Shown: one piece after another, positions 1-33,718 of the stretch
Layout: every line of letters starts with the position of its first letter
How positions within the stretch are numbered: the first letter of the stretch is position 1
IMG/VR virus record: IMGVR_UViG_3300046499_000523
Coordinates: 1 to 33,718 of that record
Source: a virus
Length of the DNA: 33,718 nt
Strand: one strand, 5' to 3'
Notes under the pieces: generated by a model
Told to the model about the DNA's origin: nothing
Seen by the model: only the letters and a program-made list of their open reading frames with translations
Databases searched by the model: none
Program-made: the position numbers and the translations under genes

Positions 1-225
1 TGGACCGGGAAGTCCGGCGCCGACCTCGCCGAGGAGAACCGCGACACCGCCGAGTGGATCGCCCTGATGCACCCGGGCGTCGGCGAGCCGCTCGCCGACT
101 GGCTGGAGAGGCAGGCCGCCACCTGGTCGACATCCGTACCCGTGCACGACACCTGCACCCCGGCGACATGCGCCGCCACGGCCGCCCTCGCCGTGGCCCG
201 TGCGCTGCTCGGGACCGCCCGGTGA
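1..225 (+). CDS. Hypothetical phage protein, 5'-truncated by window edge
   Basis: Frame 1 is open from the first base to a TGA at 223-225, giving the last 74 residues of a protein. The visible part reads WTGKSGADLAEENRDTAEWI at the start and ends in an Ala-rich helix, ALAVARALLGTAR. It has no membrane segment. I do not recognise a named domain, although the C-terminal pattern reminds me of small uncharacterised Streptomyces phage proteins. The next gene starts inside its stop codon (GTGA overlap), so it belongs to the same transcript. Two cysteines are present but there is no clear zinc-ribbon pattern. The true start lies outside the window, so total length is unknown. Confidence 0.6.
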   Translation, partial: WTGKSGADLAEENRDTAEWIALMHPGVGEPLADWLERQAATWSTSVPVHDTCTPATCAATAALAVARALLGTAR

Positions 226-605
226 GCGCCGTGTGGTGGTGGCTCCTCGCCCCCGCCGTCGCCGCGCTGGCCGTGTTCCTCGCCGCCGCACGGGCCGGCA
301 GCCGAAGCGACGACACCACCACCCGGCAGGCCGCACAGCAGCGAGGCAGAGACATCGCCTACCGGATCCGCGCTGAACTCGTCTGCTGCGACATCTACGA
401 CCGGGTGAACTCCGGGGAGATGACGCTGCCCGACGTCAAGACGACCCGCGACTGGCATGACCTCTGCTACTGGGGCGAGGCATCCGCCCAGGTTGCCGAG
501 GGCCAGTGCCCCGGCTACGAGACGGTCCCGAACATCTGCCAGTGCGACTGCGCCGGCTGCAAGCACAGCTGTGACGCGCACCACAACGAAGGAGACCCGT
601 CGTGA
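222..605 (+). CDS. Membrane-anchored Cys-rich hypothetical protein
   Basis: This 127-residue protein starts at a GTG that overlaps the previous stop by four bases (GTGA), which implies translational coupling. Residues about 4-25 (VWWWLLAPAVAALAVFLAAA) form one hydrophobic helix followed by Arg, as in an N-terminal signal anchor. The soluble part holds a CC pair, an LCYWGE motif and a C-terminal cluster CQCDCAGCKHSCDAHH, rich enough in Cys and His to bind metal or form disulfides. No family is recognised. Its place in a run of small coupled genes suggests an accessory phage function. An alternative upstream start in the same frame would lose the coupling and overlap the previous gene heavily, so it was not chosen. 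Confidence 0.6.
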   Translation: MSAVWWWLLAPAVAALAVFLAAARAGSRSDDTTTRQAAQQRGRDIAYRIRAELVCCDIYDRVNSGEMTLPDVKTTRDWHDLCYWGEASAQVAEGQCPGYETVPNICQCDCAGCKHSCDAHHNEGDPS

Positions 606-970
606 CCGCGATCGACCCCATCCCGCCCGACTTCGACGGCTGTGCCCGCTCCTGCCGCAAGACCCGTACCCACACTCACCTCTGGGGTGACTGCGCTCAC
701 GCCCCTGAGGGTGCCCGGCCCGAGCCCCGCGTCTCGTTCTTCCGCCACGGCACGGGCCCTGACGGGGCGCCCGCGATCCTCACCGAGTCCCTGACCGTCA
801 GCGACCTGGCCGAGCGGATCGAGAAGGCTCTCCGCAGCGTCGGCATCACCCTCGGGCCGAAGTCGCTGGAGCTGCTGGAGGACGGGCACCGGATGCACCT
901 GACGGGCGGGGAGTACGCGGCGATGGCGCTGACCGTCGCCATGGACCTGGCCGAGGACCCTCAGCCGTGA
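602..970 (+). CDS. Hypothetical protein, 122 aa
   Basis: The GTG start overlaps the upstream stop (GTGA) and the gene ends in a GTGA overlap with the next gene, so it lies inside the coupled run. The N-terminal third has a short Cys/His group (CARSCRKTRTHTHLWGDCAH) that could bind a metal. The rest is predicted to be mixed and ends in an acidic helix, MALTVAMDLAEDPQP. There is no membrane segment or signal peptide. No domain is recognised. Codon use matches its neighbours. Confidence 0.6.
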   Translation: MTAIDPIPPDFDGCARSCRKTRTHTHLWGDCAHAPEGARPEPRVSFFRHGTGPDGAPAILTESLTVSDLAERIEKALRSVGITLGPKSLELLEDGHRMHLTGGEYAAMALTVAMDLAEDPQP

Positions 971-1176
971 CCGCCGCCCTGGTCGACGTGCTCGGCATCG
1001 CAGGCTGCACCGTCGGTGTCGTCGCGGTCCTCGCCGCCATCTGCGCGGCCGACGCGCACATCGAAGGCCGGGCCCTCCGGCGCGCCGCACGCCGCCAAGA
1101 GCACGCCGTCGTCCGCGAGGCCGAGGACATCACCCGCACCGCAGCCCACACCGGACAGACAGGAGACCAGCCGTGA
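967..1176 (+). CDS. Small single-pass membrane protein
   Basis: This 69-residue protein starts with GTG in a 4-base overlap with the upstream stop and is itself overlapped by the next start. Residues about 4-28 (ALVDVLGIAGCTVGVVAVLA) form a hydrophobic helix, followed by a basic and amphipathic cytoplasmic tail rich in Arg, Ala and Glu. Such small bitopic proteins are common in actinophage early regions, but no named family fits. Function is unknown. Confidence 0.55.
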   Translation: MTAALVDVLGIAGCTVGVVAVLAAICAADAHIEGRALRRAARRQEHAVVREAEDITRTAAHTGQTGDQP

Positions 1177-1370
1177 AGGGCCCGTTCAACCTCGGCCAGT
1201 ACTGGCTGAACCCCGGCGACGACTCCGTCACCCTGCACTGCCGCACCTGCGGCGACGGGGTCTTCGCCCGGCCCGGCGACCAGTACTGGCAGCTGATCGG
1301 CCCGGCACCCGGCCTCGACCTGATCACCCACATCGCCCGGCAGCACCACGACACCTACCACCAGGAGTAG
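1173..1370 (+). CDS. Small Cys/His protein, possible zinc ribbon
   Basis: This is a 65-residue protein with a GTG start coupled to the upstream stop. The centre contains LHCRTCGDGVF, a CxxC knuckle, and the C-terminus contains HIARQHHDTYHQE, giving one CxxC plus several His residues that could complete a metal site. Aromatic residues are frequent (YWL, QYWQL). There is no membrane segment. No family is named with confidence. It may be a small zinc-binding phage protein. Confidence 0.55.
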   Translation: MKGPFNLGQYWLNPGDDSVTLHCRTCGDGVFARPGDQYWQLIGPAPGLDLITHIARQHHDTYHQE

Positions 1371-1372
1371 CC

Positions 1373-1603
1373 GTGCCCGACCCCGCCCGTCTGACTGTCG
1401 ACACGATCACCGACGACCAGCTCGACGCCCTGTACGCCCGCCTCGCCGCAGCGGAGCGCGCCCTTGCCGCCGTCCGCAGGCTGGCCGCGCTCACCAGTCA
1501 GCTCGACCCGCACAGCCGCAGCGACTACCTGATGGGCGCCAAGGATGTGCTGGACCGGGCGACCCGCACCATCGACCGCACCACCAGAGAGGCAAGCCGA
1601 TGA
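1373..1603 (+). CDS. Small helical hypothetical protein
   Basis: This 76-residue protein starts at GTG 1373, just after the previous stop, with AGGAG in the preceding codons as ribosome binding site. It begins with LTVDTITDDQLDALYARLAA and is then Ala/Arg-rich, with regularly spaced Leu and Ala typical of a two-helix coiled coil. A longer reading of the same frame begins near 1016 but runs antiparallel to no signal and overlaps two coupled genes, so the short start is preferred. The LTxDxITDDxLDxLY pattern is common in small Streptomyces phage proteins, but no function is known. Confidence 0.55.
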   Translation: MPDPARLTVDTITDDQLDALYARLAAAERALAAVRRLAALTSQLDPHSRSDYLMGAKDVLDRATRTIDRTTREASR

Positions 1604-1767
1604 CCGCCACCCCGACCGTGCAGGGCCGCTGCCCCGCCTGCTCCCGCACCACGCTAATCCTCGGCGTCGGCGGGTACGTGACCTGCTCGCACCTGGAATG
1701 CCCCGACCCGTCCGCGGCGAGCGACCTGCTCGACCTGCCCGTTATCAGCCCGGAGGCCCAGCGATGA
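1600..1767 (+). CDS. DUF6085-like zinc-ribbon protein, 55 aa
   Basis: The gene begins at an ATG in an ATGA overlap and ends in another ATGA overlap, so it is flanked on both sides by coupled genes. The protein has two Cys pairs, GRCPACSRTTLILG near the start and GYVTCSHLECPDP in the middle, which form the layout of a small zinc ribbon. The pattern (Q)GRCPAC-x(13)-YVTCSxLxCPDP matches my memory of the DUF6085 family seen in Streptomyces and their phages. Function of that family is unknown. Family assignment is from recall, not from a search. Confidence 0.6.
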   Translation: MTATPTVQGRCPACSRTTLILGVGGYVTCSHLECPDPSAASDLLDLPVISPEAQR

Positions 1768-3041
1768 CCGGCAGCGCGTACCAGGCTCAGCTCGTGGCCC
1801 AGCTCCGTGCGGCGGAGGACGAGCTCGCCCGGCGTCGCCGTGCCGCCGAGCAGGTCCGCGCCTTGCACTACCCAGAGGGCAGCATGTGGGGCGGCCTGCA
1901 GTGCTACGAGTGCCAGCACGAGTACCCGTGCCCGACCGTCACCGCGCTCGGCGGGGAACCCGCAGCCACGTCGGTGATGGAGGCCCAGCGGTACCGGCTC
2001 GCGTGGCAGTCCGCCCGCAGCCGGGCCCTGGCCAACCTCGCCGCGCTCGACGCCACCCTCGACACCAGCGCCCTCTCGTACGCCCTGGTCGACGCGCACG
2101 CCGAGCTCCGCGCCACCGAGGAAGCCCGAGACGGCGCGTACCGCGAGCGCGCCCACCTCACCGCGTGGCTCGCCACCCTCCACCCCGCCGTCATCGCCCC
2201 CGCCCCCGACGTCGACGAGCCCGGCTGGCAGATCCTCTACCTCACCGCGGGCGGGCGGCAGATGTCCTGGCACATCCACCCCCGCGACGCCGACCTGTAC
2301 GCGCACGTCGAGCGCGTGCCCGCGGACGACCCGCGCGCGCAATGGGACGGCCACACCACCGAAGCCAAGTACCAGGCAATCCAGGGGCTCGCCGCCGCGA
2401 CCGGCGATCACTCTGCGGCTACCCGCAACGTGATCAAGCCGAGTGATCACGATGGCGGCACCGACAACGTGATCACCCTGCCGCCGCAGCCCGTCCGGCC
2501 CGGCTCCATCGAGGCCGAACCCGTCACGCTGACGGCCCGGCACCTGTCCTACCCGCGACCCGCCTGCCCCGGATGCGAATGGGCCGCACACCCGCCGCTC
2601 ACCTGCGACGAGGTAGCCACCTGGCGGGCCCAGTTCGACAACCTCTTCGCAGAGGGGCTCACGGAGATCCGGACGGACGACAGCAACGCGATCGGCTACC
2701 GCGGTGTGGTCAATGCGCCGCTCAGCTTCGAGACCATCGCCGCCCTCGCGGCCAAGCTGAAGCAGAACACTGTGCCGCGGCGCAAGGTCCATCGCTCCGC
2801 AGTGGCGCCGGCCACGGACCTGACCGTCATCACCACCGACCCCGTCCAGGAAATCGCGGCCGAGCCTGTCACCCTCGACGCGCTGAAGCGCAAGTTCTTC
2901 GCCGAATCAGCCAGCCGCCTCGGCGCACAGGTCGGGCAGATCGGCCAGTTCTTCGGCTTCCCGATGATCGCCGACACGGAACTGCCGCCGGGCGAGGTGC
3001 ACATGCGCCCCCACCCGCAGACCGCCAAGGCCCGGCCGTGA
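1764..3041 (+). CDS. Multi-domain WDGH-domain protein
   Basis: This 425-residue protein starts at ATG 1764 with GGAGG about 8 bases upstream and an ATGA overlap. Residues 1-35 form a charged helix. Cys47, Cys50, His52 and Cys56 form a possible metal site. The segment from about 150 to 215 (PGWQILYLTAGG onward) ends in W194-D-G-H197 and then TTEAKYQAI, the signature after which the WDGH domain of Streptomyces phage proteins is named. A low-complexity linker follows. A second Cys pair (CPGCEW, C268 and C271) starts a C-terminal region of about 150 residues with no recognised domain. The length suggests a fusion of two units. Molecular function is unknown. The linker DNA carries a cluster of GTGATCA motifs (see findings). 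Confidence 0.65.
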   Translation: MTGSAYQAQLVAQLRAAEDELARRRRAAEQVRALHYPEGSMWGGLQCYECQHEYPCPTVTALGGEPAATSVMEAQRYRLAWQSARSRALANLAALDATLDTSALSYALVDAHAELRATEEARDGAYRERAHLTAWLATLHPAVIAPAPDVDEPGWQILYLTAGGRQMSWHIHPRDADLYAHVERVPADDPRAQWDGHTTEAKYQAIQGLAAATGDHSAATRNVIKPSDHDGGTDNVITLPPQPVRPGSIEAEPVTLTARHLSYPRPACPGCEWAAHPPLTCDEVATWRAQFDNLFAEGLTEIRTDDSNAIGYRGVVNAPLSFETIAALAAKLKQNTVPRRKVHRSAVAPATDLTVITTDPVQEIAAEPVTLDALKRKFFAESASRLGAQVGQIGQFFGFPMIADTELPPGEVHMRPHPQTAKARP

Positions 3042-3223
3042 GCTGCGCCGACGACCACGACGACCGCTTCGAAGACGAACGCTGGCTCTGGCTCGACGAA
3101 ACCGCGGACGCTGACGACCTCCGCATCACCTACGGACCCACCGGCCCCCACCTCTGGCGCGGCCGCAAATGGATCCCCATCACCGACGTCCAGCTCGCCC
3201 CCGCCTACCAGACCGCACTCTGA
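3038..3223 (+). CDS. Small acidic hypothetical protein
   Basis: The protein has 61 residues and a GTG start overlapping the previous stop (GTGA). The first half is highly acidic (DDHDDRFEDERWLWLDETAD), and the second half has aromatic and basic residues ending in a WRGRKWIPI motif. The strong negative charge is reminiscent of small DNA-mimic or inhibitor proteins, but that is only a suggestion. No family is recognised. Confidence 0.5.
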   Translation: MSCADDHDDRFEDERWLWLDETADADDLRITYGPTGPHLWRGRKWIPITDVQLAPAYQTAL

Positions 3224-3254
3224 CCCGCCGTACCGCCAGCAAGGAGACACCGCC

Positions 3255-3875
3255 GTGCTCGAGTTCGCCGCCGCCACCCGCCTCCACCGCCAGCTCACCG
3301 AGCTCGGTGAGCTGCTCGCCTACGCCCACCTGTTGCTGCTGCCCGGCAGCGCACCCCGCGGCGGCCGCGTCTCCGGCGCCACCCGCACCCCGCCCCTGCC
3401 GTGCCGCGTGGACGTGCTCTCCTGGTTCGGCCCCGCGCCCGAGCCCCGCGGCGCCGTCGTCGACCCGCACGGCGACCAGGGCGGCCCCGCGCCCGTCGTC
3501 GGCACCCTCGCCACCTGGGTCCGCCTCATCGAGGAGGAGAGCGCCTTCGCCGACTGCGAGGCGTACAGCATCGGCGGCATGCTCGGCTACCTCAGCTCCC
3601 AGGCCGTCCTCGCCTGGACCTGCCGGCAGCCCTGGGCCGACGAATACGCCGCCGAGGTCGACACCCTGCACCGCCGGGCCCGCAGCCTCTCCGGCACCCG
3701 GGCCCGCCGGCGGCCCCTTCCGCAGCTCGCCTGCCCGCGCTGCGACCTCTACTCGCTCGTCGAGGAGGACGGCCGCGACACCGAGTGCACGACGCCCGGG
3801 TGCGGCGTCATCCTGCGGCCCGGCGAGGTGTCCGCGCGCGCCGAGCAGATCCTGCGGGAGATGGACGCGGCGTGA
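3255..3875 (+). CDS. Hypothetical protein with C-terminal zinc ribbon
   Basis: This 206-residue protein starts at GTG 3255 after AAGGAG. The N-terminal two thirds are helical (RLHRQLTELGELLAYAHLLL near the start). The last 60 residues contain LACPRCDLYSL and ECTTPGCGVIL, two CxxC-like knuckles about 18 residues apart, as in a rubredoxin-like zinc ribbon. Many Streptomyces phage early proteins end in such a ribbon. The name and function are unknown. The stop codon is only 3 bases from the stop of a leftward gene, so transcription from the two directions converges here. Confidence 0.6.
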   Translation: MLEFAAATRLHRQLTELGELLAYAHLLLLPGSAPRGGRVSGATRTPPLPCRVDVLSWFGPAPEPRGAVVDPHGDQGGPAPVVGTLATWVRLIEEESAFADCEAYSIGGMLGYLSSQAVLAWTCRQPWADEYAAEVDTLHRRARSLSGTRARRRPLPQLACPRCDLYSLVEEDGRDTECTTPGCGVILRPGEVSARAEQILREMDAA

Positions 3876-3878
3876 CCG

Positions 3879-4079
3879 TCAGGCGCCCGTCTGGCCCCTG
3901 GGGGCCGGCGGGCGCTCCGGCAGTTCCGCCCCGGGCCGCCGCAGGTACCAGGCGACGAGAGCACGGAGCACGGCCGCGCGGTTCCGCAGGCCGGCCCGGA
4001 CGCCGAGGTCGTCCCAGTCCCCGTCAGGGATGCGCACGACCCGGTTCGTGGTGTGGGTGTCCTTCGCGCGGCTGACCAT
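3879..4079 (-). CDS. Ribbon-helix-helix regulator, leftward
   Basis: The 66-residue protein has an N-terminal basic stretch, then TNRVVRIPDGDWDDLGVRAG as a beta strand plus helix 1, and RNRAAVLRALVAWYLRRPG as helix 2. This is the size and order of RHH (CopG/Arc-like) DNA-binding proteins. The C-terminal 15 residues are Pro/Arg-rich. ATG 4079 is chosen because it lies 7 bases downstream of a TACGCT -10 box (leaderless). A longer reading adds an unlikely N-terminus that crosses the palindromic operator. It is divergent from a second RHH gene, and the two probably regulate each other and themselves. RHH function is inferred from the sequence pattern. Confidence 0.7.
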   Translation of the reverse strand: MVSRAKDTHTTNRVVRIPDGDWDDLGVRAGLRNRAAVLRALVAWYLRRPGAELPERPPAPRGQTGA

Positions 4080-4085
4080 CCGCCC

Positions 4086-4114
4086 AGCGTAGGGGCTGCA
4101 TATGCAGTAGTCGA
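4086..4114 (-). promoter_or_regulatory. Leftward leaderless promoter
   Basis: Reading the minus strand, TCGACT (plus 4109-4114) is followed after 17 bases by TACGCT (plus 4086-4091), a TAnnnT -10 box. Six bases then separate it from the ATG of the leftward RHH gene, so the expected start point is at the A of ATG. The -35 is weak (4 of 6). The operator TGCATATGCA at 4097-4106 fills the spacer. Confidence 0.45.
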
Positions 4115-4168
4115 GCAATCCCCTTGCCATGCATATGCACGACTGGCTAGGGTGTGCATATGCACACC
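4097..4168. promoter_or_regulatory. Three-site TGCATATGCA operator cluster
   Basis: The perfect 10-bp palindrome TGCATATGCA occurs at 4097-4106, 4130-4139 and 4155-4164. The third copy is extended to an 18-bp perfect palindrome, GGTGTGCATATGCACACC, at 4151-4168. Centre spacings are 33 and 25 bp. In such GC-rich DNA an AT-centred 10-mer occurring three times in 70 bp is far from chance. The sites lie between divergent RHH genes and overlap both promoters, which is the standard layout for an autoregulatory operator. Confidence 0.75.
4124..4153 (+). promoter_or_regulatory. Rightward leaderless promoter
   Basis: TTGCCA (4124-4129, 5 of 6 to TTGACA) and TAGGGT (4148-4153, TAnnnT) are separated by 18 bases. 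The predicted start point falls about 7 bases downstream, at the A of ATG 4160. One operator lies in the spacer and another covers the start point, so repressor binding would block the promoter. Confidence 0.55.
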
Positions 4169-4336
4169 GCCGACATTGAGCCGGCCCAGACCGGCATGCC
4201 CGCGCCGCCCGCGACCAAGAAGGTCGTCGGCGGGATCACTCTCTACGGACCGCAGCTCGCCAAGCTCGACAAGGCGACCACCGACGGCACCAGCCGTTCC
4301 GCGATCCTGCGCCACCTGATCGACCAGTACCTCTGA
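4160..4336 (+). CDS. Ribbon-helix-helix regulator, rightward
   Basis: The 58-residue protein ends in GGITLYGPQLAKLDKATTD and GTSRSAILRHLIDQYL, a beta strand followed by two helices with the SRSAILRxLI pattern typical of CopG-like RHH repressors. The first 20 residues are flexible and Pro/Ala-rich. ATG 4160 is preferred over GTG 4154 because the -10 box ends at 4153 and would make a leaderless mRNA beginning with this ATG. A weak AGGG also precedes it. It is divergent from the other RHH gene and shares its operators. It may bind TGCATATGCA as a dimer of dimers; this is inference. Confidence 0.7.
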   Translation: MHTADIEPAQTGMPAPPATKKVVGGITLYGPQLAKLDKATTDGTSRSAILRHLIDQYL

Positions 4337-4432
4337 CAACAGAACGGGCCCGGAAGGCTCAGCCCGCGAGTGCTCCAACACCCGCGGCGTCAACGCCAAC
4401 CGGACCCGCCGACCACAGGAGAGCGACCTCCC

Positions 4433-4612
4433 ATGGACAGCCAGCACCTTAGCGCGCCCAGCGCGCCCGCGATCACCCCGGACCCGGCCAGCCGTGACAA
4501 CGACCGGCAGCCCGCCCCGTACGCCCTCGTGACCGGCCCCGCCGCCACCGTCGGCCGCCCCGTCCACGTCCCCAGTTCCGAGCGCCCCTCCCAGCGCGCC
4601 TACGGCCGCTAG
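4433..4612 (+). CDS. Small Pro/Ala/Ser-rich hypothetical protein
   Basis: This 59-residue protein starts at ATG 4433, with AGGAGAG about 10 bases upstream. The composition is Pro-, Ala-, Ser- and Arg-rich and apparently disordered (LSAPSAPAITPDPASRDNDR), and the end is RPSQRAYGR. It has no membrane segment. It sits directly before the SpdB-like gene, with a 123-base gap. No family is recognised. Coding status rests on the ribosome binding site and codon bias and is less certain than for longer genes. Confidence 0.4.
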   Translation: MDSQHLSAPSAPAITPDPASRDNDRQPAPYALVTGPAATVGRPVHVPSSERPSQRAYGR

Positions 4613-4735
4613 CCACCTCCCCCCAGTACTCGGCGGAAGGCCAGCGCCCAGCGCGCCGTGGTCACCGCCCTGCCACCGCCCGGGCCGAGGTGCACACCAT
4701 CCCTCGGCCCGGGCCACCATCCCCGGAGCACACCC

Positions 4736-5815
4736 ATGAGCCTGCTCACGCGCGACGTCGAGCGCACCCGCCTCGTCCCGTTCGCCCCCTACGAGGGCGC
4801 CCCCGTCGAACTCGTCCCCGAGAAGTACACCGTCCAGGTCCCCCGCGACTGGGACCGCGCCGTCCTCGCCGGAGTCGCCGGTGGCACCGGCGTCCTCCTC
4901 ACCCTCGCCGTCGTCTGGTCCACCGCCAGCATTGGCGCCCTCCTCGCCCTTAGCGGAGTCCTGGCCGTCATCGCGTACGGCGTCGCCGCCGTCTTCGACG
5001 CCGCGTGGATCATCTGCATGGCGCTGGAGTGGCTCGCCCGCTACGACCCTCGCAGGGCCGTCATGCCACGCCGAGCCGGGTACGTCGCCCTCGGCATCTC
5101 CATGGCCGCCATCGCCACCCGCGAAATCCTCCCGCACGGCTGGTCCGGCGTGCCCGTCGGCATCATCGGCGCGGCCGTCTCCCTCATCGCCAAGGGTGTC
5201 TGGACCCTCGCCATCAAGGCCACCGCGAAGGAACTCTCCCCGGTCGCCGAGCAGTACGTCGCCCGCCGCCAGGCCGCCGCCGGTGCCGAGCTCGCCATGG
5301 CCGTCGTCGACCGGCAGCTCGCCCGCACCCGCCACCAGCTCGACGCCTACCGCGAGGCGTACGGCGCCGCCGAGACCGTCACCGTCGACCGGCCCGTCCC
5401 GGACCCCGACAGGCCGTCCGGACGACCGGCCAGCCTGCCCGCCACCATCAGGTCCGCCATCCTCGCCGCCCTCACGGTCTCACCCGGCGCGGGCCCCGAG
5501 GAGATCGTCGAGAACCTCGCCCGCGTCGGCATCGACACCGACGCGGACACTGTCCGGACACTGTCCGACTCCGTGTCCGGACAGCACCCGGACACGCCGG
5601 ACAGCAGGTCAGGCACCGTGCTCGCCCTCGCCCCGCACGCCCCGGGCGACACCATCACGGACACTGTCCGATCCGCTGTCCGGACCCTCGGACAGGACGT
5701 CGACGCCGTCCTGTCCGCTGTCCGCCGCGTCCACGGCTCCGAGGTCGAGCGGGAGACGGTCCGCCGACTCGTCGACCGGGTCACCGGCCGCGGCCGCAAG
5801 GCGGTGAACCGCTGA
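4736..5815 (+). CDS. SpdB-like multi-pass membrane protein
   Basis: This 359-residue protein starts at ATG 4736 with GGAG 7 bases upstream. Hydrophobic helices lie at about 42-63, 66-97, 113-128 and 138-160, with WLARYDPRRA between helices two and three. A helical cytoplasmic stretch follows (170-205, with RxxxQLxxxR spacing), then a linker and a C-terminal region (255-359) with repeated TVRxL and AVRxV motifs. The organisation (short N-tail, four helices, long charged tail) resembles SpdB proteins that help spread Streptomyces plasmids and integrative elements from hypha to hypha. Family assignment is by recall of layout and the YDPRR motif. The 3' third carries a dense array of TGTCCG/CGGACA hexamers. 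The stop overlaps the next start. Confidence 0.6.
   Translation: MSLLTRDVERTRLVPFAPYEGAPVELVPEKYTVQVPRDWDRAVLAGVAGGTGVLLTLAVVWSTASIGALLALSGVLAVIAYGVAAVFDAAWIICMALEWLARYDPRRAVMPRRAGYVALGISMAAIATREILPHGWSGVPVGIIGAAVSLIAKGVWTLAIKATAKELSPVAEQYVARRQAAAGAELAMAVVDRQLARTRHQLDAYREAYGAAETVTVDRPVPDPDRPSGRPASLPATIRSAILAALTVSPGAGPEEIVENLARVGIDTDADTVRTLSDSVSGQHPDTPDSRSGTVLALAPHAPGDTITDTVRSAVRTLGQDVDAVLSAVRRVHGSEVERETVRRLVDRVTGRGRKAVNR
5551..5724. repeat. TGTCCG/CGGACA hexamer array
   Basis: TGTCCG occurs at 5551, 5562, 5574, 5665, 5677, 5712 and 5719, and CGGACA at 5555, 5578, 5589, 5598, 5658 and 5689 (first bases). Two pairs join into the palindrome TGTCCGGACA (5551-5560 and 5574-5583). The array lies inside the coding region of the SpdB-like protein, where it encodes TVR/LS-type residues in different contexts. 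Roughly one tenth of an occurrence would be expected by base composition in this length, so the clustering is real. Confidence 0.65.
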
Positions 5816-5976
5816 TGGGCATCTGGGCCAAGATCACCGGCACCTCCGACAGCCCGGCCACCGGCCGGACCCCGAAGGAACGCCGCCGCCGCGAGCGCGA
5901 GATCCGCGCGATCGACGCCTCCACCTCCCGGTGGCTCCGCTCCGGCGGCCACTCCACCAACCCGCCCCGCCGCTGA
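5815..5976 (+). CDS. Small basic hypothetical protein
   Basis: The start ATG overlaps the stop of the SpdB-like gene by one base (TGATG). The 53-residue protein begins MGIWAKITGTSDSPATG and continues with a strongly basic helix, KERRRREREIRAID. It contains no hydrophobic segment. The basic character would suit nucleic-acid or membrane-surface binding. In Streptomyces mobile elements, short basic proteins often follow spdB, but I cannot name this one. Confidence 0.5.
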   Translation: MGIWAKITGTSDSPATGRTPKERRRREREIRAIDASTSRWLRSGGHSTNPPRR

Positions 5977-5987
5977 AGGAGCCAGCC

Positions 5988-6077
5988 ATGGGATACGTGA
6001 TCTGCATCCTCCTCGCCATCCCCGACGTCGCCCTCCTCATCTGGGGCGTCCGCGAGCTCACCCGCAGGGCCCGATGA
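5988..6077 (+). CDS. 29-aa membrane miniprotein
   Basis: ATG 5988 is preceded by AAGGAG about 7 bases upstream, and the stop overlaps the next ATG (ATGA). The peptide GYVICILLAIPDVALLIWGV is one transmembrane helix followed by a basic RELTRRAR tail. Its fine ribosome binding site and coupling to a real neighbour support translation despite the tiny size. Function is unknown. Confidence 0.5.
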   Translation: MGYVICILLAIPDVALLIWGVRELTRRAR

Positions 6078-6343
6078 CCAGCCTCGGCCACAACGTCACT
6101 GCGGCCGCCGCCGCCCTCGCCCCCGCCGTCTGGTGGGCCTCCCAGCTCACCAACTCCACCTCGGTCGGCCCGCTCGCCCCGCTCGGCCTCACCGCGGCGG
6201 CCCTCCTCGTCACCATCACCGCGGACCGGGTCGCTACCTGCTGGCCCACCCGGGCCCTGCTCTTCGTGCCGCTCGCCGCTCTGCCCATGTCCCCGGCCGC
6301 CGCCCACGCGGCCATCACCTTCGCCACCGGAGTAGCCCTGTGA
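6074..6343 (+). CDS. Small membrane protein, 89 aa
   Basis: The ATG overlaps the preceding stop (ATGA) and the stop overlaps the next GTG. Three hydrophobic stretches are visible: AAALAPAVWWASQL, LGLTAAALLVTITA and LLFVPLAALPMSPAAAHAAI, so two to three membrane passes are likely. It belongs to the membrane-protein run downstream of the SpdB-like gene. No family is recognised. Confidence 0.55.
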   Translation: MTSLGHNVTAAAAALAPAVWWASQLTNSTSVGPLAPLGLTAAALLVTITADRVATCWPTRALLFVPLAALPMSPAAAHAAITFATGVAL

Positions 6344-6879
6344 ACCCCACCACCGTCACCCTCGGCGGCGTCATCGTCGGCACCGCCCTCCACATCCGTG
6401 AGTTCGCCCCCGCCGCCTGGGCCACCTTCGTGAAGAAGGAGGGCAAGGGCGACGGCCCCTCCGAGAGCGCCAAGTTCAACATCAAGAACCACATCCCGTT
6501 CCTCGCCGGCGACGTGATCGGCATCCTCGCGATCAGCTGCCCCGGCGGCTTCATCGGCGCCGCCGCAGGTAAGGTGCTCGGCTTCAGCAACGCGATCGGC
6601 GACAAGGTGCTGTCCTCCGGTGCCGGTGGCAGTACCGTCGCCGCCACCCGGCACGCCGCCCAGACCATGGACAACTACGGCGCCGCGGTCGTCATCCTGC
6701 TCGTCTTCACCGCCGTCATCCTGCGCAAGAAGCTGCCGAAGCCCCAGAAGAAGCAGCTCGGTGCCGGCATGTGGTCCGGCACCACCATCGGCCTGTCCTC
6801 CGCCGCCTCCGGCCTCGCCGGGGCTGCCCTCGTCCCGCTCGCCGAGCAGCTCGGTCACGCCCTCGGCGGTGCCGTGTGA
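6340..6879 (+). CDS. Membrane protein of the Spd-like module
   Basis: This is a 179-residue protein with a GTG start in a GTGA overlap. The first helix (VTLGGVIVGTALHIREFAPA) is followed by a polar loop with a KKEGKGDGP segment, then hydrophobic and Gly-rich stretches at about 50-70, 105-125 and 145-170. The C-terminus is Ala/Gly-rich. This layout resembles small-pilin-like or spread-associated membrane proteins of Streptomyces conjugative elements, but there is no diagnostic motif. The gene is coupled both upstream and downstream. Confidence 0.55.
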   Translation: MNPTTVTLGGVIVGTALHIREFAPAAWATFVKKEGKGDGPSESAKFNIKNHIPFLAGDVIGILAISCPGGFIGAAAGKVLGFSNAIGDKVLSSGAGGSTVAATRHAAQTMDNYGAAVVILLVFTAVILRKKLPKPQKKQLGAGMWSGTTIGLSSAASGLAGAALVPLAEQLGHALGGAV

Positions 6880-7481
6880 AGGCCGGTTGGCGGATCCGCC
6901 GCCTCGCGAACGGCTCCCGGCTCGTCGCCCGCCGCACCGGCCGCGCGTTCGTCCCCCTCCACCCGGACGGCGAGATCCGGCTCCTGGCCACCATCGTCCG
7001 CTGCGGCCCCGCAGCCCTCGCAGCGCCCCGACTGCTCGACCTCGCCCACCAATCCCCGGTGTGGCTCGTCGGCGGCACCGGCGCCTGGTGCATCGCCGCC
7101 TGGCGGGCCCGGCCGGACGCCCCCAAGGCCAAGGAGGAGGAGGCCGAGCAGGAGGAGCCGGGGGAGGTCGGCCCGGCCGACCTCCGGCAGGCCGTCGTCG
7201 ACCGCCTGCTCGGGTGGGTCGGCGAGCGCCGCGGCATCCACCTCGCCGAGGTGTACGAGCGGTACCGCCAGCAGCCCGGGCACAGCCACCTGACGGACAC
7301 CCAGATCCGCACCGCCCTGGTCGACCACTACCGGATCCCCGTCCGGCCTGGCGTCCGCACCCCCGACGGGGTCCGCGCAGGTATCCACCGAGACGACCTC
7401 CAGCCCCTCCCCTCCCCCGCCGCCCCTGCCCCTGTTGCGGAGGAGCGCAACACGGCTGTGACCAGCGATGTTGCGGCCTGA
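6876..7481 (+). CDS. Membrane-associated protein with C-terminal winged-helix-like region
   Basis: This is a 201-residue protein with a GTG start in a GTGA overlap. Residues 1-70 carry basic patches and a hydrophobic segment (PVWLVGGTGAWCIAAW, about 68-83). A Glu/Lys-rich hinge (KAKEEEAEQEEPGE) leads to a domain of about 85 residues (VDRLLGWVGERRGIHLAEVY then TQIRTALVDHYRIPV and TPDGVRAGIHRDDL). I recall this GVHRDDL-type ending from proteins encoded near spdB in Streptomyces elements. It could bind DNA. Its last codons contain the first TGTTGCG inverted repeat. Confidence 0.55.
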   Translation: MKAGWRIRRLANGSRLVARRTGRAFVPLHPDGEIRLLATIVRCGPAALAAPRLLDLAHQSPVWLVGGTGAWCIAAWRARPDAPKAKEEEAEQEEPGEVGPADLRQAVVDRLLGWVGERRGIHLAEVYERYRQQPGHSHLTDTQIRTALVDHYRIPVRPGVRTPDGVRAGIHRDDLQPLPSPAAPAPVAEERNTAVTSDVAA

Positions 7482-7520
7482 CACGACACCCGTAGCGGCC
7501 CTGTTGCGGGCCGCGCAACA
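7433..7520. repeat. Paired TGTTGCG/CGCAACA inverted repeats
   Basis: Two near-identical inverted repeats are present: TGTTGCG (7433-7439) with CGCAACA (7446-7452), spacer 6, and TGTTGCG (7502-7508) with CGCAACA (7514-7520), spacer 5. A single TGTTGCGG half-site lies between them at 7469-7476. The first overlaps the 3' end of the preceding gene, and the second is in the leader of the next. They could be operators for a dimeric repressor or RNA hairpins. Confidence 0.6.
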
Positions 7521-7537
7521 CCCCGAAGGAGCCCCGC

Positions 7538-7705
7538 ATGAACGGTTTGACCCCCGTCTACGTCCGCGTAGGCGACGGCGCCCCCGAGGTCCAGGTGGCC
7601 CTCGTCGACCTCGGCAGCGACCCCACCCCCGGGGTCGCCACCATGATCGTGGCCGCGGCCCTGCGCGCCGTCGCCGACGACATGGAGCGCAAGGCCGGCT
7701 ACTGA
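7538..7705 (+). CDS. Small hypothetical protein, 55 aa
   Basis: ATG 7538 follows GAAGGAG at a good distance. The peptide has VYVRVGDGAPEVQVALVDLG (two beta strands) followed by a helix, ATMIVAAALRAVADDMERKA, forming a compact alpha/beta unit. No domain name can be given. It is the last gene before the promoter and hairpin at 7718-7810, and its leader contains an inverted repeat. Confidence 0.5.
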   Translation: MNGLTPVYVRVGDGAPEVQVALVDLGSDPTPGVATMIVAAALRAVADDMERKAGY

Positions 7706-7717
7706 CCAGCGCGCCGC

Positions 7718-7747
7718 TTGCGCATGATCCACCACCGGGTGCATAAT
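7718..7747 (+). promoter_or_regulatory. Promoter for HTH gene
   Basis: CATAAT (7742-7747, 5 of 6 to TATAAT) stands 18 bases downstream of TTGCGC (7718-7723). AT-rich hexamers of this quality are rare in the surrounding sequence. Transcription would start near 7754, leaving about 77 bases of leader that contain a strong hairpin. The -10 region overlaps an imperfect palindrome, GGTGCATAATGCC, that shares TGCAT/ATGC halves with the RHH operators. Confidence 0.5.
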
Positions 7748-7777
7748 GCCGACAGCGCCACAGGTGCGTCTACATCA

Positions 7778-7810
7778 CGGAGGGCCCGACCACACCGGTC
7801 GGGCCCTCCG
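7778..7810. terminator. 14-bp perfect hairpin in leader
   Basis: CGGAGGGCCCGACC (7778-7791) pairs perfectly with GGTCGGGCCCTCCG (7797-7810) around the 5-base loop ACACC. There is no U-tract downstream. It lies between the promoter at 7718-7747 and the HTH start codon. It may terminate readthrough from the membrane-protein block, or act as an attenuator or stabiliser for the leader of the downstream gene. Sequence alone cannot decide between them. Confidence 0.6.
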
Positions 7811-7830
7811 GCATTCCCCCGGGAGGCTCG

Positions 7831-8070
7831 ATGGGCGACGACCACATGTACCTCGACCCCGAGGGCCTCGACTGCCTGACAGCCCGCCAGGCCGCAGCGC
7901 TCACCGGCCGCAGCCTCCAGACCATCTACAGCTGGGAACGACGCGGCCTCCTCAAGGCCCGCATGACCGACGACCAAGGCCGCAAGGTCTACCTGCACAG
8001 TGAGGTCGCCGCCCTCGAAGGCCAGCGCCGCGACTGGACCGACCGCATCCGCGCCCGACAGGCAGCCTGA
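7831..8070 (+). CDS. MerR/excisionase-like HTH protein
   Basis: The 79-residue protein has LTARQAAALTGRSLQTIYSW as a helix-turn-helix, followed by ERRGLLKARMTDDQGRKVYL, which gives the wing of MerR-like or excisionase-like winged helices, and the HSEVAALEGQRRD helix. There is no effector domain, so it is a stand-alone DNA binder. GGGAGG 5-6 bases before ATG 7831 supports this start; ATG 7846 is possible. It has its own promoter upstream and a hairpin at its 3' end, so it is monocistronic. Roles as a recombination directionality factor or late-gene regulator are both possible. No integrase is nearby, which makes the former unproven. Confidence 0.65.
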   Translation: MGDDHMYLDPEGLDCLTARQAAALTGRSLQTIYSWERRGLLKARMTDDQGRKVYLHSEVAALEGQRRDWTDRIRARQAA

Positions 8071-8073
8071 ACC

Positions 8074-8107
8074 CCGGCGCCCGCACATCCCCCCGTTCGG
8101 GCGCCGG
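8074..8107. terminator. Hairpin after HTH gene
   Basis: CCGGCGCCCG (8074-8083) pairs with CGGGCGCCGG (8098-8107) across a 14-base C-rich loop, starting 4 bases after the HTH stop codon. A U-tract is lacking, as is common in streptomycete terminators. The right arm ends about 11 bases before the SGNH ribosome binding site. Confidence 0.45.
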
Positions 8108-8133
8108 ACACGACCTCCAGGAGGCTCTCGCCC

Positions 8134-8901
8134 GTGGCCAGCCCGTACAGCCCCGACACCGCCCGCGCCATCGCCATCGGCGCCACCGCCGCCGGCTACG
8201 TGGAGTACGTCAGCCCCGCCAGCGACGACGAGGCCGCCGCGCACAACCTCCAGCAGATGGAACAGCGCCTCACCGCGTTCGCCCTCTACCAGCGCGACAG
8301 TCTCGCCGCCCTCCGCCGCACCCTCGGCCTCACGCCGACCACCGGTGTCCGCGTCCTGTGCGTCGGCGACTCCATCACCGACGGGGCCGGCAGCACGGAC
8401 GGCACCGGGTACCGCACCTGGCTGACCGACCTGCTCGACCAGCGGCGTGCCGCCCCCACCTACAGCCTCCAGGCCTACCCCGGGCAGACGCTGCGGTACG
8501 TCGCCCCGCGGGCAATCGCTGCCCTACCCACCGCCCGGCCCGACCTGGTCCTCGTACACCTCGGCACCAACTGTGCGATGCAGAACGACCTCACGGACTG
8601 GCAGGCCCGGTACGCCGACCTCGTCGACCAGACCCTCGCCTCGTCACCGACAGTCCGCGTCGCCTGCGCCCGCATCCAGTACAGCCGCAACACGACCGTT
8701 GCCGCCCGCGAGCAGCAGATCAACGGCTACATCGACGCTGTCGTTGCCGCCCGCGTCGCAGGCGGCCGCGTCGTCACCGCCGACATGACCGGACTACAGG
8801 CCCGCTGGACCGAGGACGGCGTGCACCCCATGGACGCCGGGTACATGCACATGGCCCAGCAGTGGGCCGCCGCCATCGGGCCGTGGCTGCCGGCGACCTG
8901 A
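8134..8901 (+). CDS. SGNH/GDSL-family hydrolase
   Basis: This 255-residue protein starts at GTG 8134 with AGGAGG 9 bases upstream. It has the SGNH blocks: G78-D79-S80-I-T-D (nucleophile Ser80), G144-T-N146 in HLGTNCAM (block III Asn), and D228-G-V-H231-PMDAGYM (catalytic Asp and His). The N-terminal 60 residues are extra and include a helix resembling attachment modules. The family hydrolyses ester bonds on sugars or lipids. In phage particles such enzymes deacetylate cell-surface polysaccharide. No signal peptide is present, so release is via the virion or lysis. The gene sits beside a collagen-like protein, which suggests that both act at the host surface. Confidence 0.8.
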
Positions 8902-8929
8902 CCGACCGCAGTCCAGCAAGGAGGTGACC

Positions 8930-9664
8930 GTGCCGCTCCCCGAAAGCCTCCAGGCCGTCACCGTGACGCTCCCCGGCGCCTACCGCGCCGACGGCACCGT
9001 CCGCCGCGGCAGCATCACCTTCGAGCCCGCGCCCGCCGTCATCACCGCCGCACAGGCCAACGCCGTAGTCGCCGGGCCCACCACGGCCACCTACGACGGC
9101 GAGACCACGCCCGGGCCGCTCACCCTCCTCGCCGTCGACTCCACCGGCATCAGCCCCGTCGACTGGACCTACCGCGTCACCGAACGCTGGTACGACGCCC
9201 CGAGCCGCTCCTACCCGATCTCGCTGTCCGCCGCCGAGCCCGATGTCTACCTCGTCGCCATCGCGCCCGTCGCCGACTCCGACGGCACCCTCGTCCCCGC
9301 CGTCGGCCCGCCCGGGCCCGAAGGACCACAGGGTGACCCGGGGCCGACCGGCGCCACAGGAGCGACGGGCGCCACCGGGCCAACCGGCCCCACAGGACCT
9401 GCAGGGGTGCAGGGCGAACAGGGCCTGGCAGGACCGACCGGGGCAACCGGTCCCGCCGGGCCCACGGGCAGCACCGGGCCCGCCGGCGCCGATGGATGGG
9501 GCGACCAGGCCACGTACGACACGCTCGCCGCCCGGGTGAGCGCCGTCGAGTCCGGCTTCACCACCGTGAACACGTACCTGACCGACCTCTTCAACCGCGT
9601 CGCCAGCCTGGAGGGCCGGATGACCAGCGTTGAAGGGCGCGTCGACGCGCTGGAGGGACCGTAG
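8930..9664 (+). CDS. Collagen-like fibre protein with coiled coil
   Basis: This 244-residue protein starts at GTG 8930 because AAGGAGG (8918-8924) lies 5 bases upstream; GTG 8924 would sit inside that site. Residues 1-125 form a beta-rich domain ([35 protein letters not shown]). Residues 126-188 are 21 Gly-X-Y triplets ([19 protein letters not shown] onward) that would form a collagen-like triple helix. Residues 195-244 are a heptad coiled coil ([29 protein letters not shown]). This is the build of trimeric phage tail fibres. It lies far from the tail-tip genes, next to the SGNH hydrolase, and the two may form one adsorption unit. Location on the virion is inferred. Confidence 0.7.
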
Positions 9665-9666
9665 TC

Positions 9667-10188
9667 GTGGATCTGCATACCTTGATCGCAGCCAAGGTCG
9701 AAGAGGCCGAACGCCAAGCCCTTGCGGCATCTCCCGGGCCCTGGAGTCTCGGCGACGACGGCGACGAGGTGCTCGCAGCCGACGGCATCCCCGCCTTCGA
9801 GGCCTTCGCGCTCAGCGGTCGGCAGCAGCTCGCCACGGCCGCGCACGCCGCGCGGCACGACCCCGTCGCCGTCCTACGCCGCTGCGAAGCCGACCGGCGC
9901 GTCCTCGCCCGGCACAGCGTCGACCCGGACCGGTCGGACAGCCCGTGGTACGCCACCGCATGCGAGGGCTGCGGCACCAGCGGCCACCTCTGCGACCCGG
10001 TCACCGAGAACATCAACGACTGCCCCGAGCTCCTCGACCTCGCCCACGCCATGGGCATCACCAAGGAGGAACTCGCCGCGCTCGACCGGCCGACAGGGCC
10101 GCCGCTGGTGCCCGTACAACCTCGGCTGGTGCGCACCACCCCCCACCGGCTGACTGTGGACCAGGTGTCCGCCACCTTCCGCCCCTGA
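9667..10188 (+). CDS. DUF6221-like protein
   Basis: The protein has 173 residues and a GTG start 2 bases after the upstream stop, with GGAGGG 9 bases upstream. Its N-terminus (helix, then ASPGPWSLGDDGDEV) and the AAHAARHDPVAVLRRCEADR segment match the pattern (PGPW; HIxxHDPxxVLRxxEA) I know from DUF6221 proteins of Streptomyces and their phages. A CEGCGTSGHLCDP motif resembles a zinc site. The domain has no known function. The gene is linked to the HNH gene by a 15-base gap. Confidence 0.6.
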   Translation: MDLHTLIAAKVEEAERQALAASPGPWSLGDDGDEVLAADGIPAFEAFALSGRQQLATAAHAARHDPVAVLRRCEADRRVLARHSVDPDRSDSPWYATACEGCGTSGHLCDPVTENINDCPELLDLAHAMGITKEELAALDRPTGPPLVPVQPRLVRTTPHRLTVDQVSATFRP

Positions 10189-10203
10189 TCGAGAGGATGG
10201 CTG

Positions 10204-10608
10204 GTGCCGACCGCCCCTCCGTCGCGCTGCACCGACCCCGAGTGCCACGAGATCGCCACCCACCGAGGCCGCTGTGACGAGCACAAGCCCATCGCCTGGG
10301 CCGGCCGCGACGACAAGGCGCGCCGCTACGGCATCAGCTCCGGCACCTGGCGCTCCCTCAAGGCCCGCGTCGCAAGGCGCGACCGAGGCTGCTGCTACAT
10401 CTGCGGAGCCGAGCCACCCGACGACCCGGACGAGCCCGGCCATGAGCTCGACCACATCCTCCCCATCGGCGAGGGCGGCGCGGCCAACGACCTCGACAAC
10501 CTCGGCCTGGCCTGCACCACCTGCCACGCCGCCAAGAGCGCCGCGGAGGCCCTCAGGGCCAACGCGGCACGGCATGAGCGCCGCAGGGCCGCCCGTCACC
10601 CTGCGTAG
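10204..10608 (+). CDS. HNH endonuclease
   Basis: This 134-residue protein begins at GTG 10204. It contains the HNH core: C64-Y-I-C67 and C104-T-T-C107-H as the zinc knuckles, D83-H84 (HELDHILP) with the catalytic His, and N99 (NDLDNL). An N-terminal CTDPECHEIATHRGRCDEH group could bind a second metal. HNH proteins next to terminase genes assist cos cleavage in HK97-type phages, and the gene lies directly upstream of the terminase pair here. It ends before a noncoding G-rich region that may be the packaging site. Enzymatic activity is inferred from conserved residues. Confidence 0.8.
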   Translation: MPTAPPSRCTDPECHEIATHRGRCDEHKPIAWAGRDDKARRYGISSGTWRSLKARVARRDRGCCYICGAEPPDDPDEPGHELDHILPIGEGGAANDLDNLGLACTTCHAAKSAAEALRANAARHERRRAARHPA

Positions 10609-10838
10609 CCGCCTGGCGAGGCCCATGGAGACCCTCAAGGGGCCCCCTGAGTGACCTGTAAGGGCATCCAAGGCCCTCGCAAGCCTCTGACCTGCACCTT
10701 TACCCCTGAGGGAGGGGGTAGGGGAGTCGAAATCACGGGGGTCAAATCCTGGGGGCCCGCCGCGGTTAACTCCGAAGGCACGCAGTCAGCTCGAAGACAC
10801 CCCTTGATCATCCGAAGCGACGACCGTCGGAGGTGTCC
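10609..10838. other. G-rich intergenic region, possible cos/packaging site
   Basis: This 230-base gap between the HNH and terminase small subunit genes has no plausible gene. Segment 10705-10772 carries several G-tracts (GGGAGGGGGTAGGGG, then CGGGGG and TGGGGG), and an inverted repeat TACCCC (10701-10706) with GGGGTA (10715-10720). Short G/C-symmetric stretches (AGGGGCCCCCT) lie near 10641. HK97-like phages usually have their cos or pac site close to terS, so this region is a candidate. The exact cut cannot be seen. Confidence 0.4.
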
Positions 10839-11321
10839 ATGGCAGCGCCCAAGCGCCGTCCGGCCGGCCTCAAGCTGATCGAGGGCGTCCGGCCCGGCCG
10901 GGACTCCGGCGGCCGCAAGGTCGTCGAGCCGCCGGCTTTCCGCCGGGTGCCGCCCGAGGCGCCGGAGTGGCTGCCCGAGGAGGCGCGGGCGGAGTGGGAC
11001 CGGGTGGTCCCGGAGCTGGCCCGGCTCGACCTGCTCAAGCCGGTCGACCGGTCGGCACTGACGGCGTACTGCCTGACGTGGGACCGGCTGGTCCAGGCCC
11101 AGCGGGAGATGGAGCGGGACGGCTCGGTGCTGTCGGAGAACTCTCAGGGCCGTGTCCGGCACCCGGCGGTCGCCGTGATCGAGGCGGCGTCGAAGGAGCT
11201 GCGGGCGTGGGCCGGCGAGTTCGGCCTGACGCCTTCGGCGGAGTCGAAGGTGGGGCGGCAGGGGGGGCGGCAGGGGGCGGACGATGGCGACGAGGAGAAT
11301 CCGTTCGCGGTCTCCGGCTGA
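10839..11321 (+). CDS. terS: Terminase small subunit
   Basis: This 160-residue protein starts at ATG 10839 with GGAGGTG upstream. It has the P27-type pattern: basic N-terminus (MAAPKRRPAGLKLIEG), EWLPEEARAEWDRVVPELAR, then a helix DRSALTAYCLTWDRLVQAQR and NPAVxVIEAA-like HPAVAVIEAASKELRAWAGEFGL before a disordered tail. It binds the packaging site and loads the large subunit. The 3' end overlaps the start of terL by 38 bases in a different frame. There is no insertion or truncation. Confidence 0.8.
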   Translation: MAAPKRRPAGLKLIEGVRPGRDSGGRKVVEPPAFRRVPPEAPEWLPEEARAEWDRVVPELARLDLLKPVDRSALTAYCLTWDRLVQAQREMERDGSVLSENSQGRVRHPAVAVIEAASKELRAWAGEFGLTPSAESKVGRQGGRQGADDGDEENPFAVSG

Positions 11322-13011
11322 GCTGGGCATCAGTGCCGAGGTCGCCTGGTACATGAAGGCGCGGGGCATCCCGCTGCCGGACTGCCCGCCGAAGGTGCAG
11401 ACTCCGAACCCGGGCGAGGCGCCCGGCGCCCGCTTCGATCCGGGCCGGGTGGACCGGGTCCTGCGCTCGTTCCACCTGCTGCGGCACACGCAGGGCAAGT
11501 GGGCGGGCCGGCCGCTGGACCCGGACCCGTGGCAGGTGGCGTACATCCTGGCCCCGGTGTTCGGCTGGGTCCGGTGGGACGACGAGGCCGACGGCTACGT
11601 GCGGATCGTCCGCAAGTTGTACGTGGACGTGCCGCGGCGCAACGGCAAGACGACGCTGTCCGGCGGCATCGCGGTCTACATGATGGCGGCGGACGGCGAG
11701 CCGGGCGCGCAGGTGTACGCCGCGGCGACCAGCGAGAAGCAGGCCCGGTTCACCTTCGACCCGATCCGGCAGATCGCCGAGCGGGCGCCGGCCCTCAAGG
11801 GCAACGTCCGAGCGTTCACCAAAAAGATCACTCACCCGGCGTCGGGCTCGTACTTCACGGTGGTGTCGTCGGTCGCCGAGGCGATGCACGGCGCCAACGT
11901 CCACGCCGGGATCATCGACGAGCTGCACGTCCACAAGAGCCCGGACCTGGTCGAGACGATCGAGACAGGAACCGGGTCTCGGCGTCAGCCGCTGGTGGTC
12001 ATCATCACGACCGCCGACGACGGCCGCCAGGAATCGATCTACGACCGCAAGCGCCAGTACATCGAGCAGCTGGCCCGCGGCGCCCTGCACGACCCCGACA
12101 CGTACGGGGTGGTGTGGGCCGCGGAGCCGGACGACGATCCGTTCGCGGAGGCGACGCACCGCAAGGCGAACCCCGGGTATGGGGTGAGCCCGTCGGCCGC
12201 GTACCTGCGCGGCGCGGCGGCGGAGGCTCAGCAGTCCCCCGCCGACCTGGCCAAGTTTCTGCGGCTGCACCTGGGCATCCGCACGAAGCAGTCGACTCGC
12301 TTCGTGACCATGGAGTCCTGGGACGCGAACGCCTCGATGGTCGACGAGCAGGCGCTCAAGGGCCGGGACTGCTGGGGCGGCCTGGACCTCGCCAGCACCT
12401 CGGACCTGTGCGCGCTGTGCTGGCTGTTCCCGAACGACCAGGACGGCACCCTGGACGCACTGTGGCGCTTCTGGACGCCGGAGGACAACCTCAAGGCGCT
12501 CGACAAGCGGACGGCCGGCGCGGCCTCACGGTGGGTCCGTGAGGGCTGGCTGGTGGCGACGCCCGGCAACGTGGCGGACTACGACTGGATCAGCGAGCAG
12601 ATCGCCCGGGACCGGGATGCGTTCCGGGTCCGCTCGATCGGCTACGACCCCTGGAACGCCTCGCAGCTGACGAACACCCTGGTCGCCGAGCGGGCACCCA
12701 TGGTGAAGGTCCGGCAGGGCTTCGCGACCATGTCGCCCGTCATGAAGGAGATCCAGCGCCTGACGCTGCAGGGCACTGCGGAGCTGCCGGTGCTGCGGCA
12801 CGGCGGCAACCCGGTGGTGCGCTGGTGTGTCGACAACCTGGCCGTGGCGATGGACCCGGCGGGCAACGTGAAGCCGGACAAGGCGAACAGCGGCGACAAG
12901 ATCGACGGCGTCTCGGCGCTGGCCACGGCGATGGCCGAGGTCGTCGCCCGGCCGCCGAAGCGCAAGAGCCGGTACGGGGACGACGGCGACGATTCGATCA
13001 TGGTCGTGTGA
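11284..13011 (+). CDS. terL: Terminase large subunit
   Basis: This 575-residue protein has a Walker A motif (VPRRNGKTTLS, from about residue 116) and Walker B (AGIIDELHVHK, about 209-219) for ATP-driven packaging. The nuclease domain begins at GGLDLASTSDLCAL (about 365, first acidic residue D368) and ends with an NSGDKIDGVSALATAMAE motif carrying the last acidic residues. It is of the HK97/P27 type. It overlaps the end of terS, so the two are translated together. Length and motif spacing are normal. Confidence 0.92.
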   Translation: MATRRIRSRSPAELGISAEVAWYMKARGIPLPDCPPKVQTPNPGEAPGARFDPGRVDRVLRSFHLLRHTQGKWAGRPLDPDPWQVAYILAPVFGWVRWDDEADGYVRIVRKLYVDVPRRNGKTTLSGGIAVYMMAADGEPGAQVYAAATSEKQARFTFDPIRQIAERAPALKGNVRAFTKKITHPASGSYFTVVSSVAEAMHGANVHAGIIDELHVHKSPDLVETIETGTGSRRQPLVVIITTADDGRQESIYDRKRQYIEQLARGALHDPDTYGVVWAAEPDDDPFAEATHRKANPGYGVSPSAAYLRGAAAEAQQSPADLAKFLRLHLGIRTKQSTRFVTMESWDANASMVDEQALKGRDCWGGLDLASTSDLCALCWLFPNDQDGTLDALWRFWTPEDNLKALDKRTAGAASRWVREGWLVATPGNVADYDWISEQIARDRDAFRVRSIGYDPWNASQLTNTLVAERAPMVKVRQGFATMSPVMKEIQRLTLQGTAELPVLRHGGNPVVRWCVDNLAVAMDPAGNVKPDKANSGDKIDGVSALATAMAEVVARPPKRKSRYGDDGDDSIMVV

Positions 13012-13032
13012 CGGCCGGGACGGGAGGCCGCG

Positions 13033-13251
13033 ATGTTCGCATGGCGTCGCACTGCGGTGCACAAGGCAGTCGTGGTGAACCTGGCGGACAAGGCGTTCCG
13101 TGGCGTGCTGTGGGCCCAGCGCGGCCCACTGCTGGTCCTGCGGGGTGTCGAGCTGCTGGAGGCGGGCCGGGAGCCGCAGCCCGTGGACGGCGAGATCGTC
13201 ATCGAGCGGTCCCGGGTGGAGTTCGTTCAGGTGACGGGCGGGGGTGGCTGA
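13033..13251 (+). CDS. Small protein between terminase and portal
   Basis: The protein has 72 residues, with GGGAGG upstream of ATG 13033. Its sequence, VVVNLADKAFRGVLWAQRGPLLVLRGVELLEAG...VIERSRVEFVQV, alternates beta strands in the way of an Sm-like or small barrel fold, and I recall small proteins of this pattern at the same place in actinophages. The stop overlaps the portal ATG by one base (TGATG). A structural or assembly role is suggested by position, not shown. Confidence 0.65.
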   Translation: MFAWRRTAVHKAVVVNLADKAFRGVLWAQRGPLLVLRGVELLEAGREPQPVDGEIVIERSRVEFVQVTGGGG

Positions 13252-15173
13252 TGGCCTTCGTCGTGTCCCGCGGCCAGCTCAGTACGACCGGCGCCGGGGT
13301 GTCGCCCGCTTTCGCGTCGAGTCCGCTGCGGTCTGCCGCCCCGTGGGAGTACGAGGACATCTGGCGCACGCAGCCACAGGTGCGGACCGTGGTTGGTTTC
13401 CTGGCCCGCAACGTCGCACAGCTGGGGCTGCACTTCTTCCGCCGCATCTCGGATACCGACCGGGTCCGGCTGACCGACCATCCGGCCGCGGTCCTGCTCG
13501 CCAACCCGCTGCCGGGCCTGACGACGTATCGCCTGGTCGAGCGCATGCTTTCCGACCTGGCGATCTATGACGAGTTCTACGCCATCAAGGTGGACCTGGA
13601 GGGTCAGGGGCGCCGGCTGCTGCCCGTCCCTCCGACGCTGATCCGCCCGTACGGCGGGAACTGGGCGGCGCCCGAGGGCTTCGAGGCCGCGTCCGGGCAG
13701 CGCTTCGGGCTCGACGAGGTCGTCTACATCCACGGCTACACGCCGGGGGACCTGACGTCGGGCACCTCGCCCATGGAGTCCCTGCGGGCGATCCTCCTGG
13801 AGGAGTCCGAGTCGACGCGCCAGCGCGCGCAGATGTGGCGCTCGGGCGCGCGCATGACGGGCGTCCTGGTCCGTCCGGCCGACGCCCCGGAGTGGAGCCC
13901 GGAGGAACGGCGGCGCTTCGGCGCGATGTGGGGTGCTTTCACCCAGGGCGGTGGCGGCGAGGGCGGCACGCCGCTCCTCGAGGACGGCATGGAGTACAAG
14001 CCGATCTCGATGTCCCCGCAGCAGGCCCAGTACATCGAGGGCCGCAAGCTGACCCGCGAGGAGGTCGCGGCGGCGTACTACATCCCGCCTCCGCTGATCG
14101 GCATCCTGGACCACGCCACCTACTCCAACATCAAAGAGCAGCACAGCCACCTGTACCAGGACACCCTCGGCCCGTGGCTGACGATGTTCGAGCAGGAGAT
14201 CGGCGCGCAGATCATCGCCGACACGCCTGACAGCGCGGACGTCTACTGCGAGTTCAACATCGCGGCGAAGATGGCCGGCGACTTCGAGGCTCAGGCGGCG
14301 GCGGCGAGCACCGCCACCGGCGGCCCGTGGATGACCCGCAACGAACAGCGCGCCCGGATGAACCTGCCGTGGCTGCCGGGCGGGGACGAGCTGATCGTGC
14401 CGCTCAACGTCACCGAGGGCGGCCTGGCCTCCCCCCGGGACACGGCCCCGAAGGCTCAGGGCCCGGGCGTCCTCTTCAAGGGGCGCCCCGCCGGCCTGTC
14501 CGCCTTCGAGCAGGAGCGGGACCTGTACGCCTCCCGGCTCAGCACCTGGTCGGCACGTCAGATGGACGTCCTCCTGCGGTCGGTGGGCGCCAAGGATCTC
14601 GCCCCGCCGGAGCTGCTGCTGCTGTGGTCGGCCGGGGCGCCCGAGCGTCTCGCCCAACTGCAGACGCTGATGGCCGACCGCGGGTTCCGGCTCGCACAGG
14701 TCGGCGCCTGGGAGGTCCTCGCCGACCACAACGAGGGCGCCGACGGCTGGTCCGCGGACGTGATGCTGGCCTGGCTGCTGGCCGCGGCCGAGTCGCACGC
14801 CGCAGAGCATGAGGCCGCCGCCGTCTCCGGGCTGCAGGCCGCGGTCGCCGACCCGTCGAGGGACTGGCGTGTGTCGGTCCAGGCCGCCGCTGACCTGTGG
14901 GCCGGGGCGGTCTCCGTCCGGCGGGCGTGGACCGCAGCCACCGAAGGCCGGTCCTTCGGCGGCCATGACGCCGCCGGGGCGTCCGGCCTGACGCACAAGG
15001 TGTGGCGCACGGGCGGCACCCGGCCGCGCGACTCGCACCAGGCGCTGGACGGCGACCGGGTCCTGCTGGACGACGTGTTCGGCAACGGCCTGCGCTGGCC
15101 GGGCGACGCGTCCGGCCGGGACTCCGAGACCGCGAACTGCAACTGCAGGCTCGACTACGAGAGAGAGGGGTAG
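13251..15173 (+). CDS. Portal protein fused to MuF-type C-terminal domain
   Basis: This 640-residue protein starts at ATG 13251, one base into the upstream stop. Residues 1-415 match HK97-type portals: YEDIWRTQPQVRTVVGFLAR, HPAAVLLANPLP, SPMESLRAILLEE, TREEVAAAYYIPPPLIGILD and an EQHSHLYQDTLGPWL region. Residues of about 420-640 are helical and end in DSHQALDGDRVLLDDVF (His596) and SETANCNCRLDYE (C630, C632), the signature of the SPP1 gp7/Mu F minor head domain. Portal and MuF are usually separate genes, and here they form one frame with no internal stop. The portal forms the dodecameric DNA gate; the MuF part probably lies inside the capsid. Confidence 0.85.
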   Translation: MAFVVSRGQLSTTGAGVSPAFASSPLRSAAPWEYEDIWRTQPQVRTVVGFLARNVAQLGLHFFRRISDTDRVRLTDHPAAVLLANPLPGLTTYRLVERMLSDLAIYDEFYAIKVDLEGQGRRLLPVPPTLIRPYGGNWAAPEGFEAASGQRFGLDEVVYIHGYTPGDLTSGTSPMESLRAILLEESESTRQRAQMWRSGARMTGVLVRPADAPEWSPEERRRFGAMWGAFTQGGGGEGGTPLLEDGMEYKPISMSPQQAQYIEGRKLTREEVAAAYYIPPPLIGILDHATYSNIKEQHSHLYQDTLGPWLTMFEQEIGAQIIADTPDSADVYCEFNIAAKMAGDFEAQAAAASTATGGPWMTRNEQRARMNLPWLPGGDELIVPLNVTEGGLASPRDTAPKAQGPGVLFKGRPAGLSAFEQERDLYASRLSTWSARQMDVLLRSVGAKDLAPPELLLLWSAGAPERLAQLQTLMADRGFRLAQVGAWEVLADHNEGADGWSADVMLAWLLAAAESHAAEHEAAAVSGLQAAVADPSRDWRVSVQAAADLWAGAVSVRRAWTAATEGRSFGGHDAAGASGLTHKVWRTGGTRPRDSHQALDGDRVLLDDVFGNGLRWPGDASGRDSETANCNCRLDYEREG

Positions 15174-15176
15174 GCG

Positions 15177-16046
15177 GTGCCGCGCACCAAGGAATGCACA
15201 GCCCGCATCAAGGCCGCCGGCACTGCCGACGGCCTCGCCGAGGGGCAGTTCACCGCGCTGGTCAGCGTCTTCGGCAACGAGGACTCGGCCGGCGACGTCG
15301 TCATCCCGGGCGCCTTCACCCAGACGCTGGCCGACTGGCGGGCCAAGGGCGACCCGATCCCCGTGATCTGGTCGCACGACTGGTCCGACCCGTTCTCCCA
15401 CATCGGCATCGTGGTGTCGGCGATGGAGACGCCGGACGGACTCGAGGTCACCGGCCAGATCGAGGACGTCGACACCAACCCGACCGCGGCCCAGGTCTAC
15501 CGCCTCCTCAAGGGGCGGCGAGTCACGCAGTTCTCCTTCGCGTACGACGTCGAGGAGGGCGCGTGGGTCGAGGGCCAGGACGACGACGGCCGCTGGTACG
15601 GCTACTACGAGCTGCGCGAGCTCAAGCTGTACGAGGTCGGGCCGTGCCTGGTCGGATGCAACCAGGCCACCGAGCTGCTCGCGGCGAAAGCCGACGAGCT
15701 CACCCGCGGCGTGAAGGCGGGCAGGGTGTTGGCCCAGCGCCACATCGACAGCCTGACCGCGGCGCACGCGGCGATCGGAGACGTCCTCGCCGCGGCCGCC
15801 ACCGCCGAGGAGCAGAAGACCACCACCCAGCCCGGCCGCCCCGGGCCGCAGCCGGCCGCCAGCGAAGAGCTGCCCGCCAAGGCTGAGGACACCGGGCCCG
15901 CCCAGGGCCACACCACCAGCAGCACCGACGAGACCACGCCGGATCTCCGCGAAGCCCCTGCCGGGGCCGCCAAGGCCGACGCCGCCTCGCTCCGCCTGCG
16001 TACCCACCTCGAACTCCTGGAGTTCGAGAACTCGCTCACGGACTGA
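15177..16046 (+). CDS. HK97-type prohead protease
   Basis: This 289-residue protein starts at GTG 15177, 3 bases after the portal stop. It has the S78-family features: FGNEDSAGDVVIPGAFTQTL, a catalytic His in WSHDWSDPF (H67) and the nucleophile Ser in RRVTQFSFAYDV (S120), followed by KLYEVGPCLVGCNQAT. The C-terminal 130 residues are a disordered, Ala/Pro-rich extension ending in a Leu-rich helix (LRLRTHLELLEFENSLTD) that may interact with the capsid scaffold region. It cleaves the capsid protein N-terminus during maturation. The next ribosome binding site overlaps the stop. Confidence 0.85.
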   Translation: MPRTKECTARIKAAGTADGLAEGQFTALVSVFGNEDSAGDVVIPGAFTQTLADWRAKGDPIPVIWSHDWSDPFSHIGIVVSAMETPDGLEVTGQIEDVDTNPTAAQVYRLLKGRRVTQFSFAYDVEEGAWVEGQDDDGRWYGYYELRELKLYEVGPCLVGCNQATELLAAKADELTRGVKAGRVLAQRHIDSLTAAHAAIGDVLAAAATAEEQKTTTQPGRPGPQPAASEELPAKAEDTGPAQGHTTSSTDETTPDLREAPAGAAKADAASLRLRTHLELLEFENSLTD

Positions 16047-16055
16047 GGAGACCCC

Positions 16056-17381
16056 GTGCCCACCAAGACGGAGCTCGCCGAGCTCATCAAGCACCACCTG
16101 ACCGAGGCCCGCGCCATCGCCAAGGCCGCCGAGGACAGCGACCGGGACTTCACCCCGGAGGAGGCCGGCCAGCTGCGCGAGCACATGGCCAAGGCCACCG
16201 CCGCCCGGGCGGACCTGGAGAAGCTCAAGGGCAACGACGACCTGCGCAAGGCCCTGGCGGACCTCGGCGACGACATCGCCCTGAACGCCAAGACCGACGA
16301 CGACGGCCGCCGCCGCACCGCGTCCGGCTTCGAACTGCCCGCCGCCGGCAAGTCGCTGGGCGAGCAGTTCACCGGCTCGGACGAGTACCGGGCCCTGATG
16401 GCGACCGCGCCCGGCGGCACGTTCGGCCAGAAGCAGCGCGTGCAGTCCGGCATGGCCGGCTTCAAGAGCCTGGTCACCGGCGCTTCGGACACGTCCGCGG
16501 GCGCGTTCGTCGTCAACGACCAGCTCGGCCTGCAGGTCGGCCTGGAGGCCTTCCAGCGCCCGCTCACCCTGCGGGACGTCGTCACCCAGGGCACCACCAG
16601 CTCCGACACCGTCGAGTACGTGCGGGTCACCTCGGCGACCAACGCGGCCGCGCCGGTCGCGGAGGCCACCAGCTCGGCCGCACCGACCGCTCCTGCGAGC
16701 GTCCCGGGCGCGCTGGTCAACAACGCGGGCGGCGGCTACAAGCCGGAGTCGGCCCTCGCCACCGCGAAGATCGTCACCAACGTCAAGACGATCGCGCACT
16801 GGATCCCCGTCACCAAGCGGGCTCTGTCCGACGCCGCTCAGATCCGCACCCTCATCGACGCCTTCCTCCGCTACGGCCTGGAGGAGGAGCTCGAGGACCA
16901 GATGATCCAGGGCGACGGCACGGGCGAGAACTTCGAGGGCATCGGCACCGTGTCCGGCACCCAGGCCCAGGCCTGGGACAGCGACATCCTGACCACCCTG
17001 CGCAAGGCCAAGACGAAGGTCCGCACGGTCGGCCGCAGCATGGCCAACGCGTACCTGCTCAACCCGGCCGACCTGGAGACGGTCGATCTCCTCCAGGACA
17101 ACGAGGCCCGCTACTACTTCGGCGGACCCGGCGGCGTCGGCTCCGCGTCCGTCCTGTGGGGCCTGCCGGTCATCGAGACCGAGGCCGTCCCCGCGGGCAC
17201 CGGCTACGTCGGCGACTTCCGCAAGGCGATCCTGTGGGACCGCCAGCAGGCCACCATCCAGGTGACCGACAGCCACCTGGACTTCTTCATCAGGAACCTG
17301 GTCGCGGTCCTCGCCGAGATGCGGGCCGCGTTCGGCGTCATCCAGCCGACCGCCTTCGTCGAGGTCGACCTCACCGCCTGA
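16056..17381 (+). CDS. Major capsid protein (HK97 fold)
   Basis: This 441-residue protein starts at GTG 16056 after GAGGAG. Residues 1-85 are a charged helical delta/scaffold region (LIKHHLTEARAIAKAAEDSD, RADLEKLKG), removed in this family by the protease encoded upstream. The shell domain follows: GAFVVNDQ, RPLTLRDVVTQGTTSSDTVEY, IVTNVKTIAHWIPVTKRALSD, then LEDQMIQGDGTGENFEGIGT, NPADLETVDLLQD and GLPVIETEAVPAGTGYVGDF. These are hallmarks of HK97-like capsids. It is expected to be the most abundant virion protein. Length is usual for the family with its scaffold. Confidence 0.92.
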   Translation: MPTKTELAELIKHHLTEARAIAKAAEDSDRDFTPEEAGQLREHMAKATAARADLEKLKGNDDLRKALADLGDDIALNAKTDDDGRRRTASGFELPAAGKSLGEQFTGSDEYRALMATAPGGTFGQKQRVQSGMAGFKSLVTGASDTSAGAFVVNDQLGLQVGLEAFQRPLTLRDVVTQGTTSSDTVEYVRVTSATNAAAPVAEATSSAAPTAPASVPGALVNNAGGGYKPESALATAKIVTNVKTIAHWIPVTKRALSDAAQIRTLIDAFLRYGLEEELEDQMIQGDGTGENFEGIGTVSGTQAQAWDSDILTTLRKAKTKVRTVGRSMANAYLLNPADLETVDLLQDNEARYYFGGPGGVGSASVLWGLPVIETEAVPAGTGYVGDFRKAILWDRQQATIQVTDSHLDFFIRNLVAVLAEMRAAFGVIQPTAFVEVDLTA

Positions 17382-17395
17382 TCGGAGGCACGGAC

Positions 17396-17608
17396 ATGGC
17401 ATACCTGAACCCGGCGGCGGGAGCCGCCCGCAGGGCCCGACAGACCGCCGCGGTGGCGGACGCCGCCGCAATCACCTCGGTCGCAGCGGCCGGCGCCAAC
17501 CCGACCAAGGCCGAGTACGACGCCCTGCGCAACGACGTCATCGCGCTCCGCACGAAGGTCAACGCGCTGCTCGCGGCGATGCGGACCTCCGGCCAGCTCG
17601 CCCCCTGA
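17396..17608 (+). CDS. Head-fibre-like small protein
   Basis: The protein has 70 residues, and ATG 17396 follows CGGAGGC. The N-terminus is Ala/Arg-rich; the C-terminal half NPTKAEYDALRNDVIALRTK-VNALLAAMRTSGQLAP shows the heptads and the LLAALRxxGxLA ending that I associate with phage head-fibre or capsid-decorating proteins. Placement directly after the capsid gene supports this. It may trimerise on the capsid. The assignment is by pattern only. Confidence 0.55.
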   Translation: MAYLNPAAGAARRARQTAAVADAAAITSVAAAGANPTKAEYDALRNDVIALRTKVNALLAAMRTSGQLAP

Positions 17609-17721
17609 TGTGGGGCATTCATCGGCAGGTGGCGGGGCGGTGTCCGTGCCGCACCCAGCATGCGGCGTGCGGCCCGCCCTCCACCTCCATCCCCATCGAC
17701 CAGCGAATGGAGGTGGCCGCC

Positions 17722-17952
17722 GTGGGCGGACCGCTGCAGAAGTACCGGGTCGTGATGCCGAACGGCGTCGAGACCGTCATGAAGCTGAACGCCACCGACG
17801 CCGAACGCTACGGCGGCGTGCCGCTCGACGCCGACGACGAACAGTCGGCGCCGGCCGCGGAACCGGCCGGGCCGGCCAAGGGCCGCCGCGGCGCCGCGAA
17901 CAAGGCGCGCACGTCCGCCCCGAACAAGGCCGCCAGCGGTGACGGCTCCTGA
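17722..17952 (+). CDS. Small hypothetical head protein
   Basis: This is a 76-residue protein. GTG 17722 is chosen because GGAGG (17709-17713) is 8 bases upstream; the in-frame ATG 17707 overlaps that site. The N-terminal half KYRVVMPNGVETVMKLNATD-AERYGG looks like a small beta unit, and the C-terminal half is a Lys/Ala-rich disordered tail (KGRRGAANKARTSAPNKAAS). Such proteins often sit between capsid and connector genes in actinophages. Its stop is overlapped by the connector gene by 14 bases. The 113 bases upstream of the start show only short GC-rich inverted repeats. Confidence 0.55.
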   Translation: MGGPLQKYRVVMPNGVETVMKLNATDAERYGGVPLDADDEQSAPAAEPAGPAKGRRGAANKARTSAPNKAASGDGS

Positions 17953-18493
17953 CTACCTCGCGGACCCCGCCGAGCTGGCCGTCTGGCTCGGCAAGCCGGA
18001 GGACGATCCGCTCCTGCTGAACGCCCTGCGGGCCGCATCCAGGCGGTTCCGCGGGGCGGTCCGGCACCCGGTCACCGCGGTGGCCGGCGACACGGTCGTC
18101 CTGGACGGCAACGGGCGCGACGCCATCCTGCTGCCCGCAGCCCCGGTCACCGCGGTGACCTCGGTGACGCTGCTCGGCGAGGCCCTCGTCGAGGGCGCCG
18201 ACTTCGAGTGGTCCGCCGACGGGTACCTGCGGCGCCTCGGCTGCCTGCTCTGGCCGGCCCGCCTGCGCTGCCTGCAGGTCGTCTGGGACCACGGCTGGGC
18301 GGTGGTACCGCAGGACATCCAGGAGGCCGTCATCGACCAGGCCCGCTCCATGTACCGGGTGCAGCCCGGCGTGCAGGCGTACACCGCAGGCTCCGAGTCC
18401 GTCACGTTCGGCGCGACGGCGTCGGTCGGCGTGAGCGCCCAGTGGTCGGCCGCGGTGGCCGCCCACCGGCTGAACGCGGGCGACCGCGCATGA
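17939..18493 (+). CDS. Head-tail adaptor protein
   Basis: This 184-residue protein has a GTG start overlapping the previous gene. ADPAELAVWLGKPEDDPLLLNALRAASRRFRGAVRHP is the helical N-terminus of gp6/gp15-type adaptors that bind the portal, followed by a beta part (VTLLGEALVEGADFEWSADG-YLRRLG) and a helix QDIQEAVIDQARSMYRVQPG. Length and order fit connector proteins of siphophages. The stop overlaps the next ATG (ATGA). Confidence 0.7.
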   Translation: MTAPDYLADPAELAVWLGKPEDDPLLLNALRAASRRFRGAVRHPVTAVAGDTVVLDGNGRDAILLPAAPVTAVTSVTLLGEALVEGADFEWSADGYLRRLGCLLWPARLRCLQVVWDHGWAVVPQDIQEAVIDQARSMYRVQPGVQAYTAGSESVTFGATASVGVSAQWSAAVAAHRLNAGDRA

Positions 18494-18840
18494 TGATCTT
18501 CCATCAGTCGGTGGTGCGCGTGCGCGCGGGCACGCGCACGGACCGCGGCGGCAACACCGTCCCCGACTGGTCGCCCGGCGCGGTCGACCGCCTGACCATC
18601 GACCGCCTGTCGGTACAGCCCTCCGCCCAGACCGAACTCGCCACCGCGGACCGCACGTCGGTCATCACCGGCTGGCGCGTCCTGTCCGAGCCGGGCTCCG
18701 ACGCCGACGTCCGCTCCACCGACCGCATCGAGTACGACGGCCTGCTGTGCGAGGTCAAGGGCGAGGTCGGCCGCTGGCGCGACCCGCTCACCGGCGCGGT
18801 CCACCACGTCGAGTGGCAGATGCGCCGCTCCACCGGATGA
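18490..18840 (+). CDS. Head closure (stopper) protein
   Basis: This 116-residue protein starts at ATG 18490 (ATGA overlap). Its beta-rich sequence includes FHQSVVRVRAGTRTDRGGNT then DWSPGAVDRLTIDRLSVQPS, with VITGWRVLSEPG and DRIEYDGLLCEVKGEVGRW, the pattern of gp16/head-tail joining proteins that follow the adaptor. It closes the head after packaging. Identification relies on order and beta pattern. Confidence 0.65.
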   Translation: MMIFHQSVVRVRAGTRTDRGGNTVPDWSPGAVDRLTIDRLSVQPSAQTELATADRTSVITGWRVLSEPGSDADVRSTDRIEYDGLLCEVKGEVGRWRDPLTGAVHHVEWQMRRSTG

Positions 18841-18853
18841 CGAGGAGGCGCCC

Positions 18854-19144
18854 ATGGCCCGCACCCGCGTGACCTTCGAACTCGACCGGGCCGGCGTCCA
18901 GGAGGTGCTGAAGAGTCCCGGCGTCCGCGCCGTGGTCGACGAGGCCGCCCAGCAGATCGCCGAGCGCGTCCGGGCCGATGTCCCCCCGGACGTCGAGGTC
19001 GAGGTCCGGCCGTACAGCACGGACCGCGAGGCCGCCTCGATCACCATCCGGGACGTACGCGGCATGGCATGGCAGGCCCGCCGCGGAGTCCTCACCCGGG
19101 CCGCCGCCGGGATCGGCGCGGAGGTCAAGGAGCGCGGCAGGTGA
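18854..19144 (+). CDS. Tail completion/connector protein (HK97 gp10-like)
   Basis: ATG 18854 follows GAGGAGG. The 96-residue protein has an amphipathic helix, VVDEAAQQIAERVRADVPPD, then two beta strands (VEVEVRPYSTDREAASITIR) and an ALTRAAA-like C-terminal helix. The helix-plus-VxxxxD arrangement is typical of HK97 gp10-like tail completion proteins, and the gene lies in the usual place between stopper and terminator. The stop overlaps the next GTG (GTGA). Confidence 0.6.
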   Translation: MARTRVTFELDRAGVQEVLKSPGVRAVVDEAAQQIAERVRADVPPDVEVEVRPYSTDREAASITIRDVRGMAWQARRGVLTRAAAGIGAEVKERGR

Positions 19145-19581
19145 GCCGCCCGCTGGTCGTCTTCGGCGACGCGGCGGCAGCCGGGGCAACCGCCCTGCGC
19201 GACGCCCTCACCGGCCGTTCGGAGCCGTACGCGGCCGACGCCACCGTCGGCACCCGCGTACCGGACCTGCGGTCGCCCGAGGACCCGCGGTTGCCGTTCG
19301 TCCTCGTCGCCGAGGACGACGCCGACCCGCACCCGGCGCGGATCAACGCAGCCGTGCTGCTGCGGATCACCGTCTGGCACAGGGACCGCGACCAGGCGCA
19401 CGACCTCGCCCAGCTCGCGGCCGGCCTGCTGAACATCCACTCCGGCCCCGTCATCCGCTCCACCCGGTCCGGCTCCGGCTACGGCACGGGACCGCACCAC
19501 GCGATCGACCCCGACTCCGAGGTCGACCTGTCCACCTTCACCCTGACGGCGAACATCCGCCCGATCCAGCTCACCCCCTGA
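19141..19581 (+). CDS. Tail terminator protein
   Basis: This is a 146-residue protein with a GTG start in a GTGA overlap. It contains ATALRDALTGRSEPYAADAT, LPFVLVAEDDADPHPARINA, VLLRITVWHRDRDQAHDLAQ, LAAGLLNIH and a C-terminal FTLTANIRPI strand. The TVW...D..A..LA..L pattern is that of gpU/gp17-like tail terminators that cap the tail tube at the head end. It directly precedes the major tail protein, as usual. Confidence 0.7.
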   Translation: MSRPLVVFGDAAAAGATALRDALTGRSEPYAADATVGTRVPDLRSPEDPRLPFVLVAEDDADPHPARINAAVLLRITVWHRDRDQAHDLAQLAAGLLNIHSGPVIRSTRSGSGYGTGPHHAIDPDSEVDLSTFTLTANIRPIQLTP

Positions 19582-19598
19582 GAGAGGAAGGCTCCGCC

Positions 19599-20378
19599 AT
19601 GGGCGGTACCCCCGAGAACGCCCGCCTGTGGGCGAACGCCGACGTGTACATCGCCGACTCCCTGTCCACCGTGAACCCGGCCAACGTGGGCGCCATCTTC
19701 GGCGCCGGCTGGAACCAGGTCGGCCTCCTCGACGGCGACGACGGCATGCCCGAGGCCCGCGACGAGGACACCGACGACAAGTTCGCCTGGGGCGGCATCC
19801 TCGTCCGCACCTCCCGCAGCCACTTCAAGCTCACGAAGTCGTTCTCCGCGCTGGAGGACAACACCATCGTGCGCGAGATCCTCTGGCCGGGATCCACGGA
19901 CAGCGTCATCAAGGTCCCCGTCCCGATCCCCCGGAAGATCGCCTTCGAGGTGCGCGACCCGGGCACCGGCGCCGTCAAGCGCCTCATCACCCGCAACCAC
20001 GCGATCATCACCCTCGACGGCGACCTCGACGAGAACGAGACCGACCTGTCCAAGATGACGTTTGCCGCAGTGATCTACCCCGACGGCGACGGCGTGCTCT
20101 TCGACCGCCAGTCCGCGCCGATGGTCACCAGCCTCGACGTCACCCCCGCCACCGACTCGATCGTCGTGGGCGAGATCACCGGGCTGACCGCGACCGCCAC
20201 CTACGACGACGCCTCCACCGCGGACGTCACCGACTCGGCGACCTGGACGACGTCCAACGCCGCCCGGGCGACCGTCGCCCACGGCTACGTCAAGGGCATC
20301 GCCGTCGGGTCGGCCGCCACCATCACCGCCTCCTACAGCGGCCAGTCCGACACCGCCGCGGTCACCGTCACCGCCTGA
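19599..20378 (+). CDS. Major tail protein with C-terminal Ig-like domain
   Basis: This 259-residue protein starts at ATG 19599 after AGAGGAAGG. The tube domain (residues 1-170) includes ENARLWANADVYIADSLSTV, WNQVGLLDGDDG, KLTKSFSALEDNTIVREILW and a FEVRDP strand. The last 85 residues (SLDVTPATDSIVVGEITGLTA...TWTTSNAARATVAHGYVKGI-AVGSAATITASYSGQ) show the BIG2-type Ig fold, an outer decoration of some tail tubes that may bind cell-surface carbohydrate weakly. It is followed by a strong hairpin. Confidence 0.85.
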   Translation: MGGTPENARLWANADVYIADSLSTVNPANVGAIFGAGWNQVGLLDGDDGMPEARDEDTDDKFAWGGILVRTSRSHFKLTKSFSALEDNTIVREILWPGSTDSVIKVPVPIPRKIAFEVRDPGTGAVKRLITRNHAIITLDGDLDENETDLSKMTFAAVIYPDGDGVLFDRQSAPMVTSLDVTPATDSIVVGEITGLTATATYDDASTADVTDSATWTTSNAARATVAHGYVKGIAVGSAATITASYSGQSDTAAVTVTA

Positions 20379-20390
20379 CCGCCCACCTAC

Positions 20391-20429
20391 TGCCGGCCGC
20401 GGCGTACGTGCGGTTCGCCGCGGCCGGCA
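20391..20429. terminator. 14-bp hairpin after major tail gene
   Basis: TGCCGGCCGCGGCG (20391-20404) pairs perfectly with CGCCGCGGCCGGCA (20416-20429) around an 11-base loop, 13 bases after the stop codon. There is no U-tract. It may partly terminate transcription or protect the 3' end of the highly expressed upstream mRNA, lowering expression of the tail-assembly genes beyond. Confidence 0.6.
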
Positions 20430-20451
20430 CCCATCCGAGAGGCAGCCGCAC

Positions 20452-20829
20452 ATGCCCATCCGCTACACCGACGAGCAGATCCGCGACCAGGCCACACGTC
20501 TCGGTCTGACCGAGCCCGGCCAGTCCCTGCCGCAGCACCTGCGATCCCGCGTCGTCGCCTCCCTCGTCGAGCAGGACCGGCAGGCCGCCGACCGGCACGA
20601 GCCCGACGAGGCCTCCGATCCGGCGCCCGCCCGCAGCATCGACATCCACCCCGGCGGCGCCATCGCCATCGACGGCCGGACGCTGCCCTGGCTGGTCGCC
20701 CCCGAGCCGATCACCATCACCCTGCTGCCCGACGGCAGCGGGACCGTCCGCCTGTCACTGACCGCCGACGCCATCCGCGTCCACCCGAGACCGCACGAGG
20801 AAACCGCACATGACCAGCAAGACCCCTGA
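20452..20829 (+). CDS. Hypothetical tail-region protein
   Basis: The protein has 125 residues, and ATG 20452 is preceded by GAGAGGC. The N-terminus is helical (YTDEQIRDQATRLGLTEPGQ), a Glu/Asp/Pro linker follows, and the second half is beta (IDIHPGGAIAIDGRTLPWLV, ITITLLPDGSGTVRLSLTAD). It overlaps the tail chaperone start by 20 bases. No family is recognised. Its position suggests a role in tail assembly. Confidence 0.55.
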   Translation: MPIRYTDEQIRDQATRLGLTEPGQSLPQHLRSRVVASLVEQDRQAADRHEPDEASDPAPARSIDIHPGGAIAIDGRTLPWLVAPEPITITLLPDGSGTVRLSLTADAIRVHPRPHEETAHDQQDP

Positions 20830-21142
20830 CAAGCCCTTCGACTTCAACCTCGACGCCGTCAAGGCCGAGGTCGACCTGACCCCGTTCGTCGTCTTCTTCG
20901 CCGGCGAGCGCTGGTCCTTCGCCCACATCCAGGACATCAGCGTCTGGCCCATCCTGGAAGGCGTCGGCGGCGGAGACCTCGCCACCATCCAGGCCACCCT
21001 GCAGGCCGCCCTCGGCGCCCAGGCGTGGACAAAGTTCAAGACGAAGCACCTGCCGCAGCACAAGATGATCGCCCTGTTCAACGCCTACGAGAAGCACTGC
21101 GGCGCCAGCGCGGGGGAATCGCCGGCCTCCTCCGACTCGTAG
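20810..21142 (+). CDS. Tail assembly chaperone, short form
   Basis: This 110-residue protein starts at ATG 20810, with GAGG about 10 bases upstream. FDFNLDAVKAEVDLTPFVVF and the following helices (LATIQATLQAALGAQAWTKF) are typical of the G-type chaperones before the tape measure gene. About 100 residues in, a GGGGGAA site allows a -1 shift to make the long GT form. Both forms coat the tape measure during tail assembly and are not part of the virion. Confidence 0.75.
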   Translation: MTSKTPDKPFDFNLDAVKAEVDLTPFVVFFAGERWSFAHIQDISVWPILEGVGGGDLATIQATLQAALGAQAWTKFKTKHLPQHKMIALFNAYEKHCGASAGESPASSDS

Positions 21143-21531
21143 CCGAGCACGGGGAGGCCATCGAGGCCGACCTGCCGGCGCACTACCCCGGTGTCCGGCT
21201 CAAGCACCTGTTCACCGGCGAGCTCACCTGGCGTGAGCTCGGCGTCTTCCTGCGGGGCCTGCCGCCCGCCTCCCGCCTGCGGACCGCCCTGAACGGCGGT
21301 CAGCCTGCATGGACCGGCGAGCAGTACATCCTCGCCGACATCTTCGACGCCCTGGCGCAGGCCAACTGGCAGCGCGGCGGCGACGCCAAGAAGCGGCTGC
21401 CCAAGTCGTATCCGCGGCCGGGCGACGACCGGCGCGGCAGGGACAGCGCCGAGCGGATCGCCGCCATGGCGGACGCCCGGGAGCGCGCCCGGGAGCGCGC
21501 CCGCGCCATCGCCGCGGGCGAGATCACCTGA
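20810..21531 (+). CDS. Tail assembly chaperone, -1 frameshift long form
   Basis: Frame 1 continues open to 21531 after the short frame stops at 21142. A shift at 21112-21118 (G GGG GAA) joins ...CGASAG to GIAGLLRLVAEHGEAIEADL, giving about 240 residues. The downstream frame has no ATG with a ribosome binding site, and its LLRLVAEHGEAIEADL-PAHYPG sequence is what the T part of GT proteins usually looks like. It ends with a basic helix, ARERARERARAIAAGEIT. The frameshift site is inferred. Confidence 0.75.
21112..21118 (+). other. Candidate -1 slippery site
   Basis: GGGGGAA with zero-frame codons GGG and GAA. Tandem shift by -1 gives GGG and GGA, so the P-site pairing is kept fully and the A-site partly. 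It lies about 9 codons before the short-form stop. The reading after it produces the plausible T domain. Confidence 0.55.
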
Positions 21532-21560
21532 CAACTCCACACAGCCCGAGGGGGTGGCCC

Positions 21561-24326
21561 GTGCCTACGGTCGGCTACGCCAGCCTGCAGGTCATCCCCT
21601 CGGTCGAGGGCATCGCCGGACGCATCCGCGAACAGCTCGTCGGCCCCGCCGAGGACGCGGGAGACGAGGCCGGGTCCGGGTTCGCCAAGCGCATGGCCGC
21701 CGGCCTGGCGCTCGGCGTCGCCGGGGCCGGAGCCCTGGTGGGCGGCCTCCTCGTCAAGGGCATCTCCGGCGCGATCGAGCAGCAGCAGATCGCGGGCAAG
21801 CTCGGCGCCCAGCTCGGCGCGACGGGCGCCGACGCCCAGCGGTACGGAAAGCTCGCCGGCCAGCTGTACGCGGCCGGTGTCACCGAGGACATCCAGGGCG
21901 CCGCGGATGCGATCCGGGCGACCATGTCCGCCGGCCTGGTGCCGCCGGACGCCACCAACAAGCAGATCCAGTCGATCGCCGCCAACGTCCACGACCTGAG
22001 CGACACCTTCGAGCTGGACCTCGGGCAGTCGACCAACGCCATCGGCCAGCTGATGAAGAACGGTCTGGCGACCAACGCGAAGGAAGCGCTGGACGTCATG
22101 ACCCGGGGCCTGCAGGTCATGGGTCCGCGCGCCGATGACCTGGCCGACACCTTCAACGAGTACTCGCCGATCTTCAAGTCGCTCGGCCTGTCCGCGCAGA
22201 CCGCCACCGGCCTGCTCTCTCAGGGCATGAAGGCCGGCGCGCGCGATACTGACGTCGTCGCGGACGCCCTGAAGGAATTCCAGATCCGGGCAACGGACGG
22301 CTCTACCGCGTCCGCGGCCGGCTTCAAGGCCCTCGGCCTGTCCGCGAAGGGCATGACGGAGCAGATCGCCAAGGGCGGCGCGGGCGCGTCGGCCGGCCTG
22401 CAGACCGTCCTTGACCGGCTCAAGGGCGTGAAGGACCCGGTCGAGCGCAACGCCGCGGCCGTCGCCCTGTTCGGCACCAAGGCTGAGGATCTCGCGGGCG
22501 CCCTGTTCTCGCTGGACCCGAAGACCGCGGTGGCCGGCCTCGGCCAGGTCGCCGGCGCCGCGGACCGCATGGGAGCGAGCCTGCGCGACAACGCGGGCGC
22601 GCGCATCGAAGCCTTCAAGCGGGGGCTTGAGCAGGGTCTGGTGAACGTCGTCGGCGGGCGGCTGCTGCCCGTCCTGGAGCGCGGCGCGAGCTTCCTCGCC
22701 GACCGCTTCGGGCCCGCCTTCGGGCAGGCCGCCGACTGGGTCCGCACGTCGGTCGCACCCGCGGCCGGCGAGCTTGCCCACCGCATCGCCGACGACCTGA
22801 TCCCGGCCTTCTCCGCCGCCGCATCCTGGGCGAGCGACCACCTCGTCCCGGCGGCCGCCGGAGCCGCGCACTGGCTGCGCGACGACTTCGCACCGGCCGC
22901 CCTGACGGTGGCCCGCGTCATCAAGAACGATGTGATCCCCGGGATCCGCGACAGCGTCGGATGGCTGAACCGGAACAAGCAGTCGATCGCGATCGTCGCC
23001 GGGGTCATCACCACCCTGCTGCTGCCCGTGCTCATCACCACCGCGGTGGGCTACGCGCAGGCTGGCACCGCGGCCACCATTTCCAAAATCCAGCAGGTCT
23101 CGGCATGGGTATCGACCGGCACCGCGGCCGTCGCCTCCGGGGCCCGGCAGGTCGCCGCGTCGTACGTCACGGTCGGCGGCTGGATCCGGTCCGGGGCCGC
23201 GGCCGTCGTCTCCGCCGCCCAGCAGGTGGGCGCCTGGGTGGCGATGGGCGCCCGCGCCCTGTGGGGCATGGCCCTGCAGGCAGGCGCGGCCGCGGCCGTG
23301 GTCGCCGGGTGGGTCCTGATGGGCGTTCAGTCCCTGATCCAGGCCGCCCGGATGGCCGCCGCATGGGTCCTCGCGATGGGCCCCGTCGGCTGGATCATCG
23401 CCGCTGTCGTCGCCCTGGCAGCGCTGATCATCCTCAACTGGGAGAAGATCAAGACCGTCACAGTGGCCGTGTTCACCGCCGTCGTCGACTGGATCAAGGG
23501 CGCCGCCGCGGCCGTCCTCGGCTGGCTGCAGGCCAACTGGCCGCTACTGCTCGCTATCCTGACCGGGCCGATCGGCATCGCGGTCCTGCTGATCGTCCGC
23601 TACTGGGACCAGATCACCGCCGGCTTCCGCGCCGCCTACCAGGCAGTCGTGTCCGTCGGCCAGTCGATCGTCTCCTGGGTGGCCGCCCTCCCCGGGCGCA
23701 TCCTCGCAGGCCTGGCCAACCTGGGCACCTGGCTCTACAACCTCGCCCGGGACGCCTTCACCCGCTTCCTCAACGCCCAGGCAGCCCTTGCACTCCAGGT
23801 GATCGACCTCGTCCGCGGCCTCCCGGGGCGGATCACCTCCGCCCTCGGCAACCTCGGCAACCTGCTCTACGACAAGGGCGGCGACGTGGTGCGCGGCATG
23901 TGGGCCGGCATCCAGTCCATGGGCGGCTGGCTGCGCGACAAGCTGATCGGCTTCGCCAAGGCCATCATCCCCGGCCCGATCGCCAAGGCTCTCGGCATCA
24001 ACTCGCCGTCGAAGGTGATGGCGCGCGAGGTTGGCCGGTGGATCCCCGCCGGCATCATCGCCGGCATCGAATCCGGGGCCCCGGCCCTCGAGCGGACCAT
24101 GGCCAACCTCGTACAGCCCGCACGTCCGCCGGCGTGGATGCTGCCAACGGCCGCCACCGTCGGAGCCCCGGCCCTGGCCGCCACCATCCCGGCCTCACTC
24201 GGCACCGGCGCTGCGATCGGCGGCTCCGTTCAGCCACTGAACATCGAGAACTACTGGGAGTCCGAGGGCGGCAACGCCCGCAAAACGGCCGTCGAACTGC
24301 AAGCGCTGTCGAAGGGCAGGGGGTGA
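21561..24326 (+). CDS. Tape measure protein
   Basis: This 921-residue protein starts at GTG 21561 after GAGGGGG. The N-terminus (TVGYASLQVIPSVEGIAGRI) is the usual tape-measure opening. The middle is a long Ala/Gly-rich helical region of about 450 residues containing phage minor-tail repeats (ATGLLSQGMKAG, FKALGLSAKGM). Hydrophobic segments at about 475-500, 567-626 and 653-682 may insert into the host membrane during DNA injection. The C-terminus has GINSPSKVMAREVGRWIPAG (from about 812), a common tape-measure end motif. It sets tail length. Using about 1.5 angstrom per residue, a tail near 140 nm is expected. The stop is 1 base before the next ATG. Confidence 0.92.
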   Translation: MPTVGYASLQVIPSVEGIAGRIREQLVGPAEDAGDEAGSGFAKRMAAGLALGVAGAGALVGGLLVKGISGAIEQQQIAGKLGAQLGATGADAQRYGKLAGQLYAAGVTEDIQGAADAIRATMSAGLVPPDATNKQIQSIAANVHDLSDTFELDLGQSTNAIGQLMKNGLATNAKEALDVMTRGLQVMGPRADDLADTFNEYSPIFKSLGLSAQTATGLLSQGMKAGARDTDVVADALKEFQIRATDGSTASAAGFKALGLSAKGMTEQIAKGGAGASAGLQTVLDRLKGVKDPVERNAAAVALFGTKAEDLAGALFSLDPKTAVAGLGQVAGAADRMGASLRDNAGARIEAFKRGLEQGLVNVVGGRLLPVLERGASFLADRFGPAFGQAADWVRTSVAPAAGELAHRIADDLIPAFSAAASWASDHLVPAAAGAAHWLRDDFAPAALTVARVIKNDVIPGIRDSVGWLNRNKQSIAIVAGVITTLLLPVLITTAVGYAQAGTAATISKIQQVSAWVSTGTAAVASGARQVAASYVTVGGWIRSGAAAVVSAAQQVGAWVAMGARALWGMALQAGAAAAVVAGWVLMGVQSLIQAARMAAAWVLAMGPVGWIIAAVVALAALIILNWEKIKTVTVAVFTAVVDWIKGAAAAVLGWLQANWPLLLAILTGPIGIAVLLIVRYWDQITAGFRAAYQAVVSVGQSIVSWVAALPGRILAGLANLGTWLYNLARDAFTRFLNAQAALALQVIDLVRGLPGRITSALGNLGNLLYDKGGDVVRGMWAGIQSMGGWLRDKLIGFAKAIIPGPIAKALGINSPSKVMAREVGRWIPAGIIAGIESGAPALERTMANLVQPARPPAWMLPTAATVGAPALAATIPASLGTGAAIGGSVQPLNIENYWESEGGNARKTAVELQALSKGRG

Positions 24327-24327
24327 C

Positions 24328-25776
24328 ATGGCCGGTGAACTGATCACCGCAGACCGGCAGATCCAATGGGCCGGGCAGCTGTGGGGTGACGGTACCGGCG
24401 TGCAGGTCGGCGCCGTCACCGGCTGGGACGATCTGCCGCCGGTCGACTCTGGTACCGCGCCACGTGCCCAACAGCACGGCTCCTACCTCGGCCGCCTGCT
24501 CTCGCAATCCCGGATCATCACTGCGGACATGCGGATGACCTCCTGGCCCAACGACTTGCCTGCCGCCCGCCGGGCCCTGCTCGCTGCCACTTCGCTCCTC
24601 CAGGGCGAGCAGTCCTTGGTCATTCGCATGTGCGGCGAGACCCAGATGGTGACTGCGCGTCTTTTCAGCCGCACCATGCCGTCCGATACGGACATGATGC
24701 TGGGCACTGGAGCGGTCAGCCTCGCCTGGGAGGCTACCGACCCGCGCCGCTACGACCTGGCCGAACAGGCCGGCCAGACTGCCCTGCCGACGGCGGAGTC
24801 CGGCCTCGCCTGGGGCGCCGAGACGCTGACCCGGAATTTGGTCCTCAACCCGTCCGCCGAGGTCGACCTGACGGACACGCAGGCGTACGGGCCGTCCATC
24901 ACCCGGGCCAGGGTCACCACCGACGCGGCCCCTGGTGGCAACAGTGCGTCAATCCAGCACACGTTCACCGCGGACGCTTCCGCCGGCTCCACGTGGAGCA
25001 TCGAGCCTACGACGGGCACGGGCACGGTGGTCCGCGTCGGCATCTGGGTCAAGATCCCCGCGTCGGGCGTCACGAGCATGCTCCTAGCCTGGCGGTCCGG
25101 CACGACGACCCTCAACACTGCCGCGGTCACGCTACCCACGGCAGGCACCTGGACCCGCATGACCGGCTCCTACACCCTGACCGCCGGACAGACCTGCGAC
25201 CGGGTGGGCCTGTCCATCGTGGCGACGAACGGCACCGTCTACTGGCTGGACGCGGCGATGGCGTCCACCGCAGCCGCGCTGCCCTCGTACGGAGACGGCA
25301 GCACGTCGGGGTGGTGGTGGGACGGGACCGCCCATGACTCCACCAGCCGTACTGTGACCGGTTCGGGCCTCGTGTGGGGTAGCCCTGAAGCGTCCGTGGG
25401 CCTCGCCTGGGGCTCCCCGGGCAGCACGGGCGACATCACCGCCACCAACGCGGGCGACGCCGAATCCCACCCCACGATCACGATCACCGGCCCGTGCACG
25501 ACACCATCCGTCACCCTCCAGGGCACCACCCCCGTGGTGCTGGAGTACGACCTCACGGTGGGCGCCGGCGAGCAGCTCGCCATCGACACGTGGGCCGGGA
25601 CGGTCCTCCTCGGCGGGCAGTCCCGCCTCGGGTACGCCACCGCCCGCAGCCAGCCCGAGGGCTCCTTCGTGCTCCCGCCCGGCGCCAGCCCGCAGACCGT
25701 CAGCTTCCGGTCCGCAGACGCCATCCCATCCCCTGCCGCCAGCGCCGTCGTGCGCTGGCGTAACGCCTACTGGTAG
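24328..25776 (+). CDS. Distal tail protein with inserted carbohydrate-binding-like domain
   Basis: This 482-residue protein starts at ATG 24328. The first 150 residues (ITADRQIQWAGQLWGDGTGV, PRAQQHGSYLGRLLSQSRII, MTSWPNDLPAARRALLAATS) are the Dit N-domain. Residues of about 165-345 form an inserted module, LTRNLVLNPSAEVDLTDTQA to WWDGTAHDSTSRT, with the NLVxNPSAE opening and beta jelly-roll pattern of carbohydrate-binding modules. The Dit C-domain then resumes (GLVWGSPEASVGLAWGSPGS, TITITGPCTTPSVTL, VVLEYDLTVGAGEQLAIDTW) and ends RWRNAYW. A 15-bp direct repeat, GGCCTCGCCTGGGGC (24802-24816 and 25399-25413), borders the insertion. It forms the tail-tip ring; the module may bind host sugars. 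Confidence 0.8.
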   Translation: MAGELITADRQIQWAGQLWGDGTGVQVGAVTGWDDLPPVDSGTAPRAQQHGSYLGRLLSQSRIITADMRMTSWPNDLPAARRALLAATSLLQGEQSLVIRMCGETQMVTARLFSRTMPSDTDMMLGTGAVSLAWEATDPRRYDLAEQAGQTALPTAESGLAWGAETLTRNLVLNPSAEVDLTDTQAYGPSITRARVTTDAAPGGNSASIQHTFTADASAGSTWSIEPTTGTGTVVRVGIWVKIPASGVTSMLLAWRSGTTTLNTAAVTLPTAGTWTRMTGSYTLTAGQTCDRVGLSIVATNGTVYWLDAAMASTAAALPSYGDGSTSGWWWDGTAHDSTSRTVTGSGLVWGSPEASVGLAWGSPGSTGDITATNAGDAESHPTITITGPCTTPSVTLQGTTPVVLEYDLTVGAGEQLAIDTWAGTVLLGGQSRLGYATARSQPEGSFVLPPGASPQTVSFRSADAIPSPAASAVVRWRNAYW

Positions 25777-25788
25777 GAGGCCACCACC

Positions 25789-26991
25789 ATGACCGTGCGC
25801 TCCGCGTGGCTCCTCAATGCCAGCACCGCCACCCCCGCGCAGAACCGCGCAGACACCAGGCTCAGCCCCCTGGGCACGTTCACTCCGGCCGCGACGGACG
25901 CGCTCACCAGCCGCAGCGGCCTCATCCCCGGGCCCGGCACCGGCCCGTGCGCGCTGACCATGTCCGGGATGAACGCCACGGTGGGTATCGGCCGGGGCGT
26001 CGTCCAGGGCACCAGCAGTCAGGGCGCGTACCCGGTCGTTGTGACCGGCGCCGACGTGACGACCATCGCCAACGGGCACGCGTCATTGTCGAGGATCGAC
26101 ACGCTGTGGCTGATCGCACTCGACACCCTGGTCGACTCCTCCGGGTCCACTCTGGCCCGAGTCGAGTACACCCAGGGCACCCCCGGGTCGGGGTCCGCAC
26201 CGACGGCTCCGGCTGCGGGTACCGCGTACCTGCGGCTGTGGGACATCACCGTCCCGGCCGGCGCGAGCTCGGGCTCCGTGCCGACCTGGGTAGCCTCCGG
26301 CCTGTTGGCCGACAAGCGGACGTACAGCACCGCGGTGGGTGGCATCAATCCGGACGGCGCCACGGCGGGAGCGTACGCCGGGCAGTACCGGGACGGCGGC
26401 ACGACCACGGGCCTGGAGCGCTACTCCGGGTCGGCATGGGAGTCCCGCCTCTACCTCGCCACGTCCGGCCGGGTCGTGATCGGCTCCGACGTCGAGCTGT
26501 ACCGCGACTCCGCCAACGTCCTGCGCACGCCGGACGCGCTCACCGTGGACGGCAACCTCTCTGCCGGCAACCTGAACAGCGGTGCTTGGACGACCTACGT
26601 GCCGACGTGGACGGCATCCGGTACCGCCCCGGCCATCGGCACCGGCACCCGGTCCGGTTGGTACCAGCGCATCGGCAAGACCGTGCTGGTCAACATCAGT
26701 TTCACGATGGGCAGCACCACCACCTTCGGCACGGGCACGTACAGCATCGGGCTGCCGCTGACGTCCGTGAACACCGCCGGCCGCGGCTGGACCGGTTCCG
26801 CCGTCGCGGTCGACTCCGGCTCCACCGTCTACACCGGCACCGCTTTTATCGGCCCGAACGCGAACTCCTGCCTGGTCTACACCCCGACCGGTGCGGGCGG
26901 GTCGTCTCCGTCGCAGTGGGCAGCGACGAACCCGCACACGTGGGCACTGAACGATGCCTTCTTCATCTCGCTCGCATACGAAATCCCGTAG
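25789..26991 (+). CDS. Baseplate/tail fibre protein
   Basis: This 400-residue protein starts at ATG 25789 after TAGGAGG. Residues 1-200 read like an upper baseplate protein (VVQGTSSQGAYPVVVTGAD, LSRIDTLWLIALDTLVDSSG, TAYLRLWDITVPAGA). The middle (SDVELYRDSANVLRTPDALT-VDGNL) is a short fibre shaft. The last 130 residues (WTTYVPTWTASGTAPAIGTG, SGWYQRIGKTVLVNISFTMG, GTGTYSIGLPL) are a tail fibre head seen in many Streptomyces phages. It probably forms part of host recognition. Confidence 0.7.
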   Translation: MTVRSAWLLNASTATPAQNRADTRLSPLGTFTPAATDALTSRSGLIPGPGTGPCALTMSGMNATVGIGRGVVQGTSSQGAYPVVVTGADVTTIANGHASLSRIDTLWLIALDTLVDSSGSTLARVEYTQGTPGSGSAPTAPAAGTAYLRLWDITVPAGASSGSVPTWVASGLLADKRTYSTAVGGINPDGATAGAYAGQYRDGGTTTGLERYSGSAWESRLYLATSGRVVIGSDVELYRDSANVLRTPDALTVDGNLSAGNLNSGAWTTYVPTWTASGTAPAIGTGTRSGWYQRIGKTVLVNISFTMGSTTTFGTGTYSIGLPLTSVNTAGRGWTGSAVAVDSGSTVYTGTAFIGPNANSCLVYTPTGAGGSSPSQWAATNPHTWALNDAFFISLAYEIP

Positions 26992-27000
26992 GGGGCGGCG

Positions 27001-28101
27001 ATGGCGGAGCCGTACCGGCTCGTGGTGTGCGACCTGCGGACGGACGCTGTCCTCGACGTCCTGCCCATTGCAGGGGTGTCCTACGACGACTACATCGGCA
27101 AGACCGGCTCGCTCTCCGGCACGGTGCCGCTGCCGTCCCGGGACATCGCCCAGCGCGCGAAGGCGGCCCTGCTGCCGGGCCGCACGATGCTGTACCTGGA
27201 GCGGGGCGGACAGATCGCGTGGGGCGGGCCGCTGTGGACGCGGACGCCGACGATGGACGAGCGCGGCTTCGAGTCCTGCCCGATCCAGGCCGGCGGCCTG
27301 GAAGGGTACTTCCGGTCTCACCGGCTGCTGGTCGACACGCTCACCCTGGCCGGCGTCGACCAGCTCGACATCGTGCGGCAGCTCATCGCCTACTGCCAGG
27401 CCCAGACCGGCGGCAACTTGGGTATCGAGATCGACTACGCGCAGCTGTCCGGGGTGCTGCGGGATCGCACGTACTCGCGGTACGACCTGCCGTGGATCGG
27501 CGGCCTGATCGACCAGCTCGCGGCTGTCGACGGCGGCTTCGAGTGGCGGATCCAGTGCTACCGGGACACGGGCGGGGTCCGGCACCGGGCTCTGCGGCTG
27601 GGGTACCCGATCCTGACGGCGGGCAGCCGGGACATCATGCTGTCATCCCCGGGCCCGGTCTGCGGGCTGGCACTGCCGGAGGACGCGACGACCGCGGCCA
27701 ACGCCTGGCAGAGCAGAGGCGCGACGACCGGCACCAACCAGGCCGCGTCCAGCGTGCCGCTGATGTCCGCGATGCTGACCAGCCCGGGCGACTACACGGC
27801 CGGCTGGCCCAGACTGGACGGCACCTCGGACTACACCGATGTCTCCGTGCAGGCCGACCTCGACGCGCACGCGACGGCCGACCTCGCCCGCTGGCGCCGC
27901 CCGATCACCATCCCCGCGGTGAAGATCCGGACCGCGGTCGCGGACGTGCCGATCCTCGGCTCGTACATCCGCCTCCGGATCGTGAACTTCTGGAACCCGG
28001 CGCCCGGCCTGTCTGCCCGGTACCGCGTCGTCGGCCTGAAGGTCGACCCCGAAGAACGCGGCAGGCCCGAAACCGCCGAGCTGTACCTGGAGGCTGCCTG
28101 A
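27001..28101 (+). CDS. Tail hub / Tal-like protein
   Basis: The protein has 366 residues, and ATG 27001 follows AGGGGGC. It begins YRLVVCDLRTDAVLDVLPIA and contains SYDDYIGKTGSLSGTVPLPS, LYLERGGQIAWGGPLWTRTP, ILRRLIAY-type VRQLIAYCQAQTGGNLGI and a C-terminal domain with HRALRLGYPI and VKIRTAVADVPILGSYIRLR. This is the layout of siphophage baseplate-hub proteins that close the tube and carry the next fibre. It is not the collagen-like type. The stop overlaps the next ATG by one base. Confidence 0.7.
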   Translation: MAEPYRLVVCDLRTDAVLDVLPIAGVSYDDYIGKTGSLSGTVPLPSRDIAQRAKAALLPGRTMLYLERGGQIAWGGPLWTRTPTMDERGFESCPIQAGGLEGYFRSHRLLVDTLTLAGVDQLDIVRQLIAYCQAQTGGNLGIEIDYAQLSGVLRDRTYSRYDLPWIGGLIDQLAAVDGGFEWRIQCYRDTGGVRHRALRLGYPILTAGSRDIMLSSPGPVCGLALPEDATTAANAWQSRGATTGTNQAASSVPLMSAMLTSPGDYTAGWPRLDGTSDYTDVSVQADLDAHATADLARWRRPITIPAVKIRTAVADVPILGSYIRLRIVNFWNPAPGLSARYRVVGLKVDPEERGRPETAELYLEAA

Positions 28102-28835
28102 TGCCCACCCCGAACGTGCCCTTGGACATCCTCGACCGGATCGGCGCCCTTGAGGAGCGGCTGCGGCAGGTTGAGGGCCGGACCCAGATCAGGCCTGCCC
28201 TCAACGAGATCGTCGCGGGCACCGTGACCGTCGGCGAGGGCGGCGAGTTCCGGGTGCTCGACACCGACGGCACCAAGATTTTCTGGGTCGGCGGCATCAC
28301 CCCCGCTCACACGGACGGCAGCCCTCAGCGCGGCACCCTGATGCGTCGCGAGGACGGGAGTCTCGCCTTCGCGGTCTACACCGGTGGGCCCGAGAACCAG
28401 GGCGTGTTCCTGTGGGACAAGTCGGGGAACGGCCTGCTCATCGAAGACGTCGTCGGTGGTGGCCTGTGTCGGCCGTACCTCAGCACCGATGCGTGGTTCG
28501 GCGCCACCGAGGCGCCGACGTTCACCACCACCAGCGGGACCTTCGTGACGCTTCAGCATCTGCCGTGGCAGGTGCAGCACCCGCGGGTCACGGGCTACTA
28601 CTTGGTGCAGGCCGCCGCGGGCACAAGCGGTGAGATCCGGCTGGTGGACGACTCCGGCACCGTCGTCCTGGGGCCGCTCGCGATCGGCACGGCCGCGTTC
28701 ACCTTCGGCAGCCTCACCGGCCCGCTTGCCCAGCCGTTCGGCACCTGGACGTACCTGCACTGGCAGGCCCGGGTGACTGGCGGCGCGGGGGCGATCGGCA
28801 TCAAGGGCTTGAGCACGTTCGGTGTGCAGTCCTGA
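28101..28835 (+). CDS. Minor tail/fibre protein
   Basis: This 244-residue protein starts at ATG 28101 (TGATG). It begins with a coiled coil, LDILDRIGALEERLRQVEGR, then a beta module, NEIVAGTVTVGEGGEFRVLD and TKIFWVGGI, found in phage fibres. The C-terminal 100 residues (TFTTTSGTFVTLQHLPWQVQHPRVTGYYLVQAAAGTSG-EIRLVDDSG) resemble a jelly-roll receptor-binding head. It is the last structural gene, and transcription then meets an opposing gene. Confidence 0.65.
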   Translation: MPTPNVPLDILDRIGALEERLRQVEGRTQIRPALNEIVAGTVTVGEGGEFRVLDTDGTKIFWVGGITPAHTDGSPQRGTLMRREDGSLAFAVYTGGPENQGVFLWDKSGNGLLIEDVVGGGLCRPYLSTDAWFGATEAPTFTTTSGTFVTLQHLPWQVQHPRVTGYYLVQAAAGTSGEIRLVDDSGTVVLGPLAIGTAAFTFGSLTGPLAQPFGTWTYLHWQARVTGGAGAIGIKGLSTFGVQS

Positions 28836-28838
28836 CGG

Positions 28839-29291
28839 CTACTCGGGCGCGTGGGAGGGGCTGACGACGGGGTCGGGGCCGCGGCTGGGGTACGGGCCGG
28901 TGTCCACGGTGCCGCTGCCGCCGTTGTTCTGGCCGGCGGTGGCCCCGGGCGGGCCGGGTACGGCGGGCGGGGTGGTGTCGTCTGCGGTCGGCTCGGTCTG
29001 GGTGGTCACGGTGGTGCCCTTCGTCGAGGTGCTGGTGTGCGTCGGCGCGGGGGCCGCGGTGGTGCTGGCCGGTGCCGTGGTCGGGGTCGCGCTGGGGCCG
29101 GCCTCGGTACTCGGTGAGTTGCTGGCCTCCGGGCTGGCCGGGTCGCTGGGTTCGGCGGCTACCTGTTGCACCGTCACCGCGGGCGGCTCCGGGGCGGGTC
29201 CGCCGCCGGTGAGTGCGGCTGCGGTGGCGCTGCCCCCGGCGATGACCGCCACGGTCGCCGCGATCGCCATCGCCTGCCTACTGATCTTCAT
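28839..29291 (-). CDS. Exported Thr/Pro/Ser-rich protein
   Basis: This 150-residue protein is encoded on the minus strand. MKISRQAMAIAATVAVIAGG SATAAALTGG is a signal peptide of about 28 residues with A-x-A near its end. There is no lipobox Cys. The mature part is Thr/Ser/Pro/Ala-rich and acidic (TEAGPSATPTTAPASTTAAP, TVTTQTEPTADDTTPPAVPG), so it is probably extended and located outside the membrane. The minus-strand start at 29291 is preceded by AAGGGGG. It lies between tail and lysis genes but is transcribed against them, as morons often are. Superinfection exclusion or surface change is possible. Confidence 0.65.
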   Translation of the reverse strand: MKISRQAMAIAATVAVIAGGSATAAALTGGGPAPEPPAVTVQQVAAEPSDPASPEASNSPSTEAGPSATPTTAPASTTAAPAPTHTSTSTKGTTVTTQTEPTADDTTPPAVPGPPGATAGQNNGGSGTVDTGPYPSRGPDPVVSPSHAPE

Positions 29292-29444
29292 CTCTGCTGT
29301 CCCCCTTGCTGGTTGATCCTCAACGGTACTCGCGGCCCCTGTCGCCGCCGCCTCTTCGTCGCCCGGCTGTTGCCGGACTGGCACATCTCTCCCGCCTTCG
29401 TGCCGCCCGGCCCGAGGGCTTCCCCATGCCCGCAGGAGGCACAC
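29292..29444. promoter_or_regulatory. Divergent intergenic region
   Basis: The 153 bases between the leftward exported gene and the endolysin contain GTTGATCCTCAAC (29312-29324), a 5-bp inverted repeat with a 3-base spacer that could be an operator or promoter element. No strong -10/-35 pair is clear on either strand. AGGAGG at 29434-29439 is the endolysin ribosome binding site. Confidence 0.4.
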
Positions 29445-30263
29445 GTGCAGCTCGTCACCCGCGCCCAGCTCGGCTGGCCCGAGTCCGAGGCGCCGATACA
29501 GGCGACCACGCTCGGCGTGAAAGTCCACTACGAGGGCACGACCGTCAGCACCGGCCTGCTCTCCGACCACGGCCTGTGCATCGCCGAGTGGAAGAACATC
29601 CGGCTCAGCCACCTCGCCAACACGACCGAGAACTACAGCGACATCGCGTACTCGTACGGCGCCTGCCCACACGGCTACCTCCTCGAGGGCCGCGGCATCG
29701 GCCGCCGCACCGGCGCGAACGGCAACCAGCCGCTCAACCGGGCGCACTACGCGATCGTCGGCCTGGTCGGCGACAAGGGGCTGACCTCGCCGACACCGCC
29801 GATGCTGCACGCGATCCGCGACGGCATCGAGCTCCTGCGTCAGCACGGCGCCGGGCAGGAGATCAAGGGGCACCGGGACGGGTACGCCACCTCGTGCCCT
29901 GGCGGTCCGTTGTACGCGTGGGTGCAGGCCGGCGCGCCGCGGCCCGGCGGCGCCACCCCGGCGCCCGCACCGACCCCGCAGCCGCCCGCCAAGAGCACCC
30001 CGCCCCCGTCCGCGTACGCGACGTACGACGGACGCCCGCTGCGGAACTTCACCCAGACCACCCGGGTGCAGATGTGGCAGGCGTACATGGCGTGGCGCGG
30101 CTGGCGGCTCACCGTGGACGGCCGGTACGGCGATGCGTCCGAGGCCGTGTGCCGCGCCTTCCAGACCGAGTGCAACGCCGAGGGCTACCCGGTCGGTGCG
30201 GTCGACGGCGTGGTGGGTGCCCGCACCTGGGCCGCGACGAAGTCCAAGCCCGTCACCCGCTGA
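29445..30263 (+). CDS. N-acetylmuramoyl-L-alanine amidase endolysin
   Basis: This 272-residue protein starts at GTG 29445 with AGGAGG. The amidase_2/PGRP-like domain has zinc ligands in VKVHYEG (H28) and GHRDGYATSCPG (H143, C151), with NRAHYAIVGLVG (H101, Y102) in the core. A Pro-rich linker (about 160-190) leads to a C-terminal peptidoglycan-binding domain (DGRYGDASEAVCRAFQTEC, VDGVVGARTW). It cuts the amide link between MurNAc and the stem peptide and is released by the holin. No signal peptide is seen. The next ATG overlaps its stop. Confidence 0.88.
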   Translation: MQLVTRAQLGWPESEAPIQATTLGVKVHYEGTTVSTGLLSDHGLCIAEWKNIRLSHLANTTENYSDIAYSYGACPHGYLLEGRGIGRRTGANGNQPLNRAHYAIVGLVGDKGLTSPTPPMLHAIRDGIELLRQHGAGQEIKGHRDGYATSCPGGPLYAWVQAGAPRPGGATPAPAPTPQPPAKSTPPPSAYATYDGRPLRNFTQTTRVQMWQAYMAWRGWRLTVDGRYGDASEAVCRAFQTECNAEGYPVGAVDGVVGARTWAATKSKPVTR

Positions 30264-30565
30264 TGGGCGAGTCCGACCGGGCGACGCCGCCCACCGAGTG
30301 GTGCGACTGGTGGGCCGAGGTTCACCAGCTCACCCCCGACCTCGCGTACGGCTGGCCGGGCCCGGGCCTGACCGCCGACGACGCGGACCCGAACCCGTGG
30401 TTCTGGCACTGGTGCCCTGCTGCACTCGGCGGCCGGTGGATCTGCGCTGCCGCCCCGGAGCACGATCTCGTCAGCCGTGACCCGCTCCACATGGAGCCAT
30501 CCCTGCTCTGGCCCTGCTGCGGCACCCACGGATGGGTGCGCGGCGGCCAGTGGATACCCGCATGA
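30263..30565 (+). CDS. Small Trp/Cys-rich protein
   Basis: The 100-residue protein starts in a TGATG overlap with the endolysin. It contains WCDWWAEVHQL, WFWHWCPA, RWICAA and LLWPCCGTHGWVRGGQW, a CxxC and aromatic-rich layout. The end EPSLLWPCCGTHGWVRGGQW resembles the PSxxxxxCGxHGfVRxGxW pattern of some small phage proteins (DUF6527-like). No function is known. It is part of the lysis transcript. Confidence 0.55.
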   Translation: MGESDRATPPTEWCDWWAEVHQLTPDLAYGWPGPGLTADDADPNPWFWHWCPAALGGRWICAAAPEHDLVSRDPLHMEPSLLWPCCGTHGWVRGGQWIPA

Positions 30566-30589
30566 TCCCCTCTCAGATCGGAGTCCCTC

Positions 30590-30868
30590 GTGACCGCCCC
30601 CTCTTCCCTCCCCTCGCTGCCGTCCGCTGAGACCGTCGTTCAGACCGCCAAGACGTACGCACGCGACCTCGCCGAGCGCACCACCTGGACGTTCCTCATG
30701 GCGTCCGGCAGCATCGCCATGGCGGCCGGGCCGGCCGACATGTTCCACGCCTCCTTCTGGCAGTCCGTCGGGGTGGGTGGGATCGCCGCGGCTGGGTCGT
30801 TCCTCAAGGGCGTCGCGGCGCGCGCGATCGGCCAGAAGAACAGCGCCTCGACCGCCCCGGGCGTGTGA
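30590..30868 (+). CDS. Holin
   Basis: This is a 92-residue protein with GTG start 30590. Two hydrophobic helices are present, TTWTFLMASGSIAMAAG and MFHASFWQSVGVGGIAAAGS-FLKGV, with a short turn (PAD) and a basic C-terminus (LKGVAARAIGQKN). The ADMFHxSxWQxxGVxGxAxxxSxLKGxAAR pattern is that of r1t-like holins in actinophages. It forms membrane holes that let the endolysin reach peptidoglycan. Confidence 0.75.
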   Translation: MTAPSSLPSLPSAETVVQTAKTYARDLAERTTWTFLMASGSIAMAAGPADMFHASFWQSVGVGGIAAAGSFLKGVAARAIGQKNSASTAPGV

Positions 30869-30869
30869 C

Positions 30870-31328
30870 ATGGGTGCCGCGGGGGCCTGGTACCGGCGGA
30901 GAGTAGGCCTCCGCGGCACCGCCCTGTGGGTCACCGGCGCCGGCTGGACCACGTACGGCGTCGGCATCGTGACCGACCCGCGGTACGGCGTGCTGCGGGG
31001 CGTGCAGGTGCTCACCTCGATCTGCCCGCTGGCCTGGTGGGGACTGCTCTGGGTCCTGTGCGGACTCGCGTCGGCGGCCGCCTCGGTCTGCCGCCCGGGC
31101 CGGGACATGCTCGGCTTCGCCGCGGCCGCCCTGCCGCCGATGACGTGGGCCGGGGCGTACGTCATCGCCTGGCTGACGGGCGGATACCCGCAGGCATGGA
31201 CAGCTGTCCCCGCGTGGTGTGTGCCGCTGACCCTGCTCGGCGTGGTGGCGATGATGTCGGCTCGGTACACGGCGGCTCTGCGCCGTATCCGGGCCCTGGA
31301 GATGGAGCGTGCAGATGGATCCCAGTAG
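30870..31328 (+). CDS. Multi-pass membrane protein in lysis cassette
   Basis: The protein has 152 residues, and ATG 30870 lies 1 base after the holin stop. Four hydrophobic segments are visible (ALWVTGAGWTTYGVGIV, SICPLAWWGLLWVLCGLAS, MLGFAAAALPPMTWAGAYVI, TAVPAWCVPLTLLGVVAMMS), ending in a short basic coiled tail. It may act as a second holin, an antiholin or a membrane regulator of lysis. It overlaps the next gene by about 14 bases. Confidence 0.6.
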   Translation: MGAAGAWYRRRVGLRGTALWVTGAGWTTYGVGIVTDPRYGVLRGVQVLTSICPLAWWGLLWVLCGLASAAASVCRPGRDMLGFAAAALPPMTWAGAYVIAWLTGGYPQAWTAVPAWCVPLTLLGVVAMMSARYTAALRRIRALEMERADGSQ

Positions 31329-31701
31329 CGACGGGGTGTGGGGGGCGGTCGCGGTGGCGGCCGCCACGCTCGGGTCGGTGCTGGTCGCCCGCATCTCCCG
31401 GCCGCGCGAGCACGAGGACGAGGAGCCGAAGCCGGCCGTCCCGACGGTGGGCGACCTCACGACGATTGCTGGCCTGGCGCAGGAGATGATCCGTCTGCGG
31501 GGCCGGGTGGCCGAACTGGAGTCCGAGCAGGGTGTACTGCAGACGACGGTAGCCGCGCAGCAGGAGCACGCTGTTCTCCAGGACGAGCGCACGGGTGCGC
31601 TTCGTCGGTACATCCGGCGGCTTGAGACTGCGCTTCGCGACCTCGGCGCCGCGGTACCAGAACCCGACCCCGCCGACATCCACCTGATCCGCGCCCCGTA
31701 G
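31315..31701 (+). CDS. Membrane-anchored coiled-coil protein
   Basis: ATG 31315 is chosen over GTG 31309 because ATGGAG (31302-31307) is 7 bases upstream. The 128-residue protein has one hydrophobic helix (GVWGAVAVAAATLGSVLVA), a charged linker, and a coiled coil (MIRLRGRVAELESEQGVLQT, LRRYIRRLETALRDLG). This is similar in form to small lysis-cassette proteins (DUF2746- or spanin-like) in actinophages. It may assist the holin. The terminator starts 7 bases after its stop. Confidence 0.55.
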   Translation: MDPSSDGVWGAVAVAAATLGSVLVARISRPREHEDEEPKPAVPTVGDLTTIAGLAQEMIRLRGRVAELESEQGVLQTTVAAQQEHAVLQDERTGALRRYIRRLETALRDLGAAVPEPDPADIHLIRAP

Positions 31702-31708
31702 GCGCCAC

Positions 31709-31741
31709 CGCCCCCGCTCGGCTTCGTGCCGAGCGGGGGCG
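31709..31741. terminator. Strong bidirectional terminator
   Basis: CGCCCCCGCTCGGC (31709-31722) pairs perfectly with GCCGAGCGGGGGCG (31728-31741) around TTCGT, followed by TTTCGT. This is a 14-bp stem with a T-rich start after it. It ends the lysis transcript and also the leftward lipoprotein transcript from the other side. Confidence 0.8.
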
Positions 31742-31758
31742 TTTCGTCATGTCCGGGG

Positions 31759-32214
31759 TCAGGGCGCGGCGTACCGGGTCACGTCGATGACCTTGCAGGA
31801 CAACTTGCCCTTGCCCTCCGCGGTGCCCTGGGCCTTCTGGATGGACTTCTGCCCGGGCGCGAGGCCGTTGGTAGCGGCGATGCCCTCGCTGATGCGGGTG
31901 CCGGAGGCGTCGAGGAACTCGACCTGCACCATGTAGTTGCTGGACTTGCTGCTGTGGTTGGTGATGGTGACCTCGGCGGACGGCCAGCCGAGAGTCTTGT
32001 CGACCTCGCACTTGGTGATCGCGGCGTCCTGCGCCTTGTCGCCATCACCGGCCGGGGCGGCGGGCTTCGCGGCGTCTCCACCGGCGGCCGGGGCGGACCC
32101 GGCGGGGATCGCGGCGGCGGTGGACTTCTGGGTGGGGCTGGTCGCGACGGGGTCGCAGGCGACCACGCCGGCGAGCAGGCAGGCGGCGGCGATGGCGAGC
32201 GTGACGGGGCGCAT
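31759..32214 (-). CDS. Secreted lipoprotein
   Basis: This 151-residue protein begins MRPVTLAIAAACLLAGVVAC, a signal peptide with lipobox LAGVVAC (Cys20). After an Ala/Pro/Thr-rich spacer, a beta-rich domain follows with ITKCEVDKTLGWPSAEVTIT, NHSSKSSNYMVQVEFLDASG, SEGIAATNGLAPGQ and KLSCKVIDVTRY. This is an FxLYD-like beta sandwich as found in actinobacterial lipoproteins. It would be attached to the outer face of the membrane. It is opposite to the phage late genes and convergent with the lysis transcript, a moron layout. It may change the lysogen surface or block superinfection. Confidence 0.75.
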   Translation of the reverse strand: MRPVTLAIAAACLLAGVVACDPVATSPTQKSTAAAIPAGSAPAAGGDAAKPAAPAGDGDKAQDAAITKCEVDKTLGWPSAEVTITNHSSKSSNYMVQVEFLDASGTRISEGIAATNGLAPGQKSIQKAQGTAEGKGKLSCKVIDVTRYAAP

Positions 32215-32323
32215 GGGGTCCTCTGGTCCTGGGTGGTGAGGGCCCGAACGTATCGGCGTACCGCGGGGTAGGGAGAGCGGTTGCCAGTCCGTGACCGCTC
32301 CGGCACCGGACGGTGACAGGCCG

Positions 32324-32569
32324 TCAGCTCGTCGGTGGCTCCGGCAGCCGAGCCACGAAGGTCCCGATGCCCGGCTCCATGTACGCGAGCCCGGCGTCCC
32401 GCAGCTCTTTCAGCACCCGGCGCGCGGTCATCGGCGCGATGCCGGTCTCCGCCGACAGGTCGAGCGCGGACGGCAGCCGCTCACCGGGCGGGTACGTGCC
32501 GCTGTCGATGCGTTCCTCGACAAGCTCGTACACCTGCCGCCACCTGGGCACATCCGGGATCCAGTCCAC
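32324..32569 (-). CDS. Short GntR-family regulator
   Basis: The 81-residue protein starts at minus-strand GTG 32569 and matches the GntR N-terminal winged helix: PRWRQVYELVEERIDSGTYP then PGERLPSALDLSAETGIAPM and TARRVLKELRDAGLAYMEPG with the GIGTFVA wing. No effector domain follows, so it is the DNA-binding part alone. The start codon lies 7 bases after TAGCGT on the minus strand, suggesting a leaderless mRNA. It probably binds the inverted repeats just upstream. Confidence 0.75.
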   Translation of the reverse strand: MDWIPDVPRWRQVYELVEERIDSGTYPPGERLPSALDLSAETGIAPMTARRVLKELRDAGLAYMEPGIGTFVARLPEPPTS

Positions 32570-32576
32570 GCATCGA

Positions 32577-32650
32577 CGCTAGGTGCGCACTGACGGCCAG
32601 GCGAGATCAGGTGACCGAGTTGGCCTATCTCGCCTATCGCACCTAGCGCA
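32577..32650. promoter_or_regulatory. GntR operator-like repeats
   Basis: CGCTAGGTGCG (32577-32587) is a perfect inverted copy of CGCACCTAGCG (32638-32648), 50 bp apart. The right copy is part of three 9-bp direct repeats, CCTATCTCG, CCTATCGCA and CCTAGCGCA (32624-32650). The left copy overlaps the -10 of the leftward GntR gene. Together they look like regulator binding sites controlling both directions. Confidence 0.6.
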
Positions 32651-32727
32651 CCGGCGATACGCTGGGCAGAGAAGAGCCCCGCGGCCGTGTCACCGGCCCG
32701 GGGCGTGGACGACCGTGGAGGGTCGAC

Positions 32728-32943
32728 ATGCAGCAGGCTACCCGCCCGCCCGAGACGGCGGCAGTGCGCGACGGCGACAACCTGGGCTTCGACCAGCTGC
32801 ACGCCGTCGCGTGCCGGTACGACGGCCCGCACGCCGGGCCCCTCGCCGCTGCTGGCCACGTCTACACCACGCCGGCCGAGCCCGGTGAGCCGCTCGGCTG
32901 GGCAGTCGTCGCATGCGCCCGGCACCGGAGGGCGGCGGCATGA
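32728..32943 (+). CDS. Small hypothetical protein
   Basis: The 71-residue protein starts at ATG 32728 with GGAGGG upstream. It contains FDQLHAVACRYDGPHAGPLA and GWAVVACARHRR, so two Cys with several His could make a metal site. A possible leader hairpin lies at about 32676-32707 (GCCCCGCGGCCG with CGGCCCGGGGC, imperfect). Its stop overlaps the next ATG (ATGA). No family is recognised. Confidence 0.5.
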   Translation: MQQATRPPETAAVRDGDNLGFDQLHAVACRYDGPHAGPLAAAGHVYTTPAEPGEPLGWAVVACARHRRAAA

Positions 32944-33203
32944 CCTTCACGATCTCCGGCCTGGAGCGTCCCGACCTCGCACACGTCCCCGACCACATCT
33001 GGCCGCCACACCGCGAGACCGTCGACGAGGTCATCGAGTTCGATCTGAGGCTGGGCGGCCGGTACGTCACCGCAGAGTGCCAGCTCGGCGCACACCACGC
33101 CTGCCCCGGCGGGCTCTTCACCGAGGGTCGCGCCCAGGATCTGCGCTGCCGGTGCGTTGCCGACGGCTGCGGTTGCAGGCCGCGGCAGGAGGCGAGTCGG
33201 TGA
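32940..33203 (+). CDS. Small Cys-rich protein
   Basis: This 87-residue protein is coupled by ATGA. The centre (VIEFDLRLGGRYVTAECQLG) is beta-like, and the C-terminus is Cys/Gly-rich (HHACPGGLFTEG, LRCRCVADGCGCR), suggesting a metal-binding or disulfide end. The next gene starts in a GTGA overlap with its stop. Function is unknown. Confidence 0.5.
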   Translation: MTFTISGLERPDLAHVPDHIWPPHRETVDEVIEFDLRLGGRYVTAECQLGAHHACPGGLFTEGRAQDLRCRCVADGCGCRPRQEASR

Positions 33204-33466
33204 GCGCCCGGTTCGAGGTGCGCCCGCAGGTGCTGCACGGCCAGGCCGGCTGGGTGCCGTGGGACCTGCGCAAGGACCGCGCCGCCTCCGGCTGGTCGCC
33301 GTCCCGGGAGCGCGTGGCCGCGTGGGTGCGGCGGGAGAACGGCGGGACGTCAGCCGTAGAAGAGGCGCCAGGTGTCGACACCGAGCGCGGCAGCGATGGC
33401 CACCACCTCGTCGAGCGACCCGGATGTCTGCGCCCGCTCATAGGCTCCGACGGTCTGACGGTCTAA
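33200..33466 (+). CDS. Small hypothetical protein, convergent with XRE gene
   Basis: GTG 33200 overlaps the upstream stop. The protein, 88 residues, begins SARFEVRPQVLHGQAGWVPW DLRKD, a beginning I recall from short Streptomyces phage proteins that usually end after the helix REN (about residue 48). Here the frame stays open for 40 more residues, on the complement of the XRE gene. The tail may be an artefact of overlap with that gene or mark a recombination junction. No function is known. Confidence 0.4.
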   Translation: MSARFEVRPQVLHGQAGWVPWDLRKDRAASGWSPSRERVAAWVRRENGGTSAVEEAPGVDTERGSDGHHLVERPGCLRPLIGSDGLTV

Positions 33467-33589
33467 GCCGGCCAGCTCCGCCAGCGCCTCCTGGCTCAGG
33501 TGGCGCTCGTGGCGAAGGTGGCGGATTCGCTCGCCCACCAGTCTGCGCTGTTCGATCTGGTGTCCAGTGGGTCGGCGGGTAGGTGGCAC
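33350..33589 (-). CDS. XRE-family HTH regulator
   Basis: The 79-residue protein starts at minus-strand GTG 33589. It contains the HTH_XRE core: VGERIRHLRHERHLSQEALA, then ELAGLDRQTVGAYERAQTSG and SLDEVVAIAAALGVDTWRLF. The size is that of a stand-alone Cro/CI-type repressor without a C-terminal domain. The last 117 bases are antisense to the rightward gene at 33200-33466. Upstream DNA holds an inverted repeat likely to be its operator. It may be the lysogeny repressor or a host regulator. Confidence 0.75.
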   Translation of the reverse strand: MPPTRRPTGHQIEQRRLVGERIRHLRHERHLSQEALAELAGLDRQTVGAYERAQTSGSLDEVVAIAAALGVDTWRLFYG

Positions 33590-33718
33590 TAGTCGACACT
33601 GGCCGAGCCATGATCAATATTGCTGCATGGCTAGAGACCCACATTCCCGTATGCACGTTCGATAATGTTCGCTCCGCCTACACCCTCAGCTCCTCGCCCC
33701 GACCACCCCCAGGTGGAG
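33590..33718. promoter_or_regulatory. AT-richer control region of XRE gene
   Basis: The inverted repeat AGCCATG (33606-33612) and CATGGCT (33626-33632) with a 13-base spacer that contains ATCAATATTG lies about 17 bases upstream of the XRE start. A tandem GTTC (GTTCGATAATGTTC near 33657-33670) follows. The AT content is clearly above that of the rest of the window, as expected for promoters. No gene is seen up to the window end. Confidence 0.5.

Follow-up and report, generated by a model that had tools for sequence, protein, structure and literature searches.

A predicted family of actinophage ribbon-helix-helix autorepressors whose strands and palindromic operators vary together

The locus and its viral setting

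Two very small genes, here called RHH1 and RHH2, face away from each other within a viral record of 33,718 bases and 72% G+C, all of which was analysed and is referred to as the window (Table 1). Genes for the terminase large subunit, the portal and the major capsid protein are present, and the terminase shares ~60-63% identity with its counterparts in Arthrobacter and Gordonia phages. Because of this similarity, and because relatives of RHH1 and its operators occur in Streptomyces genomes, we take the window to be an actinophage or prophage. RHH1 is the sole minus-strand gene between rightward genes, and its 3' end lies 3 bp from that of a convergent gene (3255-3875). At this boundary, within the 3' end of RHH1, a GC-strong hairpin (3882-3916; z of -2.0 against shuffles, a modest value) may be a two-way terminator.

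Table 1. Coordinates of the genes, operators and candidate promoter elements in the window
Feature	Position	Strand	Remarks
RHH1, Arc/Mnt-like repressor, 66 aa	3879-4079	-	strand N12-R13-V14-V15-R16; helices 19-29 and 34-47
Leftward -10 element, TACGCT	4086-4091	-	6 nt before RHH1 ATG (apparently leaderless)
Operator O1, TGCATATGCA	4097-4106		in -35/-10 spacer of RHH1 promoter
Leftward -35 region, CTCGACT	4109-4115	-	read on minus strand; similar sequence in relatives
Rightward -35 element, TTGCCA	4124-4129	+	TTGNC(C/A) kept in many relatives
Operator O2, TGCATATGCA	4130-4139		in -35/-10 spacer of rightward promoter
Rightward -10 element, TAGGGT	4148-4153	+	6 nt before RHH2 ATG (apparently leaderless)
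Operator O3, TGCATATGCA	4155-4164		over rightward start point; RHH2 start codon inside (TGCAT-ATG-CA)
RHH2, 58 aa	4160-4336	+	first gene of rightward operon; RHH-like helices (TSRSAILRHLIDQYL); strand VIGGITLY/VVGGITLY
Presumed RHH1-controlled rightward operon, beginning	4433-7481	+	59-aa ORF and others; PHROG matches
Membrane-type protein, phrog_35187/29416	4736-5815		rightward operon; PHROG scan
phrog_16379 protein	6340-6879		rightward operon; PHROG scan
Terminase, portal and capsid genes	10839-17381		rightward operon leads towards them

The palindrome TGCATATGCA occurs in the window exactly three times, always between RHH1 and RHH2, as the original prediction had counted and placed it. Three copies were found in none of 100 dinucleotide shuffles of the window, and a search allowing one mismatch added no further copy. 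The predicted arrangement, in which each promoter spacer has one copy and the third copy overlies the rightward start point, agrees with the positions of the -10 elements and with a layout that is conserved among relatives. A generic sigma-70 consensus scan called neither promoter, so the promoter assignment depends on this conservation. TANNNT lies 6-7 nt upstream of the RHH1 start codon in 17 of 17 distinct loci, and on the rightward side it lies 6-7 nt ahead of an ATG within the last site in 14 of 17; most operator classes also have a site ~20-30 nt upstream of the RHH1 start codon. Both genes therefore look leaderless. The start codon of RHH2 falls inside O3, so this operator also encodes the first residues of the protein, Met-His. 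For an operator to include a leaderless gene's start codon would be new, and would represent an unusual constraint. One copy had also been described as extended to 18 bp. The extension is real in the window, at the third site (GGTGTGCATATGCACACC, 4151-4168), but is not conserved, as relatives retain only ~12 bp (GTGCATATGCAC).

Elsewhere in the window, a GDSL hydrolase gene and a collagen-repeat gene (8134-9664) precede the terminase genes, an odd location for tail or wall-acting proteins. A 79-aa protein (7831-8070, plus strand) has weak similarity to MerR/excisionase DNA-binding domains. Near the right end are an 81-aa lone GntR-type DNA-binding domain (32324-32569, minus strand) and a 62-aa Xre-type repressor (33350-33538, minus strand). 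PF10935 (DUF2637) had no match in the window.

RHH1, its relatives and their operators

The assignment of the RHH1 product to the ribbon-helix-helix (RHH) proteins is supported by family matching, by modelling and by covariation with the operator. The protein matches PHROG 6506, 'Arc-like repressor' (E 5.7e-4). Its AF2 model (pLDDT 73) has an extended N-terminus followed by two helices, which gives the strand-helix-helix arrangement over ~45 residues that defines the Arc/MetJ superfamily. Alternate strand residues set operator specificity in RHH proteins, and residues 12 and 14 of RHH1 are those that covary most with operator class. Codon differences among relatives are mostly at the third position (67/59/202 by position). 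RHH1 was recognized by neither Pfam nor NCBIfam. Foldseek returned no match for the RHH1 or RHH2 model, both small and of low confidence, and VIA-align together with Foldseek gave nothing useful on these monomers of modest confidence.

Relatives of RHH1 were found at 25 viral loci and, using a family profile, in 50 of 393 Streptomyces genomes, and tblastn of named phage and plasmid collections returned relatives of neither RHH1 nor RHH2. Additional loci came from an independent DNA search for paired palindromes, and many of these are adjoined by an RHH1 relative. The collections are partly redundant and share common ancestry. They yielded 52 non-redundant RHH1-family proteins, of which the 39 with a classified operator were used for covariation; some LRG[IV]R loci were left unclassified with a single palindrome copy in the scored stretch, where other inspection shows two. 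Pairs of TGCATATGCA also recur in many alphaproteobacterial genomes (L137, L143, L182, L189 and others; Bosea, Bradyrhizobium, Sphingomonas). No RHH1 relative is nearby, so these pairs were set aside from the RHH1 system, and they are probably the site of another regulator.

The palindromes proved to be conserved beside homologous genes in other actinophages. Upstream of all 16 non-redundant relatives with the strand NRV[VIF]R there are two to four TGCATATGCA-type sites. Proteins with NRV[V/I]R mostly have three, close to positions -84, -60 and -27 relative to the RHH1 start codon, and the sole NRVFR protein (L283, with N12 and V14) has only degenerate GCATATGC copies. Relatives with other strands have different palindromes at similar places: HRSVR occurs with TGTACGTACA, (A/P)RQ[MI]R with TGTAGCTACA, LRG[IV]R with TGGTTAACCA, QRV[VL]R with TGGCTTGCCA-type sites and SRFR with TGTGGCCACA-type sites. 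In other words, strand and palindrome change together across the wider family (L012, L014-L023, L026, L027, L262-L290), which comprises at least six operator classes with similar promoter positions. At one such locus (L017:4870-5000) the operator GGTCCACGTGGACC, which we take to resemble a half-site of the P22 Mnt operator, stands beside a relative with the strand QHRSVT.

Among the 39 non-redundant loci, the operator is predicted best by residues 12 and 14 (z of 14.4 and 13.8 against shuffled labels, scores that overstate independence because the sequences share ancestry), and R16 is near-invariant. The TGCATATGCA group spans two C-terminal bodies, one with a WYLRRPGA tail and the other with an IRMHIKRE tail. 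Two proteins with the IRMHIKRE-type body have G12 (L277 and L282), and TGCATATGCA was not found upstream of them. These contrasts, though few, help to reach past simple descent as an explanation. The genes opposite RHH1 at TGCATATGCA loci vary, and include RHH2, endonuclease VII and replication initiation proteins. The comparison points to N12 and V14 as the residues that choose the palindrome. The correspondence is not one-to-one, since a protein with the strand ARPVR (L272) shares TGTACGTACA with the HRSVR proteins. Because the palindrome tracks the RHH1 strand, and because the best-predicting columns are the base-contact positions in solved RHH complexes, it is almost certainly RHH1 that recognizes the three TGCATATGCA copies.

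DNA recognition by RHH proteins is through a two-stranded sheet, and only a few of these proteins have a known rule that links strand residues to bases. The family described here, which occurs naturally in Streptomyces-type phages, pairs at least six palindromes with six strand sequences and places them alike on promoters. Swaps of residues 12 and 14 could therefore test the code, which would also let the repressor-operator group of an actinophage be read from sequence. In the literature on Streptomyces and actinophage RHH repressors we found no description of the RHH1 family or its operators, and searches for TGCATATGCA and for its extended and sister palindromes gave nothing on phages among the papers listed. 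RHH1 and its relatives thus appear to form a previously unreported family of actinophage repressors, one whose strand-to-operator code can be read.

RHH2 and control of the rightward operon

RHH2 (60 aa with the GTG at 4154 as start codon) is moderately supported as an RHH protein. Its helices match the RHH1 family profile over 27 columns (90%) and it matches PDB 2kke with an E of 0.008; its match to PF01402 (E 0.057) is below the cut-off, NCBIfam did not recognize it, and its AF2 model (pLDDT 69) has two short strands. Thus, of two RHH regulators predicted to face apart, the divergent layout and the nature of RHH1 stand, whereas RHH2 is the less secure member. All occurrences of RHH2 that were found, at 12 viral loci and in 1 of 393 Streptomyces genomes, are at TGCATATGCA loci. 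Of the 16 non-redundant loci of this class, however, only 5 carry it; the other 11 have TGCATATGCA operators of similar geometry without it. In two assembled relatives (L007 and L010) a run of seven C, six in L008, shifts the RHH2 frame after ~18 codons, with RHH1 and all three operators intact. This may be phase change, decay or an assembly error. Codon differences in RHH2 (109/63/128 by position) indicate weaker constraint than in RHH1.

We consider it quite probable that RHH1 is an Arc/Mnt-type autorepressor that reads TGCATATGCA, controlling itself through O1 and the rightward operon through O2 and O3, and that RHH2 is the first repressed product, with some other role. Bound presumably as a dimer, RHH1 would insert strand residues N12-x-V14-x-R16 into the major groove of the palindrome. 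At O1 it would block its own leaderless promoter, and at O2 and O3 it would block the rightward leaderless promoter, from which RHH2 and the following operon are expressed. Repression of both transcription units is very probable, given that the operators, in their geometry and leaderless layout, follow the RHH1 strand independently of RHH2. Gene anatomy by itself suggests one way in which repression could be relieved: early transcription from the convergent neighbour into RHH1 might lower the amount of RHH1 and so open the rightward operon.

The unit heads different gene blocks in different loci. In a related prophage of Streptomyces fulvorobeus NBRC 15897, the RHH1-RHH2 pair has an early block (HTH_17 protein, Prim-Pol, helicase) on one side and, on the other, a block that leads to the terminase; the far end carries an integrase and a separate HTH protein. 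At other loci the promoter is directed at an endonuclease VII gene (L119) or at genes for replication initiation (L164, L129, L190), and in other operator classes the cassette heads terminase genes (L012, L019). From this variety we take the unit to be a movable control cassette and not a fixed immunity gene.

The original prediction held that one element may be read by two competing regulators, in which case RHH1 and RHH2 would both bind TGCATATGCA in a CI/Cro-like bistable or mutually repressing switch. Arguing for this, RHH2 occupies the position of cro at the head of the opposing operon, the helices of the two families align, and every RHH2 found lies at a TGCATATGCA locus. The constant linkage may, however, reflect shared descent. 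Counter to the proposal, the operator tracks RHH1 residues 12 and 14 with or without RHH2, and the specificity strand of RHH1 is replaced in RHH2 by VIGGITLY, which has Gly-Gly, no N-x-V-x-R and nothing in common with NRVVR. Because RHH2 has this different strand and occurs in only a subset of loci, competition for one element is not supported, and we regard such a switch as improbable. Alternatively, RHH2 could be an antirepressor that uses the shared helical core to pair with RHH1 and strips it from the operators, making the operon self-reinforcing. The common helix-helix core with a changed strand would suit this role, as would the predicted control of RHH2 by RHH1 and its occurrence only with RHH1 in the viral loci and the 393 Streptomyces genomes. 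We nonetheless find this doubtful, since RHH2 is absent from most loci and, to our knowledge, natural RHH heterodimers are uncommon. Taken together, the chance that RHH2, whose strand resembles that of no RHH1 relative, either works at the three TGCATATGCA operators itself or removes RHH1 from them, which would make this a leaderless two-RHH bistable switch in actinophages, seems to us small. Given its related helical core and different strand, RHH2 most likely has other DNA as its target or works by contacting proteins.

Two further readings are already disfavoured. RHH proteins of partition systems, such as ParG and Omega, bind repeated sites at promoters, and small RHH proteins and repeated sites are both present here. 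A centromere-like array in place of operators is nevertheless very improbable: there are just two to four sites, they lie on promoter elements and travel with the promoter into unrelated contexts, and no ParA-like gene was recognized among the neighbouring proteins scanned. Palindromes are also the sites through which many RHH antitoxins regulate themselves, so RHH1 or RHH2 could be the antitoxin of a toxin-antitoxin pair. We give this equally little credence, because there is no co-directional toxin partner: RHH1 stands by itself on the minus strand and converges with the upstream gene, and Pfam and PHROG scans matched the genes beside RHH2 to no toxin family.

Comparison with known systems

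In phage lambda, three operator copies lie between divergent promoters with a regulator gene on each side, and both regulators, CI and Cro, are HTH proteins that read the same operators. The arrangement of operators, promoters and flanking genes is similar here, but comparison among loci shows only RHH1 to track the sites. The PHROG 6506 family, which both RHH1 and its relative in L012 match, comes with no operator, gene layout or specificity rule in its entry.

The mnt and arc genes in the immI region of phage P22 are divergent, and each repressor has its own unrelated operator. These two small RHH repressors control ant, and in P22-like phages immI is a movable 'moron' in the late operon (PMC2629481). 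The view that no phage system of this form had been described was therefore too strong, and immI has the plan closest to that of the RHH1-RHH2 module. Both have two very small RHH genes (RHH2 with moderate support) around one divergent promoter region with operators on the promoter elements between them, both have a small RHH gene at the head of the repressed operon, and the cassette in the window likewise has relatives in varied places. Unlike immI, the module uses one palindrome three times, tracking only RHH1, with no second conserved element noticed for RHH2. Its genes also look leaderless. P22 immI yields the antirepressor Ant, whereas Pfam and PHROG scans of genes that follow RHH2 matched none of them to an antirepressor family.

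For the contacts themselves, the RHH protein AmrZ of Pseudomonas offers a comparison: K18, V20 and R22 contact the bases (PMC3325190). AmrZ differs from RHH1 in being cellular and longer, in having a C-terminal domain and in reading an operator of GGC half sites. Residues 12, 14 and 16 of RHH1 nevertheless have the same contact spacing with Val in the middle, and the autorepression proposed for RHH1 resembles that of AmrZ, which represses its own gene through two promoter sites.
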